64,000 nt of DNA from Effusibacillus pohliae DSM 22757 (GTDB taxonomy: Bacteria > Bacillota > Bacilli > Tumebacillales > Effusibacillaceae), in contig NZ_AQXL01000125.1 in NCBI RefSeq assembly GCF_000376225.1, positions 1 to 64,000 on the forward strand. Direction: 5' to 3'. Below, one piece after another: positions 1 to 64,000 of the stretch. The position numbers and the translations under genes are program-made. Under the pieces are notes generated by a model. It had not been told where the DNA came from. It saw only the letters and a program-made list of their open reading frames with translations, and made no database searches. How positions within the stretch are numbered: the first letter of the stretch is position 1; every line of letters begins with the position of its first letter.

Positions 1-271
1 ATGGAAGCGAGTGCGAACACGCTATCGGGAACTACGGGCACTGGGTGTGCCGGAATTTGCGGTTCACATCATGGCCAACTCCCGTTGCGGGGCATGGGAA
101 ATGGCCCGCAACCTAAACAATGCCCTTGATACTTCCTATTGGGAAGCACAAGGGCTGAAAAGTTTGCTTGTACGTTATCTGGAACTTCGTCAACCTTTTG
201 GAACCGCCTAGTGCGGACCCGCATGCTAGGTGGTGTGAGAGGACGGGGGTTAGCCGCCCCCTCCTACTCGA
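1..271 (+). mobile_element. Group IIC intron, 3' part (truncated by window start)
   Basis: The 3' end of a group II intron: the maturase tail is followed by a domain V-like hairpin (about 205-236, GAACCGCC...GGTGGTG) and a domain VI stem (GGGGG...CCCCC) ending in CTCCTACTCGAT at 271, the typical 3' end of bacterial class C introns. A second, deleted copy of the same 3' end lies at 27516-27771. The 5' part is outside the window. The 3' end falls within the last codons of the convergent cobC gene. Confidence 0.88.
2..211 (+). CDS. Group II intron maturase/reverse transcriptase, C-terminal fragment
   Basis: Open from the window edge (frame starting at base 2) to TAG at 209-211. The visible 69 residues are the C-terminal maturase end of a group II intron protein: WKRVRTRYRELRALGVPEF, then ANSRCGAWEMA and the closing GLKSLLVRYLELR. 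The full protein is about 420 aa; reverse transcriptase and most of the maturase lie upstream of the window. The stop codon sits inside the domain V sequence, so protein and ribozyme overlap. It would support splicing and retrohoming of its own intron and could act on the deleted copy at 27.5 kb. Confidence 0.85.
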   Translation, partial: WKRVRTRYRELRALGVPEFAVHIMANSRCGAWEMARNLNNALDTSYWEAQGLKSLLVRYLELRQPFGTA

Positions 272-947
272 TCGGAATGCCGAGCCGCCGTTTCGCTGCC
301 AGCACGAATTCGGCCAACTTGTCGGCCGGAACGTGATCGGTCCGGTTGTGTTCGGCCAGTTGAAACATTCCATTTTTAAAGAGAACGGTTGTCAGGCTGC
401 AGTTGCCGACGTGGTACCGGTTCCATTCGGACAACCGTTTGCCGAGAATCCCTGCAACAAAATAGGCAATCGCCCCCGCATGGGTGACGATCGCCACCGT
501 CTGCTCGGGATGAGCTTCGGCGATTCCCCGAATCGCCGTTTCGATCCGGCGGTACAACTGCGGACGCGATTCGCCGTCTTCCCAGGCAAATTCGTCGTCC
601 CCCGGATTCAGCGCGCGATCCACCATCTCCTTGTGCCGCTCGTACAGGGAGAGGATCGGCTGCCCGTCAAATTTTCCAAAATTCATCTCTTTTAACCCAT
701 CTCGATAAAGGACTGACAATCCCAGCCGTTCGGCAATGATCTCCGCCGTTTGGGCGGCCCGCAGCAGCGGGCTCGCGTAGATCGCGTGAATCGGCTTGCC
801 TTGCCGGACCCGGTGCTGCAAACAGTCGGCAACGCATTCCGCCTGCCGGATGCCCGCCTCATTCAGCGGTGTATCCGTCCAGCCGGAAAGGCGGTATTGC
901 AAGTTGTCATCCGTCATGCCATGCCGGATCAAAATCAATCTTGTCAT
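264..947 (-). CDS. cobC: Histidine phosphatase, probable alpha-ribazole-5'-phosphate phosphatase
   Basis: 227 aa of the phosphoglycerate-mutase-like histidine phosphatase superfamily. The catalytic RHG lies near the N-terminus (LILIRHGMTDD), the acidic residue in KEMNFGKFDG, and the second histidine in VTHAGAI. Divergent from cobT and beside nucleotide-loop genes, it most likely dephosphorylates alpha-ribazole phosphate or cobalamin 5'-phosphate; the superfamily is broad, so the substrate is inferred from context. The ATG at 947 is preferred to the upstream GTG at 956 because AAGGTGGG lies just before it. The last residues (IE-stop) are encoded by the 3' end of the group II intron, so the native C-terminus was replaced. 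Confidence 0.8.
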   Translation of the reverse strand: MTRLILIRHGMTDDNLQYRLSGWTDTPLNEAGIRQAECVADCLQHRVRQGKPIHAIYASPLLRAAQTAEIIAERLGLSVLYRDGLKEMNFGKFDGQPILSLYERHKEMVDRALNPGDDEFAWEDGESRPQLYRRIETAIRGIAEAHPEQTVAIVTHAGAIAYFVAGILGKRLSEWNRYHVGNCSLTTVLFKNGMFQLAEHNRTDHVPADKLAEFVLAAKRRLGIPIE

Positions 948-1041
948 GGAACCCACCTTGGTGCATCATGGAAATGTACATCGTCTACTAGGCCTATTAT
1001 ATACGGGATCGATGACAATTGAGATGGCAGAGGTGTTCCGG
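948..1041. promoter_or_regulatory. Divergent promoter region cobC/cobT
   Basis: 94 bp separate the two divergent starts. An AT-rich block at 994-1004 (TATTAT followed by ATAC) could hold a -10 element, but I see no convincing -35 partner. There is no cobalamin riboswitch consensus here or in the 128-bp gap at 2996-3123. Confidence 0.35.
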
Positions 1042-2157
1042 ATGTGGAAATTATTGGCGACGATCAGGGAACTGGACCGGGAGGCGATGCGCCTTGCAAG
1101 CGAACGGCACAACCGGTTGACCAAACCGCCGGGCAGTCTCGGACGGTTGGAGGAGATCGCCATTCGCTTGGCGGGAATTCAAGGGCAGCCGATTCCGGCG
1201 GCGGCACCGGCGGCAGTCGTCGTGATGGCGGGCGATCACGGTGTGACGGAAGAGGGGGTTTCGGCGTACCCTGCCGAAGTCACCGTGCAGATGGTGCTTA
1301 ATTTTCTGGCGGGCGGGGCTGCCATCAACGCCCTGGCGCGAAATGCCAACGCGGATGTGCATGTGGTGGATGTCGGTGTGAAGGCGGATATTCCCGCAGG
1401 TCAGGTGACGGAAGCAGCGACCACGGGTGTGCAAGAAAAAGAAGCCGATTCAGCCGGACGCTCCGCCAGCCGTCTATGGGTCGAAAAAGTGCGGTATGGT
1501 ACCGCAAATCTGGCGAAAGAGCCGGCGATGACGCGGGAAGAAGCGGAGCGGGCGCTGTCGGTCGGCTGGGAGATGGGCCGCAGGCTGCATGAACAAGGGT
1601 ATAAAATCGTAGCGCTTGGCGAAATGGGAATCGGCAATACGACGGCGAGCGCTGCGGTGGCGTCCGTTCTGACAGGCAGACCGGTGCAGGAAGTGGCAGG
1701 GGCCGGAACCGGCCTTGGTGCGGAAGGAGTCAACCGCAAAATCGAGGTGATCCGGCAAGCGATCGTGCTGCATTCCCCCGATCCGTCCGATCCGGTCGAT
1801 GTGTTGGCCAAAATCGGCGGCCTGGAAATCGCGGGACTGGCCGGACTGACCTTGGCCTGCGCCGCCCACCGGATGGCTGTTGTGGTGGACGGGTTTATCA
1901 CCAGCGCCGCGGCGCTGGTCGCAGCCAAGATCGAACCGGACGTGCGGCCCTACCTGTTTGCTTCCCACCGCTCGGTGGAGCCGGGTCACCGCGTTGTTTT
2001 GGAGGCGTTGGATCTGGAGCCGCTGTTCGATTTTTCAATGCGGTTGGGGGAAGGATCGGGCGCCGCGCTGGCGCTGCCCATGCTGCAGGCGGCAGCACGG
2101 GTTCTCGCCGAAATGGCCACGTTTGACGAAGCGGGCGTCTCCGATGCAACCGCTTAA
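1042..2157 (+). CDS. cobT: Nicotinate-nucleotide--dimethylbenzimidazole phosphoribosyltransferase
   Basis: 371 aa. It transfers phosphoribose from nicotinate mononucleotide to 5,6-dimethylbenzimidazole, giving alpha-ribazole phosphate, the lower-ligand precursor of cobalamin. Family signatures are N-terminal TKPPGSLGRLE, VVVMAGDHGVTEEGVSAYP, EMGIGNTTASAA in the middle, and a glycine-rich C-terminal LGEGSGAALALP. Length is close to the usual 350 aa. ATG 1042 is chosen because AGAGGTG lies 7 bp upstream; ATG 1024 lacks such a site. It is first in the cobT-cbiZ-cobU-cbiB-cobS-cobD operon and overlaps cbiZ by 14 bp. Confidence 0.93.
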   Translation: MWKLLATIRELDREAMRLASERHNRLTKPPGSLGRLEEIAIRLAGIQGQPIPAAAPAAVVVMAGDHGVTEEGVSAYPAEVTVQMVLNFLAGGAAINALARNANADVHVVDVGVKADIPAGQVTEAATTGVQEKEADSAGRSASRLWVEKVRYGTANLAKEPAMTREEAERALSVGWEMGRRLHEQGYKIVALGEMGIGNTTASAAVASVLTGRPVQEVAGAGTGLGAEGVNRKIEVIRQAIVLHSPDPSDPVDVLAKIGGLEIAGLAGLTLACAAHRMAVVVDGFITSAAALVAAKIEPDVRPYLFASHRSVEPGHRVVLEALDLEPLFDFSMRLGEGSGAALALPMLQAAARVLAEMATFDEAGVSDATA

Positions 2158-2995
2158 ACGACAAGTGCTGGTACCGGATGTAACCCTGGAACACTATGAC
2201 AAACGGCTGCTGGTAAAAAGCGGGATTCCGCTCTCCGCCGTCAGTTCGGCGATTTATAACGGCGGGCGGCAGGAGGGCATACGTTGCATCTTCAATTTCA
2301 CCGTGAATAAAGGCTACTGTTCCAGTGATCCGATCGAGGATTTGCGCCGCGAGGCAAGCCGTCTGGGACTGCCGGAGCGGACGATCGGCCTCATGACGGC
2401 GGTGGATGTGAAAAACGCGGCGGTGGCGATCGAGCCGCACGACGATGCGGACGATGCGCCGTTCAGTCTGGTCGGCTTATCCAGCGCAGGGCCTGTTGCC
2501 AGTCGGGAACAGGCGGATGGCACCACCGCTCCGGCCGAGACTCGCCACCCGCTGCGCGTCGCAGCCGTTGTCACCGCCGGTATCAGCAACGCATGGCGGG
2601 CGGGCGTTTGGCCTTCTTATTTGCAGGAAACGGCTCCTGCGGTGGCTGATGCGCACCGAACGGGGAAGATCACCCGGACACCGGCCCCCTACCGGCCGGG
2701 CACGATCAACATAATCGTGCTGGTCGAGGGACAACTGTCCGATGCCGCGTTGGTGAATGCGGTGATGACAGTAACAGAGGCGAAAACGGCGATTTTTTAT
2801 GAACGGGACATTCGCTGTCCGGCGAGCGGGCGGATGGCGACCGGCACCACGACGGATGCGGTCGTGGTTGCAATGACAGGCCGCGGCGAAGAACTGCCAT
2901 ACGCGGGGCCGGGGACTGTCGTCGGAGCGTTGATGGCGCGGGCCGTCAGCCGGGCGTTGAACGTGGCGCTCGACAGCAGGGAGCAGAACAGGTGA
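2144..2995 (+). CDS. cbiZ: Adenosylcobinamide amidohydrolase
   Basis: 283 aa CbiZ-family protein. CbiZ cleaves the aminopropanol side chain of adenosylcobinamide to give adenosylcobyric acid, letting imported incomplete corrinoids re-enter the pathway. The conserved C-terminal half is clear: GTINIIVLVEGQLSDAALV, TEAKTAIFYE, and ATGTTTDAVVVA. ATG 2144 overlaps the end of cobT and has no strong ribosome-binding site of its own, which suggests translational coupling. A low-complexity stretch at about residues 125-150 resembles a linker. Together with cbiB downstream it forms the cobyric-acid salvage route, removing the old side chain so that CbiB can attach a new one. Confidence 0.87.
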   Translation: MQPLKRQVLVPDVTLEHYDKRLLVKSGIPLSAVSSAIYNGGRQEGIRCIFNFTVNKGYCSSDPIEDLRREASRLGLPERTIGLMTAVDVKNAAVAIEPHDDADDAPFSLVGLSSAGPVASREQADGTTAPAETRHPLRVAAVVTAGISNAWRAGVWPSYLQETAPAVADAHRTGKITRTPAPYRPGTINIIVLVEGQLSDAALVNAVMTVTEAKTAIFYERDIRCPASGRMATGTTTDAVVVAMTGRGEELPYAGPGTVVGALMARAVSRALNVALDSREQNR

Positions 2996-3123
2996 ACACT
3001 GCGATGGTTGCAACGGACCGGGGCGGGCCCCTGACGAAACGGCAACGCTATCAGGCGGTCCGCATAGCCCCACCCGGTACAAACGCAGGCTGCCGGCGAG
3101 ACGGGTGAGTTGAATCGGGACGT
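2996..3123 (+). other. Intergenic spacer cbiZ-cobU
   Basis: 128 bp without an obvious gene. I looked for the conserved cobalamin riboswitch elements and did not find them. Two GACGGGTGA-like repeats (about 3099-3107 and 3132-3140) lie before cobU. Confidence 0.4.
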
Positions 3124-3798
3124 TTGAGAGAGACGGGTGATCGTGTGGGCAAAAGTGCAAAGTTGGTGCTGGTAATCGGCGGTTCTCGCAGCGGGAAAAG
3201 CCGGTTTGCGGAAGCGTATTGTGCGAACTTGCAAAAACAGGCGGGCCTGCCTGTCACCTATATTGCCACCTGCCCGCGGATCGACGCGGAACTGGAAGCG
3301 AGGATCGCCGCGCATGTCGCCCGGCGGCCTGCTGAGTGGGGCTGTATTGAGGAGGCGACCCGCGTCGCCCAGCGGATACGGGAATTGGACGGTTCCGCAG
3401 GAATCCTCCTGCTCGATTGCCTGTCACTGCTCCTGAACAACTGGCGCTGGGAGGCGGAACAGCGAGGCAAAGCAGGCGGGTGTTTGGGTGAAGCGGTACA
3501 GCGATCGGCAGACGGTGAAACAGATAGACCGGGCGATGGAGAAGCAGTCTGTTTATCCGACGAACAAGTGGCCGAACTGACGGAAGAGCTGCTGCAGGCG
3601 TGCAAACAGTATCCGCACCCGGTGGTGATCGTGACGAGCGAGGTCGGAGCGGGTATCGTGCCGGAATCCAAATCGCTGCGGGCCTATCGCGATCAACTCG
3701 GCTTGATGAACCAGTTGGCCGCCCGCGAAGCGGATGCGGTCTACGCTGTAATGGCGGGGATCCCGGTGAATTTGAAGGAGCTGCAGGTGCGGTTATGA
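3124..3798 (+). CDS. cobU: Adenosylcobinamide kinase / cobinamide-phosphate guanylyltransferase
   Basis: 224 aa bifunctional CobU: phosphorylates adenosylcobinamide and then forms adenosylcobinamide-GDP. The P-loop GGSRSGKSRFAE is near the N-terminus, RIAAHVARRPAEW follows, LLLDCLSLLLNNW is the usual Walker-B-like region, and VVIVTSEVGAGIVPE is diagnostic. At about residues 112-142 there is an insertion rich in G, E, D and R that most family members (about 180-190 aa) lack. The start is uncertain: TTG 3124 or GTG 3145. It overlaps cbiB by four bases (ATGA). Confidence 0.92.
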   Translation: MRETGDRVGKSAKLVLVIGGSRSGKSRFAEAYCANLQKQAGLPVTYIATCPRIDAELEARIAAHVARRPAEWGCIEEATRVAQRIRELDGSAGILLLDCLSLLLNNWRWEAEQRGKAGGCLGEAVQRSADGETDRPGDGEAVCLSDEQVAELTEELLQACKQYPHPVVIVTSEVGAGIVPESKSLRAYRDQLGLMNQLAAREADAVYAVMAGIPVNLKELQVRL

Positions 3799-4808
3799 TC
3801 GATGTGTACGTGGCATTTGTGCTCGACCTTTTGATCGGCGACCCGCGCTGGCTGCCCCACCCGGTGGTGTGGATCGGCAAGCTGTCCGGCTGGCTGGAGA
3901 CAGTTTTGCGGCGGTTGTTCCGGGCGCCTGCGCGGGAAGCGGCGAAAGCGGATGCGACGGTGTTAGCCAAACGGGAAAAATGGGCCGGTGTGCTGCTTGC
4001 GGCATTGGTCGTGGGGGCGAGCGGTGGAGCGGTGCTCGGCTTGCTCTGGCTGGCCGGCCACATTCACCCGTGGCTGGCCGTGTTCGCCAACATCTGGCTC
4101 ATCTCGACGACGATCGCCGTTCGCGGCCTGGCGGAAGCGGGCAACGGGATTCGGCGGGCGCTGGCGGCAGGCGAGCTGGAACGGGCGAGGCAGTTGGCCG
4201 GATGGATTGTCAGCCGGGATACGCGGCAACTGCCGGAACCGGAGGTGGTGCGGGCCGCCGTGGAAAGCGTCGCGGAAAATATTGTGGACGCTGTGGTGGC
4301 GCCGCTTTTTTATGCGATGCTCGGCGGCGCTCCGCTGGCGATGGTATACCGGGCGGCCAACACGCTTGATTCAATGGTCGGCTACAAGAATGATCGTTAC
4401 CTGCATTTTGGATGGGCATCGGCCCGACTCGATGATCTGTTAAACTGGATTCCCGCCCGGATTACCGGTTTGTTGGTCGTGGCAGCCGCCTGGATTCTGC
4501 GCCATTCGGCCGCCGGTGCCTGGCGGACGATCCGGCGGGATGCGGCCAAACACCCAAGCCCGAACAGCGGCATCCCGGAATCGGGGGTGGCCGGGGCGCT
4601 CGGCATCCGGCTCGGCGGGCGCAACATCTATCACGGACGGGAGTCGTTTCGCGCCTACATGGGAGAACCTCTGCACGAACTGGCCCCGATCCACATCCGG
4701 CAGACGATCCGTATTTTGTATGTCAGTGCAGGCTTGATGTTGGCCGCCGGCGGTATCGTATGGTGGATGTTGGCGGCGGCAGGAGCAGCGTATCCAGTCG
4801 GGAGGTGA
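3795..4808 (+). CDS. cbiB: Adenosylcobinamide-phosphate synthase
   Basis: 337 aa integral membrane CbiB/CobD-synthase that joins (R)-1-amino-2-propanol phosphate to adenosylcobyric acid. The N-terminus carries the family signature LDLLIGDPRWLPHPVVWIG; further on VAENIVDAVVAPLFYA and KNDRYLHFGWASARLDD are conserved. Four to five hydrophobic segments are visible. ATG 3795 overlaps the cobU stop. The substrate aminopropanol phosphate is supplied by the CobD decarboxylase encoded two genes downstream. Confidence 0.93.
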   Translation: MIDVYVAFVLDLLIGDPRWLPHPVVWIGKLSGWLETVLRRLFRAPAREAAKADATVLAKREKWAGVLLAALVVGASGGAVLGLLWLAGHIHPWLAVFANIWLISTTIAVRGLAEAGNGIRRALAAGELERARQLAGWIVSRDTRQLPEPEVVRAAVESVAENIVDAVVAPLFYAMLGGAPLAMVYRAANTLDSMVGYKNDRYLHFGWASARLDDLLNWIPARITGLLVVAAAWILRHSAAGAWRTIRRDAAKHPSPNSGIPESGVAGALGIRLGGRNIYHGRESFRAYMGEPLHELAPIHIRQTIRILYVSAGLMLAAGGIVWWMLAAAGAAYPVGR

Positions 4809-4815
4809 CCCCGTT

Positions 4816-5574
4816 TTGCGTATCGTACAGGAATGGAAAATGGCCGTTCAGTTTCTGACACGCCTTCCGTGGCCGGAGAAGCCGGCGGCCGAACCGGCCC
4901 CATTCGATGAAACGGCGTTTGTTCGGAGCGTCCGCTGGTACCCGTATGTAGGGCTGCTGATCGGCGGCATTCTGGTTGGATTGTCTCATTTGTTTTTCGC
5001 CTTCCTGCCTGCCGTGGTTGCCGGTGTCCTGCTGGTGATCGCGGAGATTGCAGTGACCGGCGGCCTGCATCTCGACGGCCTGATGGACACGGCGGACGGG
5101 CTGTTGAGCGGCCGCGACCGCGAACGGAAGCTGGCGATCATGAAAGACAGCCGGGTCGGCGCGATGGGCGTCATCTCGTTTGTCTGCCTGTTTGCGTTAA
5201 AATGGGCGTTGTTCACAACTGCCGGCCCCCATTTTCCAGGAGTTCTTCTCCTGATGCCGGCGGTCGGCCGGTTTGCGATGGTGTGGGCGATCGCTCATTA
5301 CCCGCCCGCCCGGCAAGAGGGAATGGGGGTTGCGCTGGCCGGCCGGGTGCCGGTTGCCCAGCTACTGGGGACGGGGATGGTGTTGAGTTTGCCGCTGATT
5401 TTGTGGCAAGTGAAAGGATTTGTCGTGCTCTGCGTCTGCTGGCTGGTGTTCTGGTGGTTCACCCGGAGCATGGTTCGCTCGCTGGGCGGTCTGACGGGCG
5501 ATACATACGGGGCGCTCTGCGAACTGACGGAGGCGGTTTTTTTATTGGCAGCGACCGCGATTCTGGCACGATGA
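4816..5574 (+). CDS. cobS: Adenosylcobinamide-GDP ribazoletransferase (cobalamin synthase)
   Basis: 252 aa membrane enzyme that condenses adenosylcobinamide-GDP with alpha-ribazole, the last step of nucleotide-loop assembly. The signatures FLTRLPWP near the N-terminus and GGLHLDGLMDTADGLLSG with the metal-binding aspartates are present, followed by DSRVGAMG and several hydrophobic helices. The start is TTG 4816 with a near-perfect GGAGGTGA 7 bp upstream, overlapping the end of cbiB. This weak start codon is well supported because no ATG or GTG fits the site. Confidence 0.92.
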   Translation: MRIVQEWKMAVQFLTRLPWPEKPAAEPAPFDETAFVRSVRWYPYVGLLIGGILVGLSHLFFAFLPAVVAGVLLVIAEIAVTGGLHLDGLMDTADGLLSGRDRERKLAIMKDSRVGAMGVISFVCLFALKWALFTTAGPHFPGVLLLMPAVGRFAMVWAIAHYPPARQEGMGVALAGRVPVAQLLGTGMVLSLPLILWQVKGFVVLCVCWLVFWWFTRSMVRSLGGLTGDTYGALCELTEAVFLLAATAILAR

Positions 5575-5589
5575 AGGGGAAGTGATACC

Positions 5590-6642
5590 GTGCAGCATGG
5601 AGGCAATATCACCCGCTACCAGCGGGAATGGGGATGGAGCCGCGAGGAAATGGTCGACTTCAGTGCGAATCTGAATCCGCTTGGGCCGCCCGTATCGGTT
5701 ATGCAGGCGATTCAGCAGGCGCTCCCTCGCATCGTCGACTATCCTGATCCGCTTGGGCAGGATGTGCTGTCCGCATTGGCAAAAAAATGGGCGCTGCCGG
5801 AAAGCCACTTTTTGCTCGGGAATGGGGCCGCGGAGCTTATTTTTCTGGCGATGCGGCTGATTCGCCCGCGGCGCGTTGCGACTGTCGCGCCCGCATTCCG
5901 CGAATACGAACAGGCCGCCCGGGTGGAGGGGGCGGAGATTGTGCGGGTTCCGCTAACGGCTGAAACCGGTTTTGCAGTCGAGCCGGAACCACTGATGCGG
6001 GTGCTGCACGAGGTCGATATGCTGGTTCTCGCCAATCCGAACAATCCCACGGGACGGTGCGTCGAGCCGGCCATTTTGGACAGATTGCTGGCGGCAGCCA
6101 AAGAGATGGACAAGTGGTTGCTGGTCGACGAGGCGTTTCTCGATTTTCTGCCGGATGACGAGACACGCAGTTTGATCAGCCAGGTGCCCGTCGCGGACAA
6201 GCTGGTGGTCATTCGCTCTCTGACCAAGTTCTTTGCGATTCCCGGCATTCGCATCGGGTATGTGGCTGCGGCTGAACAAGCCATTCCAAAAATGCGCGAG
6301 TTGCAAATCCCGTGGTCGGTCAATACACTGGCGCAGGCGGCTGCCGCCGCGGGGCTGGCGGATGCGGATTTTCAGCGGTCCACGATCGAGTGGCTGCAGA
6401 TCGAGAGGGAGTATCTGGCACAACGGCTGCGGGACAAGGGCTATCGGGTGGTGCCCTCCGATGCGAATTTTCTGCTCGTGCAACGGGACGACGTGGAAAT
6501 CGGCAAGTGGTGGCCGAAACTGGCCGCGAAGGGGTTGTTTGTACGCGATTGCAGGTCGTTTGCGGGGCTGGATGGGACCTATTTTCGCATCGCGGTCCGT
6601 ACGCGGGCAGAGAATCAACGGTTGCTGGATGCGCTGGAGTGA
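5590..6642 (+). CDS. cobD: Threonine-phosphate decarboxylase
   Basis: 350 aa PLP-dependent fold-type I enzyme. It decarboxylates L-threonine-O-3-phosphate to aminopropanol phosphate, the substrate of CbiB. The N-terminus HGGNITRYQREWG and DFSANLNPLG is typical of the CobD branch rather than histidinol-phosphate aminotransferase; NPNNPTGR, VDEAFLDF and the PLP lysine in SLTKFFAIPGIRIGY follow. GTG 5590 is preceded by AAGGGGAAGTGA. It is the last gene of the operon before a strong terminator. Confidence 0.92.
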   Translation: MQHGGNITRYQREWGWSREEMVDFSANLNPLGPPVSVMQAIQQALPRIVDYPDPLGQDVLSALAKKWALPESHFLLGNGAAELIFLAMRLIRPRRVATVAPAFREYEQAARVEGAEIVRVPLTAETGFAVEPEPLMRVLHEVDMLVLANPNNPTGRCVEPAILDRLLAAAKEMDKWLLVDEAFLDFLPDDETRSLISQVPVADKLVVIRSLTKFFAIPGIRIGYVAAAEQAIPKMRELQIPWSVNTLAQAAAAAGLADADFQRSTIEWLQIEREYLAQRLRDKGYRVVPSDANFLLVQRDDVEIGKWWPKLAAKGLFVRDCRSFAGLDGTYFRIAVRTRAENQRLLDALE

Positions 6643-6711
6643 TTCAAAAAGGCTGTTTTCACCCGTTTCATCCCGGTTTCCCCTCCTATCTGCATGCAAC
6701 CTGCAAGAGAA

Positions 6712-6745
6712 CCCCGGCCTGCTTGCCGGGGCCGTTTTTATTTTC
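6712..6745 (+). terminator. Rho-independent terminator of the cob operon
   Basis: Stem CCCCGGC (6712-6718) with GCCGGGG (6725-6731), a 6-nt loop and a T-rich tail. It overlaps the end of the convergent SCO gene. Read on the minus strand it lacks a T-run, so it probably works in the cob direction only. Confidence 0.88.
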
Positions 6746-7409
6746 CAAGCAGCTGTTTGATGTCGCGGATGACTTCCTCGTCCTTCACACCTGTGCTCAT
6801 CACATATGAAGCGCGCATTTGATTTTTCTCATCGAGCAAAAACAGGCGGTCGTTGTGCATGATCTCGTGGCTCATCGTTTCTTCCGCCGATACGTGGAAC
6901 TGCTGCATGACCGCGTCCGTTTGTTCTTTCGTGCCGCGCAGGAACACCCAGGTTTTCGGGTCCGCATCGAATTTTTTCGCAAATTGTTGGATGGCTTCCG
7001 GCGTATCGCGCTTCGGATCGACCGTGATCGAGATCAGTTTCACTTCAGCGTCGAGTCCCTGCTGTTTCAGTTTGCCGAGAATGTCCGCCATCCGCTTGGT
7101 TGTGATCGGGCACACATCCGGGCAGTTCGTATAGAAAAAGTACACCAGCTTCGCCTTGGCTTTCAGGTCGGAATCAAGTGACACCGGTCGTTTGTCGGCC
7201 GAGTTCTCCAGTGTAAAATTGGCGATTTGCCCCTGTGCCGGCAGCTCGCCGGTCGCTTGTCCAGCAGGCGTTCCGGAAGCAGTTCCCGCATGGTGATGGT
7301 CGCCGGAAGCGCTTTCTCCGCAAGCGGCAAGCCCGGTTCCGAGCACCAACGCAGCCAGTGCCAACAGAATCCTTTGCCTGGTATATCGACTGATACGAAA
7401 CGGGTGCAT
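6738..7409 (-). CDS. SCO1/SenC family lipoprotein (copper delivery to cytochrome oxidase)
   Basis: 223 aa. A signal peptide with lipobox LAAC (about residues 26-29) is followed by a His/Gly/Thr-rich linker and a thioredoxin-fold SCO domain. The copper-binding CxxxC is present in FFYTNCPDVCPITTKRM, with ISITVDPKRDTPE and the distal histidine region HEIMHNDRLFLLDE. SCO proteins insert copper into the CuA site of cytochrome c oxidase outside the membrane. ATG 7409 is chosen because GGAGGA sits 7 bp upstream. A second SCO-fold protein without the cysteines lies at 33903-34514. Confidence 0.9.
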   Translation of the reverse strand: MHPFRISRYTRQRILLALAALVLGTGLAACGESASGDHHHAGTASGTPAGQATGELPAQGQIANFTLENSADKRPVSLDSDLKAKAKLVYFFYTNCPDVCPITTKRMADILGKLKQQGLDAEVKLISITVDPKRDTPEAIQQFAKKFDADPKTWVFLRGTKEQTDAVMQQFHVSAEETMSHEIMHNDRLFLLDEKNQMRASYVMSTGVKDEEVIRDIKQLLGK

Positions 7410-7566
7410 CGTGTGATCCTCCATTCTGTCAACGTTCGTTTTTATCGTAACACAACGCAGGCGGAAAATCTGTTAAAATTGCTTGTCAAACCCGTCTTTC
7501 ACTTTTTTGTCCGCGGCTCATATGATATACAAAATCAGCCTCTGGCAGCAGAAGGAGGGGGAGGCT

Positions 7567-8139
7567 GTGCCGGATGAAATCGTGATTTTTCGGAATGTGG
7601 CGGGGGATGTGTCGCGCGACGATTTTGTCAGGTGGAAACGGATGATCCACAAGTTGGGCCTGATGGTCGAGGAAAAAATGCGGGGCAAAATGATGGCGGT
7701 GTCGCTTTTACAAAATGAGGAAACGGTCACATTTTATGTATACGAGCAGGCGACATACTACCAACTGCACATCGACTACATGCGAATCAAAAAAGGCGAT
7801 GGCCGCCTGGTACAAGCGATCGAATGGCTGATTGAAACGGCGCGATTGCGCGGAGAAAAATTCGGCACGAGCCGCAACGAGCTGTGGCGAACCCTGTATG
7901 TCAACGGATTGATCATGGACGAAGGACCGTTTATCGAACGCAAACTGCCGTCCGATTTCGACCTCCGGCTGACAAGGGAAGCGTTGATGGGTCATATCTA
8001 TCTGATGATTGACAAATATATGGAAGCCCGCACGAGCGGCGATAGGTTGAAGGAAGAGGAGTACAGGAAAGTGCTGCAGGGGTTTGTGCAGGAACTGGCG
8101 AAAGTGGACGAGGTGCTGAAGTCGCAGAACCGGTCCTAG
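7567..8139 (+). CDS. Hypothetical protein, 190 aa
   Basis: I do not recognise the family. The protein is soluble, without signal peptide or membrane segment, and rich in charged residues. It contains a motif-like stretch RGEKFGTSRNELWRTLYVNG near the middle and a helical, charged C-terminus. GTG 7567 is chosen because it directly follows the very strong AAGGAGGGGGAGG; an upstream ATG at 7522 has no such site. It ends exactly where the convergent AtpZ-like gene ends. Confidence 0.7.
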   Translation: MPDEIVIFRNVAGDVSRDDFVRWKRMIHKLGLMVEEKMRGKMMAVSLLQNEETVTFYVYEQATYYQLHIDYMRIKKGDGRLVQAIEWLIETARLRGEKFGTSRNELWRTLYVNGLIMDEGPFIERKLPSDFDLRLTREALMGHIYLMIDKYMEARTSGDRLKEEEYRKVLQGFVQELAKVDEVLKSQNRS

Positions 8140-8367
8140 CTATTGAAATCGTCTGATCATCAGCAGCATTCCGTAAATTCCGGCGGCCAGCCCGACGAAC
8201 AAACCGGTGATCAAAAATGCGGGCGACGTGCCGAAATGGTTGTCGGCCCATTTTCCCAGATAGACGCCGCCAAGCACGGACAGGGCCAGATCAGTCCCGA
8301 TCGCAGACACCAACCCGATTGCCCGGAAAGGACTCTCTTTCTTGTCAGGTTGTTTCGGTGAGTGCAT
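8140..8367 (-). CDS. AtpZ/AtpI-like small membrane protein
   Basis: 75 aa with two transmembrane helices. The sequence IGLVSAIGTDLALSVLGGVY and LGKWADNHFGTSPAF, then LFVGLAAGIYGMLLMIRRF, matches the AtpZ/AtpI family associated with F0F1 ATP synthase, implicated in c-ring assembly or Mg2+ handling. No other ATP synthase genes are in the window, so here it is detached from an atp operon. ATG 8367 is preceded by GGGAGGTG. Confidence 0.8.
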   Translation of the reverse strand: MHSPKQPDKKESPFRAIGLVSAIGTDLALSVLGGVYLGKWADNHFGTSPAFLITGLFVGLAAGIYGMLLMIRRFQ

Positions 8368-8443
8368 GGAAACACCTCCCAAAAAAATCCGAAAAAACCA
8401 ATCCCATCAAAGTGAAGTGAGCCGGCCCAGCCGACTCTTTTTT

Positions 8444-8797
8444 TTACTGCGATCCGGAAGTTGGGAGATGCGACCGTTCCAGGTAATCGAGAAACAGTCT
8501 GCAAAAACTTTCCGAGAGGCTCGCATACAGCGTGGCGGCCCCTTTTTCAAACACTCCGCTGCGGTTGTAGACCCGAATCTTGTTGGTGATGATTTTATGC
8601 GTCCCTTTGTCATCCGGACGGCCGTCTGCCGTATCGCGCTGAATCAGTCCCAGAATATCTTCAAACAGAATGTGGTACGTCTGGTCTTCCCGCTGCAGGA
8701 TAAACTCTTTCGTGGTCAGCTTGTAACTGATCCCTCTGCGGATTTCCGTCCGCTTGAGTTCGCCGGCAAGCGATTTGATCTGAATAAAACGGTTCAT
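8444..8797 (-). CDS. Hypothetical protein, 117 aa
   Basis: Unrecognised soluble protein. Start MNRFIQIKSLAGELKRTEI; the central part is beta-rich, with KEFILQREDQTYHILFEDILGLI and HKIITNKIRVYNRSG, suggesting a small barrel. ATG 8797 follows GGAAGGGGG with good spacing. It has its own promoter space upstream and is divergent from the broken M42 gene. Confidence 0.6.
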   Translation of the reverse strand: MNRFIQIKSLAGELKRTEIRRGISYKLTTKEFILQREDQTYHILFEDILGLIQRDTADGRPDDKGTHKIITNKIRVYNRSGVFEKGAATLYASLSESFCRLFLDYLERSHLPTSGSQ

Positions 8798-8881
8798 TGG
8801 CAGCCCCCTTCCCCAGCATACCACGTTTTGCGGCCGGCCGAAAGGTGTTGCCCGACGATTCCTGATGGCCAACGGATCCGC

Positions 8882-8910
8882 CTTACGAAACCGATCGAGA
8901 GTGGTAAAAT
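8882..8910 (+). promoter_or_regulatory. Possible sigma-A promoter of the M42 ghost
   Basis: CTTACG (8882-8887), a 17-bp spacer and TAAAAT (8905-8910). The gene downstream is dead, so any transcript would run into the IS element. Confidence 0.4.
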
Positions 8911-9223
8911 AGGGGCAAGCGACTGCGAGAATTCCACTTGAACCGCGAACATTGCTCATGAACCGGAAAGGAGATGCAGGATGGCAGAAAATCGGGTCGA
9001 TCGAATTGTACATACTTTGGTGGAGCTGGCGAACATCCCCAGCCCGTCGGGCTTCACGGAAGAGGTGATCGGATGGATCGAGCGGCAGATGTAGGAGTTA
9101 TCGGCCTCGGTTCACAGTAACGGAGAGGGGGGCGCCAACGCGTATTGACCCCAAGATTGTCAAGACAGATGGGATGGCTTTTAAGAGAGAGTTTGTAAGA
9201 CTTATAATTCAGACAACCATTGG

Positions 9224-10105
9224 TTACGCTGTGTTCTTTTGCATTTTCCATTCCCTGAATTCCAACGGCGAGCGATAGCCCAGAGCGGAATGTGGCCGCT
9301 CCGTGTTGTAAAAGTGAATGTAAGACTCAATCGCTGCCTTCGCCTCGGCAAAGCTGCTATACTCCTGCAGCCAGACCTCCTCTTCCTTCAATGACCGGAA
9401 GAATCGCTCGATGTATCCGTCCGCATCGGGGTTGTTGTACCCCGTCCGCTCGTGGTTGATTTGGCAGGCCTTCATTGCTTGGACGAACCGCCGACTTGTC
9501 ATCTGGCAGCCATTGTCCGTTCGCAACGTCAAACCGGCACCTTGAACGCCGTTCGGGAAGCGGTAATTCAACGCCATATCCACAGCCTTCAACAGTTCCT
9601 CCGTACGGCAGAACCGGGAAAACGAGTACCCCACAATCTCCCGGTCATAGGCGTCAATCACGGCAAACAGATATCCCCAGCCGTCTTTCCCGCACCACAC
9701 CTTCGTCATGTCGCACTGGAAATGCTCATTGGACCTGGCGACCGGTATCTTCCCCCGCCGTTTCGTTCGAGAAGCGCCCCGCCTCGGCGATTTCACCAGC
9801 AGCTCCATTTCCTTCATCAGCCGGTACACCCGTTTATGGTTCACCAGCAGGTTGTATCGGCGACGCAGCATGACCTGAATTCGCCGGTATCCGTACGTGG
9901 GGAACTCTTCGCACAGGTTCCGGATCCGCTGCTTGACCAAGGCGTCCTTGTCTACAGAAGGCCGCTTGGGTTTTGACACAGGCGGCTTCAGCAAGCTGTA
10001 ACAGTACGTCCGATTCAGCCCTAACGCTTTTGCAATCACTGGGGCCGGAAACCCTTCTTTGGCGAGCTGACGGACCAAGGAACGGCTGTTTACTTCCGGC
10101 CCCAA
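9224..10105 (-). CDS. IS3-family transposase OrfB (DDE integrase core)
   Basis: 293 aa catalytic part of the transposase. An N-terminal HTH-like region (IAKALGLNRTYCYSLLK) and EEFPTYGYRRIQVMLRRR precede the integrase core. The DDE triad is visible: Asp in QCDMTKVW, Asp in LRTDNGCQMTS and Glu in YIERFFRSLKEE; the end HFYNTERPHSALGYRSPLEF is typical. It overlaps OrfA and is expected to be made mainly as an OrfAB fusion by -1 slippage at a run of seven A on the minus strand (10111-10117). Confidence 0.9.
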   Translation of the reverse strand: MGPEVNSRSLVRQLAKEGFPAPVIAKALGLNRTYCYSLLKPPVSKPKRPSVDKDALVKQRIRNLCEEFPTYGYRRIQVMLRRRYNLLVNHKRVYRLMKEMELLVKSPRRGASRTKRRGKIPVARSNEHFQCDMTKVWCGKDGWGYLFAVIDAYDREIVGYSFSRFCRTEELLKAVDMALNYRFPNGVQGAGLTLRTDNGCQMTSRRFVQAMKACQINHERTGYNNPDADGYIERFFRSLKEEEVWLQEYSSFAEAKAAIESYIHFYNTERPHSALGYRSPLEFREWKMQKNTA

Positions 10106-10380
10106 TTCGATTTTTTTCGCAACACGTCCACCTGAATGGTAAGTTCCCCGATCTTGGCCCGTGCCTCCTGCAGTTCCTTCTCCAACTCCTGCTCCCTCGT
10201 GGAGGGTCCGGACTGCAGTCCGGCTCGTCCACCGGCCAGAAACGCTTCACGCCACCTGTAATACAGACTCTGGGCCACGCCATGCCGCCGACATACTTCG
10301 CTGATGTTAGCGCCCGGCACCATTCCCTCGAGTACGATGTTCATCTTTTCGTCCACAGTCCACTTACGTCCCGGCATCAT
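10090..10380 (-). CDS. IS3-family transposase OrfA (HTH)
   Basis: 96 aa with an HTH_8/IS911-type DNA-binding domain (GANISEVCRRHGVAQSLYYR) and a C-terminal leucine-zipper-like helix (REQELEKELQEARAKIGELT). It binds the IS ends and multimerises with the OrfAB product. The A7 run near its 3' end is the likely frameshift site: slippage converts the tail into a fusion with OrfB. ATG 10380 follows GAGGTG; a GTG at 10386 is an alternative. Confidence 0.87.
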   Translation of the reverse strand: MMPGRKWTVDEKMNIVLEGMVPGANISEVCRRHGVAQSLYYRWREAFLAGGRAGLQSGPSTREQELEKELQEARAKIGELTIQVDVLRKKSNWGRK

Positions 10381-10591
10381 GAACACCTCGTCTTTATTTT
10401 AACTCATCCCTTCTGTCTGGGTTGACTCTGGGGCAAGTATACGTATCACTACGGCCTGCGCAAGAAGTTGGTGGATCTGGCGGAAAAAGAAGGAATTCCC
10501 TACAAACTGGACATCTACCCCTACTACGGTTCCGATGCATCGGCTGTGATGCGCGCCGGCCACTTCAGCAAAAATCGACATCCATCCGACC

Positions 10592-10710
10592 TGTGGATAA
10601 AGTTACCCACATTATACACAGCCAATACCGTTCAAAACACACACTTTAAACAGCGATCCGGTGAAAAATCCACAATTTGCTCACAGGTTATCCACTGCTT
10701 CTATGGATAA
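10592..10710. promoter_or_regulatory. DnaA-box cluster upstream of sda
   Basis: Six 9-mers matching or nearly matching the DnaA box TTATNCACA in 119 bp: TGTGGATAA (10592, reverse), TTACCCACA (10603), TTATACACA (10612), AAATCCACA (10666), TTATCCACT (10688) and TATGGATAA (10702, reverse). They sit 80-200 bp before sda. In Bacillus subtilis, sda transcription responds to DnaA through boxes in its promoter region; this arrangement suggests the same control. Confidence 0.8.
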
Positions 10711-10791
10711 CCGGGACGCTTGTCCCGCGAAGTTTGTCGATGCTACCCTGGGATACGAACAAGCTTTGGTGCGGGGGAAGGGAGTATGTGG

Positions 10792-10944
10792 ATGTTAACT
10801 GACGATGAATTGTTGCACGCTTATCAACAAGCGGTTGAATTACAGTTGGACCACCATTTCATACAGTTGCTGCAGGAAGAGATCAACCGCCGCCAATTGG
10901 AAATGCACAACTTGGTTTGGGTGTCAGGTGCTGCCCGCGCTTGA
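10792..10944 (+). CDS. sda: Sporulation inhibitor Sda
   Basis: 50 aa. LTDDELLHAYQQAVELQL and FIQLLQEEINRRQL align along their length with the Bacillus subtilis Sda helical hairpin (SDELLIESYFKATEMNL, then FIELIENEIKRRSL). Sda binds the sporulation kinase KinA dimerisation domain and blocks Spo0A activation when replication is perturbed or in progress. ATG 10792 has GGGAG 7 bp upstream; ATG 10786 is too close to it. The tail beyond RRQLE is longer than in Bacillus. The upstream DnaA boxes and downstream terminator make it a monocistronic checkpoint unit. Confidence 0.88.
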   Translation: MLTDDELLHAYQQAVELQLDHHFIQLLQEEINRRQLEMHNLVWVSGAARA

Positions 10945-10966
10945 ACCGTACAACATGACCGGACTT

Positions 10967-10989
10967 GGGAGGAAAAGCCTCCCTTTTTT
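10967..10989 (+). terminator. Terminator of sda
   Basis: GGGAGG, AAAA loop with G, CCTCCC, then six T. It lies 22 bp after the sda stop. Confidence 0.88.
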
Positions 10990-11488
10990 GTTAGTAAGGT
11001 TTTTTCAACTGCTTTTTATGGAATTCTTATCGCGTGACGACGGTATTACGAACCTCATTGCTCTCCATTATGTAAAACATAAAGAAGCGTTGAGCTAGGT
11101 CATGCCGTATGATGCGAGAAGAAATTTATTGGAGCGAATCGGTGGAGTGGAATCTTAAAATTCAACCATGTCCATATTCTGGTGGAATAGTAGGTCGGAA
11201 ACTACGGAGTAACTAGGCTTCCTTGCAAGCGGTCAGCGGTTTTTTTGCACGTGGAATTCAAAGAGTTACAGCATCTTGTAGATGCGACTGGCGTTGTCAC
11301 GCTTATGAAGTCTCAACACGCTTTCCGGTTAACGGAAGCCCTTTTTATTATGGAGATTCGTCTGAATTGGTCGAATTTTGAAGAAAAATATTTTTCCATC
11401 TCCACTTCTTTTACCCCCACAAAACTGACTGGTCATTCTGAAAACTATAACAGTGGGGATACAACAATTCCATTTGGAGGGATGGGTC
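10990..11488 (+). other. 499-bp intergenic region without a supported gene
   Basis: No open frame here has a ribosome-binding site or family resemblance. A hairpin with GCTTTCCG and CGGAAGC followed by CCCTTTTTATT at about 11319-11350 looks like a terminator, so an unknown short transcript may end there. A T7 run after AGCGGTCAGCGG at about 11235-11247 is a second possible end. Confidence 0.4.
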
Positions 11489-12382
11489 ATGCGAGGAAAA
11501 GCGTTATGTGGCGCCGTGTTTTCCGCATCGCTCCTGCTGGCCGGGTGGCTGCCTGCCGGGATCGCAGGAGCGGAAAGTACTGGCTTGCCCAGCCTAGGGT
11601 TGGCCAATCTGGGATTGGGCGGCAGCAGCACGCAGCAGGAGACGGGGGGCTCGGTCGGAGGAGGCGGATCGGTCGAAGTGGGAGGCGGTCTGGATCTCGG
11701 GCTGCCAAGCGGCACGCTTCCGTCTTTGCTGCCGCAGCCGGAAGTGCACCAGCCGTTTTTCGTCGGGTATCCGGACGGCAAATTTTACCCGACTCGACCT
11801 TTTACGCGGGCGGAAGCGGCCACTGTGGTGACGAAGGTAAAAAATCTGAAGTTTGACTCCGATCTGGAGAAACCGTACACGGATGTACCGAAAACGCATT
11901 GGGCTTACAAGTACATTACAAGCGTGACCAAAGCGGGGTATATGCGCGGGTACGGGGATGGCACGTTCCACCCGGATGAACCGATTACTCGCGCTGAGAT
12001 GGTGGCACTGGTCATGGCCATTCGGATGATTCAGCCGATCCCGGGCCTGGAAGGGTTCTCGGATACGAGCCAGCACTGGGCTGGCGATTTGATTGCCACT
12101 GCCCGCTCGTTGGGGATGGTCAGCGGCGTGGGCAACAATCAGTTTAAGCCGGACGATGCGACCGAACGTCAGGTGGCGGCCATGATGTTCTGCGTGGCAT
12201 TCCAACGCGGGCCGCTGAAAGACGGGGATGCGCAGGTGAAACAGCATTTCCCCGATGTGAAGCGGGATGATTGGTCGTTTGCCTGGGTGGAGGAAACGGC
12301 GGTCGAAGCGCATGAGTCGATTCGAAGCGGCCTTGAGGAAAAGCTGATTCGCTACCGACCGGATCTGACTCAAAAATGGTAA
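11489..12382 (+). CDS. SLH-domain surface protein
   Basis: 297 aa. A signal peptide (hydrophobic core SASLLLAGWLPAGIAGAES) is followed by a Gly/Ser-rich spacer and three S-layer homology motifs: GYPDGKFYPTRPFTRAEAA (about 104), GYGDGTFHPDEPITRAEM (about 165), and a weaker third one with FKPDDATERQVAAM and HFPDVKRDDW. SLH domains bind pyruvylated secondary cell-wall polymer, so the protein is probably wall-attached. There is little else in it, so it may be a structural or anchoring protein. ATG 11489 is preceded by TTGGAGGG. Confidence 0.87.
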   Translation: MRGKALCGAVFSASLLLAGWLPAGIAGAESTGLPSLGLANLGLGGSSTQQETGGSVGGGGSVEVGGGLDLGLPSGTLPSLLPQPEVHQPFFVGYPDGKFYPTRPFTRAEAATVVTKVKNLKFDSDLEKPYTDVPKTHWAYKYITSVTKAGYMRGYGDGTFHPDEPITRAEMVALVMAIRMIQPIPGLEGFSDTSQHWAGDLIATARSLGMVSGVGNNQFKPDDATERQVAAMMFCVAFQRGPLKDGDAQVKQHFPDVKRDDWSFAWVEETAVEAHESIRSGLEEKLIRYRPDLTQKW

Positions 12383-12420
12383 ATGAAAACTGAAATTTTT
12401 GAAAAATGAGTGAACTTCAC

Positions 12421-13068
12421 ATGCAAAAATCGGCATGGATCAGCTTGGGTGCCGCAGGTGTGCTGGCAGTTCCCCTCGCGGCCTATGCGGCAGGAACGTC
12501 TTTTCAAGGCAAGGCAGAAGCGAATGGGAGCGGCGGCAGCAGCGGAGGCGATCCGTTGCAGCAGTTGTCCAGCCCGCTGGAACAAGGCAAACAGCAGTTG
12601 GAGCAAGGCCAACAGCAGTTGATGAACGGCCTGGAACAAGGCAAGCAACAACTGGAGCAAGGAAAGCATCGATTGAAATCGGCGTTGCCACAGCTGCACC
12701 CGCCGTCTGGCAATGCGTTGCCGTTTGACAATCCGTTGCCGGGCGGTGACCCGACCGAATCGCTGCAAAAAGGGGCCCGGCAGCTGCAGGAAGGCGTGCA
12801 GCAATTGCAGCAGTCGTTCCAGCAGGGGCAGCAACAGGTGCAGCAACTGGTGAGCGAGTTGCAGCAAAAATTGCAGGGCGGCAGCGTCCAGAGACCGGGC
12901 TTGCCGCTCCCGACCCCGCCGGGCGGCGGCAACGCATCCGCATCGGGTAGCGGGGCGCTGTCCGTGACACTGCCGGGCGTCGGTACCCTGTCTGCTGGCT
13001 TCAGTGGGCAGGGATCCCCACAAGGGTCAAGCGGTTCGTTCTATTTCACGCCGCCTGCGGGCAAATAA
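12421..13068 (+). CDS. Secreted Gln-rich repeat protein, unknown function
   Basis: 215 aa with a signal peptide ending near AAYA-AGTSF. The mature part is dominated by a helical, glutamine-rich repeat (LEQGKQQLEQGQQQL, then LEQGKQQLEQGKHRL, and later LQQSFQQGQQQVQQLV), suggesting an extended coiled coil, and ends in a Pro/Gly/Ser-rich tail with a short beta-like stretch (ALSVTLPGVGTLSAGFSG). I do not recognise the family. The start is uncertain: ATG 12421 or ATG 12406, and neither has a strong ribosome-binding site. It follows the SLH gene by 38 bp and may be co-transcribed with it. Confidence 0.65.
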   Translation: MQKSAWISLGAAGVLAVPLAAYAAGTSFQGKAEANGSGGSSGGDPLQQLSSPLEQGKQQLEQGQQQLMNGLEQGKQQLEQGKHRLKSALPQLHPPSGNALPFDNPLPGGDPTESLQKGARQLQEGVQQLQQSFQQGQQQVQQLVSELQQKLQGGSVQRPGLPLPTPPGGGNASASGSGALSVTLPGVGTLSAGFSGQGSPQGSSGSFYFTPPAGK

Positions 13069-13120
13069 CGACCGACAATGGAATGCCCGATACGCTGCCG
13101 ATGAGAAAGATGGCTGTCGG

Positions 13121-13246
13121 ATGGGAAAACGTCGCTTGGCGGAACAGCCCTGTCCCTGCTGCTCGAAACTCGCTGATGATGCTGAACAGGAAGCGTTTCC
13201 CTTGATGTCGCTACATGAACTTGTAGACCCTTCCGAACGCGGTTGA
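13121..13246 (+). CDS. Possible small CxxC protein, 41 aa
   Basis: MGKRRLAEQPCPCCSKLADD has a cysteine cluster resembling a small zinc knuckle. No good ribosome-binding site is visible and the 3' end runs into the terminator stem, so this may not be a gene. Confidence 0.3.
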   Translation: MGKRRLAEQPCPCCSKLADDAEQEAFPLMSLHELVDPSERG

Positions 13247-13279
13247 TCGGTTTGCGCCGCTGGAAGGGTCTGTTTTTTG
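13225..13279 (+). terminator. Terminator after the secreted Gln-rich gene
   Basis: AGACCCTTCC (13225-13234) pairs with GGAAGGGTCT (13262-13271); the 27-nt loop contains a smaller GCGG/CCGC pairing. Six T follow. Confidence 0.75.
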
Positions 13280-13392
13280 TTCGGAGGGAAATTGTTGGAT
13301 AGACCCTGGCAAAAATGGAAATCCTGCTGAAGGAAAAGGCAGGAGGTTTTTGCGCGTGAACGATTGCGCTTTTTAATGGAGGGAGATGCAGC

Positions 13393-14097
13393 GTGAAATG
13401 GCTTGGATGGATCGTCACAGGGGCGGTCGCAGTGAGCGGAGTTGGCTATTGGGCGTACACTCACACTTGGCGCACGGCGCCTGCTCCTGGCCCGAACGTG
13501 GAACAGGTCAAGGCCGACAGCGTGTTTCCCGACAGTTTTTTTGATTTTTCCCCGGTTTTACATATGACGGAGGCTGTCGCCCCGCAGAACGGCAGTGCGG
13601 TGCCGGCCGGCTGCGAACCCCGCACGGTCACCAGTCCGCAAAACGGCTCCGCAGCACCATTCGGAAGTAAAAACTTAGCCGGCGCTCCCCAATCCGGAAG
13701 TGCCGCGGTTGAAGAGCCTTCCAGTCCTGTAGCCAGTTCGCGGCTCCCAATATACGAGGCCGCGATCAAAGCAAAATACGATCCCGCATTCGATCAATTG
13801 CAGCGGGAAGCCAGCTCGCGGCTCGATCAAATCGTCGCCAAAGGTTTGGACGAATACCGGTACAGCCAGGCGACCGGTAGTCCTTCCGTGCAAGAACTGG
13901 TCAATAAATATTCAGGCGCGGCGAAAAAATTGGAAGCTTCCATCAACAATACCTTCTACCAATTGCTTGCCCGGATGGAACACGATTTGCGGCAGGCGGG
14001 GCTTCCCTTGGATCCGGCAAGGCGGGTGGAAGCGGAATACAAGGCGTCGCTGCAGCAGAAGAAGGCGGAATTGATCGGGAAAGTGATCAACCGGTAG
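13393..14097 (+). CDS. Hypothetical membrane-anchored protein with PQNGSA repeats
   Basis: 234 aa. One N-terminal transmembrane segment (WLGWIVTGAVAVSGVGYWAY) anchors an extracytoplasmic domain. A linker at about residues 60-110 carries three related repeats (APQNGSAVPAG, SPQNGSAAPFG, APQSGSAAVEE). The C-terminal 120 residues are predicted helical and charged (YEAAIKAKYDPAFDQLQREA to the end), with an overall look of an extracytoplasmic helical sensor. Family not recognised. GTG 13393 follows GGAGGGAGA. Confidence 0.7.
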   Translation: MKWLGWIVTGAVAVSGVGYWAYTHTWRTAPAPGPNVEQVKADSVFPDSFFDFSPVLHMTEAVAPQNGSAVPAGCEPRTVTSPQNGSAAPFGSKNLAGAPQSGSAAVEEPSSPVASSRLPIYEAAIKAKYDPAFDQLQREASSRLDQIVAKGLDEYRYSQATGSPSVQELVNKYSGAAKKLEASINNTFYQLLARMEHDLRQAGLPLDPARRVEAEYKASLQQKKAELIGKVINR

Positions 14098-14127
14098 CGG
14101 GCAATTACATTACCGGAGTAGGCAAAA

Positions 14128-14158
14128 GAGTGCCGGTTTTGTCACCGACACTCTTTTT
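14128..14158. terminator. Bidirectional terminator between convergent genes
   Basis: GAGTGCCGGT pairs with ACCGACACTC (one mismatch), with T6 on the plus strand and a TTTT on the minus strand. Confidence 0.85.
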
Positions 14159-14328
14159 TACTGCGCCAATTCACCCTGTTTTCGCATTGCCCGTTTGATG
14201 TCTCTGACCAGCTGCGCTTTATTTTTACGAAACCGTACGCCGCCTTCTTTGTAGGAAGGGGGGATGCGAAGCTGCTTGGCGAGATTCTGGATTTCTTTGA
14301 TGCCCATTTCATCGATGTTGAACTTCAT
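14158..14328 (-). CDS. Small Rho-N/SAP-like helical protein, 56 aa
   Basis: MKFNIDEMGIKEIQNLAKQL, then a basic stretch YKEGGVRFRKNKAQLVRDIK. The pattern (helix, turn, lysine-rich segment, helix) resembles the Rho N-terminal/SAP-like fold that binds nucleic acid. ATG 14328 follows GAGGGTT. It shares the bidirectional terminator with the convergent upstream gene. Function unknown; the fold call is by eye only. Confidence 0.6.
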   Translation of the reverse strand: MKFNIDEMGIKEIQNLAKQLRIPPSYKEGGVRFRKNKAQLVRDIKRAMRKQGELAQ

Positions 14329-14550
14329 GGTTAACCCTCTTTCTTCAGCCGTTCGAAAATATGATTTTCATTCTACCATTCCAGCCGGACAGTTGCCAAT
14401 GTATAAGTGCGTTTTTTCATGAACCGTTTGTGAGGCAACCGAATAGGATAGAGATACATACCGGTTCCCCCGGTGTGATGATATACAGAGGCCGGCCTTC
14501 GGGTCGGCTTCTTGTTTTGGATGGCGGGAATTCCCCGAGCGGCGGCGTAA

Positions 14551-14648
14551 AGTTTCAAAAGTGCGTTCGGCAACTTCTGGGTGCGGCAAGACGTGTATGG
14601 AGCGAACGAAAACGGCAACTGGCGGATCCTGTGGGACTACAGTAAATA
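14551..14648 (+). pseudogene. Stranded C-terminal coding fragment
   Basis: An open stretch beginning after an in-frame TAA and ending at TAG 14646 encodes SFKSAFGNFWVRQDVYGANE, then NWRILWDYSK. Its composition looks like a real protein end, but there is no start codon. Parent family not recognised. Confidence 0.35.
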
Positions 14649-14702
14649 GGATACTGAATTTTTGATTGCCGTCAACAAGTGAAAAATGGCCCAAGGCTGT
14701 CT

Positions 14703-14833
14703 TTAGGTAATCGACCGGTCAAACGGATCGTTCACATACTGCGGGTCGGGCCGCGACTTGTTGCTGTTGGCTGGAATTCGTTTTGCAAGGACTGAAGTTC
14801 GGCTTCGGTTGTGTGCTGGTTCCTGTTTTGCAT
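14703..14833 (-). pseudogene. Small protein gene with a frameshift
   Basis: ATG 14833 follows AAAGGAGG and encodes MQNRNQHTTEAELQSLQNEF; the frame then degenerates, while the neighbouring frame continues ANSNKSRPDPQYVNDPFDRS to a stop at 14703. The total length is not a multiple of three (131 bp). This looks like a single-base indel in a gene of about 43 codons, or a sequencing error. Family unknown. Confidence 0.45.
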
Positions 14834-15009
14834 GGCGATCCTCCTTTTCGCACCTTATTTTTCAATCCGTTCTGACAAAATATGCATGCTTCCATCCTGT
14901 TGCGTAGTCTGCCGGTTCAACAAACTGGTACAATAAAAATTGGACAAAAGCTATCATTCGCGATTGGGTTTCAGGAAAGGTTATAATGGAACAAGGGAGG
15001 TTGGAACAC

Positions 15010-15597
15010 ATGGAAGCTTCGAAGAAAAGCTCCGCACCGCCAACCAATTATGCAGAATATTTGCAAACCGGAGAAGGAGAACGATGGGAGATTATCGGCG
15101 GCGTTCCGTACAATATGACCCCTGCACCTTCCACGGAACATCAGAGGATCGTTGGACGGCTGCATACAGAATTTAGCGTGTATCTCAGAGGAAAGAAGTG
15201 CGAGTCTTTCGTTGCACCGTTTGATGTTCGATTGTTTGGCGACGGGAAAACCGATCATGAAATTGAAAATGTCGTTCAACCGGACCTTGTGATTGTTTGC
15301 GATCCGACCAAACTGGATGACAGAGGATGCAACGGAACGCCTGATCTGGTTGTAGAAGTCCTTTCTCCCGCCACCGCAAGAAAAGACCGGAACCAAAAAC
15401 TCAAGCTGTACAGAAAAGCGGGAGTGAAAGAATACTGGATTGTTGATCCGTTTCACAAAACAGTCGAAGTATATCAGTTTGAGCGGAATGTGTTTGCTGA
15501 ACCCGAAACGTACGGGGAACATGAAAGGGTGAAAGTTGGCATATTCGAGGATTTGGAGATCAATTTGGAAGATATTTTTGGGGTTTCGGGAATCTGA
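15010..15597 (+). CDS. Uma2 family protein (PD-(D/E)XK nuclease-like)
   Basis: 195 aa, full length for the family. The signatures YLQTGEGERWEIIGGVPYNM, APFDVRLF, VQPDLVIVCDPTKLDDRG and PDLVVEVLSPATARKDRNQK are all present, including the PD...E-x-L core. Uma2 (DUF820) proteins have a restriction-endonuclease-like fold; their physiological role is unclear. ATG 15010 after GGGAGG is taken, although ATG 14986 with AGGAAAGG is possible. A fragment of another Uma2 copy lies at 51891. Confidence 0.87.
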   Translation: MEASKKSSAPPTNYAEYLQTGEGERWEIIGGVPYNMTPAPSTEHQRIVGRLHTEFSVYLRGKKCESFVAPFDVRLFGDGKTDHEIENVVQPDLVIVCDPTKLDDRGCNGTPDLVVEVLSPATARKDRNQKLKLYRKAGVKEYWIVDPFHKTVEVYQFERNVFAEPETYGEHERVKVGIFEDLEINLEDIFGVSGI

Positions 15598-15776
15598 TGC
15601 CGGCCGAGCAGCAGACGCTGCAACAACTGGAGCAGATGAGACAAATCGGCAGCCAACTGAAACAGCAGATCGACCGGTCGTCCTCTGTTCTGGGGGCGAA
15701 CAACACGCCCGGACCGGACAGGGGCGGCGATATGTCTGCGGATAACTTGAACGATCCGATGCAGCACACCACGTAA
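15597..15776 (+). CDS. Possible 59-aa Gln-rich protein coupled to Uma2
   Basis: ATG 15597 overlaps the Uma2 stop (TGATG). The product MPAEQQTLQQLEQMRQIGSQ continues into a hydrophilic tail. It is probably helical in the first half. There is no separate ribosome-binding site, so expression would depend on coupling. Codon usage resembles neighbouring genes, but nothing else supports it. Confidence 0.4.
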   Translation: MPAEQQTLQQLEQMRQIGSQLKQQIDRSSSVLGANNTPGPDRGGDMSADNLNDPMQHTT

Positions 15777-15795
15777 GTCTTGACCGGACAACCAA

Positions 15796-15828
15796 CCTTC
15801 GCTATCCTGAGGAAGGGAAAAAAGGAGG
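15796..15828 (+). promoter_or_regulatory. Candidate preQ1-like pseudoknot over the queF ribosome-binding site
   Basis: CCTTC (15796-15800) pairs with GAAGG (15812-15816). The loop holds TCCT (15805-15808), which can pair with AGGA (15823-15826) inside the queF Shine-Dalgarno; the bridge is A-rich. Hairpin, A-rich tail and loop-tail pairing recall class I preQ1 riboswitches, but the class consensus is not matched base by base. Confidence 0.35.
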
Positions 15829-15837
15829 GAAAAATCG

Positions 15838-16200
15838 ATGCCGACACGTCCGTCGAAGGAACTTGAGGTGGTCCCGAATCCGCATCCGGACCGGGATTAT
15901 CTGGTGGAAATCGAAAGTCCGGAGTTTACAACGCTGTGTCCGAAAACGGGACAGCCCGATTTTGCCACGATTACGATCAAATATATTCCGGGTCCGTCAA
16001 TCGTCGAGCTCAAGTCGCTCAAACTGTACCTGTGGAGCTTCCGCGACGAGGGGCATTTTCACGAAGATGTGACGAACATCATCCTGAACGATCTGGTGAA
16101 AGCCATGCAGCCGCGTTACATGCAAGTGATCGGAAAATTCAACGTGCGCGGCGGCATTTACACGACGGTCACCGCCGAATACGGCAAGAAAACGGTTTGA
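15838..16200 (+). CDS. queF: NADPH-dependent 7-cyano-7-deazaguanine reductase
   Basis: 120 aa, the short unimodular QueF type. It reduces preQ0 to preQ1 in queuosine biosynthesis. The nucleophilic cysteine is in [15 protein letters not shown], followed by [16 protein letters not shown]-like [20 protein letters not shown] with the conserved Glu and His. No queCDE genes are nearby, so the rest of the pathway must be elsewhere or preQ0 is salvaged. Strong AAAGGAGGG site before ATG 15838; a terminator follows immediately. Confidence 0.92.
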
Positions 16201-16230
16201 ACCTGCGTCCGCCCGGTCGCAGGTTTTTTG
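16201..16230 (+). terminator. Terminator of queF
   Basis: ACCTGCG (16201-16207) with CGCAGGT (16218-16224), then a T-run, directly after the stop codon. Confidence 0.85.
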
Positions 16231-16293
16231 TCTGTTGGAGGACTCGAAAAAAGTTTATAATGAAATCAAACCGCTAATGAGGGTGGGGGTTGC

Positions 16294-16500
16294 ATGTCTA
16301 TCGAAGATCACTTGACACAATTGATTCAGATGTTCGGGACTTTGCGTTCTGAGGTTTCCGAGCGTTTGGATAGGATTGAAAAGCGTTTGGACAGGATTGA
16401 AACACGTTTGGATAGGATTGAGGTTCGTCTGGATGTCCAGCGCGATCAGTTAGGGAAGACGATCGAGGATGTGGAAATTTTGAAGCGCTTGCGCCAGTAG
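16294..16500 (+). CDS. Small heptad-repeat coiled-coil protein, 68 aa
   Basis: The centre consists of near-identical heptads ERLDRIE-KRLDRIE-TRLDRIE-VRLD, also nearly identical in DNA (21-bp units), so recent tandem expansion is likely. It should form a parallel coiled coil. N-terminal MSIEDHLTQLIQMFGTL may be an oligomer cap. Similar LDRIE proteins are common and of unknown role. GAGGGTGGGGG lies upstream of ATG 16294. Confidence 0.7.
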   Translation: MSIEDHLTQLIQMFGTLRSEVSERLDRIEKRLDRIETRLDRIEVRLDVQRDQLGKTIEDVEILKRLRQ

Positions 16501-16624
16501 GGGGCCGGGGCTATGCCCCAGAGCCAACCCAGATATGGCGCTTTTTTCATTCTCGTGTATTCGAACAGGTTTCCCAGCTTCCTCCATTGCGTTGCGGATG
16601 AGTTGTGTGAATGTCGGCCGGTTC

Positions 16625-16657
16625 TTCCACAAATATTCCATAATCATTCAGTACAAT
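16625..16657 (+). promoter_or_regulatory. Shared promoter motif, copy A (macAB-type operon)
   Basis: TTCCAC (16625) and TTCCAT (16636) 11 bp apart, with a third weaker TTCAG at 16647, and the -10 TACAAT at 16652-16657, exactly 27 bp from the first half-site. Start-point would be near 16664, giving a leader of about 77 nt. No -35 hexamer is visible at the expected place. Confidence 0.7.
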
Positions 16658-16740
16658 GATGACAGGCTGGCAGGCGGGAACCGCCCCGCCAAATGACAAA
16701 ATCGTCAAAAATAATCGGACGGCAATGGGGGAATCGTAAA

Positions 16741-18237
16741 GTGGATCGCAAAAAACGGACCATTCTGATTGCGGCCGCAACCGCTTTGGTGTTGGCGGGC
16801 GGCGGGTATTACGCATATGCAAAGCGTTCGGCTGCACAAGCCGCCACCCAATATCTAATCGGGGAGGCGAAAATGGGGGATGTCACCAAGGTGGTGACAG
16901 CGACCGGCACGGTCCAAAGCAGCAGCACGGCCAACCTGACTTTCGGCGCCGCGGGCCGTTTGGCCAGCCTGAAAGTGAAGGTTGGCGATCCAGTGCAAAA
17001 AGGCGAGGTACTGGCTGAATTGGACAAAAACCAATTGCAAGTGCAAGTGACTTCCGCGAGCGCCAACCTGAAAAGCGCGGAAGCGAAACTTGCGTCGTTG
17101 CAGCAAGGGGCGACGAGCGCCGATTTGGCGCAGCTGGAATCGCAGGTGACGCGGGCCCAGGCCGATTTGGACACTGCCAAGCGGAATCTGGAGATCGCCC
17201 AACAAAACGCGGACAGCACCTATTTGCAGAAGCAGGTACAGGATGCGGCCACCCGGCTGACAGCGGCGCAGAACAATTATGATGCGGCGAACAAGACGGG
17301 GAATGCGGCACAAACCGCCATGGCGAAGGCGCAGCTGGACCAGGCGAACAAAGATTATGCCGCAGCGATCGCTGCCCAATCCAATATCAGCCAGGCGCAA
17401 ACTCAATTGGCTTCGGCGCAAAACGCGGTGCGTTCGGCGCAAGCGGCGTACGATTCGGCAGTAGCGCAACTAAATTCGAAAAAACAACCGGCCACGCAAG
17501 CCGATCTGGCACAGGCGCAAGCGGCCGTGGAGCAGGCGCGGGCGGCGTTGGCAACGGCGGAAAACAATCTGGCACAGGCGACGCTGACAGCGCCGTTTGA
17601 TGGAATCGTCACTGCCGTCAACCTGCACGAAGGGGAGCAAGTTGGCGGCAACACAACGGTATTGTCGCTGCAGGCGACCGGCTCCGCATTGCAGGTGGTT
17701 GTTCCGGTAGATGAGGCAGACATTGCCGTCATCAAACTGGGCCAAAAGGCAACGGTGACGGCCGATTCGCTGCCAGGTGAAAAATTCGAGGCGACGGTCG
17801 ACCAAATCGCGCCGGCCGGGGTGACGCAGAACAATGTGACCACGTTCCCGGTGACGCTGACCCTTACCGGTGACACGTCACACTTGAAAGTGGGCCAGAG
17901 CATGACCGCCAACATTGAGATTGACAAGCGGACGAACGTGCTGACCGTCCCCAGCGAAGCGATCCGCGGCCTGGGCAATCGGAAGTCGGTGATGGTCTAC
18001 AACGGCGAGGGGCAAGATCCGGTTTCCACAACGGTGGAAGTCGGGCTTGACGACGGAACGAACGCTGAGATCCTGAACGGTTTGCAGGTAGGGCAAAAAG
18101 TGGTACTCGGCATTCGCTCCTCGTCCAATCAGCAGCGGCAGTCAAACAACACAAACCCGTTTGGCGGCCCCCGCGTGGGCGGTGGCCTGGGAGGCGGCGG
18201 CAACTTCGGCGGTGGCGGCAACCGCGGCAACCGGTGA
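16741..18237 (+). CDS. HlyD/MacA-type periplasmic-adaptor-like efflux subunit
   Basis: 498 aa membrane-fusion-like protein. One N-terminal transmembrane segment ([20 protein letters not shown]) is followed by a biotinyl-lipoyl half-motif, an unusually long alanine/glutamine-rich coiled-coil hairpin (about residues 120-285), the second lipoyl half ([20 protein letters not shown]), a beta-barrel domain and a glycine-rich tail. In Bacillota such adaptors work with MacB-like ABC permeases to export peptides, antibiotics or lipids. GTG 16741 with GGGGGA upstream is chosen. First gene of a three-gene operon. Confidence 0.88.
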
Positions 18238-18248
18238 GGAGGAACGGG

Positions 18249-19043
18249 ATGATTACGCTGCGTGATCTTCACAAACTGTACCGGACGGAGCATGTGGAGG
18301 TGCATGCCCTGCGCGGTGTCAACCTGCAGATCGAAAAAGGCGAGTTCGTGTCGATCATGGGTCCTTCCGGTTCAGGTAAGTCGACGATGATGAACGTGTT
18401 GGGCTGTCTGGACAAACCGACTTCCGGCGAGTACATTCTTGACGGCATCCGCATCGCCGACGCCTCGAACGACGAACTGGCGGCGATCCGCAACCGGAAA
18501 ATCGGCTTTATTTTCCAGTCGTTCAATCTGCTACGGCGCAATACGGCTTTGGAAAATGTGGAACTGCCGATGCTGTACGCTCGGGTTCCCGCTCGGGAAC
18601 GGCGGGAACGGGCGATGCGGGCGCTCGAGATGGTCGGCCTGGCGAACCGCATGCATCATCGGCCGAATGAATTGTCAGGCGGGCAGCAGCAGCGGGTGGC
18701 GATCGCCCGTTCGCTGGTGAACAACCCGGCCATTTTGCTGGCGGACGAACCGACCGGCAACCTGGACAGCCGGTCGACCGAGGAAATTTTGGCGATTTTT
18801 CAACAGCTCAATCAAATGGGACATACGATTGTGATCGTGACGCACGAGGAACATGTGGCCCGGCACACGAAGCGGATCGTCTGGTTTCGGGACGGCAATA
18901 TTGAGAGCGATACGATCGTCGAGCAGCCGTATATCGCCGCCCCGGTCGGAAAGCCGGCCGCGGCCGAAGGAGTGGCTGTGGCAGCTGGGAATCCAGCTTC
19001 ACCGGGATTGATCGCCGCAGACAGTGAGGAGGCGATCGTATGA
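18249..19043 (+). CDS. MacB/LolD-type ABC transporter ATP-binding protein
   Basis: 264 aa. Walker [11 protein letters not shown]-loop FQSFNLL, signature LSGGQQQR, Walker [13 protein letters not shown] and the switch histidine in IVTHEEHVA. The sub-family fits MacB/LolD ([11 protein letters not shown]). An extra Ala/Gly/Pro-rich tail of about 40 residues follows the nucleotide-binding domain and is unusual. ATG 18249 has GAGGAGG 6 bp upstream; the end overlaps the permease gene by four bases. Confidence 0.92.
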
Positions 19044-20260
19044 ACCTGTACGAATCGATCCGTGTGTCCCTGCAGAGTCTGGTGGCTAACAAACTGCGCT
19101 CGTTGCTCACGATGCTCGGGATCATTATCGGGGTGAGTGCGGTGATCGTCATGGTGTCGATTGGCCAGGGGGCAACCGCGTCCGTGACGAACCAGATTCA
19201 AAGTCTGGGATCCAACCTGTTGACCGTCTCGCCCGGACAGGCTATCTCCGGCGGTGTGTCGCTCGGCATCGGCAGTTCCACGACGCTCAAGTTGTCGGAT
19301 GTGGAGGCGATCCAAAAATCCTCTCCGTCCGTCAAGGCGGTCGCGCCAACGGTGTCACGGAACGCGCAGATCGTCTATCAACAGCGCAATACCAACACGC
19401 AAGTGCTGGGAACGACCCCTGATTACTCGCAGGTGCGGGCTGTCAATACGCAAAAGGGCCGGTTTTTTAACGAAAGCGAACTGGCGGGCGGTGCCAAAGT
19501 GTGCGTGTTGGGTCCGACTGTCGTCCAGAATTTGTTCGGATTTGCCGATGTGGATCCGGTTGGGGAGATGATCCGCATCAACGGCATTCCGTTTCGGATT
19601 GTCGGCGTGGTGGAAAGCAAAGGGTCGAGCGGCTTCGTCAACACTGATGATATGATCTTGATCCCGATCTCGACCGCCCAATCGCGGCTGATCGGCAATC
19701 AGAACGTACGCAATATGTTTATCGAGGCAAAATCGGCCGACCTGATGGATCGGGCCAGCCTTGAAGTGCAGGCCGCCTTGCGGCGGGCCCACCACCTTGC
19801 GCCGAACCAGCCGGACGATTTCGTAATCAGCAGCCAGGCCGATGTGCTGTCTACGTTTCAGGGGGTGACCCAGACGATGACGCTGTTTTTGGGAGGCGTG
19901 GCCGCCATCTCCCTGATCGTCGGCGGAATCGGTGTGATGAACATCATGCTCGTGTCGGTGACGGAGCGTACGCGCGAGATCGGGATTCGCAAGGCGCTGG
20001 GCGCCAGGTATCGGGATCTGTTAATGCAGTTTTTGATTGAAGCGGTGGTGTTGAGCCTGATCGGCGGCGTGATCGGGATTCTGTTGGGGGCTGTCGGCTC
20101 GTCACTGGTTGGCCGGGCGATGAATCTGGCGACCGAACTGTCGGTCGGTGCGATTCTGACGGCATTCGGATTTTCCGGATTGATCGGCATTATTTTCGGA
20201 GTGTTTCCGGCGCGGAAGGCGGCCAAACTGGAGCCGATCGACGCGCTGCGCTACGAGTAA
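19040..20260 (+). CDS. MacB-type ABC transporter permease (FtsX fold)
   Basis: 406 aa. One N-terminal transmembrane helix ([20 protein letters not shown]), a large extracytoplasmic MacB_PCD domain of about 230 residues, then three C-terminal helices of the FtsX domain with the conserved [20 protein letters not shown] and [14 protein letters not shown]. It forms the mechanotransmission permease of the operon with the adaptor and ATPase. Start ATG 19040 overlaps the previous stop. Confidence 0.93.
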
Positions 20261-20280
20261 AGGAAGCCTTTCATTGTGAC

Positions 20281-20316
20281 AGGACTACTGCTGCGGCAGG
20301 GGTTCTGTTTGATTTT
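20281..20316 (+). terminator. Terminator of the macAB-type operon
   Basis: AGGACTACTGC pairs with GCAGGGGTTCT (one mismatch, two wobble pairs), then GTTTGATTTT. Confidence 0.6.
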
Positions 20317-20336
20317 CACCGAAAATCCCATTCTTT

Positions 20337-20369
20337 TTCCATAATTATTCCATACTTGTCGACTAGACT
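20337..20369 (+). promoter_or_regulatory. Shared promoter motif, copy B (C39...TatC operon)
   Basis: TTCCATAATTA then TTCCATA (half-sites at 20337 and 20348) and -10 TAGACT at 20364-20369. Same spacing as copies A, C and D. Predicted leader about 42 nt before the GTG start at 20418. Confidence 0.7.
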
Positions 20370-20417
20370 GGATGTTAACAGGACAACATATCTTTTTTCC
20401 CAGGAAGTGAGAACGCT

Positions 20418-21320
20418 GTGAAAAAAAGATGGTTTGCCAGTTTTCTGGTCGTGTCGGCCGCCGTGTCGGGCGTCGTATACGCGGACCATATCCGCGAAGT
20501 GATACACGAGCAAGCGGTCGCCGAAACGCCGGCCGCTCCGGATCAGCAGCCGGACAGCCGGAACCGGGAGGTACCGGCAGCGCAGGATACGCTAAAGAAA
20601 CCGGCCAGCGATGCGAACGGCCAGATTCAGCCGGAAAGTGTGAAGCAAACGCCGACCGAAAGCCCGGATCACCCGCCCCAGCAAAACGGGGCCGCGCCGA
20701 AGCCGCAAGCCGCTTCCAAGGTGGAAATTCAAGTGCCGGGACAATCGCAGGAACCGGAATATTATAACGGCTGTGAAGTGACCAGCGTATCGATGTTGCT
20801 GACCGCTGCCGGCCATCCGATGGACAAGACGGAACTGGCCGACCGCATCGCGAAGGATTCGACGCCGCAGGTGGTGGATGAAAACGGTGCGATCATTTCG
20901 TGGGGAGATCCAAACGTCGGGTTTGTCGGGGACATTACCGGACAACAACCTGGTTATGGAGTGTATCACGGCCCGGTCGCAAAGATGCTCAATTCGATTT
21001 TGCCAAACGGGGCGGAGGATTTGACGGGCCGGCCGTTTGACGAGATTTTGGGCCGTGTCGCGGCAGGCAAACCGGTGATCGTGTGGACGACGGTCGATTT
21101 TCAGCCGACGAGCGGGTGGGTCAAGTGGCAGGGACCGAATGGCCCCGTCAAGGCGACCTTCGATGAACACGCGGTGCTTTTGGTGGGGTATGACGACCAA
21201 CATGTGTTTGTCAACGACCCGCTGGACGGTTCGGCCGGCAAGGCGGTCGATCGCAACTCGTTCACGACTGCATGGGAGCAACTGGGCAAGCAGGCGGTGA
21301 CGTTCAAAGGGGGAGTTTAA
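20418..21320 (+). CDS. Secreted C39-like cysteine peptidase
   Basis: 300 aa. An N-terminal signal or anchor is followed by a Pro/Gln/Asp-rich linker (about residues 35-110) and a Peptidase_C39_2 domain. The catalytic cysteine is in EYYNGCEVTSVSMLL, the histidine in FDEHAVLLVGYDD and the Asp in FVNDPLDG. The family cleaves peptides outside the cell, possibly precursor or wall peptides; the substrate is unknown. GTG 20418 is preceded by AGGAAGTGA. It opens an operon with two Tat- or surface-related genes and ends 1 bp before the next start. Confidence 0.85.
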   Translation: MKKRWFASFLVVSAAVSGVVYADHIREVIHEQAVAETPAAPDQQPDSRNREVPAAQDTLKKPASDANGQIQPESVKQTPTESPDHPPQQNGAAPKPQAASKVEIQVPGQSQEPEYYNGCEVTSVSMLLTAAGHPMDKTELADRIAKDSTPQVVDENGAIISWGDPNVGFVGDITGQQPGYGVYHGPVAKMLNSILPNGAEDLTGRPFDEILGRVAAGKPVIVWTTVDFQPTSGWVKWQGPNGPVKATFDEHAVLLVGYDDQHVFVNDPLDGSAGKAVDRNSFTTAWEQLGKQAVTFKGGV

Positions 21321-21321
21321 C

Positions 21322-22599
21322 GTGATTCTGCAAACACACGAAGCGAAAATCGCCCACCTGCTGCGGAGAACCGGATTCACCGCAAACCAGGAGCAGGTAG
21401 ACGAATTACGAACGGCGTCCCTGCCAGAGATCGTAGACCGCTTGCTGAACGCGCCGCCGCTCAATCCGCAGCCGCCCGCCGATCTGACCGGCGAGAATCC
21501 CTCGGAAGCCAAGCAAAAACTGCAACGCTGGTGGCTCGGCACCATGCTGCATTCCCCCAATCCGCTGCAGGAAAAAATGACTCTTTTCTGGCACGGCCAT
21601 TTCACCTCCGCCATTTACAAAGTGAAAGACGGGCGGCTGATGGCCCGGCAAAATCAACTGCTGCGGCAATACGCGTTGGGTAATTTCCGCGAACTGGCGT
21701 ATCGGATTTCGATCGATCCGGCGATGCTGGTCTGGCTCGACAATCAAAGCAACGTGAAAAAATCCCCGAACGAGAACTACGCCCGCGAATTCCTTGAACT
21801 GTTCACGTTAGGCATCGGCCATTATACGGAAACGGACGTGAAGGAAGCGGCGCGCGCCTTCACCGGCTGGAAACTGGACAAAAAGACCGGACAAGTCACG
21901 TTTCAAAGTCAACAGCATGATAACGGCAGCAAAACGATCCTCGGCAAAACCGGCAAATTCGGCCTTCGGGAAACGGTCGATCTGGTGATGGAACACCCTG
22001 CCTGCGCTCGCTTTATCGCGAGAAAACTGTGGAGCTTCTTCGCTTACCCCAACCCGGCGGACGAGGTCATTACCCCGGTCGCTGACGCTTTTGCCCGCAG
22101 CGGATTTGAGATTTCCGCCGCGCTGCGGGCTATTTTTAACTCCGGCGAGTTTTACTCGGACCGTGCCTACCGGAGCATTGTGAAAAATCCGGCTGAGTAT
22201 GTGGTCGGTATCCTCGCCCTGCTGCCGCAAGCCGGGCAAAAGAGTGAAAAAATCGTTTTGCAGGCGATGAGCGCGATGGGCCAGGAACTGTTCAATCCGC
22301 CGAATGTGGCGGGGTGGCCGGATGGACCGGCGTGGCTCAACACGTCGATGCTGCTGGCTCGCTGCAATTTTGTCGAAGCGGTGGTCGAGTCGCTGACGCC
22401 AAATGAGTTTCCCCTGCAGGGAGAGCGGCCCGGAGTGATGGTGGAAGATCTGCTGCAGCGCGTCGGGCTGGCGGATGCATCGCAAAATACCCGGCTACAA
22501 CTGCAGCACTATGCGGAGCAAACGATGTCGGACCGGACGGCGCTTATGCGCGGCCTGCTTCATTTGTCTCTGATTTCTCCGGAAGCGCAATTGAAGTGA
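21322..22599 (+). CDS. DUF1800 family protein
   Basis: 425 aa DUF1800 protein of unknown function. Recognisable are HLLRRTGFTANQEQVDEL, MTLFWHGHFTS, NENYARELLELFTLGIGHYT-like NENYAREFLELFTLGIGHYT and AARAFTGW. DUF1800 and DUF1501 genes are paired in many phyla, where they look like a secreted or surface partner pair. No clear signal peptide is seen here, so it may be carried out with its partner. GTG 21322 after AAAGGGGGAG. Confidence 0.87.
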   Translation: MILQTHEAKIAHLLRRTGFTANQEQVDELRTASLPEIVDRLLNAPPLNPQPPADLTGENPSEAKQKLQRWWLGTMLHSPNPLQEKMTLFWHGHFTSAIYKVKDGRLMARQNQLLRQYALGNFRELAYRISIDPAMLVWLDNQSNVKKSPNENYAREFLELFTLGIGHYTETDVKEAARAFTGWKLDKKTGQVTFQSQQHDNGSKTILGKTGKFGLRETVDLVMEHPACARFIARKLWSFFAYPNPADEVITPVADAFARSGFEISAALRAIFNSGEFYSDRAYRSIVKNPAEYVVGILALLPQAGQKSEKIVLQAMSAMGQELFNPPNVAGWPDGPAWLNTSMLLARCNFVEAVVESLTPNEFPLQGERPGVMVEDLLQRVGLADASQNTRLQLQHYAEQTMSDRTALMRGLLHLSLISPEAQLK

Positions 22600-22611
22600 G
22601 GGGGTGGCGGT

Positions 22612-23829
22612 ATGGACATGACGCGACGGGAGTTTCTGAAAAAAAGCGGACTTACGCTACTGGTGCTGGGCATGTCTGGTTCGCTCGGATACTGGGGCTG
22701 GCGGCATGTGTTCGGCGAGGCGGACACTGGCAATAATATTCTGGTTGTGGTCCAACTGTCTGGCGGAAACGACGGACTGAATACGGTAATCCCCTACGGG
22801 ATCGGAACGTATTATGACAAACGGCCGACGCTGGGCATTGCTCAAAAAGAGGTGCTGCCGCTACACAACCAGATTGGGCTGCATCCAAGTCTGACCGGCT
22901 TGAAAGACCTGTATGGCCGGGGGAAACTGGCGATCATTCAGGGCGTCGGGTACCCGAATCCGAACCGGTCCCATTTTCGCTCAATGGAGATCTGGCAGAC
23001 GGCCGTCCCCGACAAGACGAATGTCACCACCGGATGGCTGGGGCGCTATCTGGATGTGACGCAACGGCAGACGGTCAATCCGTTGCTTGGATTGTCGGTC
23101 GGTTCCCCATCGAAAATTTTTCTGGCGCAAAAAAGCGACGTACCGGCGATTGACAATGTGGCGCAGTTCCGGTTTCTGGTGAAAGGGGCGGCAGCGGAAC
23201 GGGAACGGCGGCTCGATGTGCTGCGCAAGATGTACAGCGGCGGCGACGGCATGTTGCGGATGGTCGGGGAAAAAGGGATCACGGCGCTGCAAGCGTCTGA
23301 GAAAGTACAGGCGACAGTCAAACCTTCGTCCGCGACGGATGCGTATCCGAAGAAGTCGAAGTTTGCCGAAAATCTGCGGTTGATCGCCGACTTGATCGGC
23401 GCCGGATTGGGCACCAAAACGTATTTTACACAGTTGGGAGGATTTGACGACCATTCCCGCGAAAAAGAACAGCATGCTGCTTTGCTGAAAGAACTGGACA
23501 GTTGTTTGCACGCGTTTTATCAGGATTTGGAAAAGCGCGGAGCGGTGGATCGCGTGGCCGTTTTGGTGTATTCTGAGTTTGGCAGGCGCGTGCAGGAAAA
23601 TGCGAGCGGCGGCACCGACCACGGAACGGCCGGTCCTGTGTTTGTGCTGGGAGGCAAAGTGAAGGGCGGCCTTTACGGCGAGATGCCGAGTTTGGCATCG
23701 CTTGACAACGGAGACTTGAAGTACACGGTCGATTTCCGCTCGGTTTACGCGACGCTGCTCGACCGCTGGCTGAACGCTCCCTCGCAGGAGATTCTGGGGG
23801 GAACGTTTGAGACTTTGCGGTTTGTGTGA
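22612..23829 (+). CDS. DUF1501 family protein with twin-arginine signal
   Basis: 405 aa. The N-terminus MTRREFLKKSGLTLLVLG is a good Tat signal, followed by VVQLSGGNDGLNTVIPYG and HPSLTGLKDLYGRGKLAIIQ of DUF1501, a family with an alkaline-phosphatase-like (sulfatase-like) fold. EFGRRVQENASGGTDHGTA near the C-terminus is conserved and probably metal-binding. Export through the Tat route fits the tatC gene two genes downstream. Likely partner of the preceding DUF1800 protein; substrate unknown. Confidence 0.88.
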   Translation: MDMTRREFLKKSGLTLLVLGMSGSLGYWGWRHVFGEADTGNNILVVVQLSGGNDGLNTVIPYGIGTYYDKRPTLGIAQKEVLPLHNQIGLHPSLTGLKDLYGRGKLAIIQGVGYPNPNRSHFRSMEIWQTAVPDKTNVTTGWLGRYLDVTQRQTVNPLLGLSVGSPSKIFLAQKSDVPAIDNVAQFRFLVKGAAAERERRLDVLRKMYSGGDGMLRMVGEKGITALQASEKVQATVKPSSATDAYPKKSKFAENLRLIADLIGAGLGTKTYFTQLGGFDDHSREKEQHAALLKELDSCLHAFYQDLEKRGAVDRVAVLVYSEFGRRVQENASGGTDHGTAGPVFVLGGKVKGGLYGEMPSLASLDNGDLKYTVDFRSVYATLLDRWLNAPSQEILGGTFETLRFV

Positions 23830-23853
23830 ACGGATCAAGTTGGTGGAGAGAAT

Positions 23854-25737
23854 ATGCGCAGACGAAGATTTTGGCTTATTGGATTGATTGCATTACTGCT
23901 TTTCACCGGAATCGGGGCGGCGTACGTGAACGCGTTTCCCGATTGGGGCAAGCGGCGGGCGATGTTGCGCCTGGAGGACATCGGGCCGGGCGGCAGTTAC
24001 GCGACGCCGGATGAGCTGGGACGGTTGAGGGCCGTTTTTGAATATCTGGAGGAGCAACAGATCCCGTTTCATGTGGCCGTGATTCCACGCTGGAAAAATC
24101 TGCGTCCGGACGGCACCTGGTATGAGAAAGGCATCGACGATCCGAATCCGGATGAAACGGTGCGCCAGTTCGTCCGTTTGCTGCAGGACGCGCAGCGGCA
24201 CGGCGCGGTGCTTGGCATGCACGGCTACACCCACCAGTACGGCAGCGGGAAAATGCCAAACAACAATCAGGATACGGGCACGGGAGCCGAGTTTGACGTG
24301 AAGGGAGCGCCGGAAACGGCTGCCAGTTCCTATGCGGCGGAGCGCATCCGGAAGAGCTTGGCGGCATTTGAGAAAAACGGCCTGCAACCTGGCTTTTGGG
24401 AGTCCCCCCATTACCGCGATACGCGCGAACAGGAGGCGGTCTTCCGTTCGTTTATGGGGGTGTTGTACCAGCCCGATTTTTGGTCGCCCCGTTCGTTGTT
24501 CGACCTGAACGTGTACGACAATGAGAACGTCTACGGCCGTACGTCGCTGGGTTCCGTGTATGTGCCGGCGCCGCTCGGATACATCCGCGGACAGCAGGGA
24601 GTCGACAAGGTGCTGGGCAAGTTGCCAACTTACAGAGGGTTGGCCTCTTTGTTTTACCATCCGTTTCTGGAATATCCGTTTCTGCAGGTTGTGACGGATG
24701 CGTCCGGCCGACCTGTCATGCGGGACGGACTGCCGGTGTACCGCTACAAGCCGGGGGAGACATCGTACCTGCACCGGCTGGTCGAAGGATTCAAACAAAA
24801 CGGATATCAGTGGGTGTCCCTGCACCAGGTGGTTCCTTTTTCACCTGCACATCGGGTTGAGCTGCCGCCCGGTACCCGGCCGTCCGATGTGCTGCTGGGA
24901 GATGTGCGGGGGATTGGGCACGCGGATGTGGTAGTGCGGAAGGGAGATCAGATCCAAGTAATTGAAGGTGTTTACGCATGGCCGCGAAATCGTCCGCAAG
25001 GCGCGGCGCGCACCTGGTTGAAACAGGCATTTGCGGCGGATGAACAACTGATGCTGGCCGATGTGAACGGGGACAAGCGGCAGGATCTGGTTGCATACAA
25101 CCGGACGACCGGCCATGTGCGTGTATTTTATTCGAACGGGAACCACTTCGGCTCCGCAGTTCCGTTTGGTGTGCTGCCAGTGGGAATCGAGGGGCTGCGT
25201 CCGCTGCATTTGCATCGCGACGGCCGGGTGGATTTGGTTGGGCGAACGGAAAACCGCCTGATTTTAGCTGAAAATCAGGGGGACCGGTTTGCGGCGAAGG
25301 ACACCGGGCTGCAGCTCCCCTCAGATGCGACCTTGCTCACCGGAGATCTGAACGGGGACGGGTATGAGGATGTATTCTATTGCTCGCCCGGGGAGAAGCG
25401 GATCCGTATTTTCCCCAACTCCGGCAAGGGAGAACTGGCGGGGCCGATCGATCTGCCGCTGCCGCAAGCAGGCGACAAGTTGCAGCTGTTGGCCGGCGAT
25501 ACGAATGGGGACGGGAAGACCGATCTTGTGCTTTATGATGCAGCGAAAGGAATGTGGGATGTTTGGCAGGGCGGCGCTGATTTTCGGCTGACGCCGGTTC
25601 CCAATCCGTTCGGCCCGTGGGCGGCCGGCAAAAAAATCGGCTTGACGGCCGACTTTGACGGAAACGGGAAACAGGATATCGCCGCTTTTGACGAACGGCT
25701 GCATGTGCTTGACATTGCATTGTCGTTCCGCGACTAG
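23854..25737 (+). CDS. DUF2334 deacetylase-like protein with FG-GAP/VCBS repeats
   Basis: 627 aa. A transmembrane or signal segment (LIGLIALLLFTGIGAAYVNA), then a DUF2334 polysaccharide-deacetylase-like domain to about residue 330 (LRLEDIGPGG, IPFHVAVIPRWK, GMHGYTHQYG), then a C-terminal beta-propeller-like part with repeats DVNGDKRQDLVAY, DLNGDGYEDVFYC, DTNGDGKTDLVLY and DFDGNGKQDIAAF, which resemble Ca2+-binding FG-GAP loops. It probably acts on an extracellular glycan. The domain combination is unusual. Confidence 0.85.
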   Translation: MRRRRFWLIGLIALLLFTGIGAAYVNAFPDWGKRRAMLRLEDIGPGGSYATPDELGRLRAVFEYLEEQQIPFHVAVIPRWKNLRPDGTWYEKGIDDPNPDETVRQFVRLLQDAQRHGAVLGMHGYTHQYGSGKMPNNNQDTGTGAEFDVKGAPETAASSYAAERIRKSLAAFEKNGLQPGFWESPHYRDTREQEAVFRSFMGVLYQPDFWSPRSLFDLNVYDNENVYGRTSLGSVYVPAPLGYIRGQQGVDKVLGKLPTYRGLASLFYHPFLEYPFLQVVTDASGRPVMRDGLPVYRYKPGETSYLHRLVEGFKQNGYQWVSLHQVVPFSPAHRVELPPGTRPSDVLLGDVRGIGHADVVVRKGDQIQVIEGVYAWPRNRPQGAARTWLKQAFAADEQLMLADVNGDKRQDLVAYNRTTGHVRVFYSNGNHFGSAVPFGVLPVGIEGLRPLHLHRDGRVDLVGRTENRLILAENQGDRFAAKDTGLQLPSDATLLTGDLNGDGYEDVFYCSPGEKRIRIFPNSGKGELAGPIDLPLPQAGDKLQLLAGDTNGDGKTDLVLYDAAKGMWDVWQGGADFRLTPVPNPFGPWAAGKKIGLTADFDGNGKQDIAAFDERLHVLDIALSFRD

Positions 25738-25768
25738 GCGAATGGGGGAGCAACAAGGAGGTGGGCAC

Positions 25769-26491
25769 GTGACGGACAAGCAGCATCATCTGGTGGAACA
25801 TTTTGCTGAGCTGCGCAGGCGTTTGCTCTATACTTTGGGGGCATACGGGATCTCCCTGTGTGTCTGCTTTCTCTTTATCAACCGCATTTTTTCGTTTCTG
25901 GAAGCCCCCGTACCCGGGCGAAGATTGACGGTGCTTGGGCCGGGCGAGGTGATGCACGTCTATTTTATGGTCGCCGGGGTGTGCGCGCTGATCGCGACGA
26001 TTCCGTTCGCTCTGTGGCAGGGGTGGCTGTTTGTCGCCCCCGCTTTAAGCAAAGAGTTGCAAAAAGTCACGCTCCGCTATCTGCCGCTGGTGCTGGCGAT
26101 GTTTGTGCTGGGTGTCGCTTTCGCGTGGTATGTGGTGTTTCCGATGCTGTTTTCCTTTTTGGTCAAGCTGGGAAGCCAGCAATTCACCATTCTGTATACG
26201 GCGTCCGGCTATTTCGGCCTGGTGGCCGGCACTGTTTTGCCGCTCGGGCTGTTTTTTGAAATGCCGATCGTCGTCCTGTTTTTGGTGAGGCTTGGCATCA
26301 TTTCCCCGCGGCAGTTGATTCGCCTGCGCCGCTACGCGTATTTTGTGCTGGTGGTGATCGCGTCAATGATCTCGCCGCCGGAGTTTGTTTCCCACCTTTC
26401 GGTGGCGATCCCGCTGATTTTGCTGTATGAGATTTCGATCCTGGTGGCCAAGTGGGCCGCCCGCAACCGCTTGCTGGTGGACCGCGCATAA
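25769..26491 (+). CDS. tatC: Twin-arginine translocase subunit TatC
   Basis: 240 aa with six transmembrane helices. N-terminal HLVEHFAELRRRLLYTLGAY is the TatC signature (HLxELRxRL), and the loop FVAPALSKELQKVT, FALWQGWLF and the end region fit. It recognises twin-arginine signals. Its position after DUF1501 (a twin-arginine protein) suggests a dedicated translocase. GTG 25769 has AAGGAGGTGG upstream. The TatA partner is encoded separately at 43137, under the same promoter motif. Confidence 0.93.
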   Translation: MTDKQHHLVEHFAELRRRLLYTLGAYGISLCVCFLFINRIFSFLEAPVPGRRLTVLGPGEVMHVYFMVAGVCALIATIPFALWQGWLFVAPALSKELQKVTLRYLPLVLAMFVLGVAFAWYVVFPMLFSFLVKLGSQQFTILYTASGYFGLVAGTVLPLGLFFEMPIVVLFLVRLGIISPRQLIRLRRYAYFVLVVIASMISPPEFVSHLSVAIPLILLYEISILVAKWAARNRLLVDRA

Positions 26492-26544
26492 AAAATGTAC
26501 GCCGCTGTATACTACCCGGTATCTAAATATCGGGGAGGATCAGC

Positions 26545-27462
26545 ATGAGAAAACGTTTCTGCATTGGTACAACCGTTTTGATGACCGGTTTGTTGCTTGG
26601 AGGATGTTTGCAAAGGGCTGTTCCACCGGCCGCACCACCGGGCACTTCGCCACCGCCTGCCGCCCAGCCAGGCGGAGTTCCGGGTCCGGCCCCCAACGCT
26701 GCGCACCCGACCGCACCGACTCCCGCATACGAGAGGGATCGCCCAGCCACTCCCGACCTGACTGGTGGCCCGGAATCGCAAAATCGGACTGCGCGGACCA
26801 CCCCTCGAGAGGGAACGGATCCATCACGGATTTTGTATTTTTCAGGACCGCGTACTGCCAAACAAGTCGCCTTGACGTTTGATGATGGACCCGATTTGCG
26901 GTTTACGCCACAGATTTTGGATATTTTAAAACAAAACGGGGTGAAGGCGACCTTTTTCATCGTAGGAACCCGTGCGCAAGCCCACCCGGAAATGGTCAGG
27001 CGCATCGTTGCCGAGGGACACGCGATCGGCAATCATACGTGGGACCATCCGAAACTGACCAAACTGACACCGCAACAAATCCGCGATGAAGTGGTACGTA
27101 CCGACCAGCTATTGGATTCCATCGTCGGGTACTACCCGGCCCTTTTTCGTCCGCCTTATGGGTTGACCAATCCGGACATCGTTCGGGAAATCGGTGCCAT
27201 GGGCTACAAAATCATCGATTGGTCGGTGGATACCCGCGATTGGGCAGGCACACCGGTTCCTCAGATGATGGATTATGTGCGCACGGAACTGCGTCCAGGA
27301 GCCATCATTCTGGAGCATTGCGCCGGCGGCCGGAGTGAGGACTTGAGCAATACGGTGAGCGCCCTCCCACAGATCATCGACACTCTCAAAGCGCAAGGGT
27401 ACACGTTTGTCACTGTGCCGCAATTGTTGAACATTCCTGCGGCTAAGATGTCAGCCGAATAA
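26545..27462 (+). CDS. Polysaccharide deacetylase lipoprotein (NodB domain)
   Basis: 305 aa. Lipobox LGGC (about residue 21), then a Pro/Ala-rich linker of about 75 residues, then a NodB domain. Motifs: TFDDGPD (catalytic base and metal Asp), HTWDHPKLT (metal histidines), FRPPYGLTN, DWSVDTRDW and the final ILEHCAGG. Members deacetylate peptidoglycan or chitin-like glycan outside the cell. GGGGAGG precedes ATG 26545. It may be transcribed from its own promoter after tatC or read through. Confidence 0.9.
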   Translation: MRKRFCIGTTVLMTGLLLGGCLQRAVPPAAPPGTSPPPAAQPGGVPGPAPNAAHPTAPTPAYERDRPATPDLTGGPESQNRTARTTPREGTDPSRILYFSGPRTAKQVALTFDDGPDLRFTPQILDILKQNGVKATFFIVGTRAQAHPEMVRRIVAEGHAIGNHTWDHPKLTKLTPQQIRDEVVRTDQLLDSIVGYYPALFRPPYGLTNPDIVREIGAMGYKIIDWSVDTRDWAGTPVPQMMDYVRTELRPGAIILEHCAGGRSEDLSNTVSALPQIIDTLKAQGYTFVTVPQLLNIPAAKMSAE

Positions 27463-27477
27463 GATATGTAATCAGAG

Positions 27478-27507
27478 AATGACCCCGAGAAGCTGTTCGG
27501 GGTCATT
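27478..27507 (+). terminator. Terminator stem, target of the intron insertion
   Basis: AATGACCCCGA and TCGGGGTCATT, 11-bp stem. The T-run expected after it has been displaced by the intron remnant that begins about nine bases downstream. Confidence 0.8.
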
Positions 27508-27515
27508 CGTCTCAT

Positions 27516-27771
27516 GTTACGCCCAGCATGGGCGTCATCTCTAAGGTGAGAGTCCCGAACGGGGGCTGGCGAGCGCCTACCGTAGCCAGGGGCAAGGGTG
27601 TCCGCCGTGAGGCGGAATCGGAAGGAAGCCAGACTTGGGCAAGCGCGGGCGGAAAGATGACGCTCTTATCTGGGGAGGACTGCGGACCGCGTCAGCCTTT
27701 TGGAACCGCCTAGTGCGGACCCGCATGCTAGGTGGTGAGGGGACAAGGTTAGCCGCCCCCTCCTACTCGAT
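27516..27771 (+). mobile_element. Deleted group IIC intron remnant
   Basis: 256 bp with intron 5' features (GTTACGCCCAGCATGGGCG, GGTGAGAGTCCCGAAC, CAAGGGTGTCCG...GGCGGAATCGGAAGGAAGCC) joined to the same 3' end as at 205-271. The maturase gene and much of domains I-III are missing. It sits just after a terminator hairpin, the favoured target of class C introns. The terminal bases CTACTCGAT supply the end of the convergent ABC gene. Confidence 0.85.
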
Positions 27772-29073
27772 TGCACCATTGCTGTCGGTCGTTTCTTTCT
27801 CCAAAAACAACATTTTCGCATGTTCGTCGTACGCGAACAATTCTGCTTGCCGGGCCCAACCGATACAAATATCGAGCTGTTTTTCCGCTTCCTCGTCGCC
27901 AAAATGCTTGCGGAAAATCTGGCTGAAAAAGTCCCGCGACATCCGGTTGTTGCGCTTCGACTGCAGGATCCAGATGATCCGTTCCATGATCGGGACGTTT
28001 TTCAAAACCTGGTGTTTCAAAATATCCTTACGTTCCACAACGGTCGCTTCTGCAAACGTTTTTCCCAGCGGGGTCAACTCAATATCCCCTTCGTGAACGC
28101 GGACAAATTCCAACAGGGATGCCGCTTCCACAATCGGCAGAAAATCTTCCAGGTTGAGGCCCAGTTGGTCGGCCAGTTTATACAGATCAGATTTTTCCTC
28201 CAGATCGTCGAGCAGTTCGATAAACCCTGTCATCGCCCCTGCCGGCACATCCGGCATCGGCTTGATTTTCCTGCTGGCCCCTCCCTGATCCACAATCGGT
28301 TTCGGGTCTTCTTTGTACCGGGTCATGAGCGAATACAGATCGTCTACCAACGATTCGAACAACGGGTCTTTCTTTTCCCGCCAATGGGGCAGCGGAATCG
28401 GCAGATCCGCGGTGATGCGGGCCGGGTCACGGGACAAGACGATCGCCCGATCCGCCATATACACCGCCTCTTCGATCCCGTGTGTCACCATGACAATCGA
28501 CTTCGTCGGGATCTTTTTTTCCAGCCACAGTTCCAGAATGTCGCGCCGCAAATTCTCGGCCGTCAGCACATCGAGCGCGGAAAATGGTTCATCCATCAAC
28601 AGCACATCCGGCTCCGACACAAGGGCTCTGCCAATTCCCACGCGCTGCCGCATGCCTCCCGACAGTTCTTTCGGATACGCACTTTCAAAGCCGTCCAATC
28701 CCAACATGTCGATCATTTGGATTGCTTTTTCCCGCTTTTCCTGATCGGACAATGAAGTTTTTTGCAACCCGAGTTCCACGTTTTCAAGCACCGTCAGCCA
28801 GGGAAACAAAGCGAACGATTGAAACACCATGCTGACACCGGGATTCACGCCATTGACACGGCTTCCCAAGTAAAACACTTGTCCTTCGGAAGGCGGTACC
28901 AATCCGGCCATAATCCGCAGAAGTGTCGATTTTCCGGAACCGGAAGGCCCCAGGATGGCGATAAACTCGCCTTCGTTAATCTGCAGATCGATGTGATCGA
29001 GCACGGTCACCACCGTTTCGCCGAAGTCGTATTTTTTCGTAATCCCCTTCAATTCCACAATTTTCCGTTGCAT
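27763..29073 (-). CDS. NitT/TauT-type ABC transporter ATP-binding protein with AAA-associated domain
   Basis: 436 aa. An ABC domain to about residue 250: Walker [48 protein letters not shown] and VTHGIEEAV. A C-terminal AAA-associated domain (PMPDVPAGAMTGFIELLDDL, then LLEFVRVHEGDIELTPLGK) is typical of this sub-family. The last residues come from the intron remnant (IE-stop). Substrate unknown; the two-domain permease and the M-box upstream hint at cations. Start ATG 29073 after AGGAGGG. Confidence 0.9.
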   Translation of the reverse strand: MQRKIVELKGITKKYDFGETVVTVLDHIDLQINEGEFIAILGPSGSGKSTLLRIMAGLVPPSEGQVFYLGSRVNGVNPGVSMVFQSFALFPWLTVLENVELGLQKTSLSDQEKREKAIQMIDMLGLDGFESAYPKELSGGMRQRVGIGRALVSEPDVLLMDEPFSALDVLTAENLRRDILELWLEKKIPTKSIVMVTHGIEEAVYMADRAIVLSRDPARITADLPIPLPHWREKKDPLFESLVDDLYSLMTRYKEDPKPIVDQGGASRKIKPMPDVPAGAMTGFIELLDDLEEKSDLYKLADQLGLNLEDFLPIVEAASLLEFVRVHEGDIELTPLGKTFAEATVVERKDILKHQVLKNVPIMERIIWILQSKRNNRMSRDFFSQIFRKHFGDEEAEKQLDICIGWARQAELFAYDEHAKMLFLEKETTDSNGAIE

Positions 29074-29084
29074 TCCGGTCCCTC

Positions 29085-30812
29085 CTACTCGATGTGATAC
29101 TTGGTTTCCGCCAGTTTATACAGCCTTCGCCACAATAACCGGTTGATCAGCACCACCAGCGACGACATGATAAAGATGCCCCAGATGATGGCCGGCCAGT
29201 TCCCCTCGTTGGTTGCCTGGGAAATATAGGCGCCGAGTCCGGTGGCTGTCAGCGTATCCTGTTTCCATGACACGATTTCGGAAACGATGCTTGCGTTCCA
29301 CGCTCCTCCCATGGCGGTCACTCCGCCGGTTACCAGATAGGGAAAAATGCCGGGCAGGATCAGTTTTTTCCATTTTTTCCAGGCGGACAGTCCAAAAATA
29401 TCGCTCGCTTCCCGCAGATCAGACGGAATCGCCATCGCGCCGGCAATCACGTTAAACAGCAGGTACCACTGGGTACCGAGCATCATCAGCGGGATGGCTC
29501 CAACTTCAAAATTCACATGCAGCTTTAAATAAAGCAGAGTTACCAGCGGGAACAGCATGTTGGCAGGAAAAGAGGCCGCGATTTGCACCAAGGGCTGCGC
29601 GAGTTGCGCCAATCGCGGATTGAATCCGATCGCTACACCAAGCGGAATTGTCCACAATGCGCCGATGGCAATTGCGGCAAACACCCGCAGCATGGTCAGT
29701 GCTCCCAGTCCAACCACATGCAGCAGTTCCCCCGATCCCAGCTGTTTCACCTCGACCAATCCTTGATACGCATACCGGATCACAAACCAGACAATCACCG
29801 CCCACAGCACAAGCTGCAGGAAGAACGATGCGCCTCTGGCAGAGGGCGGACGCATTTTCCCGGCCGCTGCAAGCCGGCCAAGAAAACGATCGGCGCCCCG
29901 CCAGACAGGCAGCAAGGTATAACGGAACAACAGATCGATCACCGCCGACTGTTGCAAAATTTTCAACACGACAGATGACGGCCTCTGCTTGGCTTCCGTC
30001 AGTTCCATCTTAAACTTGTCCGCCCAAGCGACCAATGGACGCCAAAACAATTGATCAACCAAAATGATGGTGGTCACCATCGCAATGACCGCATAGATGA
30101 CGGCTTTCACGTTTCCTTCATCGACGGCTGCCGCCATATAAGAACCCAGGCCGGGGAGCCGTACATTGGTTCCAAGTACTGTGATCGCTTCGCTGGCTGA
30201 TAAGAAAAACCAGCCGCCGCCAAACGACATCATGGAGTTCCACACCAGGCCGATCATCGCAAACGGAACTTCCAGCTTTTTGAAACGATTCCATGCGTTT
30301 AAACGATAGATGTCGGATGCCTCCCGCAACTCGCGCGGAATCGTGGTTAAGGAATGATAAAAACTGAATGTCATGTTCCAGACTTGCCCGGTAAAGATGG
30401 CAAAAATGGAGGCGCATTCCACCCCCAGCAGACTGCCGGGAAACAGCGAAATAAAAAACGTGATGGTCGCGGACAGAAACCCTAACACCGGGACAGACTG
30501 TAAAATATCGATGATCGGGATCATGATTTTTTCCGCCAACTGGCTCGAAGCAGCAATTCGTCCATACACGAACGTAAACAGCAAAGCGGCGAAAAAAGCC
30601 ACAAACATGCGGAGCAAGGAACGGCCCGCATAATACGGCAGATAAGCAGGATTCAAATCGATATGCGGCTGGTTGGTCGGTGAAAACGGAACCCGCATAC
30701 CGGCTCCGACGTGCATGATTCCGTAAAGCAGCGCAAACAGGAACAGAACGACGAACAGGTCGATCCAGCCGAATTTTCTAGCTCTCAGGTACCCAAAGCG
30801 GTTCATGATCAT
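29085..30812 (-). CDS. ABC transporter permease with two fused permease domains
   Basis: 575 aa. Two BPD_transp_1 domains in one chain: the first with PRELREASDIYRLNAWNRFKKL as EAA loop, the second with SDLREASDIFGLSAWKKWKK. About twelve transmembrane helices. Fused permeases of this type work with the AAA-associated ATPase encoded next. Nitrate, sulfonate or bicarbonate are known substrates for related systems; the M-box suggests a magnesium link. Start ATG 30812 after AAGGGGAAG. Confidence 0.88.
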   Translation of the reverse strand: MIMNRFGYLRARKFGWIDLFVVLFLFALLYGIMHVGAGMRVPFSPTNQPHIDLNPAYLPYYAGRSLLRMFVAFFAALLFTFVYGRIAASSQLAEKIMIPIIDILQSVPVLGFLSATITFFISLFPGSLLGVECASIFAIFTGQVWNMTFSFYHSLTTIPRELREASDIYRLNAWNRFKKLEVPFAMIGLVWNSMMSFGGGWFFLSASEAITVLGTNVRLPGLGSYMAAAVDEGNVKAVIYAVIAMVTTIILVDQLFWRPLVAWADKFKMELTEAKQRPSSVVLKILQQSAVIDLLFRYTLLPVWRGADRFLGRLAAAGKMRPPSARGASFFLQLVLWAVIVWFVIRYAYQGLVEVKQLGSGELLHVVGLGALTMLRVFAAIAIGALWTIPLGVAIGFNPRLAQLAQPLVQIAASFPANMLFPLVTLLYLKLHVNFEVGAIPLMMLGTQWYLLFNVIAGAMAIPSDLREASDIFGLSAWKKWKKLILPGIFPYLVTGGVTAMGGAWNASIVSEIVSWKQDTLTATGLGAYISQATNEGNWPAIIWGIFIMSSLVVLINRLLWRRLYKLAETKYHIE

Positions 30813-30826
30813 TGCTATCTTCCCCT

Positions 30827-30916
30827 TTACTCCTGCTGAATTTTAGCTTGCACTTGATTCTTCGCCTTATCCACTCCGGCCCGCCAAACGCGTTGCTCAT
30901 CAGGACATTCCCCCCT
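30827..30916 (-). pseudogene. C-terminal remnant between M-box and permease
   Basis: 29 codons open to a TAA at 30827, without start codon, ending DEQRVWRAGVDKAKNQVQAK followed by IQQE. The helical, charged end is reminiscent of a substrate-binding protein tail. It suggests that a gene between the M-box and the permease was deleted. Confidence 0.35.
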
Positions 30917-30926
30917 TTATCCATGG

Positions 30927-31170
30927 CAAAATGAAACCCCCTGCACACAAACGCAGGGGGTATGATTCGCAATCCCGTCAGATCGCAAATGAGAACCAAT
31001 CCCCCTGGTTGAGCTTCAGCACTGTACAACGTAGAGATCGTGTCTCAGCCACATTAAGTAAAGCCTTAATCCGGCAGTACCTGTTCAACCCATTGGCGTC
31101 TCTCGACGTTTCCGGGCAGTGGCCTGTGTTTGCACAGTAGCCTCGCCTAACGAGGATTTTGCCTTGTTAG
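30927..31170 (-). promoter_or_regulatory. M-box (ykoK) magnesium riboswitch with terminator
   Basis: On the minus strand the conserved M-box elements appear in order: CGTTAGGCGAGGCTACTGT, GGCCACTGCCCGGAAA, GACGCCAATGGGT, GGCTGAG, and GCTGAAGCTCAACC. The expression platform ends in CCCCCTGC/GCAGGGGG (30937-30960) with TTTCATTTT. M-boxes bind Mg2+ and terminate transcription when it is plentiful. The first intact gene downstream is the two-domain ABC permease. Confidence 0.9.
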
Positions 31171-31193
31171 CTTGTATGATTCGTTTCATTCAT

Positions 31194-31222
31194 AATGTAT
31201 ATTGTTTCAATTCATCTGTAAA
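31194..31222 (-). promoter_or_regulatory. Promoter of the M-box transcript
   Basis: Minus strand TTTACA (31217-31222), 17-bp spacer and TACATT (31194-31199). Confidence 0.6.
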
Positions 31223-31325
31223 TAGGCTTTCGCCAATATTCTTCACAAACAAGCAGAGTTTTTTGTGATAATGTGTATGGACAACACACTTCCGTATCAC
31301 ACTGAACGAATGGAGGTTTTGCAGC

Positions 31326-31922
31326 ATGCATATACACGTTCAGCAATGGATCGTGAATTATGGATATGCGGGTCTTTTTTTGATCCTGCTCGTTGAAATG
31401 ATTGGCATCCCTCTACCGGGAGAAACCGCCTTGACGCTGGCCGGGATTGCATGGATGTCCGGCACTTTTTCATTTGTTCCGTTGTTTCTTACGGCCGTTT
31501 CGGGAAACTTTCTGGGAGCTTCGATCGCGTATTTTATCGGTCGGTTTCTGGGTCGCCCCGCCATCCTTCGTTACGGCAGGTATGCGGGGATGACGGAGGA
31601 ACGGATGAAAAAGGCGGAGGACAAATTTTTGCGGTACCGTTTGCCGCTTTTGTTGTTTTCGAGATTTATTGCCGGGGTGCGTGTTTTGGTTCCTTATTTA
31701 GCCGGAATGAATGGGATCCCATTCTGGATGTTTTCATTTTACAACTTTGTTGGTGCAGCTGTTTGGTGCTCCGCATTTGTCATCTTAGGGCGTTATGCAG
31801 ACATCGCATGGCACCGGTATCATCAGGTTATGCATCAGTATTTCTTGCCTGCCGTGTTGTTCGCCGCGCTGGCGGTCGGTGTTTGTGCGGGGATTAAAAT
31901 AAAGAAAAAACAGGGAGGGTAA
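31326..31922 (+). CDS. DedA family membrane protein
   Basis: 198 aa, several transmembrane helices. The DedA signatures are LVEMIGIPLPGETALTLAG, GNFLGASIAYFIGRFLGR and LFSRFIAGVRVLVPYLAG. DedA proteins include undecaprenyl-phosphate and phosphatidylethanolamine flippases (UptA/PetA types). The charged residues (E, R) on the re-entrant loops are kept. A second paralogue lies at 45558. ATG 31326 after ATGGAGG. Confidence 0.9.
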   Translation: MHIHVQQWIVNYGYAGLFLILLVEMIGIPLPGETALTLAGIAWMSGTFSFVPLFLTAVSGNFLGASIAYFIGRFLGRPAILRYGRYAGMTEERMKKAEDKFLRYRLPLLLFSRFIAGVRVLVPYLAGMNGIPFWMFSFYNFVGAAVWCSAFVILGRYADIAWHRYHQVMHQYFLPAVLFAALAVGVCAGIKIKKKQGG

Positions 31923-32005
31923 GCATTCCGGCGGCCAAATCGGCGGTTGCGCCGAGCGGAGACCCATGCCGGAAGTCTGTCGGCCGAGCTTGTGCTGGCA
32001 TGTGG

Positions 32006-32034
32006 GGTGGGAAGCAAAATTCCCGCCTTTTTTG
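32006..32034 (+). terminator. Terminator after dedA
   Basis: GGTGGGAA with TTCCCGCC (one wobble pair), then T6. Confidence 0.8.
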
Positions 32035-32054
32035 TGTTTACATGAGATAGAGTT

Positions 32055-32087
32055 CGAAATAATTTCGTTGTGGGTGAAATTATTTCA
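32055..32087 (+). promoter_or_regulatory. Tandem palindromes before the XRE gene
   Basis: CGAAATAATTTCG (32055-32067) and TGAAATTATTTCA (32075-32087), centres exactly 20 bp apart, followed by GATATAGTAC. Likely operator pair of the adjacent HTH protein. Confidence 0.6.
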
Positions 32088-32115
32088 TGATATAGTACTA
32101 GACGGTGAGGGACAG

Positions 32116-32808
32116 ATGAAAGAACTACAAAGCTATGGTGATTGCATTCGCCGTTTGCTGCAGTACAAGGAAATGAAGGCGGAGGAACTGGTAGCGGCGC
32201 TTAAAAAACAGAAAAACGTAGCCACCAGCAAATCAGCTATTTCCCGTATTCTGACAGGAAAAAGAATGCCGTCTGAGCAAGAGGCCCAAGGCATGGCGGA
32301 CGTGCTCGAGGCCCCTCAAATTTATCAAGCCTATTTGTTGTTACAAGAGTATTTGAAAAAAAAGGATGCGGTCAGCATACTCGCGTTTTATCAAGTGCTC
32401 GATTTGTTAGTGGAAAATCGGAATACATTCGTTCACAACGCGGAAGAGCCTGCCATCGATTACTCGTTGCTTTACAAGATGCTGAAGAATCTGCACCGGT
32501 ATTGTTTAGCCAAAGATGTATCCGTTCATGTACGGGAGGGCTTTGTGTCTAAACTGGTTGAGGTAAGCGGGTTTGGCACGATGATCGAGCGGCTGAAGCT
32601 GATGTATCAATGTTTTATGCATGGCCGGCAGCTGTCTGCAGGTGATCGCGCTTGGCTCGCAACGGGGCTGCTGTATTTTATTTCTCCCCTGGATTTGATA
32701 CCTGACTATCTGGTGCCATACGGCTATCTTGATGATTCCATTGTGGTAGGTTTTATTTTTTCCGAACTTGGCTCGATACTGGAGAAATATCGAGATTTTG
32801 GTGCTTGA
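32116..32808 (+). CDS. XRE-type HTH protein fused to a DUF1232 domain
   Basis: 230 aa. Residues 1-65 form a Cro/C1-type HTH (KQKNVATSKSAISRILTGKR). The C-terminal 55 residues match the YkvA/DUF1232 family: WLATGLLYFISPLDLIPDYL, then YGYLDDSIVVGFIF; this part is hydrophobic and probably membrane-associated. DUF1232 usually stands alone. The fusion suggests a regulator that can be held at the membrane. ATG 32116 with GGTGAGGGA; the tandem palindromes upstream suggest autoregulation. Confidence 0.82.
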   Translation: MKELQSYGDCIRRLLQYKEMKAEELVAALKKQKNVATSKSAISRILTGKRMPSEQEAQGMADVLEAPQIYQAYLLLQEYLKKKDAVSILAFYQVLDLLVENRNTFVHNAEEPAIDYSLLYKMLKNLHRYCLAKDVSVHVREGFVSKLVEVSGFGTMIERLKLMYQCFMHGRQLSAGDRAWLATGLLYFISPLDLIPDYLVPYGYLDDSIVVGFIFSELGSILEKYRDFGA

Positions 32809-32864
32809 AGCTGGACCGGAACGATCCTGTGGACAGAATCATGGTTGAGAAGGGACTGACAGGG

Positions 32865-33836
32865 ATGAAGAAAAGGATATTTCGGGCTGTCTTCCTGGGG
32901 ATGCTTATCCTGCTTTGTATTGTCGGCTACTACGGATATCACGCTTACCGGTTCGCCGGTAGGATCCAATCTGCTCCAACTGTTCATGCAACGACCGAAA
33001 CCTGGACGGGAGGGAGAGTCAATATCTTGTTGTTGGGTGAAGATGCCCGACCGGGAGAAGGACATACCCGATCGGACAGTATCATATTGCTCAGTGTGGA
33101 TCCGGCTACTCATCAAGTGAAAGTGTTTTCCGTTTTGCGAGATACGTGGTGGCACATCCCGGGATATGATTATGAGAAAATCAATGCAGGAAATGCGCTC
33201 GGAGGGCCACAAAAAGAGGTTGAGACGATTGGGAATTTTCTATCCATACCGATCCACTATTATGTAGAAACGAACTTTGAGGGATTCAAAAAGATTGTCG
33301 ATATACTCGGTGGCGTGGATATCAACGTCGATGAGGATATGAATTACGATGATCCAACGGACGGGACGCACATTCATTTGCGAAAGGGCATGCAGCATTT
33401 GGGTGGGCAACAGGCACTGGATTTTGTGCGTTTTCGGCATGATGCGTTAGGGGATTACAAAAGAACGGAAAGACAACGGAATTTTTTGCGGGCGTTAGCC
33501 GCAAAGTGCAAATCGTCTGTCACATTCCTGAAATTGCCCGAACTATTGGATGAAATGGCTCCCTATGTGGAAACGAACATGACTGCCAGTGATATGCTGA
33601 AGATCGGAAAACTCCTTTATAGCGCGGATGGATCTGACATTGAGACGGGACAGGTGCCACGGATGGAGGATTTGGTAGAACGATATTTGCCGGATGGGGG
33701 AGATGTTTTGATTCCGCACGTTCTTCCGACGCGGCAATATGTCCATCAAGCGATTGGGATGAACGATCAAGTGTTTTCTACGTCGGAGGAAGAGCGTTAT
33801 TGGAACAGATACAAAAATGGATCTTCTAGCAAATGA
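32865..33836 (+). CDS. LytR-CpsA-Psr (LCP) family cell-wall glycopolymer ligase
   Basis: 323 aa, one N-terminal transmembrane helix, then the LCP domain: NILLLGEDARPG, GHTRSDSIILLSVDP, FSVLRDTWWHIPG, YEKINAGNALGG, DFVRFRHDALGDYKRTERQR. The key arginines and aspartates for binding the pyrophosphate of lipid-linked polymer are present. LCP enzymes attach teichoic acid or other polymers to peptidoglycan. ATG 32865 is preferred for its AGAAGGGA; ATG 32841 is a weaker alternative. Confidence 0.9.
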   Translation: MKKRIFRAVFLGMLILLCIVGYYGYHAYRFAGRIQSAPTVHATTETWTGGRVNILLLGEDARPGEGHTRSDSIILLSVDPATHQVKVFSVLRDTWWHIPGYDYEKINAGNALGGPQKEVETIGNFLSIPIHYYVETNFEGFKKIVDILGGVDINVDEDMNYDDPTDGTHIHLRKGMQHLGGQQALDFVRFRHDALGDYKRTERQRNFLRALAAKCKSSVTFLKLPELLDEMAPYVETNMTASDMLKIGKLLYSADGSDIETGQVPRMEDLVERYLPDGGDVLIPHVLPTRQYVHQAIGMNDQVFSTSEEERYWNRYKNGSSSK

Positions 33837-33902
33837 TGGGAAATGGATCGTGATTATAGATACTGAACTTCATTACTATTTTCGAGAGAAGGTGTAAATG
33901 AT

Positions 33903-34514
33903 ATGTTTACACTCATCAAGCGGCATTGGCTGACTGCCATCGCATGCCTCTTAGGTACAGCCGTTGTTGCCGGTATTTGGTATTGGGCTTGGTGGGCGGG
34001 GTCTCGTCCGCCGGTCAATTATGTGGCTCCGCATTTTACAGTGGTCAACAAAGATGGCCAATCCACCGATTTTTTCAAGCTATCCGGTAAGGTACGGGTG
34101 GTGTATTTCTTTAAATCCGACCCCTCATCGATTGAAGATATGATCAATTTGCAGGAAAAACTCAAGGAAAAAGAGCTTTTTGGAAACGCTGCCTTATTGA
34201 TTCCTGTTCCGCTAAATGAAGATATAACTCCCGCTTTAGTAAGCGAGTATGGTTTCAAAGCGGATCTTAGTGGGTGGTGGTTCCTTTCCCCGAAAGAAAA
34301 TCCGTATACAATTGCTTCTCGTTTCTTTCTGAAAGGGGTAAATCATTCAGATAAGATACTCACAACCGACCCGATTATCGTCGAAGTAGATCGGAATAAT
34401 TGGGTTCGGAGAGTCATTAATGGCCATTTTGCAGGAAATGCCACCGATGTAGAAGAGGGCACTCATAGCAAAGAGAACCTAATGCGAGACATCGAAATCA
34501 TGGCGCAGGAGTGA
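33903..34514 (+). CDS. Membrane-anchored SCO-like thioredoxin-fold protein lacking the cysteines
   Basis: 203 aa. One transmembrane helix (TAIACLLGTAVVAGIWYWAW), then a SCO/thioredoxin-like domain with APHFTVVNKDGQSTDFFKLS and VRVVYFFKSDPSSIEDMINL. Where SCO proteins have CxxxC this has SDPSSIE, and the distal histidine region is not recognisable, so copper binding as in SCO1 is unlikely. It may be a chaperone-like relative. It follows the LCP gene by 66 bp. Confidence 0.65.
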   Translation: MFTLIKRHWLTAIACLLGTAVVAGIWYWAWWAGSRPPVNYVAPHFTVVNKDGQSTDFFKLSGKVRVVYFFKSDPSSIEDMINLQEKLKEKELFGNAALLIPVPLNEDITPALVSEYGFKADLSGWWFLSPKENPYTIASRFFLKGVNHSDKILTTDPIIVEVDRNNWVRRVINGHFAGNATDVEEGTHSKENLMRDIEIMAQE

Positions 34515-34554
34515 GTGGTTGTTCTTTCAAGAATTTCTTTCAGGATTCAAATAG

Positions 34555-34585
34555 AACGGCTGGGCCAGCAAGGGGTCCAGCCGTT
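34555..34585. terminator. Hairpin between convergent genes
   Basis: AACGGCTGG with CCAGCCGTT, 9-bp perfect stem. No clear T-run on either strand, so terminator function is uncertain. Confidence 0.45.
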
Positions 34586-34633
34586 GCATCAGAGAGGACG
34601 ATGCGGGGAGCAGTTTGAACCGCGCAATTGGGT

Positions 34634-36538
34634 TCACCTTTGCAAATGGTATGGGACGGTTGTGATAATTACGTCTTTGTGTCTCAATAACCATGCCCGA
34701 AGCAGCAATGCGCTTTGGTTGTGCAATATAAAGTGCCACCATTTTCTCGGGATAAACTGCGGGATCAGGATATGAACATGATCCGGCCGTCCCTCATGTG
34801 TTTCTACACGTTGAATAAAGCGTGTGATTGGGTTCAGAAGTGACCGGTATTCACTTTTCAGCGTCACCAGGCGACATGGAGCTCCCCATTCCTCCCATTT
34901 TTTCTCCATTTTATCAATATCTTCATCGTTAAACCCCACATATAAGGCGATCACGTCTGTGTGTAAACTTTTGGCGAATGATATGGTGTTCAGCACGACT
35001 CGGTGGACGCCTGACACCAGCACGATCGTCACAACGTGGTGGGATCTCGGTTTCATCGTCTTATAATCGATTCTCAATTCATCGGCCACTTGCTCATAGT
35101 GCCGACGAATGGCGAGACATCCGAGAACGATCGCAGGCAGGACCACGATCACAATCCAGGCGCCATCCGTGAACTTTGTGGTAGCGACCACGATCGAAAC
35201 GAGTGCCGTGGTTACCGCGCCAACCGCATTTACCGACATTTTCAGCTTCCAATACGGCCCTTTGATTCTTAGCCAGCGGCGTACAAGTCCGATTTGGGCG
35301 ATCGTGAACGAAACGAATACGCCAATCGAATAAAGCGGAATCAGCAAGTTTGTTTCCGCTTGAAACGCCAATATCAAAAGAGAAGCCAGAGCCGCCAGAA
35401 TGATCATTCCGTTTGAGTAACCCAGGCGATCCCCACGGATCGTCAGCGATCTGGGCAAAAAACCGTCACTGGCAACAAGGGCTGCCAGTTGTGGAAATCC
35501 CGTAAATGTGGAGTTGGCTGCCAAAATCAAAACAATAAATGTCAACCAGATGATGATTTGATAGATGGGACCGTGGCCAAAATAAACGCCTGCCAATTGG
35601 GACAGCATCGTATTTTGAGGATCCACCGAAATTCCCTTGACATACAACTGGTAGGCAAATCCCAACAGAGTTCCGCCGGTAATGAGTCCCAGCGCCACGT
35701 AAGCTTTTACCGCATTTTTTGCCGCCGGTTCTCGAAAAACGGGAACCGAGTTGGAAATCGTCTCAATTCCTGTCAAGGACGAGCAGGCTGCGCTAAACGC
35801 TTTTAATAAAAGAAGTGTGGTGAGTCCTTTTGGTATAGTACCAACCGACGGCGTCGAGGGTTGCACAAATCCTTTCTGCAGCTGATCGGTGAATCCCGTC
35901 AGGATCAGGAAAACCATGCTGATCATAAACAATAGAGTGGGCCAGGCAAATATGCTGGCTGACTCTGAGACCCCGCGCAAATTCACCAAAAGAATGATCA
36001 GCACACAGATCACCGACAGGGTGGTGGCGTGGGGAGCAACCACCGGATAAGCGGACGCAATGGCCTGTACTCCGGCAGATACGGAAACCGCTACGGTCAG
36101 GATGTAATCGACTAGCAGTGAACCTGATGCAACCAAGGGAATCCAAGACGTTTTAAAGTTGTCTCTGGCGATCATATAGGCGCCGCCACCGTTTGGGTAC
36201 GCCAGGACACCCATAATGTAGGATACAATCAGTATGATCAGGAGTACCACGGTGGCGAAGGTGATAGGCAGAATCAGCCACTTGGCGGCGGGGCCTAACA
36301 TGGCCACTTCTGTCATTCCGGCTTCCGGCCCATATGCGACGGATGAATAGAGGTCGGCGGCCAGTACAAGCAAAGCCACAAACCAATACAGTTTGTTATG
36401 TTTGGCATGCAGTTCACTTGTGCGCATGGGCCGGCCGATGAAGATCCGTTTCAGGCTGTTGAAGTTGGCAAGCGCAAAAATGATGGCCAAAACAGCACTC
36501 AGGACAAGCAGGGGGTGAGTCCAATGAGGATTGAACAT
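34634..36538 (-). CDS. kimA: KimA-type potassium importer (APC superfamily)
   Basis: 634 aa. Twelve-helix APC transporter core (LYSSVAYGPEAGMTEVAMLG, YPNGGGAYMIARDNF, TGIETISNSVPVFREPAAKN) and a cytoplasmic C-terminal domain of about 150 residues as in Bacillus KimA (YdaO), a high-affinity K+/H+ symporter inhibited by c-di-AMP. The c-di-AMP riboswitch directly upstream supports the assignment strongly. ATG 36538 after AAAGGAGAAC. Confidence 0.88.
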   Translation of the reverse strand: MFNPHWTHPLLVLSAVLAIIFALANFNSLKRIFIGRPMRTSELHAKHNKLYWFVALLVLAADLYSSVAYGPEAGMTEVAMLGPAAKWLILPITFATVVLLIILIVSYIMGVLAYPNGGGAYMIARDNFKTSWIPLVASGSLLVDYILTVAVSVSAGVQAIASAYPVVAPHATTLSVICVLIILLVNLRGVSESASIFAWPTLLFMISMVFLILTGFTDQLQKGFVQPSTPSVGTIPKGLTTLLLLKAFSAACSSLTGIETISNSVPVFREPAAKNAVKAYVALGLITGGTLLGFAYQLYVKGISVDPQNTMLSQLAGVYFGHGPIYQIIIWLTFIVLILAANSTFTGFPQLAALVASDGFLPRSLTIRGDRLGYSNGMIILAALASLLILAFQAETNLLIPLYSIGVFVSFTIAQIGLVRRWLRIKGPYWKLKMSVNAVGAVTTALVSIVVATTKFTDGAWIVIVVLPAIVLGCLAIRRHYEQVADELRIDYKTMKPRSHHVVTIVLVSGVHRVVLNTISFAKSLHTDVIALYVGFNDEDIDKMEKKWEEWGAPCRLVTLKSEYRSLLNPITRFIQRVETHEGRPDHVHILIPQFIPRKWWHFILHNQSALLLRAWLLRHKDVIITTVPYHLQR

Positions 36539-36599
36539 CTAAACGTTCTCCTTTCCCAATGTTACGGGTACCAAGTAGTTTGCCAATCATTTGCCTGGA

Positions 36600-36772
36600 A
36601 AATGCAACAAACGGCCGGAAAGGCCGTTGTAGCCTCCTCTGCTTTCGCCTACGGAGTTAGCTGACGGGTTCAGGTGGCAGAAGAGTTGTCACCTTACCAA
36701 TGATGATCATTGGATTCACCCCAAAAGAATTGGGTCCTCCGCTCTGTCGAAACAGATTCGGCATTATCCGGT
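36600..36772 (-). promoter_or_regulatory. c-di-AMP (ydaO/yuaA) riboswitch with terminator
   Basis: Minus strand: GCCGAATC, then GGGGTGAATCC, GGTAAGGTGACAA, GAACCCGTCAGCTAAC and GTAGGCG, all hallmarks of the class, followed by the terminator stem AACGGCC/GGCCGTT (36610-36628) and TGTTGCATTTT. It turns off kimA at high c-di-AMP. Upstream, TATAAT near 36786 is a likely -10. Confidence 0.93.
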
Positions 36773-36987
36773 TAATGAGCATTATTATAAAACAGTGTTA
36801 AAAATGCACAATGGCCGGTCGATGGGGGGAGCGGCATTTTTGGTTCGATTTGTTCCGAATCTAACGAAAAATAATGTGTTTTCGTTGCCAAGCATCCATT
36901 TTCTTTAGTTTCAAGTGCCGAGTCAGTGCGGAAAATGGGGAGAGAGTGGTATATTTAGAAATAGAATGGATGAATAGGAGGAACCGT

Positions 36988-37419
36988 ATGTCTGATCATC
37001 ATCCGATCTTTGGCCACACCATCACAAACCAGCGGCTGGGCCACCATCAACACCCCCTAGCCCTCCACGGTCCCATTGTTCATATCAAATCAGTTATTAA
37101 GACAGTCGAAGAAGATGTGCGGGTGCAAGGGGTTGCCCATCACCACCTGCTAATTCATCAGACAGCGGTGTTTGACGTTCGGGGCGGGGATCCGTCAATC
37201 GTTAAGGACGAAATTTTTTGTTCAATCCGTTATGGAGATTCATGGGGGTTGAATGGGCCAATTCCAGATCTTCAGGCAGGTCAGGTGATTGAGTTGCAAG
37301 GAGAATACATTGACAAAAATCATGCCTATCCATCGGTTGGCAATCCCGGTGATCCGGTGTTGCATTTCACACATCATCCGGTTGGATTTGTGATTTATCA
37401 GGGAGTCCGTTACGAATGA
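36988..37419 (+). CDS. His-rich DUF3465-like protein, 143 aa
   Basis: Starts MSDHHPIFGHTITNQRLGHH and has many histidines. The C-terminal half (ELQGEYIDKN, then LHFTHHPVGFVIYQGVRYE) recalls the DUF3465 pattern GEY...HWTHH...G..Y, but the similarity is partial. No signal peptide is visible. Possibly metal-binding. ATG 36988 after AGGAGG. Confidence 0.6.
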   Translation: MSDHHPIFGHTITNQRLGHHQHPLALHGPIVHIKSVIKTVEEDVRVQGVAHHHLLIHQTAVFDVRGGDPSIVKDEIFCSIRYGDSWGLNGPIPDLQAGQVIELQGEYIDKNHAYPSVGNPGDPVLHFTHHPVGFVIYQGVRYE

Positions 37420-37466
37420 TTGCCCATGAGCGGCTGTCGGCCGGTACAGACGATTGTTTTTGCGTT

Positions 37467-37499
37467 TTCCACAATTATTCCGTATTTGTTTGATATATT
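37467..37499 (+). promoter_or_regulatory. Shared promoter motif, copy C (rodA-type gene)
   Basis: TTCCACAATTA and TTCCG half-sites at 37467 and 37478, -10 TATATT at 37494-37499 within TTTGATATATT. Predicted leader about 31 nt before ATG 37537. Confidence 0.7.
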
Positions 37500-37536
37500 A
37501 TGTAGATGCGGAACTTGAAGGACAGGTGGCATTGAA

Positions 37537-38697
37537 ATGGTAAGCAGAGAGTGGCTGAAACGGCATATCAAAGACTTCGATTTTCTGATGCTGCTCGTGT
37601 TGCTCGCGATTTCGGCGATCAGCACGGTCGCCGTCTATTCGACCACGGTCCACCGTCCCGGAATGGAAGATTGGTACGTCAAAGAAGTCGCCTGGCAGAT
37701 CGTTTCCTATATCGGCACGCTGTTTTTTGCGATACTCGATTATGAGATGTTTCGAAACCGCGTGGCCTGGATCGGATATGGGATCAGTCTGTTTTTGCTG
37801 GTTATCGTATTCGCGTTTCCCGCTGTCAAAGGCGCCCACAGCTGGATTTTGCTGCCCGGTTTTCAGTTTCAGCCGTCCGAGTTTGCGAAAATCTTTGTGA
37901 TACTGACGATCGCCGATTATATGGCGAAAATCAGACAGCAGCAAACCGCTTTTGGCTGGAAACAGTTCGGAACCGTCTTGCTGATTGCGGGAGTACCGCT
38001 TGTTTTGATAGTAAAACAGCCTGCGCTGGGGCAGGCGCTCGTGCTGATCGGAATCTTGTTCAGCATGACCGTTCTGTTTGTCAGCAGGCGGCAACTGATC
38101 CTGTTGGCGATTGCCGGCGGGCTGTTGGGCACAGCGGTTATTCTCGGTACAGCCGTGTTTCCCGATCAGACGTTAAAGCTGATTCACAATCTTCCGCTGG
38201 CAGAGCATCAGAAGGAACGAATCGTCACGTTCCTCGATCCGGAAGCGGATCCGACGGGGATCGGGTACCAGGTGATGCAAGCGAAAATCGCTGTCGGAGC
38301 CGGCCAGTTGTTCGGAAAAGGACTGTTGCACGGGTCACAGACGGAAGGCGCTTGGGTGCCGGAGCAGTGGACCGACTTTATTTTCTCGGCGATTGCGGAA
38401 CAATTCGGGTTTGTCGGATCCAGTTGTTTGATTCTGTTATTTTTCGTGTTTCTCTATCGAATGATTCTTGTCGCGTCTACAGCGCCCGATGATTTTTCGG
38501 TCTATTTTATCGCTGGGGCATTCGGCATGTTTGCGTTTCAAATCTTTGAAAACATCGGGATGAATCTGACGATCATGCCGGTCGCCGGGATTACACTGCC
38601 GTTTGTTTCGTACGGAGGAAGCTCGCTGCTGACCAATTTTTCGGTAGTGGGTATCGTTCTGTCGATTGCGCTGCGGCGCAGAAAATTGGCTTTTTAG
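37537..38697 (+). CDS. SEDS-family peptidoglycan glycosyltransferase, RodA type
   Basis: 386 aa with about ten transmembrane helices. SEDS signatures: HSWILLPGFQFQPSEFAKIF, DPTGIGYQVMQAKIAVGAG, WVPEQWTDFIFSAIAEQFGF and the C-terminal GITLPFVSYGGSSLLTNF. The family polymerises lipid II during elongation, division or sporulation. The variant QWTDFIF fits RodA. A second SEDS gene follows at 40171. No cognate class B PBP is nearby. Confidence 0.9.
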   Translation: MVSREWLKRHIKDFDFLMLLVLLAISAISTVAVYSTTVHRPGMEDWYVKEVAWQIVSYIGTLFFAILDYEMFRNRVAWIGYGISLFLLVIVFAFPAVKGAHSWILLPGFQFQPSEFAKIFVILTIADYMAKIRQQQTAFGWKQFGTVLLIAGVPLVLIVKQPALGQALVLIGILFSMTVLFVSRRQLILLAIAGGLLGTAVILGTAVFPDQTLKLIHNLPLAEHQKERIVTFLDPEADPTGIGYQVMQAKIAVGAGQLFGKGLLHGSQTEGAWVPEQWTDFIFSAIAEQFGFVGSSCLILLFFVFLYRMILVASTAPDDFSVYFIAGAFGMFAFQIFENIGMNLTIMPVAGITLPFVSYGGSSLLTNFSVVGIVLSIALRRRKLAF

Positions 38698-38722
38698 GAC
38701 CAGCGATGGGAGGGGATAATCG

Positions 38723-39181
38723 ATGAAAAAATGGCTGACTCTGCTGATGACGCTGGCGTTGATGTTCGGAACCGCCGGATCTGCCCTCGCAGCCTCGAGC
38801 AGCAAGGGAACTTTCAGCGGCACTGTTCGTTCCTCGCAAACGCCCGTGTCGGGTTCCCATTTCGTCGGCAGTTACGGTACCAGTTCCAGTTCGCAAACCT
38901 ACAGTTCGGGTCCGAAAAGCCCTTCGGCCAATGTCACACAAAGGCCGTCGTATCCAACACCCGTTTTGCAGCCGTCGACCCAGACGAAATCGTCTGTTTT
39001 TGGCGGATTGGGCCATTTCTTCGGCGGGCTGGCAACCGGCGCGGTGCTCGGGTCGCTGCTGGGGCACATGCTGCATCCCTTTGGAGGTTTCGGGCACGGG
39101 TTTTCGATTTGGGGATTGTTGTTTGACGCTGTGCTCGCTTATTTGATTTATAAGTTGGTTCGCCGGTTTATGGGGAGGTAA
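38723..39181 (+). CDS. Secreted/membrane protein resembling the N-terminus of Tim44-like proteins
   Basis: 152 aa. A signal peptide (LLMTLALMFGTAGSALA) is followed by a Ser/Thr/Pro-rich linker, a glycine-rich hydrophobic stretch (FGGLGHFFGGLATGAVLGSL) and a transmembrane helix (LLFDAVLAYLIYKLVRRF). This order matches Tim44-like lipid-binding proteins, but the C-terminal Tim44 domain is absent. ATG 38723 after GGGAGGGG, 25 bp behind the rodA-type gene. Confidence 0.6.
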   Translation: MKKWLTLLMTLALMFGTAGSALAASSSKGTFSGTVRSSQTPVSGSHFVGSYGTSSSSQTYSSGPKSPSANVTQRPSYPTPVLQPSTQTKSSVFGGLGHFFGGLATGAVLGSLLGHMLHPFGGFGHGFSIWGLLFDAVLAYLIYKLVRRFMGR

Positions 39182-39184
39182 CCG

Positions 39185-39491
39185 ATGAGGATCTGGTTTG
39201 ACGAGCAGGACTCTGTTTGCGTGTTTGTTGCGGCCAGGTACGGACAGCCGCCGCAACAGGTGGAGGCGGAGCCGCTGTATGCTGTATGAAGAGAAAACAG
39301 GATTTTTCGCGGTGGCCACCGCCCGCAACGGGTTGTTTCGCTACCCGCTGACGGAACAGGATCTGATCGGTGCGGTGGCCGTTTATCTGGCGGACTGTCA
39401 TCGGTTTGATCCGCACGGCTTGACGATGGAACTGTTTTTTGAACCGGGCAAGGGGGTTTGGGCGGTCATTGATCAGATGAGGATCTCGTAA
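39185..39491 (+). pseudogene. DUF2653 (YxcD-like) gene split by a 7-bp tandem duplication
   Basis: ATG 39185 encodes 34 codons (IWFDEQDSVCVFVAARYG) ending at TGA 39287. The adjacent frame continues EEKTGFFAVATARNGLF and LTEQDLIGAVAVYLADCHRF, the second half of YxcD-type proteins. Two copies of CTGTATG (39275-39281 and 39282-39288) stand in tandem; removing one restores one 99-codon frame reading PLYEEKTG. The duplication is therefore the cause of the break. Confidence 0.7.
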
Positions 39492-40069
39492 ACGCCGATT
39501 CCGATCAGGAGCAGTCCGGCGATCAGATTGGAGTAGCGGCCCAGCCAAGCTCTTGCAATCCGATGACCGGCGCGAACGCCAAGCTCCACTGTTAGTAACG
39601 AAAATGCACCAACTGACAGGGTCGTCCAGAACGGGGAGACGCCGCTGATTCCGGCACCGAAGCCGCTTGCCATGCAGTTCAAGGCGAGCGCCACCCCTAA
39701 TGAAATCGACTCCTGCCAGGAAATCACCCGATCCTGATCAATGTCCGCATGTTCCGGATTGCGCAAGACGGCGGTCAAGGCATCATCCGTATCAGCGGGC
39801 GACCGGTTGAAAAAACCGGAGCCGATCGTCCAGGCGCCGATGGCCACGATCAGAAGGCCGCCCATAAGGTTTGCGACGCTCGGGGGAACGTAGCTGGACA
39901 CCCACTGTCCCAACGAAAGGGTTGAATAGGTGGCCAGCATCGAAATCAGTGCGATAATCAGATTGGAAACAAAGGGGATCCGGGTGGAGCGCATCCCGAA
40001 TGAAACGCCAATGCCCAAATTGTCCAGATTGGAAGCGAGTCCGATCAATACAATCGTGATCCAGTGCAT
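39473..40069 (-). CDS. ytaF: Sporulation membrane protein YtaF (MntP-like)
   Basis: 198 aa, six transmembrane helices. LIGLASNLDNLGIGVSFGMR at the N-terminus is the YtaF/MntP pattern with a membrane-embedded Asn/Asp; SWQESISLGVALALNCMASG in the second half mirrors it. An acidic loop (SPADTDDALTAVLRNPEHAD) lies between. YtaF is linked to sporulation in Bacillus. ATG 40069 after GGAGG. It overlaps the DUF2653 gene convergently by 19 bp. Confidence 0.87.
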   Translation of the reverse strand: MHWITIVLIGLASNLDNLGIGVSFGMRSTRIPFVSNLIIALISMLATYSTLSLGQWVSSYVPPSVANLMGGLLIVAIGAWTIGSGFFNRSPADTDDALTAVLRNPEHADIDQDRVISWQESISLGVALALNCMASGFGAGISGVSPFWTTLSVGAFSLLTVELGVRAGHRIARAWLGRYSNLIAGLLLIGIGVYEILI

Positions 40070-40170
40070 GGGAAACCTCCGCTTATTCTTACTTATTGCG
40101 AGATGCCTCCCTATACTATGACAGATAACTTGGCAGAGTTTCCATGCTGGTTTCAATTTGGAGGAATTCG

Positions 40171-41277
40171 ATGAAATTGACGCGGCACCGGCCTGATTTT
40201 GTTTTGTTGATCACGGTTTTGCTGCTTGTCAGCAGCGGTTTGTTGAACATCTACAGCGCGAGCATGATTTGGGCGTCCGAGCATTTGGACAAGTCGCCGC
40301 ATTATTTTTTTATCCGGCAGTGTTTGTGGGCGGCCGTGGGGTTGATTGCGATGGTGACTGTCATGAACCTGCCTTATTGGAAGTGGCGGGACTTGTTGAA
40401 ATGGCTGATTCCCGCATCGCTCGTCAGTTTGCTGTTGGTGTTCGTTTTTCCAAAAGTGGGAGGGGCGCATCGCTGGATTGCTCTTGGCCCCGTGTCGTTC
40501 CAACCATCCGAACTGGCGACGCTGACGGTGATTGTCTACCTGTCCCATCTTGTTTCGAAAAAGCACGATCAGCTTGCCGATTTTAAAAAAGGGATTGTAC
40601 CGCCTCTGGTGGTCATCGGGCTGTTTGCGGGACTGGTGCTGATCGAGCCGGCCATGGACGGCGCCTCCCTGTTGGCGGTCAGCGGGCTGGCCATTCTGTT
40701 TGCGGGCGGAACCCCTGGCAAGCACTTGGCGAAAATTTTGCTCCCTTCCGGACTGTTGGCGGTTGCGCTCGTCATGTTGTCCGATTACCGCCGAGCGCGG
40801 TTGCTGGCTTTTCTCGATCCTTTTTCACCGGAAAACATCCAGTATTGGGGCTATCAGCAAGCAAATTCCCTGTATGCGGTCGCATCCGGCGGTTGGACCG
40901 GCAGAGGACTGGGCCGGAGCATCGAAAAATTTCTCTATCTGCCGGAACCGCACACCGATTTTATTTTTGCCATCTTGTCGGAGGAGTGGGGAACGCTAGG
41001 GGGGATTTTGCTGATCGCACTGTTCGCGGTGTTGATCATCCGGGGGATTCGGGTTGCTTCCCGTCTGCCGGACCGGTTTGGGGCACTGCTAGCGGTCGGC
41101 ATCACGGCGATGATCGGCTTTGCCGCCTTGGCGAATATCGGGATGGTAAGCGCAGTGCTGCCGGTGATCGGAATCCCTCTTCCTTTTGTGTCCTACGGGG
41201 GCAGTTCTTTGCTCATGAAATTGATCGCAATGGGGCTGCTCTTGAATCTCTCCCGGTACACCGTGGAGGATGCCTGA
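40171..41277 (+). CDS. SEDS-family protein, FtsW/SpoVE type
   Basis: 368 aa with about ten helices. MIWASEHLDKSPHYFFIRQC, VGGAHRWIALGPVSFQPSEL, YWGYQQANSLYAVASGGWTG and IPLPFVSYGGSSLLMKLIAM are SEDS signatures, and SMIWA...FFIRQ fits FtsW/SpoVE better than RodA. Probable lipid II polymerase for division or spore cortex. ATG 40171 follows TTGGAGGAATTCG. No neighbouring PBP. Confidence 0.88.
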   Translation: MKLTRHRPDFVLLITVLLLVSSGLLNIYSASMIWASEHLDKSPHYFFIRQCLWAAVGLIAMVTVMNLPYWKWRDLLKWLIPASLVSLLLVFVFPKVGGAHRWIALGPVSFQPSELATLTVIVYLSHLVSKKHDQLADFKKGIVPPLVVIGLFAGLVLIEPAMDGASLLAVSGLAILFAGGTPGKHLAKILLPSGLLAVALVMLSDYRRARLLAFLDPFSPENIQYWGYQQANSLYAVASGGWTGRGLGRSIEKFLYLPEPHTDFIFAILSEEWGTLGGILLIALFAVLIIRGIRVASRLPDRFGALLAVGITAMIGFAALANIGMVSAVLPVIGIPLPFVSYGGSSLLMKLIAMGLLLNLSRYTVEDA

Positions 41278-41282
41278 AGCAA

Positions 41283-41325
41283 CCAGCCAGCACGCTTATT
41301 TCAGAAGCAGGCTGGCTGTAGTTTA
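41283..41325 (+). terminator. Weak terminator of the FtsW-type gene
   Basis: AGCCAGC (41285-41291) with GCTGGCT (41311-41317) and GTAGTTTATT after it; loop of 19 nt. Confidence 0.45.
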
Positions 41326-41336
41326 TTGGCGTTTTT

Positions 41337-42362
41337 CTATTTTCCGGACAGGGACTGGTAGAACTCGTTTTCATATACGTGCAGCGATTCGCTGTACTGG
41401 GTTGCGAAGCTGTTGCTGACACCGAGCTTCCTGGTTCCCGCCAAAAATGTTCGAAACTTGTTCATGCCCCCCTGCCGGATCAAATTTTCGACCGCCAGGT
41501 AATCCTCCCATTCGACGTTGTAGCGGGCCCGCAACATGTCCTGTTCGCTTGCCGACAGAGGCAACAACTGGCCGCGTTGGGCGACTTGCTGAATTTGGCG
41601 GTTTAAGGCGTTTGTCATTTGTTGAGCCATCCGGGGATCCACCTGGTTCATCGCTGCCATGCCGTTGTGCCAGGCGATCCCTTCATTCACCCAGGTGGGG
41701 ATCACTTCCCCGATCCCCTGTTCGTTCAGCGCCGTATGGGTCAGCTCATGCGTCAACACGTCGGCCAGTTCGGCGTTTGATTTGGAAGCGTATAATGGGA
41801 TCCAAACATCTTTGCCGACGGTCAGCCCACCCGTCTTCGATACGATGCTCGGAATCATCGAGGCTTGGATACCCGATTTGCGCAACGCATTGGCATAGCC
41901 CTCGTGCGACGAGAACAGCACCACGCGGGTGGTTTCCGTCGGTTTCCAGAGGTTTTGTTGCAAAATCGGCAGTGAAATGTTTTGAATGGTTTTTACTGCT
42001 GCCTGCAGATCGGCTTGCGTTACGCCGGAATCTCCCGCCAACACCTGAATCTGTCCGACCGAGTGGTCTGACGTTTGCGGATTGTGAAACTCCGGCAGCG
42101 ACGGCAGATTCCGAATTCCAAGCGAACGTGTGAGCAATTGATCGACGAGTTGTTGATCCAACTGGTCGATCGTATGCAAAACCTGGCCGACCTGTTGCTG
42201 GATGTTGTTCGGATCGGGACGCTGCAAGTGCAACTGGTTGAGGAACCGGTCGAGGTTTTGCGTCACTCCCCGTTCCATCGTTTGATAGAGATTTGATCGC
42301 TTGATGTCTTGTCCAAACCAGAAGATCCCCAACAAGGCGGCCAAAAGGACCAGTTTTCGCAT
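41337..42362 (-). CDS. Secreted gluzincin-type metallopeptidase
   Basis: 341 aa. An N-terminal signal or anchor (LVLLAALLGIFWFG) precedes a helical region and a peptidase_MA-like domain. The zinc motif HELTHTALNEQ and the downstream glutamate motif VNEGIAWHNG are both visible, typical of gluzincins. Substrate unknown; perhaps envelope proteins. ATG 42362 follows AGGAGGAGGGG. It is convergent with the FtsW-type gene. Confidence 0.82.
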   Translation of the reverse strand: MRKLVLLAALLGIFWFGQDIKRSNLYQTMERGVTQNLDRFLNQLHLQRPDPNNIQQQVGQVLHTIDQLDQQLVDQLLTRSLGIRNLPSLPEFHNPQTSDHSVGQIQVLAGDSGVTQADLQAAVKTIQNISLPILQQNLWKPTETTRVVLFSSHEGYANALRKSGIQASMIPSIVSKTGGLTVGKDVWIPLYASKSNAELADVLTHELTHTALNEQGIGEVIPTWVNEGIAWHNGMAAMNQVDPRMAQQMTNALNRQIQQVAQRGQLLPLSASEQDMLRARYNVEWEDYLAVENLIRQGGMNKFRTFLAGTRKLGVSNSFATQYSESLHVYENEFYQSLSGK

Positions 42363-42516
42363 GAAAACCCCTCCTCCTGTTTCTATTGTAACAGGCAAAT
42401 TCGGATAAATTGTGAAAACCGTTGATTGGTGGCAACCGCTTGTTGTACATCCGGTTTTGATTGGTGTATTGTGAAAAATAATGCCGCCCGCAAGCGGCAG
42501 CTTGGAGGAATTCGTC

Positions 42517-42747
42517 ATGGTGATCATGCATATCGTCATCGGGATCCTGTTTGCGCTGATCATTTGGAAACTGCTGAAGTTCACATTTAAAACGTTTTTG
42601 TGGCTGGTTTTAATCGGACTGGTCGTGGCCGTACTTTTCCCGGGAAAATTGTTTGTGGTCGGCGGCATCGGATTTTTGCTGCTCAGTGTATTGGGGACGC
42701 TGTTGTTACTTGCCATCGCCGGGTTTTTCTTTTTTGAGGGAGATTGA
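42517..42747 (+). CDS. Small two-helix membrane protein, 76 aa
   Basis: VIMHIVIGILFALIIWKLLK then LVLIGLVVAVLFPGKLFVVG and LLLSVLGTLLLLAIAGFFFF; almost entirely hydrophobic with an acidic end (EGD). Family not recognised. ATG 42517 after TTGGAGGAATTCG, the same leader sequence as at the FtsW-type gene (40171). Confidence 0.6.
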   Translation: MVIMHIVIGILFALIIWKLLKFTFKTFLWLVLIGLVVAVLFPGKLFVVGGIGFLLLSVLGTLLLLAIAGFFFFEGD

Positions 42748-42795
42748 AAGGACGATAAGATATCACCGGGTTTATGAGTATCTCCCCCATGGAAA

Positions 42796-42821
42796 AAGGG
42801 GTGATGCATTTCACCCCGTTT
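42796..42821 (-). terminator. Terminator of the sdpRI-type ghost
   Basis: Minus strand GGGGTGA, loop, TCACCCC and T5. Confidence 0.75.
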
Positions 42822-42830
42822 ACGTTTCGC

Positions 42831-42966
42831 CTATGACGACAATTTCCGGTACAAAACGTAGGAATAGACGACCGGCGCAATCGTTGCCACCGCGAGAGCA
42901 ATTCCAAACGTCCAAGCGGCAACAATCCCTGGTTGGATCCGCCAGCGCCTTAAACACTTCATTCAT
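42831..42966 (-). pseudogene. Remnant of an ArsR/SdpR-type repressor fused to an SdpI-type tail
   Basis: ATG 42966 encodes MNEVFKALADPTR, the exact start of ArsR/SdpR-type autorepressors. After Arg 13 the frame becomes meaningless, while the neighbouring frame reads IVAAWTFGIALAVATIAPVV and YSYVLYRKLSS to TAG 42831, a membrane helix like the end of an SdpI-type protein. A deletion has removed most of both genes. Confidence 0.6.
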
Positions 42967-42977
42967 AGGAGTCCCCT

Positions 42978-43003
42978 TTTAGATATTTAGGTAAATATCT
43001 AAA
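42978..43003. promoter_or_regulatory. 26-bp perfect palindrome (orphan repressor operator)
   Basis: TTTAGATATTTA, GG, TAAATATCTAAA. It sits 12 bp upstream of the ghost repressor start and is almost certainly its former operator. Confidence 0.75.
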
Positions 43004-43053
43004 TAATATACACCGGTCTTCTCGTCCCGTTAATCCAGCATCTTTCACTTGCA

Positions 43054-43086
43054 TTCCACAATTATTCCACAAAAATTTGATACATT
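43054..43086 (+). promoter_or_regulatory. Shared promoter motif, copy D (tatA operon)
   Basis: TTCCACAATTA and TTCCAC half-sites at 43054 and 43065 and -10 TACATT at 43081-43086 inside TTTGATACATT. Predicted leader about 44 nt. Confidence 0.72.
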
Positions 43087-43136
43087 CTAATATGGATGGG
43101 CGTTTGACACGCAGATTCGACAAGGGGGCGTTATAC

Positions 43137-43376
43137 ATGTTTGAGAATATCGGAATTCCAGGATTGATTATGATCCTGATCGTGGCGCTGCTGATATTCG
43201 GGCCCAACAAATTGCCGGAAATCGGTCGCGCCTTTGGCAAGGGGATTCGCGAATTCAGGGACTCCATGCGCGAAATCACGGAGGAGCCGGAGCGCAAGCG
43301 GGAGCAGGAGAAGGGCACATCCGGAGAACCGGGGCAGGAGAGACAGCCGGAGAAAGTCGGCGATACACCTCAATAA
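43137..43376 (+). CDS. tatA: Twin-arginine translocase subunit TatA
   Basis: 79 aa. One N-terminal helix (GIPGLIMILIVALLIFGPNK), the FGPNKLPEIGRAFGKG hinge and amphipathic helix, then a charged tail. It forms the Tat pore with TatC. It is not next to tatC (25769) but shares the same promoter motif. ATG 43137 after AAGGGGG. The two-component genes follow 39 bp later. Confidence 0.93.
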   Translation: MFENIGIPGLIMILIVALLIFGPNKLPEIGRAFGKGIREFRDSMREITEEPERKREQEKGTSGEPGQERQPEKVGDTPQ

Positions 43377-43415
43377 TTTGCCAACGCTGTGGTACACTGG
43401 GAACAGGTGATCGAC

Positions 43416-44117
43416 ATGGCTGAGGATCGGAAAAAGACGATTTTTATTGTGGATGACGACGAAAAAGTAAGGGAGATCATCGAGCGGTACCTGCAGGCGG
43501 AAGGTTATCAGGTACGGACGTTCGACCGGGCGGAGCCGGCTGTGGAAGCGTGGCAACAGTCTGAGCCGGACATGTTCATCATCGACATCATGATGCCGGG
43601 CATCGATGGCTACGAGCTGTGCCGAAAAATTCGTGCCGAAAGCATGGTGCCGATCATCATGGTGTCCGCCAAAGACGAGGAAGTGGACAAGATCGTCGGC
43701 TTTGAACTCGGTTCGGATGACTATCTGTCGAAGCCGTTCTCGCCACGGGAGCTTGTGGCACGGGTAAAAACGATGTTTCGCCGCCTCGACGCCCTGCAGG
43801 CGGGAAGCGCAGCGAAGCAGCAAATTCTCCGCATCGAGGACCTCACGTTCTATCTGGAGGAGCGGCGCGTGGTGAAAGAGGAAGAGGAGATTCCGTTCAC
43901 CACGAAAGAATACGATTTGCTGTCATTTTTGGCGATGAACCGCAACAAGGCGTTCACCCGCGAGCAATTGTTGAATCAGGTGTGGGGGTATGAATATCTG
44001 GGCGACGAACGGGCGATCGATGATCTGGTGAAGCGCCTGCGGAAAAAATTGAGAGCGGTCGATTCGGCGGTGGAGATCAAGACCGTGTGGGGCTACGGCT
44101 ACAAACTGGAAGGGTGA
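43416..44117 (+). CDS. OmpR/PhoB-family response regulator
   Basis: 233 aa. Receiver domain with acidic pocket FIVDDDEKV, phospho-acceptor Asp in MFIIDIMMPGIDGYE (about residue 57), and Lys in YLSKPFSPREL. A C-terminal winged-helix DNA-binding domain ends with RAIDDLVKRLRKKL and VWGYGYKLEG. Regulators of this family bind direct repeats with about one-turn spacing. ATG 43416 has AGGTGA upstream. Pairs with the following kinase. Confidence 0.92.
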   Translation: MAEDRKKTIFIVDDDEKVREIIERYLQAEGYQVRTFDRAEPAVEAWQQSEPDMFIIDIMMPGIDGYELCRKIRAESMVPIIMVSAKDEEVDKIVGFELGSDDYLSKPFSPRELVARVKTMFRRLDALQAGSAAKQQILRIEDLTFYLEERRVVKEEEEIPFTTKEYDLLSFLAMNRNKAFTREQLLNQVWGYEYLGDERAIDDLVKRLRKKLRAVDSAVEIKTVWGYGYKLEG

Positions 44118-44119
44118 CG

Positions 44120-45493
44120 ATGAAGCGCACGATTGGCAAAAAACTGGTGTTCACGTACCTGATTTTGATCGGGATTACGCTGACCGTATCGGGAATTTTG
44201 TTTACCGCCTTTATCCGCGATTATATGGTAACGGAAGCGAAGGACAGTCTGCGGATGGAAGCCAACCGTCTGGTTGAATTGGCCGGAACGGGCCGTACCG
44301 GAGAACTCGGCCCCGTCAGAAAACAGATTCTCATCCGGCTTGCGTTGCACACGATTGAAAGCAACTATTTTATCGTATCGCGAGCCAGTCAGGAAGTGGT
44401 CGAATCCAGTTCGCGGGAGGTGCCGCCGTTTATGCGCTCGCCGATTCCCCTGCAGCGCGTGTTTGAAGGGGATGCGTTGGAAGGGCAGGGCGAGCTGCGA
44501 GGCAAAGAGATCGTGTTTGTGGCATTGCCGATAGGAAAAGGCGGGCAAGTGCCGTATGCGCTCGTCCTGTTCACCGAACTGCAAAAGATCCGGACGGTGA
44601 CGTATCAGGTGGTGATGGTGCTGATCAAAGGCTTTCTCATCACTGCCATCCTGATGCTGGCGATGGCCTATTTTATGATGCGCTCGCTGACCCGTCCGCT
44701 GGAACATCTGCAGCAGGCGGTCGCCCGGCTGGCAAAGCGCGATTTTTCGCCGCCTGAAATCGTCCACACGGGCGATGAGCTGGAGGAACTGTCGCGTGCT
44801 TTCCGCCAGATGACCCTGGCGCTGAAACAGTATGACGAGGCGCAAAGGCGCTTTTTGCAGAACGCTTCGCATGAGCTGAAAACGCCGCTGATGGCGATCC
44901 AGGGTTATGCGGAAGGAATCCGGGACGGCATTTTTCAGGGAACGGAAGCGGAGAAAGGGCTGGACGTGATCTCAGCGGAAAGCAAACGGCTGAAAAAGAT
45001 GGTCGACGAGCTGATTTACCTGTCCAAGCTGGAAACGCTCGACGCGATCTATGACCTGCAACCGGTCGACTTGCAGATGATCGCACAGGAAAGCATCGAG
45101 CGCGTGGAGAGCCTGGCCCAGCAAAAAGGGGTGTACGTCAGCCTGCAAGCAGCGCCGATCGGCCGATTGCTGCTCGATCCGGACAAAATGATGCAAGCGT
45201 TCATCAACCTGTTGGCCAACGGCATCCGGCACGCCCGGAGCCGTGTGACTCTCAGCATTCAAAACGTCGGTGCGGCCGTTCGGATTACGGTCGAAGACGA
45301 TGGCCCTGGATTGCGGGAGGAGCACAAGGAAAAGATTTTCGAGCGGTTTTTCCAGGGCGACGGCGGTGATACCGGGCTGGGGTTGGCGATCACCCGTGCG
45401 ATCATCGAAAAAAGCGGCGGCACCATCCGGGCGGATAATGGTGCGGCTGGGGGGGCCGTGTTTACGATCGAATTTCCGACTGAAAGAGGATAA
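44120..45493 (+). CDS. Sensor histidine kinase with HAMP domain
   Basis: 457 aa. Two transmembrane helices (about 13-35 and 165-190) flank a periplasmic-type sensor region; a HAMP linker follows. H-box HELKTP (about residue 255), N-box LLANGIRHA, G1 VEDDGPGLREEHKEKIFERF and G2 GDTGLGLAITRAI. It starts 2 bp after the regulator gene. The signal is unknown; the sensor domain is about 130 residues with no clear family. Confidence 0.9.
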   Translation: MKRTIGKKLVFTYLILIGITLTVSGILFTAFIRDYMVTEAKDSLRMEANRLVELAGTGRTGELGPVRKQILIRLALHTIESNYFIVSRASQEVVESSSREVPPFMRSPIPLQRVFEGDALEGQGELRGKEIVFVALPIGKGGQVPYALVLFTELQKIRTVTYQVVMVLIKGFLITAILMLAMAYFMMRSLTRPLEHLQQAVARLAKRDFSPPEIVHTGDELEELSRAFRQMTLALKQYDEAQRRFLQNASHELKTPLMAIQGYAEGIRDGIFQGTEAEKGLDVISAESKRLKKMVDELIYLSKLETLDAIYDLQPVDLQMIAQESIERVESLAQQKGVYVSLQAAPIGRLLLDPDKMMQAFINLLANGIRHARSRVTLSIQNVGAAVRITVEDDGPGLREEHKEKIFERFFQGDGGDTGLGLAITRAIIEKSGGTIRADNGAAGGAVFTIEFPTERG

Positions 45494-45557
45494 ATATCCG
45501 CCACAGTGAAACATGACGTGCCAAACGATTGTCGTGCATCTGATTTAGGGTAGTTGC

Positions 45558-46163
45558 TTAGCGGGCCTTCTGCTTGCAAACGAACCGGCGGATCCGCCAT
45601 CCAATAATTGCCGCTGTGGCAGCGAGAATTGCCGCCAACCACAGGTATTTGTGCAGCGCTTTTGAAAAGGTCAGCCAATGGTCTTGCAGAAACACACCGA
45701 GCGTGACGAACGTCAGCACCCAGAGCAGACCGCCGGGAAACGCGTACAGCAGAAAGGCGGGGTACGGCCATTTGCTGATCCCTGCCGACAAAGCGGTGAA
45801 ATGGCGGACGCCGGGAATGAAGTAGCCGAGCGTAACGGTCAACTTGCCGAAACGCCGGAACCACTGTTCCGCTTTTTCCAGTTTTTCCGGCGTGATCGAA
45901 ATTTTTCGGCCGTGTTTTTCGAGCAGGGGCAGCCCGAACCGGTGGCCGACCAGATAGCTGAACGACATGCCGACGATGCTGCCGAGAAACGCCACCAGTA
46001 GCGTCACCCAATAGCGAAGTTCGCCCTTCGACACCAAAAATCCGGCGAACGTCATCAAGAGCTCATCCGGCAGGGGAATTCCCACGATGCCGAGCACCTG
46101 CGCGGTAAACAGTCCGATATATCCGTAATGTGCAATCCAATGGAATACGAACTCCTGATTCAA
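45558..46163 (-). CDS. DedA family membrane protein (second copy)
   Basis: 201 aa. YIGLFTAQVLGIVGIPLPDE, GSIVGMSFSYLVGHRFG and LGYFIPGVRHFTALSAGISK are DedA signatures. Differs from the 31326 copy in the N-terminal loop (PLPDE instead of PLPGE). TTG 46163 is chosen because GGAGGGG lies before it and no ATG fits. It may share a promoter with nothing else; the upstream PIG-L gene ends 155 bp away. Confidence 0.88.
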   Translation of the reverse strand: MNQEFVFHWIAHYGYIGLFTAQVLGIVGIPLPDELLMTFAGFLVSKGELRYWVTLLVAFLGSIVGMSFSYLVGHRFGLPLLEKHGRKISITPEKLEKAEQWFRRFGKLTVTLGYFIPGVRHFTALSAGISKWPYPAFLLYAFPGGLLWVLTFVTLGVFLQDHWLTFSKALHKYLWLAAILAATAAIIGWRIRRFVCKQKAR

Positions 46164-46318
46164 TGGTTTCCCCTCCGCCGACTGATCGACCGCTTTCACC
46201 CGTTCCCCATGTCCCTGAATGGTTCCGCAAAAGGGTTCTGGCAAACGGCTCTGTTTGTATTATATGACATTGTGCCGGCCAGCGGACAATCTTTTGCGGG
46301 AGGCCTGCGGGCTGCGGC

Positions 46319-47752
46319 TCAGCGGCCGGCGATTTTGACCAATCGCCAGGCCGTTTTGTCGATCCGCTCCCGATCGACAACGCTGTCGGCTGACAGCAAG
46401 ATGCTGGTGGTGCCATCCAGCAGGTTGCCCGGCAAGGTCAGCCACAGCCGGTTGTCTTTTGACTGAACGGCCGTATCGGGCGGCAAATCCAAACTGTTGC
46501 TCGCATACCTGGCGGCTGTCACTTGCGTTCCGTGCACGGTCAGGTCGAGCCGTTTCACTTCATTCGGTCGGAACAGGCGAATGCGCACATTGTATGCCAC
46601 GCGCGGACTGATCGGAGCCCGGGTCTCCAATCCGATGTACAATTTTCCATCTGCCAGAACCCCGCCAACCGTCGCGATATCCGCCGCCGCCTCCACCTCT
46701 CTGCGGACCGTATCGCCGTGCGCATCGAGAAACAAAGGATGCGGAAAGGCGGGAGAACCGGCAAAATCAGGCGTTTCCGGCGCGACCGGAAGCGTCGGGT
46801 CCGTGTACGTCCCGAGCAGTTCGTTGGTGCGAACAAACGCTTCCAGAAACGGATCCATCACTTTCGTTTGCGTCGCGTATTGCCGGATCGCTTCGTGCTT
46901 TTTCCGCTTTTCCTGTTCGCTCACCGGAATATAAATCCACTTCGTGTCCAATCCGCTCAGCACATGCGGCGGATGCAAAGGCAGGTTCGGCTCATACCGC
47001 CACGGCGCCGGAAAATCTCCCCGGTGCACCAGGTAGGTCCATTCGTTGGCGCGGTACTTGTGCAGGGTCAGGACATATTTAACAAACGCGTTGGTTCCCC
47101 AATGATCGTGATGTTGATCGTTCGGATCGGGATAGACGATGTCGGTCGGCTGAAACTCTCGGATAATGTCCCACAAGTTTTTCGCCAGATTGGCGCCGCA
47201 GTAGGGCGCATTTTTTTCATAGCTGAACGCGTAGGGAGAATGGGTGCTGCCGTTTAGTCCTCTGTGCAGATGGTCATAGTCCCAGTCCGATTCCCACAGC
47301 CCGTTCACTCCGCCGTCTGGATATCCCAGAAACATCACGTCTTTTTCCGCCAGGCCAAAATGCTTCATCGCTTTCAACGATTCTAAATGGCGCGCTTCCC
47401 CCAACCGTCTGTAGTCAGCCGGAGAGGGTGACGCAATCCCGTAATTTTCCTCGACGGCCCGCTTATATCCGTCGCCGCTTGTCACGATCACCACCTTTAC
47501 TTGCTTGCCGGCGGCGAGCGCTTTTTGGATGACTTCCGCCCCACCCAGCGTTTCGTCGTCCGGATGGGGAGCGACGATCAGAGTGCGGGCGCCAACCGTG
47601 ATCGGCTGCACCGTTTCCTTTTTTCGCAGCGACAGCCAATCTGCCAGGTAGGGCCTGAACAATAGAACGGCCGATCCGACGGCCAGAATGCCGATAAGCA
47701 ACGCCCATTTCCAACGATTTCGCAGCAAACCGTATCTGCCTCCTTCTGCCAT
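46319..47752 (-). CDS. PIG-L family deacetylase, membrane-anchored
   Basis: 477 aa. One N-terminal helix (WALLIGILAVGSAVLLF), then the PIG-L/LmbE domain with PHPDDETLGGAEVIQKAL (zinc-binding), the region TDIVYPDPNDQHHDHWGTN with the second zinc histidines, and a C-terminal beta domain of about 160 residues. Members deacetylate N-acetylglucosaminyl lipids or sugars (bacillithiol, glycolipids). The N-terminal anchor and C-terminal domain suggest an outer-surface enzyme. ATG 47752 is uncertain; a TTG 25 bp downstream with GGAGG is possible. Confidence 0.83.
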   Translation of the reverse strand: MAEGGRYGLLRNRWKWALLIGILAVGSAVLLFRPYLADWLSLRKKETVQPITVGARTLIVAPHPDDETLGGAEVIQKALAAGKQVKVVIVTSGDGYKRAVEENYGIASPSPADYRRLGEARHLESLKAMKHFGLAEKDVMFLGYPDGGVNGLWESDWDYDHLHRGLNGSTHSPYAFSYEKNAPYCGANLAKNLWDIIREFQPTDIVYPDPNDQHHDHWGTNAFVKYVLTLHKYRANEWTYLVHRGDFPAPWRYEPNLPLHPPHVLSGLDTKWIYIPVSEQEKRKKHEAIRQYATQTKVMDPFLEAFVRTNELLGTYTDPTLPVAPETPDFAGSPAFPHPLFLDAHGDTVRREVEAAADIATVGGVLADGKLYIGLETRAPISPRVAYNVRIRLFRPNEVKRLDLTVHGTQVTAARYASNSLDLPPDTAVQSKDNRLWLTLPGNLLDGTTSILLSADSVVDRERIDKTAWRLVKIAGR

Positions 47753-47999
47753 TCATCCCACACTCTCTTATCATGCCATGATCCCTGCAGGAACATGAGC
47801 GGATTGATCGCGGTCATGAAAGCATCGTCCAGGCATATGGTGGAAGCAGATTGGAATCATTTCGATGTAGTAGATGATATCTTCTTATAATTAAAAATTG
47901 ATAAAATAATCTGTTGACAATAGTTCATATTTTCACAATACAATAGAGGTAGGAAGCTGTTTATTTCTGCCTCAGGTGAAGAAGAGGAGGTCGAAACGG
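47753..47999 (+). promoter_or_regulatory. Intergenic region with the fixABCX promoter
   Basis: TTGACA at 47914-47919 and TACAAT at 47939-47944 are separated by 19 bp, a longer spacer than normal. The leader is AT-rich up to AGAGGAGG. No other element is obvious in this 247-bp stretch. Confidence 0.55.
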
Positions 48000-48842
48000 A
48001 TGCTGCACATTGTGGTATGCGTCAAGCAGGTGCCGGACAGCCGGGAAATTCGCATCGATCCCAAAACCAACACGCTGATCCGCACCGGGGTGCCTGCGAT
48101 CGTCAATTTTTACGACCTGCACGGGTTGGAGGAAGCATTGGTGCTCAGGGAGAAATACGGCGGACGCGTGACGGTTGTCTGCATGGGGCCGCCGCCCGCG
48201 GAGAAAGCTTTGAAGCAGTGCATTTCGCTCGGTGCGGACGAGGCGGTGCTGGTGACCGACAGAGGATTCGCGGGTGCCGATACGCTGGCCACGTCGTACG
48301 TGTTGGCGGAAACGATCAAAAAAGTGGCGGACACCTGGGGGCCTGTCGACATTGTGTTTACCGGAAAACAGACGCTGGACGGCGATACGGGGCAGGTCGG
48401 TCCGGGCATCGCCTGCCGGCTGGATCTTGAACAATTGACGTATGTCGAAAAGGTGGTCGGCATCGATCTGGACACCCGGCGCATCACGGTGCACCGCCAC
48501 CTGGAAGACGGGGTGGAAGTGGTGCAAACCAAACTGCCGGTGCTGATGACCGCCCTGAAAGAACTGAATAAAGTCCGGCGCGCTTCGATGCCCGGCATGC
48601 TGCGGGCGGCGCAGTACAAACCGGTCATCTGGACGACCCAGGATTTTCCTAACCTCGACCGCAGCAAAATCGGCCTGAAAGGCTCCCCGACAATCGTCGC
48701 CAAATCGTGGGTGCCTGAGCAGCGCACGGTCGACACGGTGATGATCGAAGGTGACGACGCCCGCGTGAAAGCGGCCGCTTTCGTTGAGAAGCTGTGGCAG
48801 ACCGATCTCCCGGCGCGTTTTGGCTGGGGACAGCAAGCCTAA
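48000..48842 (+). CDS. fixA: Electron transfer flavoprotein beta subunit, FixA type
   Basis: 280 aa. HIVVCVKQVPDSREIRIDP, NFYDLHGLEEALVLREKYGG, GADEAVLVTDRGFAGADTLAT and FTGKQTLDGDTGQVGPGIA are EtfB/FixA signatures. The gene set fixABCX marks an electron-bifurcating ETF that couples NADH oxidation to ferredoxin (or flavodoxin) and quinone reduction. AGAGGAGG precedes ATG 48000. Confidence 0.93.
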   Translation: MLHIVVCVKQVPDSREIRIDPKTNTLIRTGVPAIVNFYDLHGLEEALVLREKYGGRVTVVCMGPPPAEKALKQCISLGADEAVLVTDRGFAGADTLATSYVLAETIKKVADTWGPVDIVFTGKQTLDGDTGQVGPGIACRLDLEQLTYVEKVVGIDLDTRRITVHRHLEDGVEVVQTKLPVLMTALKELNKVRRASMPGMLRAAQYKPVIWTTQDFPNLDRSKIGLKGSPTIVAKSWVPEQRTVDTVMIEGDDARVKAAAFVEKLWQTDLPARFGWGQQA

Positions 48843-48909
48843 GGGGAAACTCCGCTAAAAGCGTCCGTATCCGTCTGGACGCCGCAGAATGGATCATCGA
48901 ATAGGGACA

Positions 48910-48947
48910 CCCGTGAAGCGCATCCGCTTCCTTGCGGGCATCACGGG
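48910..48947 (+). other. Intercistronic hairpin between fixA and fixB
   Basis: CCCGTGA with TCACGGG outside and GAAGCG with CGCTTC inside. There is no T-run, so it may stabilise or process mRNA. Confidence 0.45.
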
Positions 48948-48980
48948 ATCAAACATCCTGGTTTAAGGGGGAGGAAATCG

Positions 48981-50087
48981 ATGGCGGAAGAAACGAAACA
49001 GCGGACGGCCGACGATATGCCCGATTGGTCGGCATACCGCGGCGTACTGGTCTATATCGAGCATCGGGACGGCAAAGCGAAGAGCGTCGGCTGGCAACTG
49101 TTGGGGCAAGGCAAAAAGCTGGCAGACAAACTGGAAGTCGATCTGATGGCGTTGGTGATCGGCCATGATGTGCAACATCTGGCGGAAGAGGCGATCGCCT
49201 ATGGCGCCGACCGCGTGTACCTGTGCGATGCGCCGGAATTGAGGTATTACCGGACTTATCCTTACTCGCGTGCATCGATGAAAGTGATCCAGGAGGTGAA
49301 GCCGGAGATCGTGCTGTTCGGAGCGACCGCCACCGGCCGCGACCTGGCGGGAGCGATTGCCACCCACTTGCCGACCGGTCTGACGGCCGACACGACGGAG
49401 TTGGATGTGGAGCCGCATCCGAGCCGATTGCTGCTCGCCTCCCGGCCCGCTTTTTCGGAAAAAATGATGGCGACGATCCTCTGCAAGCAATACCGGCCGC
49501 AGATGGCGACCGCCCGGGCCGGCGTGTTCGAGGCGCTGCCGAGGGATCCCTCGCGCAAAGGCGAGATCATCCGCGTCGATTTTTCCATTCGAGAGGAGGA
49601 AATCGCCGCTAAAGTGCTCGATTTCATCCAGGATCAATCGAAAGTCAACATCGAGGAAGCGGAGATTATCGTATCCGGCGGCCGGGGCTTAGGCGGACCG
49701 GAACCGTTCAAAATGCTGAAGGAACTGGCTGACGAATTGGGCGGCGTCGTCGGCGCATCGCGCGCTGCGGTTGACGCCGGGTGGATCAAGCATGAGCACC
49801 AAGTTGGACAAACCGGATATACGGTTCGGCCGAAATTGTATTTTGCGATTGGCATCTCCGGTGCGGTGCAACATCTCGTCGGCATGCAGAATTCCGGCGT
49901 GATCGTGGCGATTAACCGTGATCCGAACGCCCCGATTTTTAAGGTGGCGCACTATGGGATCGTGGGAGACTTGTTCCAGATCGTGCCGGCGATTACCGAA
50001 GAGGTCCGGCGGCGGAAGAGCGCCTCATTTCTGACCGATGCAGCCAACCGTTCGCAAGCGGCCGAGGAAGGAGGAGTGCGGGTATGA
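48981..50087 (+). CDS. fixB: Electron transfer flavoprotein alpha subunit, FixB type
   Basis: 368 aa. N-terminal nucleotide-binding-like region ([20 protein letters not shown]) and the C-terminal FAD domain with [53 protein letters not shown] and [20 protein letters not shown]. Typical for EtfA. It overlaps fixC by four bases (ATGA) at its end. Confidence 0.93.
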
Positions 50088-51388
50088 CGAACAAATTTGA
50101 CGCGGTTGTCGTCGGAGCGGGTCCGGCCGGAACGGCGGCAGCGCTGACGATGGCGAGAGCCGGGCTGTCCGTGGTGTTGCTGGAACGGGGGGAATTTCCG
50201 GGAGCGAAAAACGTATTCGGCGGCGTGTTATACCGGAAACAGTTGGAGGACATCATCCCCGAGTTTTGGACGGAAGCACCGCTCGAGCGGCACATTGTCG
50301 AACAACGGCTGTGGATTCTCGGACCGGAGTCGGTGGTTACGTTCGGTCATCGCAACGAAGCGTTCAAGGAGCCGTACAACTGCTGGACCGGCATGCGGGT
50401 GAAGTTCGATCAGTGGTTCGCCTCCAAGGCGGAACAGGCGGGTGCGATTCCGGTGTATGAAACCGTTGCCACCGATTTGATCCGGGAAGGCGACAGGGTG
50501 ATCGGTGTCCGCACCGACCGCGACCAGGGCGATCTGTACGCGGATGTGGTGGTGATTGCGGACGGTGTCAATTCGCTGCTCGGAAAATCGCTTGGCATCC
50601 ACAAGGAATGGTTGCCGCACGAAGTGTCGTTGGCAGTAAAGGAGCAAATTTTCCTGCCGAAAGAGAAAATCATGGACCGCTTCAACCTGGAAGGGGACGA
50701 AGGGGTGACGATCGAGTTTGTCGGGGAGACATCGCGCGGCATGACCGGCCTCGGGTTCCTGTATACAAATAAGGAATCGCTTTCGCTCGGGATCGGAGTG
50801 ATGGTGTCCGACCTGAAAAAACACAAGATCAAGCCGTACGAGTTGCTGGAAGGCGTCAAGCAGCACCCGATGATCCGCAAGCTGATTCAGGGCGGAGAGA
50901 CAAAAGAATACGCAGGGCACCTGATTCCGGAAGGCGGGTTGAAATCGGTGCCGCCCCTCTCGGGCAACGGCTGGGTGATCTGCGGCGACGCGGCGCAGTT
51001 GGTGAATTTTGTGCACCGGGAAGGCACCAACCTGGCGATGACGTCCGGCCGGTTTGCCGGGGAAGCGATCATCGAGGCGAAAAAACGGGGCGACTACTCG
51101 CGGCAAACCCTAAGCCTGTACGACGCGAAGGTGAAAGAGTCGTTCATTCACAAGGACCTCAAGAAATACCAGGGTCTGCATGCTCTGTTGAACGAAATCG
51201 ATCCGAAAGTCCTGTTCGAGAACCTGCCCCGTGCTGTGAACGACGCGGCCTACGAGATGCTGCTGGTAAACGGCGTGTCGAAAGCGGAAAAGCAGCGCTA
51301 TGCGATCAAGCGCCTGAAGGAAGCGACAGGCGGCACCTGGGATCTGCTGAAACTCGGCTACAAGGGATGGAGGGCGATTAACGGATGA
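50084..51388 (+). CDS. fixC: FAD-dependent ETF:quinone oxidoreductase-like FixC
   Basis: 434 aa. FAD motif [20 protein letters not shown] at the N-terminus and the second FAD segment [20 protein letters not shown] near residue 310, both typical of FixC/ETF-QO. It carries the third flavin site of the bifurcating complex and passes electrons to quinone. Short overlaps with fixB and fixX indicate one transcript. Confidence 0.93.
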
Positions 51389-51663
51389 GCGCCACGATTG
51401 AAGAGAAGCTGTTTACCATCCGCTACAAGGTCGATGAGAAGTCGCACCTGATCATCAAGGATCAGGAAGTGTGCCTGAATTGCCCGACCAAGGAATGCAC
51501 CCATTTTTGCCCGGCGGATGTGTACGCATGGGAAGGAACGTACACATCGGTCGCGTTTGAAAACTGCATCGAATGCGGGACGTGCCGGCTCGGCTGTCCC
51601 ACCTACAATATTGAATGGGTGTATCCGAAAGGCGGATATGGAATCACGTACAAGTTTGGGTAA
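51385..51663 (+). CDS. fixX: Ferredoxin-like FixX
   Basis: 92 aa. Cysteines in VCLNCPTKECTHFCPADVY and NCIECGTCRLGCPTYN form the [4Fe-4S] site(s) of FixX. It transfers electrons between FixC and the quinone pool. ATG 51385 overlaps the fixC stop. A terminator follows. Confidence 0.93.
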   Translation: MSATIEEKLFTIRYKVDEKSHLIIKDQEVCLNCPTKECTHFCPADVYAWEGTYTSVAFENCIECGTCRLGCPTYNIEWVYPKGGYGITYKFG

Positions 51664-51670
51664 ACGATCC

Positions 51671-51702
51671 ACTCCCCTGCGAACCGCTCGCAGGGGAGTT
51701 TT
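51671..51702 (+). terminator. Terminator of fixABCX
   Basis: ACTCCCCTGCG and CGCAGGGGAGT, 11-bp stem, then TTTT. Confidence 0.88.
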
Positions 51703-52361
51703 CGCGAATCAGACAGTTTGAAGCTTCTGGCTATGTGTGAAGCGTTGGCACACGCGAACATATGTGCGATATTTCTCGGCGGCAGACTGGAACTAAAACC
51801 GTTCCCCTCCCACCACCCATCAGCGGATCAGCCACCGGTTGGAGCGTACGCTATCGGACTCTTGCGAACAGGAGTATATTATTATGGATACGCCTGTCGA
51901 CGTGATCCTGTCAGATACGGAGACCCGGCAGCCTGACATTCTGATGGTTCACAGAAGCCGGGAATCGGGCGGAAGATACCGTGCAATCGGAGCGCATTCC
52001 CTGTGTGTCGTTTGTGGTAAAAGAGGGGTTGAAGGTTGTGTAATGGGCTGTGCATTCCACCCCCACTGCCAAGAGCGTATGGAGATCTGCAAGGTGGAAA
52101 CCGGATCGGCAGGTAAAAGGTGATGATGCATGTGCGGCGGTCGGCGCGGCGGTATTTGTCGCGGTTCCGTTCGCGGTGATGCTTGGCGGATTCACGGTGG
52201 CCGGGTTCTTTTTCCGGAGACAGGCACATGGGAGCGTGGTGACTCCCCGGCACAGCGGGTGAAAATCTGGCGAACCGTGTCGAAAATTCGGTTTTTTCGG
52301 TGGTTCCGCAGCGAATCTTGTGCTAGAGTAGAGGTAGCATGCTAGACTTTGAGGTGATTCT
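51703..52361. other. 659-bp region with coding debris
   Basis: No intact gene is supported. Apart from the Uma2 fragment at 51891, a stretch at about 52128-52262 can encode a hydrophobic helix (GAAVFVAVPFAVMLGGFTVA) without start codon. It appears to be a decaying spacer. Confidence 0.5.
51891..51965 (+). pseudogene. Fragment of an Uma2 family gene
   Basis: Encodes MDTPVDVILSDTETRQPDIL followed by MVHRSRE, aligning with the APFDVRLF...VQPDLVIV part of Uma2 proteins (compare the intact gene at 15010). Both flanks of the fold are missing. Confidence 0.55.
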
Positions 52362-53258
52362 GTGAAGGCGAGGCACTACCTGCTGCTGGCCGCGATTGCG
52401 ATCGTGACCGCCGGATGCCAACCGTTGAACGCGTCTATGCCGAATTTTTGGAAGCAGACGGCGGCACAGCAACCGGCTGCGAAAGCAACATTTCAGGACG
52501 TGATCGATCATACGCAGGCAAATCCGCTGAAAGGCAAGGTCTTGGCCGAAATGAACGGCCCGTTTGATCCCGGTTTGCCGCGTTACGCGTTTGTGACAAC
52601 GGACGGGAGACCGGTTTTTGTCTATCAGGAGACGGACGGGACGGTACGGCTGGCGGTCGAGGCGAAAGACGGAACGGTCAAGCGGGACGTCTTCCCCGGA
52701 TACAAGCTGCAGAAGGCGCTTCTCAACGGCAAGATTCTCTACATTGCTGGGAAGGACAAACTGGCTGTAAAATATAACGTAGACAGTTTCAATTACTCGG
52801 AAGTGGACAAGTCGGAGATGGACCAGCTTCGCGGCGAGCTGGATATTTACAAGCTGCCCGGCAAGGAGAAAGCCATACATATGAACGAAGGGTTTATCTA
52901 CACGCAGGAAGGGTTCATTTTTGACGTGAAGAACCACGAATATTTGCGGAGCGGCACTCAAAAGCAGAAGTTCTACGAGTATGCGGATGTCGGTTACGGC
53001 AGTTATCTGTTCGAAATCCAGCCGCGGCTTGACCAGGCGGTCAACCTGAAAGCGGTCAGGGCAAAAGGGGACAAGACGGCAAAAGGCGGCTCGTACCCGA
53101 TTTTTCTGGATCTGCCATCTGGCTACAACGTGAAATACCTGGATCATGCGATGGGCGATGACGGACAGCTGTTTCTGTTTGCCATGGGAGCCCAGGAAAA
53201 CAACAAGCTGGTGATCAAGCTGTTCGAGATCCCGCTCGGCGATTTCCAAGAACCATAA
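52362..53258 (+). CDS. Hypothetical lipoprotein, 298 aa
   Basis: Signal peptide with lipobox VTAGC (about residue 18), then a largely beta-strand extracytoplasmic domain with no recognised family. Possibly a propeller-like fold. Motif-like parts are RYAFVTTDGRPVFVYQETDG and GSYPIFLDLPSGYNVKYLDH. GTG 52362 after GAGGTGA. Shares a bidirectional terminator with the cold-shock gene. Confidence 0.72.
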   Translation: MKARHYLLLAAIAIVTAGCQPLNASMPNFWKQTAAQQPAAKATFQDVIDHTQANPLKGKVLAEMNGPFDPGLPRYAFVTTDGRPVFVYQETDGTVRLAVEAKDGTVKRDVFPGYKLQKALLNGKILYIAGKDKLAVKYNVDSFNYSEVDKSEMDQLRGELDIYKLPGKEKAIHMNEGFIYTQEGFIFDVKNHEYLRSGTQKQKFYEYADVGYGSYLFEIQPRLDQAVNLKAVRAKGDKTAKGGSYPIFLDLPSGYNVKYLDHAMGDDGQLFLFAMGAQENNKLVIKLFEIPLGDFQEP

Positions 53259-53271
53259 AAAAAATACAAAA

Positions 53272-53310
53272 CCCCGTCCGGGAAAACGCGGTATCGGACG
53301 GGGACTTATT
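53272..53310. terminator. Bidirectional terminator
   Basis: CCCCGTCCG with CGGACGGGG. A minus-strand TTTTGTATTTTTTTT serves the cold-shock gene; the plus strand has ACTTATTGTTTTATT. Confidence 0.85.
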
Positions 53311-53316
53311 GTTTTA

Positions 53317-53517
53317 TTAGGGAAGTTTCACCACGTTTGCAGCCTGCGGCCCGCGCGCGCCCTCCACAATATCAAACTCCACATGTTGGCCCTCTTCAAG
53401 GGTCTTGAAGCCTTCAGCCTGAATGGCGGAGTAGTGGACGAACACGTCGTCACCGTCTTCGCGCTGGATGAAGCCATACCCTTTTTCTGCGCTAAACCAT
53501 TTGACAATTCCTTGCAT
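53317..53517 (-). CDS. Cold-shock protein (CspA/CspB type)
   Basis: 66 aa. The RNP-1 motif KGYGFIQ and RNP-2 VFVHYSAI of the cold-shock domain are intact. It acts as an RNA chaperone. The 5' leader of about 60 nt and TTGATT/TAGACT promoter support independent expression. Confidence 0.93.
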
Positions 53518-53585
53518 GTTACAAAATACCTCCCAAAGCTTCTTAAGACCCTTGAAAACGGACCTTTTCCAAAGGTCTTGCCTTG

Positions 53586-53614
53586 AGTCTAGCAGAAAAA
53601 ATCGGGAAAATCAA
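53586..53614 (-). promoter_or_regulatory. Promoter of the cold-shock gene
   Basis: Minus strand TTGATT (53609-53614), 17-bp spacer, TAGACT (53586-53591). Confidence 0.65.
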
Positions 53615-53660
53615 ACAAATTTTTTGGCAAATTTTTTGGCCATAATCTGGTGAAAGGCAG

Positions 53661-53700
53661 TTGTCAAACAAGCTCCAATTGGAGTACTCTAATTAGAGTA
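53661..53700 (+). promoter_or_regulatory. Tandem palindromic operators before the DHA2 transporter
   Basis: CTCCAATTGGAG (53673-53684) and CTCTAATTAGAG (53687-53698, extended to TACTCTAATTAGAGTA) share the motif CTCYAATTRGAG. TTGTCA at 53661 is a possible -35, so the palindromes cover the core promoter. Likely site for the PadR regulator. Confidence 0.6.
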
Positions 53701-53741
53701 ATTGATCATTTTTTGTCCAACCAGACTTGGAGGCGGATTGT

Positions 53742-55271
53742 ATGAAGCAAGTGCGTGTTAAATGGACGGTGGCGGCCATCATGTTAGCGTTGCTGCTGGC
53801 TTCGCTCGATCAGACGATCGTTTCGACCGCGATGCCCACGATCGTCGCCGAATTGAAGGGTATGGACATCTACTCATGGGTTTTCACGGCGTACATGCTG
53901 ACAGCCACTACGGTGATGCCGATTGTCGGAAAGCTTTCCGACTTGTATGGCAGGAAGCGGTTCTTTTTGCTCGGACTGGCGGTTTTTATGGCCGGTTCGG
54001 CGCTGTGCGGAACGGCCGACACAATGATGCAACTGGTCATCTACCGCGGCTTGCAGGGACTCGGCGGCGGTGCGCTGATGCCGATTGCGTTCACGATCTT
54101 TTTTGAAGTTTTCCCGCCGGAACAACGGGGGAAAATGCAGGGGCTGTTGGGCTCGGTATTCGGCCTGTCATCCGTCTTCGGGCCGACGATCGGTGCCTAT
54201 ATTACCGAATACGTATCGTGGAACTGGATTTTTTACATCAACTTGCCGCTTGGTATTTTGTCGTTTGTGATCCTGCTCTTCTCGCTGGTGGAAACAAAGG
54301 CGGCGGGAGCCAGGCCGAAAATCGATTTCCTCGGGGCGGCTGCCATGGCTGTTTCGATCGTCACGCTGCTGCTTGCGCTGGTGTTTGGCGGCAAAGAGTA
54401 TGCCTGGTCGTCCTGGCAAGTGCTCGGACTGTTTGGCACGTCGACCCTGTTTTTGATCCTGTTTTTGCTGATCGAGAAACGGGCCGAAGAACCGATGCTG
54501 CCGCTTGCACTGTTCCGAAAGCGGGTCATTGCGGTAATGAGCGCCGTCGTATTTATACAGGGGATCGCGATGATGGGAAGCGCGTCTTACATTCCGCTGT
54601 TCGTTCAGGGAGTGCTTGGCGGAACCGCTACCAACGCGGGCAACATCCTTACGCCGATGATGTTGGCGGTGGTGGCCGGCTCAATGACCGGCGGCTTTAT
54701 GATGCGCAAATTCAGTTACCGGACGATTACGGTCGCGGCGATGGCGGTGATGGCGCTCGGTGCGTTCCTGCTGTCCCGGCTTGACGTTAACGCGACCCAA
54801 ATGCAAGTGACTCTATGCATGATTCTGCTTGGGCTGGGGGTAGGTCCGTTGATGCCCGCTTCGACAACTGCTGTGCAGGGAGCTGTCGATATGAAGCAAC
54901 GCGGCGTTGCCACCTCGAGTGTCGCGTTTTTCCGCTCGATCGGCGGCACGGTCGGTGTGGCGGTGATGGGCACGATCGTGACCCATCATATGACCAACCA
55001 ACTGGCCGATAAACTCGGCCGTTCGCCTATGGCCGGCACATTCCTGCAGAATCCCCAGGCGCTCTTGCAGCCTGAACTGCGGGCGAAGATTCCGCCTGCC
55101 ATTTTGACCGTGCTACAAGGTACACTGGCGGAAGCGATCTCCTATGTGTTCCTGTTTGCTTTGGCTGCGGCGGTGGTCGGGCTTGTGACCGCATGTTTCA
55201 TGGGGAAATCGAAGCTGGAAATCGGCGAGCGGGGAATGCCGCGGCAGCCGGTGACCGAGGGCAACCTGTAA
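53742..55271 (+). CDS. DHA2-family MFS multidrug exporter
   Basis: 509 aa with 14 helices. LDQTIVSTAMPTIVAELKGM, WVFTAYMLTATTVMPIVGKL, GLQGLGGGALMPIAFTIFFE and YITEYVSWNWIFYINLPLGI are EmrB/QacA signatures. It probably exports toxic compounds by proton antiport. TTGGAGGCGG precedes ATG 53742. It is followed by the PadR regulator 12 bp later in one operon. Confidence 0.92.
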   Translation: MKQVRVKWTVAAIMLALLLASLDQTIVSTAMPTIVAELKGMDIYSWVFTAYMLTATTVMPIVGKLSDLYGRKRFFLLGLAVFMAGSALCGTADTMMQLVIYRGLQGLGGGALMPIAFTIFFEVFPPEQRGKMQGLLGSVFGLSSVFGPTIGAYITEYVSWNWIFYINLPLGILSFVILLFSLVETKAAGARPKIDFLGAAAMAVSIVTLLLALVFGGKEYAWSSWQVLGLFGTSTLFLILFLLIEKRAEEPMLPLALFRKRVIAVMSAVVFIQGIAMMGSASYIPLFVQGVLGGTATNAGNILTPMMLAVVAGSMTGGFMMRKFSYRTITVAAMAVMALGAFLLSRLDVNATQMQVTLCMILLGLGVGPLMPASTTAVQGAVDMKQRGVATSSVAFFRSIGGTVGVAVMGTIVTHHMTNQLADKLGRSPMAGTFLQNPQALLQPELRAKIPPAILTVLQGTLAEAISYVFLFALAAAVVGLVTACFMGKSKLEIGERGMPRQPVTEGNL

Positions 55272-55283
55272 GGCGGCGGTCGG

Positions 55284-55817
55284 ATGGAACTGCGGCTGTT
55301 GATTTTGGGGCTCCTGTACGAACAGGACCTGCATCCGTATGAAGTGCTGCAGATTTTGAAGCAGCGTCAGGTGCATGAGTATATCAAGGTCAATTACGGC
55401 ACTCTGTACTACGCTTTTGACCAGATGGAGAAAAAAGGCTGGATCGAGGTCAAGCAGGTGATCCAGGAAGATCGGCGTCCGGAAAAGCGGATCTATCGCA
55501 TTACCCCGGACGGGCGCAAGCAATTGAAAAAATTGCTGCATCAGGCGTTTCGTAACAAGGCCCGCATGTACCATCCCCTGTACCCGGCGCTGATGAACGG
55601 CCATCTGGCGGACGCAGAACAGGTGGAGGATGCCATCCGCGATCGGCTGGCGGCCGCCCGGGAGCAGGTGAAATTTTTGCGCTGGCTGTATGAAGTGAAA
55701 GCTCCCGATCACCCGTTTTCCGTTGTGATGCTCGTCAAAAACGCGCTGATGCACTGCGAAACGGAAATGAAGTGGCTGGAAGAGTTTCTCTCCGGCGTGC
55801 AAGCCGGAAGGCTGTAA
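55284..55817 (+). CDS. PadR-family transcriptional regulator
   Basis: 177 aa. N-terminal winged helix ILGLLYEQDLHPYEVLQILK and GTLYYAFDQMEKKGWIEVKQ with ITPDGRKQLKKLL, then the helical dimerisation domain. PadR proteins repress and are released by the compounds exported. It probably binds the tandem palindromes upstream of the transporter. Confidence 0.88.
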   Translation: MELRLLILGLLYEQDLHPYEVLQILKQRQVHEYIKVNYGTLYYAFDQMEKKGWIEVKQVIQEDRRPEKRIYRITPDGRKQLKKLLHQAFRNKARMYHPLYPALMNGHLADAEQVEDAIRDRLAAAREQVKFLRWLYEVKAPDHPFSVVMLVKNALMHCETEMKWLEEFLSGVQAGRL

Positions 55818-55949
55818 CCAGATGTTTTCCGGAAACGAAAAAACACGGTCCCGTTGGTAGTCCGGATGCACCGCCAAGCGCTGTCGTATTCTTTCCCCTC
55901 ACGGGCCGCACGCCGGTAACAACGATGTGACGATCTCTGCAACAGGCTG

Positions 55950-55985
55950 GAACACCGGCAACTAACTGGGCCGGTGTTCTTTGTT
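55950..55985 (+). terminator. Terminator after padR
   Basis: GAACACCGGC and GCCGGTGTTC, then TTTGTTG. It overlaps the last codons of the convergent gene. Confidence 0.6.
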
Positions 55986-56216
55986 GAGCGGTTGGATGCC
56001 GAGCGTGTCGGAAGCGAAGTTGTTTTGCATAAACCATTCCTCGATGTCGAATTCGTCGCCGTTTGCTTCAAAATACAGTCCGTCTTCATCCGCTTTCGCG
56101 ATGATGCCGGTTCCGACGTTGTTGACCGTCACTTCGGCCGGCAGCGTCTCCGGACGCGATTCGTATTCGTCCCAGATTTTCTGGCAAAACGCGTCTACCG
56201 ATTGCTGAATGTTCAA
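55962..56216 (-). CDS. Hypothetical acidic protein, 84 aa
   Basis: Short acidic protein (NIQQSVDAFCQKIWDEYESR, then EVTVNNVGTGIIAKADEDGL) of unrecognised family. TTG 56216 follows the strong GAAGGAGGG; an upstream ATG (56249) is not supported. It is convergent with padR. Confidence 0.6.
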   Translation of the reverse strand: MNIQQSVDAFCQKIWDEYESRPETLPAEVTVNNVGTGIIAKADEDGLYFEANGDEFDIEEWFMQNNFASDTLGIQPLNKEHRPS

Positions 56217-56388
56217 TCCAAGCCCTCCTTCATATAATGATATCTCCATTGTGCGCGATTTGGCTGGCTGCTATCCGGTGGCGGGCCGGCCGTGCGGCGT
56301 GCACTCCGCCGGAAGCGGCGGCTGTTTCCGGGAGGACCGATTCTAGTAGGCCGGTATCATGTTTTACAAAAAAACTTGCAAAAAGCTA

Positions 56389-56417
56389 TTGAAACCGCCT
56401 GTGATCTGTGATAATTT
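56389..56417 (+). promoter_or_regulatory. speD promoter
   Basis: TTGAAA (56389), 17-bp spacer, TAATTT (56412). Confidence 0.65.
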
Positions 56418-56424
56418 ATTCTTC

Positions 56425-56581
56425 GTTGAAAATATGTTGGATCAACATTTGGATTAGGAACCAGGATTCACTTAAAGGGTTAGGACATCTCCGGACTAAC
56501 TTTCCCCCGTGGTGAATGACGTAGGTCCTAGCGAAAAATCTAAGTACTATCATTTTTCGTTTAGGAAGGGGGCCGAAGCTC
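56425..56581 (+). promoter_or_regulatory. Structured leader of speD, class unknown
   Basis: ATTCAC (56466-56471) pairs with GTGAAT (56512-56517); inside, GTTAG (56479-56483) pairs with CTAAC (56496-56500). TAGGAC (56481-56486) can pair with GTCCTA (56525-56530). A further CGAAAAAT/ATTTTTCG hairpin (56532-56559) lies before the Shine-Dalgarno TTAGGAAGGGGG. The TCCTA can alternatively pair with the TAGGA in that Shine-Dalgarno (56562-56566). The consensus of known SAM riboswitches is not present. Confidence 0.5.
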
Positions 56582-56959
56582 ATGACCCAGGAGTACTCAA
56601 CTTTCGGGAGACATGTTGCTGTCGACACGTGGGGTGCTGACTTTAACATGCTCAATGACGCCAAATTTTTGGAAGATGTGATGGTACAAGCTGCGCACAA
56701 GTGCGGCGCCACGGTATTGTCCGTGCAGGCCAAACAGTTTGAGCCGCAGGGAGCGACTGTGCTCGTGTTGCTTTCGGAGAGCCACATCTCGATTCACACG
56801 TATCCGGAAAAGGGCTTTGCAGCACTCGACTGTTACACGTGCGGCGAAACGGTGGATCCGCAGGTCGCTATCGACCATATCATCTCGGTACTCAAGCCCG
56901 AGAAAACCTATCCCAAAATGTTGAAACGCGGCGAAGGGCCGATTGAAGTTGTCAAATAA
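56582..56959 (+). CDS. speD: S-adenosylmethionine decarboxylase proenzyme
   Basis: 125 aa, the bacterial/archaeal class 1B type. The self-cleavage site that forms the pyruvoyl group is in LSESHISIHTYPEKGFAALD (before the Ser of ESH), and CYTCG with the proton-donor Cys follows. It supplies decarboxylated SAM for spermidine synthesis. The speE partner is not in the window. ATG 56582 after AGGAAGGGGG. Confidence 0.93.
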   Translation: MTQEYSTFGRHVAVDTWGADFNMLNDAKFLEDVMVQAAHKCGATVLSVQAKQFEPQGATVLVLLSESHISIHTYPEKGFAALDCYTCGETVDPQVAIDHIISVLKPEKTYPKMLKRGEGPIEVVK

Positions 56960-56960
56960 T

Positions 56961-56983
56961 GCCTGCTTACGCAGGCTTTTTCT
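56961..56983. terminator. Terminator of speD
   Basis: GCCTGC, TTAC, GCAGGC, then TTTTTCT. Confidence 0.85.
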
Positions 56984-57194
56984 ATTCTCCACTGGCGAAG
57001 TTTTCGAATGTGTCAAATTGCTCGAGTTCCATCCGTCCCATGTCATGCAACGCATTTTCGCCGGTGGATGCGTGCAGCTCCGGCTGGACAAAACGCGGTT
57101 CGTCCGAGCCAGCCGGGCTTCCGGTTTGCAATTGGCGGATCTGATGCTTGAGCGTCTCGATCTCCTGTTCCATCTTGCGGATTTGTTTCTCCAT
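56982..57194 (-). CDS. Small coiled-coil protein, 70 aa
   Basis: MEKQIRKMEQEIETLKHQIR forms an N-terminal coiled coil, then an acidic, disordered tail. Family not recognised. ATG 57194 follows GGAGGGA. Its end touches the speD terminator. Confidence 0.6.
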   Translation of the reverse strand: MEKQIRKMEQEIETLKHQIRQLQTGSPAGSDEPRFVQPELHASTGENALHDMGRMELEQFDTFENFASGE

Positions 57195-57333
57195 CAGGTA
57201 TCCCTCCATTTTGTAGGATATACAACTTCCACCGATGTATGTGGCAACGCCGATATTGCAAACGTTAAGATCAGGGGGATGTCATATGCATAAATGGAAG
57301 GAAGCCTGTGTTGTGAAATCGGAGGAACCGTAT

Positions 57334-57609
57334 ATGCATCCGTCTCAGCAGACAAGCGGTCTTGCCCGCATCCGGGCGGCTTATCCCGGGCTGTCGCCGA
57401 AGTTTCAGGCGATCGCCGACTGGGCGACCGGTTCCGGTATTTCGCCGATCGTCCTCGGTTGGCTGATTGCCGCGTTGATTCGGGTGGCGACCGGTTCGGC
57501 GACCGTTTCAATGACAACCGCTACCGGCATTGTGGCTCCGATTGCGGCGGCGATGCCTGGGGTCAGCAAAGAATGGAAGGGGATGAACAATCGATGCAGT
57601 TGGGGATGA
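57334..57609 (+). pseudogene. Chimeric rpiR::gntP remnant
   Basis: 91 aa open frame. Residues 1-31 (LARIRAAYPGLSPKFQAIAD) match the start of RpiR/MurR-type regulators; from about residue 36 ISPIVLGWLIAALIRVATGS and ATVSMTTATGIVAPIAAAMP match the interior of GntP-type gluconate permeases. An in-frame deletion fused the two. GGAGGAACC before ATG 57334 is intact, so a peptide may still be made. It overlaps gnd. Confidence 0.75.
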
Positions 57610-58490
57610 TCGGCCTCGGAAAAATGGGCTACAACCTGGTCCTAAATCTGCTTGATCACAACCATAGCGTGGTCGCATATGACGTCAATCCGGAACCGGC
57701 CCGTCAATTGGCGGAACAAGGAGCGGTTGCGGCCGCCTCGATAGAAGAGCTGGTTAGCAAGCTGCAAGCGCCGCGGATCGTGTGGATCATGGTGCCGGCG
57801 GGAGAAATCGTCGATTCGGTGATCGACACAGTACTGCCGCTGCTTGCCAAAGGGGATATCATCGTCGAAGGCGGCAACTCGTATTACAAAGATTCGATCC
57901 GACGTGCCGAAAAATTGCGTGAGCACGGCATCCATTTTCTCGATGTGGGAACATCCGGCGGCATGGAAGGGGCCCGCCACGGCGCATGCCTGATGATTGG
58001 CGGCGACAGGCATGCGTTCGCGCGGGTGGAGCCGATTTTCCGCGACATTTCGGTGAAAAACGGCTATCTGTACGCCGGTCCGAACGGCAGCGGCCACTTT
58101 CTGAAAATGGTACACAACGGAATCGAGTACGGTATGATGCAAGCGATCGCCGAAGGGTTTGAGGTGCTAAACAAGAGCCAGTTTGACTTTGACTATGAGG
58201 CGGTGGCGCGCGTCTGGGCAAACGGCTCCGTGATCCGCGGCTGGCTGATGGAACTAACGGAACGGGCGTTTTCCAAGGATCCGAAGCTGGCGGGCATCCG
58301 CGGTGTGATGCACTCGTCCGGCGAAGGCAAGTGGACGGTGGAGACGGCGCTGGAACTGCAGGCCAACGTTCCGGTGATTGCCATGTCCCTGCTGATGCGC
58401 TACCGCTCCCTGGAGGAAGACACATTCCACGGCAAAGTGGTGGCCTCACTGCGCAACGAATTCGGCGGTCATGCGGTTGAGAAAAAATAA
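57594..58490 (+). CDS. gnd: 6-phosphogluconate dehydrogenase, short NAD-type
   Basis: 298 aa, the short GntZ/YqeC-like branch. N-terminal Rossmann motif LGMIGLGKMGYNLVLNL; DVGTSGGMEGARHGACLMIG and GSGHFLKMVHNGIEYGMMQA are catalytic signatures. It oxidatively decarboxylates 6-phosphogluconate to ribulose-5-phosphate. It is the only intact gluconate-related gene left; its start overlaps the chimeric remnant. Confidence 0.9.
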   Translation: MQLGMIGLGKMGYNLVLNLLDHNHSVVAYDVNPEPARQLAEQGAVAAASIEELVSKLQAPRIVWIMVPAGEIVDSVIDTVLPLLAKGDIIVEGGNSYYKDSIRRAEKLREHGIHFLDVGTSGGMEGARHGACLMIGGDRHAFARVEPIFRDISVKNGYLYAGPNGSGHFLKMVHNGIEYGMMQAIAEGFEVLNKSQFDFDYEAVARVWANGSVIRGWLMELTERAFSKDPKLAGIRGVMHSSGEGKWTVETALELQANVPVIAMSLLMRYRSLEEDTFHGKVVASLRNEFGGHAVEKK

Positions 58491-58505
58491 ATGCAGGTTT
58501 GCACC

Positions 58506-58538
58506 AAGGCTTGGCGCGTTCACTTCGCCGAGCCTTTT
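58506..58538 (+). terminator. Terminator of gnd
   Basis: AAGGCTTGGCG with CGCCGAGCCTT (one wobble pair), then TTTTC. Confidence 0.8.
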
Positions 58539-58638
58539 CTCATCCTTCGGCACGTTTCGTTGACATCCAAACCACAAAACAAAATTTTTCGAATAAAGAA
58601 GGAATATCGAACATTCGGTAGAAGTATAAAGATGCGGA

Positions 58639-58655
58639 CATCAGGTTGTCTGATG
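58639..58655 (+). promoter_or_regulatory. Inverted repeat before the FadR-type regulator
   Basis: CATCAG, 5 bp, CTGATG, 53 bp before the gene. Likely operator of the GntR/FadR regulator. Confidence 0.5.
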
Positions 58656-58707
58656 AGCAGATCGGTTTTGACGGAGGTACGCTCACCCTGCAGGAAGGGA
58701 GGTTGCC

Positions 58708-59418
58708 ATGCGAGAAGTCAAGCCCATCCGCAGAAAAAAAGTATCGGAAGAAGTCGTCGAAGAAATCAAGCGGTTGATCGAACAAGGAGAGCTCCCGTCC
58801 GACAGCAAACTGCCTTCGGAAAAGGAGCTGAGCGACATATTCGGTGTCGGCCGCTCCAGTATCCGTGAGGCGCTGAGCATGCTGGCGGCTGCCCGGATCA
58901 TCGAAACGCGGCAGGGGGAAGGCACCTTTGTGCGAAAAGTCGATCTCAGCGACTACATTCACCCGTTAGTCCTTTCGATCGTCGCAAAAAAGGAACAAAC
59001 GCTGCATTTGCTGGAGACCCGCAAAATCATTGAGTTGGGCACCGTCGAACTGGCAGCTCTGCGCGCCGATGAACAGGATCTGAAAGAAATGAAGAAGGCG
59101 CTGCTCGATTTTGAGCACCAGCTGGAAATGGGGGAAGCCGGCGTGGAGGCTGATTTCGCCTTTCATCGGGCGGTTGCCATCGCGTCGAAAAACCCGATTT
59201 TGATTCAGGTGTTCGACAACCTGTCACCAGTGCTGAAACAGAGTCTTGACTATACCCTCTATCAAAATATCGGAAATCTGGAAAAACGAAGAAGTGTGCT
59301 GCAAGAGCACAAGCAGATTTTGGTGTGCGTCGAGAAACGCGATTTGCAAGGCGCGGTTGCCTGCATGCGGCAGCACCTTGAAAACGTGCGCCAAAAGCTG
59401 CTGGCGCTAAAAGAGTGA
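58708..59418 (+). CDS. GntR-family regulator, FadR/FCD subfamily
   Basis: 236 aa. N-terminal winged helix (SKLPSEKELSDIFGVGRSSI, REALSMLAAARIIETRQGEG) and C-terminal FCD domain (residues 90-230) with metal-binding residues (FHRAVAIASKNP, HKQILVCVEKRD). FCD regulators sense small carboxylates. It is encoded directly upstream of the ABC transporter and probably controls it. ATG 58708 after GAAGGGAGG. Confidence 0.9.
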   Translation: MREVKPIRRKKVSEEVVEEIKRLIEQGELPSDSKLPSEKELSDIFGVGRSSIREALSMLAAARIIETRQGEGTFVRKVDLSDYIHPLVLSIVAKKEQTLHLLETRKIIELGTVELAALRADEQDLKEMKKALLDFEHQLEMGEAGVEADFAFHRAVAIASKNPILIQVFDNLSPVLKQSLDYTLYQNIGNLEKRRSVLQEHKQILVCVEKRDLQGAVACMRQHLENVRQKLLALKE

Positions 59419-59437
59419 AAAATGGGAGGTCAATGTG

Positions 59438-60547
59438 ATGAAACGATGGATCGGGATTGGACTTGGACTTGTGCTGACGATGGCGGCGCTGGCCGGGTGC
59501 GGGGTGCCCAACGCGAAACCGCCCGGCGAGGCAAAACCGACCAATTCGTCGTCCGACAATGCGACGGAGATAACGGTTGCCGCGAACGGAGGCAAAATCG
59601 AAAAGGCGATCCGCGAAGTGATTGCGCCGAAATTTAAAGAAAAGTATGGCATCAAGGTAAACTTCGTAGCCGGGTTGTCAGGAGAAATCCTGTCAAAAGT
59701 CGAACTGCAGAAAAACGCGCCGCAGTACGACGTCGCGATGTACGTGCCGCTTGACGTGCAGCGAGCGGCCGACAAAGGGCTGACCGAGCAGCTGGATCAA
59801 TCGGCGATTCCCAACATGGCGAAGGTCGACCCGCGGTTTGTCGCGGTGGATAAAGTCGGAGTGCCTGTATTCGGGTTGGTGATCGCACCTGCATACAATA
59901 CGAAAACGTTCGAGAAAAACGGCTGGGCGCCGATTACGTCCTGGAACGATCTGATTCGCCCCGACTACAAAGGCAAAACGGCGTTCGCCGACATCGCCAA
60001 CGACTGGGGATTTGCCCTGCTCTATAATCTGGCGAACGCAAACGGCGGCAGCCTCGACAATCTGGAACCCGGACTGCAAAAGGCGAAACAACTCGCCAGC
60101 TATTCGGACACGTTCTACAAAAACTCCACCCAGATGATGCCCGCCGTGCAACAAGGGGCTGCCGACGTGACCGTGATGGGCAGCTACGCGATCGCCGAAC
60201 TGGTCGATTCCGGCGTACCGCTGAAAATGGTGATCCCCAAGGAAGGGGCGCCGCTGCAAGCGTTCAGCGCAACAGTTGTGAAAAACGCCCCGCATAAAAA
60301 AGCGGCGATGGATTTTATCAATTTCCTGATCAGCGAAGAGTCGCAGCAGCAGATTGCGGAAAGCGGTTTCTACCCGGTTCTGAAAGGGATGAAAGTGGCA
60401 CCCAAATATGAAGCGTCGATCGGTTTGAAAGACAGCGATTCCGTCTTCCGGCCGGATGTCAAGAAACTGTCTGAGATCCGGGCGCAGTGGACGGACCGAT
60501 GGTCGAAAGAGGTCACACCGGAACTGGGCAAGAACGTGAAAAAATAG
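59438..60547 (+). CDS. PotD/AfuA-like ABC substrate-binding lipoprotein
   Basis: 369 aa with lipobox LAGCG (about residue 21), then a bacterial periplasmic-binding-protein fold of the spermidine/putrescine or iron type (GIKVNFVAGLSGEILSKVEL, WNDLIRPDYKGKTAFADIAN, VMGSYAIAELVDSG). The ligand is not evident. ATG 59438 has GGGAGG 8 bp upstream; GTG 59435 is possible. Confidence 0.88.
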   Translation: MKRWIGIGLGLVLTMAALAGCGVPNAKPPGEAKPTNSSSDNATEITVAANGGKIEKAIREVIAPKFKEKYGIKVNFVAGLSGEILSKVELQKNAPQYDVAMYVPLDVQRAADKGLTEQLDQSAIPNMAKVDPRFVAVDKVGVPVFGLVIAPAYNTKTFEKNGWAPITSWNDLIRPDYKGKTAFADIANDWGFALLYNLANANGGSLDNLEPGLQKAKQLASYSDTFYKNSTQMMPAVQQGAADVTVMGSYAIAELVDSGVPLKMVIPKEGAPLQAFSATVVKNAPHKKAAMDFINFLISEESQQQIAESGFYPVLKGMKVAPKYEASIGLKDSDSVFRPDVKKLSEIRAQWTDRWSKEVTPELGKNVKK

Positions 60548-60565
60548 AGAAAGAGGAGACGGAAC

Positions 60566-61666
60566 ATGCAGGCGCTGACGCATGACGTGGAACTACGCGG
60601 GGTTTACAAACGAATTGGCTCAAACGTGATCCTGGGCGGTATCGATCTGGAGGTCAAGCAGGGTGAATTGCTCACCTTGCTTGGCCCTTCCGGTTGCGGC
60701 AAAACGTCAACGCTCAACGTGATTGCGGGATTTCTCGACATCGACCAGGGGGATGTGTTTATCAAAGGACGGCGTGTCAATCACGTTCCCGCATACAAGC
60801 GAGGTTTGGGAATGGTGTTCCAGACGTACTCGTTGTTCCCGCATATGACCGTGTATGAAAATCTCGATTTTGGCCTGTCCCTGCATAAAGTGCCGAAAGA
60901 GGAGAAAAAACGGCGTATCCGGCAAGCGTTGGAACTGGTGAAAATGAACGGGCTGGAAGACCGGTATCCGCGCGAAATGTCGGGCGGCCAGCGGCAGCGC
61001 GTCGCCATCGCCCGGGCGCTGGTGGTGCAGCCGACGCTGTTGCTGCTCGACGAGCCGCTGAGCAATCTTGACGCCAAGCTGCGCCACGAATTGCGGGCCG
61101 AAATCAAACGGCTGCAAAAAGAAGTGGGCGTCACCACCATTTTCGTCACGCACGACCAGGAGGAAGCGCTCTCGATGTCCGACCGGATCGTCGTGATGAA
61201 TCAGGGCAAGATTGAACAGGTTGGAACGCCGACTGAAATCTATGCCCATCCGCAGACCGAATTTGTCTTTCAGTTTATCGGAAAATCAAACCAACTGCAC
61301 GGCAGGGTGAGATCGCTCGACAGCCGGATGATCAGCGTGGAGCTGGCGGACGGCGGCCAGGTGCTGGTCGAAGCGGAGAATGTGATGGGACCGGACCGCA
61401 CCTGTGCGGCGGGGGATGCGGTCAAGCTCTACATCCGCCCGGAAAAGCTGACGATCCAGCAGGCGAAAAACCCGAATCCACACTCCAATGCGCACACCGC
61501 TACGATCACCCAGATGAATTACCTGGGCTCCGCCTGGGAAATCGAAGTGTCACTGCTGGGCGAACGGATGCAGGTGCTGCATCCCTCGATCGAAGCGGGC
61601 TGGACGATAGGAACTGAGGTGATGGTCGGATGGAACCCGTCAGACATGATGGCCGTCAAGAAATAA
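60566..61666 (+). CDS. PotA-like ABC ATP-binding protein with TOBE domain
   Basis: 366 aa. Walker A GPSGCGKT, FQTYSLFPHMTV, LSGGQRQR-like MSGGQRQRVAIARAL, LLLDEPLSNLD, FVTHDQEEALSMSDR, then a C-terminal TOBE/OB domain (MISVELADGGQVLVEAENVM, IRPEKLTIQQ). It powers the transporter. Its last codons overlap the next gene. Confidence 0.92.
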   Translation: MQALTHDVELRGVYKRIGSNVILGGIDLEVKQGELLTLLGPSGCGKTSTLNVIAGFLDIDQGDVFIKGRRVNHVPAYKRGLGMVFQTYSLFPHMTVYENLDFGLSLHKVPKEEKKRRIRQALELVKMNGLEDRYPREMSGGQRQRVAIARALVVQPTLLLLDEPLSNLDAKLRHELRAEIKRLQKEVGVTTIFVTHDQEEALSMSDRIVVMNQGKIEQVGTPTEIYAHPQTEFVFQFIGKSNQLHGRVRSLDSRMISVELADGGQVLVEAENVMGPDRTCAAGDAVKLYIRPEKLTIQQAKNPNPHSNAHTATITQMNYLGSAWEIEVSLLGERMQVLHPSIEAGWTIGTEVMVGWNPSDMMAVKK

Positions 61667-62568
61667 CCGCCCTGCAGTCACAGCCGGCCGTTGCAAGAAA
61701 GCGCAGGAACTGGAAAAAGTATCTGTACGCCGTGTTGCTGTTGCTGCCGCTGTTGTTGTTTACCATCGGCTTCTTTGTGGTGCCGATGCTTTATATCCTG
61801 TATTTGAGCTTTATTGACACGGAAGGTCTGGGCGGGGCCAATGCGGTGTACAGCATCGGCAATTATGTCCGGTTTTTCACCGATCCCTATTACCTGCACT
61901 CGCTCTGGCTGACGATCAAAGTGAGCCTGTACACGGTGATCGTGTCGCTCTTGCTCGGCTATCCGGTCGCGCTGACGATGGCAAAATGCTCTCCCCGTGT
62001 CCGGGGGCTGCTGGCCCTGTTGGTAGCGTCGCCTCTCTTGATCAGCATCGTGGTCCGCAATTTTGGCTGGTATTTGCTTCTGCTGCCAAACGGCACGGTC
62101 AACCAACTGGTATCAGGCCTTGGCATCACCCATTCGCCGCTGAAACTTTTGTTTTCGGAAGCGGGGGTTGTCATCGGTTTGTCGAACGCGTATCTGCCGT
62201 TTATGATTTTGTCAATCGCCACCAGTCTGTACAACATTGACCCGTCGCTCGAAAAAGCGGGCGCGATTCTCGGCGCCAGTCCGTTCCGCTCGTTTGTATC
62301 GATCACCTTGCCGCTCAGCCTGCCCGGCATCGTGTCCGGAATCGTGCTGGTGTTCAGCATGTCGATGAGCGCGTACGTGACTCCCGCCCTGATGGGGGGA
62401 GCGAATGTGCCGATGCTGCCGGTGGTGGCGTATGACCAGATCATCCATCTGCTGCGCTGGACTTACGGCTCGGCCGTTTCGTATGTACTGCTCGGCATCA
62501 CGTTGGCAAGCGTCACGATTTTTACGAGAATCATGGAAAGAGGACGGTATCGGGAGGTGTTTCGCTAA
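61630..62568 (+). CDS. PotB-like ABC permease
   Basis: 312 aa, six helices. BPD_transp_1 with EAA loop EKAGAILGASPFRSFVSITL. ATG 61630 has GAGGTGATGG upstream and overlaps the ATPase gene by 37 bp. N-terminal 25 residues are extra and charged. Confidence 0.88.
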   Translation: MEPVRHDGRQEITALQSQPAVARKRRNWKKYLYAVLLLLPLLLFTIGFFVVPMLYILYLSFIDTEGLGGANAVYSIGNYVRFFTDPYYLHSLWLTIKVSLYTVIVSLLLGYPVALTMAKCSPRVRGLLALLVASPLLISIVVRNFGWYLLLLPNGTVNQLVSGLGITHSPLKLLFSEAGVVIGLSNAYLPFMILSIATSLYNIDPSLEKAGAILGASPFRSFVSITLPLSLPGIVSGIVLVFSMSMSAYVTPALMGGANVPMLPVVAYDQIIHLLRWTYGSAVSYVLLGITLASVTIFTRIMERGRYREVFR

Positions 62569-63362
62569 TGAAAGTCACCGGAAAAATCAGGGTTGCGGTG
62601 GCTGCGATCAGTCTGGTCTATATCCTGATCCCGTTGATCGTCACGATCCCGGCGTCTTTTACAAGCGCAAGCTATCCCAGTTTTCCGCCGCACGGATTTT
62701 CGCTGCAGTGGTATGCGAAATTGCTGGAGCGACCGGAGTTTGTTGAGGCTTTCTGGAACAGCGTCAAGTTTGCTTTCCTGGCTGCTTTCTTTTCCGTGCT
62801 GCTGGGCACCCTGGGCGGGATCGCGATTGCCAAGTACGACATTCCGGGCAAAAGCTACCTGGTGTCGCTGCTGACCTCCCCGTTGACGGTACCGCAGCTG
62901 GTACTGGGGATCGCCCTGCTGATTTACTTTACGCCGATGCTGCTGGCGGGGACGCCGACCGGATTTTTGATCGCCCATATCGTCATCTGTGTGCCGTATG
63001 TGATCCGGTTTGTGCTGACCGGATTGAGCGGTTTTGATTACACCTTGGAACGGGCGGCGGCCATTCTCGGGGCCAGTCCAATCACCGTTTTCTGGCGGGT
63101 GACGCTGCCGCTGATTCGGCCGGCGATCCTGTCCGGGGCCCTGTTCTCCTTTTTGACTTCGTTCGATAATGTAACTGTATCGCTGTTTATGGTATCTTCC
63201 GATATGCGAACGTTGCCGCTCGAGATTTTTTCGAACATGCAGGATGCGTACAGTCCGATCGTCGCCTCTGTGTCTAGTGTCGTGATTCTGATATCGGTGG
63301 TGCTGATCCTGATCCTCGAGAAAATTCACGGAGTCGGACGGCTGTTGGGGAGCGCACATTGA
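62568..63362 (+). CDS. PotC-like ABC permease
   Basis: 264 aa, six helices. EAA loop RAAAILGASPITVFWRVTLP. ATG 62568 overlaps the stop of the PotB-like gene (TAATG). Together with PotB it forms the heterodimeric channel. Confidence 0.9.
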   Translation: MKVTGKIRVAVAAISLVYILIPLIVTIPASFTSASYPSFPPHGFSLQWYAKLLERPEFVEAFWNSVKFAFLAAFFSVLLGTLGGIAIAKYDIPGKSYLVSLLTSPLTVPQLVLGIALLIYFTPMLLAGTPTGFLIAHIVICVPYVIRFVLTGLSGFDYTLERAAAILGASPITVFWRVTLPLIRPAILSGALFSFLTSFDNVTVSLFMVSSDMRTLPLEIFSNMQDAYSPIVASVSSVVILISVVLILILEKIHGVGRLLGSAH

Positions 63363-63403
63363 TAAACGACAATGTGAATCGACATTGGCTGGAAGGTGTC
63401 TGT

Positions 63404-64000
63404 ATGGAACTCCCTTTGATGTATCCGGTCCGGCAAAAGTTTGACGGGCAAGCGATTGCGGACGTCGCAGCAAAAGTGCGTCAGGAATTGGAAAAAGCCG
63501 TCTTTCTGACCTCCGTCCGACCCGGCGCCACAATCGCCGTGACGGCGGGCAGCCGGGGGATCGCCAACATCGTCGAGATTCTGCGGGCTGTCTGTCAGGT
63601 GTTGCGTGAACGGGAGGCAGTCCCGTTTCTCGTTCCGAGCATGGGAAGTCACGGGGGAGGCACACCTGCCGGACAGATCGAGGCGTTGCAAGCGCTCGGC
63701 ATCACGGAAGCAGCGGTGGGGGCCCCAATCCGGGCTACGACGGAGGTGGTGGAACTGGGGCAGCTGCCGGACGGAACGCCGGTGTTTCAGAACCGGTTGG
63801 CGTATGAAAGCGACGGCATCGTGGTCATCAACCGGATCAAACCCCATACGTCGTTCAAGGGCTGCGTGGAAAGCGGGTTGTGCAAAATGCTGGTGGTGGG
63901 GCTTGGCAACCCAGCCGGGGCTGCCAATCTCCACCGTTTTGGCGTGCGGGGGCTGCGCGAACTGATTGTGCCGATGGCCCGGATCGTGCTGGAAAAAAGC
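63404..64000 (+). CDS. LarA-like (DUF2088) protein, 5' part
   Basis: 199 codons in frame to the window end; no stop reached. VPSMGSHGGGTPAGQIEALQ, GTPVFQNRLAYESDGIVVIN and RIKPHTSFKGCVESGLCKML fit the DUF2088/lactate-racemase-like family. Members of the LarA branch use a nickel-pincer cofactor to racemise 2-hydroxy acids. ATG 63404 after GGAAGGTG. It follows the transporter and may act on the imported compound. Confidence 0.75.
   Translation, partial: MELPLMYPVRQKFDGQAIADVAAKVRQELEKAVFLTSVRPGATIAVTAGSRGIANIVEILRAVCQVLREREAVPFLVPSMGSHGGGTPAGQIEALQALGITEAAVGAPIRATTEVVELGQLPDGTPVFQNRLAYESDGIVVINRIKPHTSFKGCVESGLCKMLVVGLGNPAGAANLHRFGVRGLRELIVPMARIVLEKS

Follow-up and report, generated by a model that had tools for sequence, protein, structure and literature searches.

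A riboswitch of the M-box family upstream of an ABC transporter raises the question of whether the transporter itself moves Mg2+, the most abundant cellular divalent cation, or whether the riboswitch stands before a gene for which it was not selected. The locus lies in a 64,000-nucleotide stretch of Effusibacillus pohliae DSM 22757 (contig NZ_AQXL01000125.1; herein referred to as the window). The sequence-only reading had placed a terminator-bearing M-box in a minus-strand leader and, as the first intact gene after it, a two-domain permease with an AAA-associated ATPase, and both placements are borne out by the following features:

31194–31222, minus strand: sigma-70-like promoter candidate (TTTACA-17-TACATT) from a consensus scan, weak and indicative of position only
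30995–31161, minus strand: M-box (Mg2+-I, ykoK) riboswitch aptamer, full-length match to RF00380 at 161.4 bits
30991–31010, minus strand: 3′ P1 strand of the aptamer, with the terminator 5′ arm as alternative partner (antiterminator) in a computed duplex
30936–30961, minus strand: predicted expression-platform terminator of the intrinsic type, a stem of 11 pairs with a 4-nt loop and a T-rich tail
29085–30812, minus strand: fused two-domain ABC permease, 575 aa, with two PF00528 (BPD_transp_1) stretches
27763–29073, minus strand: ABC ATPase with C-terminal AAA_assoc_C, 436 aa (ABC_tran, PF00005, residues 25–164; PF09821, residues 298–416)

The aptamer far exceeds the Rfam gathering score of 44 across the entire model (positions 1–169 of 169, E 3.8e-37), and the leader folds 5.45 standard deviations better than shuffled sequences. 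Its 3′ P1 strand is computed to pair with the terminator 5′ arm (30949–30966) at −18.5 kcal/mol, versus −10.3 kcal/mol with the P1 5′ strand, a layout predicted to set the terminator against a competing antiterminator. The promoter scan gave one match against 1.1 expected by chance. Only 181 nt separate aptamer and permease, and there is hence no room for a transporter gene between them. The aptamer core is conserved: the window's M-box (L001) is not among the seven aligned with more than four departures, and across 35 permease-linked M-boxes 96.2% of the positions are retained in the 66 columns for which 64 other M-boxes show at least 95% conservation, for which reason a variant aptamer of altered specificity was set aside. 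Terminator-like hairpins follow in 34 of 40 M-box/permease leaders, versus 1.3 expected from shuffles. The regulatory link, that is, control of the operon by the M-box, is well supported at the level of sequence, and the leader would be expected to respond to Mg2+ by analogy with its family. In its full aptamer, conserved core and terminator-based layout it resembles other RF00380 systems; it differs from them in standing before an ABC transporter rather than CorA, MgtE, MgtA, or NrmT.

As a control, we examined the next gene after 115 of the 116 M-boxes in a sample of 299 Bacilli genomes (a genome-wide scan in which the stricter filters of Infernal may miss weak M-boxes). Known Mg2+ transporter families follow 99 of the 115, namely P-type ATPases (30; 28 of MgtA type by TIGR01524/NF011702 and two short frames), MgtE (29; 26 with the transporter domain and three by similarity and CBS/MgtE_N parts), CorA (22), and Nramp (18). 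The fused ABC permease comes next in eight cases, and no other ABC transporter was found after these M-boxes; the others precede FtsW/RodA (2), DUF1003 (2), MgtC (1), or no gene that we could find (3), with several downstream genes truncated where the retrieved sequence ends and, at L145, the nearer 193-aa ORF (DUF1003) taken in place of the longest ORF. One genome (G051) carries separate M-boxes before MgtA, CorA, and the fused ABC permease. These counts bear on the explanation that Mg2+ control is real and the cargo is something else of use in starvation, be it an anion (such as bicarbonate or phosphate), a different metal, or Mg2+ in chelated form. The few M-boxes that precede genes not known as Mg2+ importers lend it some credence, whereas the predominance of Mg2+ transporter families argues against it, and a chelate cargo would still make the operon a Mg2+ uptake system; we consider this explanation unlikely.

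We then sought the pairing of M-box and permease in relatives, as the sequence-only reading had suggested, and found an upstream M-box at 42 of the 133 permease loci examined, in Bacilli, Negativicutes, and Chloroflexota (among the 133, L058 and L323 share the same permease sequence and possibly derive from a single genome). Among the 299 Bacilli genomes, with four permease candidates scored per genome, the M-box lies directly upstream on the same strand at 7 of 10 other permease loci, and the class of Propionispira has it at 15 of 21. For the Chloroflexota class of L105, where 83 of 298 genomes have a permease match, it occurs at 11 of the 30 best-scoring loci, all 11 being among the 15 loci of at least 58% identity, and the scan of the 15 distant loci covered flanks up to 1.5 kb long. 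The named relatives (the best 80 of 579) have it at 17 loci, nine of these genomes also belonging to other sets. These counts include L275 (51.2 bits) and L328, whose M-box runs off the contig and scores 29.9 bits, and exclude L294 (10.1 bits, E 0.45). At the remaining 91 loci, including every cyanobacterial locus and L046, L051, and L054, which are close kin of M-box bearers, no M-box was found, a point against Mg2+ as the cargo; a rescan with filters off of eight such loci (L007, L009, L012, L046, L051, L054, L055, and L056) gave nothing above 11.8 bits, and short upstream DNA (about 500 nt at L332) may conceal an M-box. The fused-permease family as a whole is present in Bacillota, Chloroflexota, Cyanobacteria, and further phyla.

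This recurrence weighs heavily against one of the two explanations first offered for the locus, that a deletion left the M-box of a lost Mg2+ transporter to drive an unrelated, unselected gene by accident. M-box and permease stand side by side in Bacilli, Negativicutes, and Chloroflexota alike, the aptamer cores being intact and terminators far more frequent than chance would give, and the M-box label changes 14 times on the permease tree, versus 35.3 times when shuffled. What speaks for deletion is that in some Chloroflexota another gene lies between M-box and permease, either mgtC (three genomes: L093/L278, L336, and L328, the last with its truncated M-box) or an Nramp relative (L330), and that L338, in which only an mgtC fragment remains, shows internal loss there. 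Weighing both, we regard accidental association as very improbable.

Permease and ATPase, in that order after the M-box, are the only genes shared by more than five of the 84 stretches compared (80 named loci and four longer ones); no substrate-binding protein gene recurs beside them, nor does any neighbor that would name an alternative substrate, and the gene beyond the ATPase in the window is a polysaccharide deacetylase on the opposite strand. Only PF00528, PF00005, and PF09821 score above cut-off in the two proteins, neither of which belongs to a known Mg2+ importer family (CorA, MgtE, MgtA, or NrmT). The label "NitT/TauT-type" given by the sequence-only reading holds for nearest kinship, in that a BPD_transp_1 permease is joined to an ABC ATPase, and does not extend to the named members: the best curated match of the permease (TIGR01183) reaches 75.9 bits against a cut-off of 209.05, that of the ATPase (NF040729, among the best 25 of 187 matches) reaches 225.5 against 360, and no binding protein is encoded with the transporter at the locus. 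The pair presumably corresponds to the orthologous groups COG4986 ("duplicated permease component") and COG4754, to which, to our knowledge, no substrate is assigned.

The AlphaFold model of the permease (pLDDT 89) best matches the importers CmpB, OpuA, MetI, NrtB, and FbpB (families missing from the VIA-align structural matches were not counted as evidence of absence), and the ATPase (model pLDDT 92, its C-terminal part rich in helix, with strand pairs) has the ATPases of CmpBCD and NrtBCD as its nearest kin. These likenesses tell against an exporter or a membrane sensor switched on at low Mg2+, an explanation that could appeal to the extra C-terminal domain of the ATPase and to the lack of a recurring binding-protein gene beside the pair, atypical of importers with this fold, and that we judge improbable. 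That the AAA_assoc_C domain has a regulatory function is a guess on our part; phmmer aligned the C-terminal part with designed repeat proteins (E 2.1e-9 at best, over 23 residues), and these matches were rejected as spurious. NrtBCD (nitrate) and CmpBCD (bicarbonate), the nearest solved relatives of the second permease half and the ATPase core, differ from our system in lacking its fused permease domains and AAA_assoc_C extension and in the binding protein for which no recurring gene is seen here; that CmpB and NrtB carry anions is a further point in favor of a cargo other than Mg2+. The ferric ion importer FbpBC of Thermus thermophilus (PDB 9j4r) offers a cation importer with a similarly long permease chain (421 residues aligned, Z 19.7), although identity across that alignment is only 9%. 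Four intramembrane acidic residues of the permease are conserved (D102, E132, E208, and E512); E512 aligns with a glutamate common to NrtB and CmpB, so these residues do not point to a cation path and we did not adopt them as a Mg2+ site.

A further indication of the cargo comes from two complete, single-contig genomes (G021 and G041), which we take to be Kyrpidia tusciae (PMC3236038) and Kyrpidia sp. EA-1 (PMC5773743). No CorA, MgtE, MgtA-type ATPase, or NrmT-type Nramp was found in either; the P-type ATPases found (all five in G021 and all four in G041) belong to the types for copper, zinc/cadmium, K+, or Ca2+, the sole Nramp of each genome is of MntH type, and the sole M-box of each precedes the fused ABC permease. 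Something other than the four tested importer types must therefore bring in Mg2+ there, which counts against a different cargo, although Kyrpidia could also take up Mg2+ via MntH or via metal-phosphate or metal-citrate carriers. Elsewhere the fused transporter is seldom the sole importer, since most carriers tested have another known one: CorA is present in 4 of 8 carriers of the Bacilli sample (the window's genome included) and in 13 of 17 named carriers, MgtE scores over its cut-off in two of the 17, and it also occurs in 5 of another 6 Chloroflexota genomes. This co-occurrence would also fit another cargo. G311, G312, and G314 yielded neither CorA nor any above-cut-off match to MgtE or MgtA.

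We hypothesize, with a probability of about 0.68, that the operon is induced by Mg2+ starvation and encodes an importer that takes up Mg2+ (possibly also similar divalent cations in hydrated form) at the expense of ATP. The first of the original explanations, that transporters of this ABC family carry Mg2+ or some other cation, thus gains from recurrence in three major groups, from the mgtC and Nramp operons, and from the two complete genomes in which none of the tested importer types was found, with transport itself as its predicted part. Given an M-box ahead of it in numerous unrelated bacteria, among them the two Kyrpidia genomes that gave no hit to the tested importers, the ABC transporter is probably an unrecognized kind of magnesium importer, with Mg2+ as the substrate that its gene context suggests and import as the direction that OFF-switch logic and the modeled importer fold would imply. 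When cytoplasmic Mg2+ suffices, the M-box would compact, P1 would form, and the terminator would fold and stop transcription; at low Mg2+, the 3′ strand of P1 would pair with the terminator 5′ arm and polymerase would read through, whereupon one fused permease and, presumably, two copies of the ATPase (a 1:2 ratio) would assemble and pump Mg2+ inward without an operon-encoded substrate-binding protein.

Our literature search found no paper that links an M-box to an ABC transporter. The closest precedent is NrmT, an Nramp-related protein that is a proven Mg2+ importer recognized through its M-box (PMC4072509); the logic is the same, in that the riboswitch drew attention to transporters with no known connection to Mg2+, whereas NrmT has experimental proof and is an Nramp relative and the ABC system described here is predicted from genes. 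The broader proposal, that the fused-permease/AAA_assoc_C-ATPase family is an unrecognized class of primary-active Mg2+ importers and serves Kyrpidia as its principal, perhaps its sole, dedicated route of Mg2+ uptake, seems to us evenly balanced. If true, it would add an ABC class to the bacterial Mg2+ transporters, give a widespread ABC family a substrate, raise the question of how an ABC fold would manage a divalent cation in its hydration shell when the operon supplies no binding protein, and account for the Mg2+ supply of Kyrpidia.

An M-box, the Mg2+-sensing riboswitch of the ykoK or Mg2+-I type (Rfam RF00380), precedes a two-gene ABC transporter operon in the window, and the sequence-only reading, which had placed an M-box core and a terminator in the minus-strand leader of a two-domain permease with an AAA-associated ATPase, is borne out in both respects by the elements of the operon:

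31222-31194, minus strand: promoter-like site, the first element in operon order
30995-31161, minus strand: M-box aptamer (RF00380, 161.4 bits; cut-off 44)
30961-30936, minus strand: terminator-like hairpin between aptamer and permease
30812-29085, minus strand: ABC permease, 575 aa, with two BPD_transp_1 domains
29073-27763, minus strand: ABC ATPase, 436 aa, with ABC_tran and AAA_assoc_C domains

The 3' strand of aptamer helix P1 and the 5' arm of the terminator form a computed duplex of -18.5 kcal/mol, against -10.3 kcal/mol for the alternative pairing with the P1 5' strand; as predicted from the sequence, these competing pairings are arranged as in a transcriptional OFF switch. Among the matches listed, neither protein reaches an NCBIfam cut-off (top score 75.9 vs. 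209.05 for the permease and 225.5 vs. 360 for the ATPase). The genome (3.36 Mb, 135 contigs) carries a second M-box, which precedes a CorA gene. An ATG-started ORF of 40 codons plus stop (30778-30900, minus strand) lies 3' of the terminator and overlaps the beginning of the permease gene in another reading frame, as a possible leader peptide or by chance. Elsewhere in the window, an ordinary c-di-AMP riboswitch (36632-36773, minus strand, 92.5 bits) precedes a 634-aa APC-type permease (34634-36538) that is presumably KimA-like.

In 299 sampled genomes from the class, named Bacilli here because it contains Kyrpidia, 116 M-boxes occur, spread over 100 genomes. For 115 of these (one of a tandem pair in G165 was used), the downstream gene, defined as an ORF of at least 60 aa starting no more than 900 nt from the M-box, encodes a P-type ATPase (30), MgtE (29), CorA (22), Nramp (18), the permease (8), FtsW/RodA (2), DUF1003 (2) or MgtC (1), and three M-boxes have no such ORF. 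A Pfam and NCBIfam scan agrees with these gene clusters (CorA 22, Nramp 18, BPD_transp_1 8, FtsW/RodA 2, DUF1003 2, MgtC 1): the transporter domain is seen in 26 of the 29 MgtE genes, CBS in 29 of 84 scanned proteins, and magnesium ATPase models match 28 P-type genes (several cut to ~400 aa by the stretch end), the other two being short frames. The counts and domain scan together therefore place 99 of the 115 M-boxes before known Mg2+ transporter families. Among the five recurrent targets of these 115 M-boxes, the permease is the sole ABC transporter. It is present in 11 of the 299 genomes, that of the window included, and a same-strand M-box lies directly upstream in 7 of the other 10 loci (L004, L005, L006, L008, L010, L011 and L013); the remaining three (L007, L009 and L012, all of family f11) have no M-box upstream, and in L007 and L012 a SAM riboswitch lies upstream on the opposite strand.

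The same sample contains several rarer arrangements. Two congeneric genomes have an M-box before an FtsW/RodA gene (PF01098; L124 in G066, L144 in G160), where a cell-wall gene is possibly under Mg2+ control, and two from a single family have one before a gene for a DUF1003 membrane protein (L141, L145/L271); DUF1003 may be part of Mg2+ homeostasis. In L271 the DUF1003 gene faces the ABC operon from ~1.4 kb away, and an ordinary SAM riboswitch faces genes resembling methionine biosynthesis. Second M-boxes in three genomes of one genus (L158, L162 and L166 in G077, G102 and G113) have no same-strand gene close downstream and are possible antisense or orphan elements. Two further M-boxes (L179, L180; G207 and G278, one genus) precede P-type ATPase frames of 343 and 331 aa that comprise the N-terminal part, and these genes may be broken. 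The tandem M-boxes of G165 (L147) lie ~100 nt apart before MgtE.

The search of relatives proposed in the sequence-only reading recovers the pairing well beyond this sample, in 42 of 133 permease loci when all sets are pooled (nine same-genome loci left out). Among the named relatives, the best 80 of 579 from a scan of a species-genome collection, an M-box (covariance model for the locus search built from 22 M-boxes) is found in 17 loci from Bacilli (Neobacillus, Gordonibacillus, Paenibacillus, Sporolactobacillus and others), Negativicutes (Pelosinus, Lucifera, Propionispira, Pectinatus and others, whose class we take to be this one) and Chloroflexota (L093, L105). The class of Propionispira has the permease in 21 of 250 genomes, 15 of them with an upstream M-box. 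The class of L105 has it in 83 of 298; of the best 30 loci fetched, nine have an M-box within the locus, one of them weak (51.2 bits), and extended DNA added two, L330 and L328, the latter with its M-box cut off by the contig end. All 11 fall among the 15 loci with at least 58% identity, and the 15 loci at 42-47% identity have none. No cyanobacterial locus has an M-box; all are among the 91 pooled loci without one. In a tree of 132 permeases, 41 of whose rows bear the M-box label, the label needs 14 changes (35.3 in shuffles), with at least nine forced by well-supported branches. Chloroflexota permeases fall into a supported group together with cyanobacterial and other ones, separate from those of Bacillota, and several M-box gains or losses are therefore needed.

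The permease-linked switches are largely intact. A terminator-like hairpin lies between aptamer and permease in 34 of 40 leaders, vs. 1.3 expected from dinucleotide-preserving shuffles (control stretches above 500 nt cut to their first 300). Of the alignment cells in 66 columns with at least 95% conservation across 64 other M-boxes, 35 permease-linked ones retain 96.2%; seven of these 35 depart in more than four columns. Covariation over 99 sequences supports the base pairing; as the alignment had been fitted to this structure, the result is biased toward it.

In Chloroflexota the permease also shares operons with other Mg2+ genes. Three stretches (L093/L278, L336 and L328) have the order M-box, mgtC, permease, mgtC being called by PF02308 in the first and by similarity in the other two; in L328 the truncated M-box lies ~800 nt before mgtC. 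In L338 a mere piece of mgtC (3029-3229) stands between M-box and permease, the gene being full in relatives. L330 (21-4301) runs from an M-box through a 514-aa Nramp relative (PF01566) and a 128-aa ORF to the permease, a row in which a single switch would control two candidate Mg2+ transporters. Read by eye, this Nramp has the APW segment of M-box-linked Nramps, not the MPH of MntH types; from its linkage to M-boxes, APW would mark a Mg2+ transporter.

Four carriers, including two single-contig genomes taken as Kyrpidia tusciae (G021; 3,384,766 bases; PMC3236038) and Kyrpidia sp. EA-1 (G041; 3,352,175 bases; PMC5773743), yielded no MgtE and no CorA in searches with positive controls, and the sole M-box of each precedes the permease. 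The P-type ATPases found in them (five in G021, four in G041, three in G057 and four in G072) are all of copper, zinc/cadmium, KdpB or Ca2+ type, none exceeding an MgtA cut-off that is reached in G066, G102 and G135, where an M-box precedes an MgtA-type ATPase. Their Nramp matches (one each in G021, G041 and G072, two pieces of one region in G057) are MntH-like, with DPGN in all and MPH in all but the incomplete G057 one; those of G021, G041 and G072 group apart from M-box-linked Nramps, and the G057 piece is placed uncertainly. At 86% (G057) and 79% (G072) completeness, importer absence is weak evidence in these two genomes. In carriers G311, G312 (Sporolactobacillus putidus) and G314, too, CorA was not found, and neither MgtE nor MgtA exceeded its cut-off, the MgtE matches being 19.9 (G311) and 21.2 bits (G312) against 27.6. 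CorA occurs in 4 of 8 class-sample and 13 of 17 named carriers, and MgtE exceeds the cut-off in 2 of 17 named carriers and five of six further Chloroflexota genomes, which argues against a general role of the permease as sole importer. Permease-less relatives from the window's genus and order have CorA in six of six cases.

With duplicates counted, 131 of 141 permease loci have a matching ATPase within the same stretch, mostly right behind the permease; six of the other 10 end no more than 1 kb past the permease. Among 84 stretches, any further gene recurs in five at most. The permease model (pLDDT 89) has two similar halves, the second with its best structural matches in CmpB, OpuA, MetI and NrtB (Z ~19-21); over 421 residues (Z 19.7) the chain aligns with FbpB, the permease chain of a ferric importer. 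The ATPase core comes closest to the ATPase chains of CmpBCD and NrtBCD, and the C-terminal domain of the ATPase is modeled as two helix-rich units containing strand pairs, which we read as winged-helix-like. To the main rival, that the ABC pair carries another substrate under Mg2+ control, we give a low but not negligible probability.

None of the open-literature titles and abstract beginnings, which cover part of the matches, connects an M-box with an ABC transporter or reports an ABC importer of Mg2+; an earlier mention may exist, for example in subscription papers. PMC9111926, a joint match with "M-box riboswitch", has "ABC transporter" in its reference list only, and no mgtE, corA or mgtA was found in the main text of PMC3766115. 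PMC4072509, whose main text lacks the term "ABC transporter", places M-boxes in nearly all cases before CorA, MgtA or MgtE and relates how they led to an unexpected Mg2+ importer, the Nramp-related NrmT. Applying the M-box logic of that work, we take the ABC pair to be most likely a Mg2+ importer, which would be made in Mg2+ starvation, with Mg2+ as the probable substrate and inward as the probable direction.
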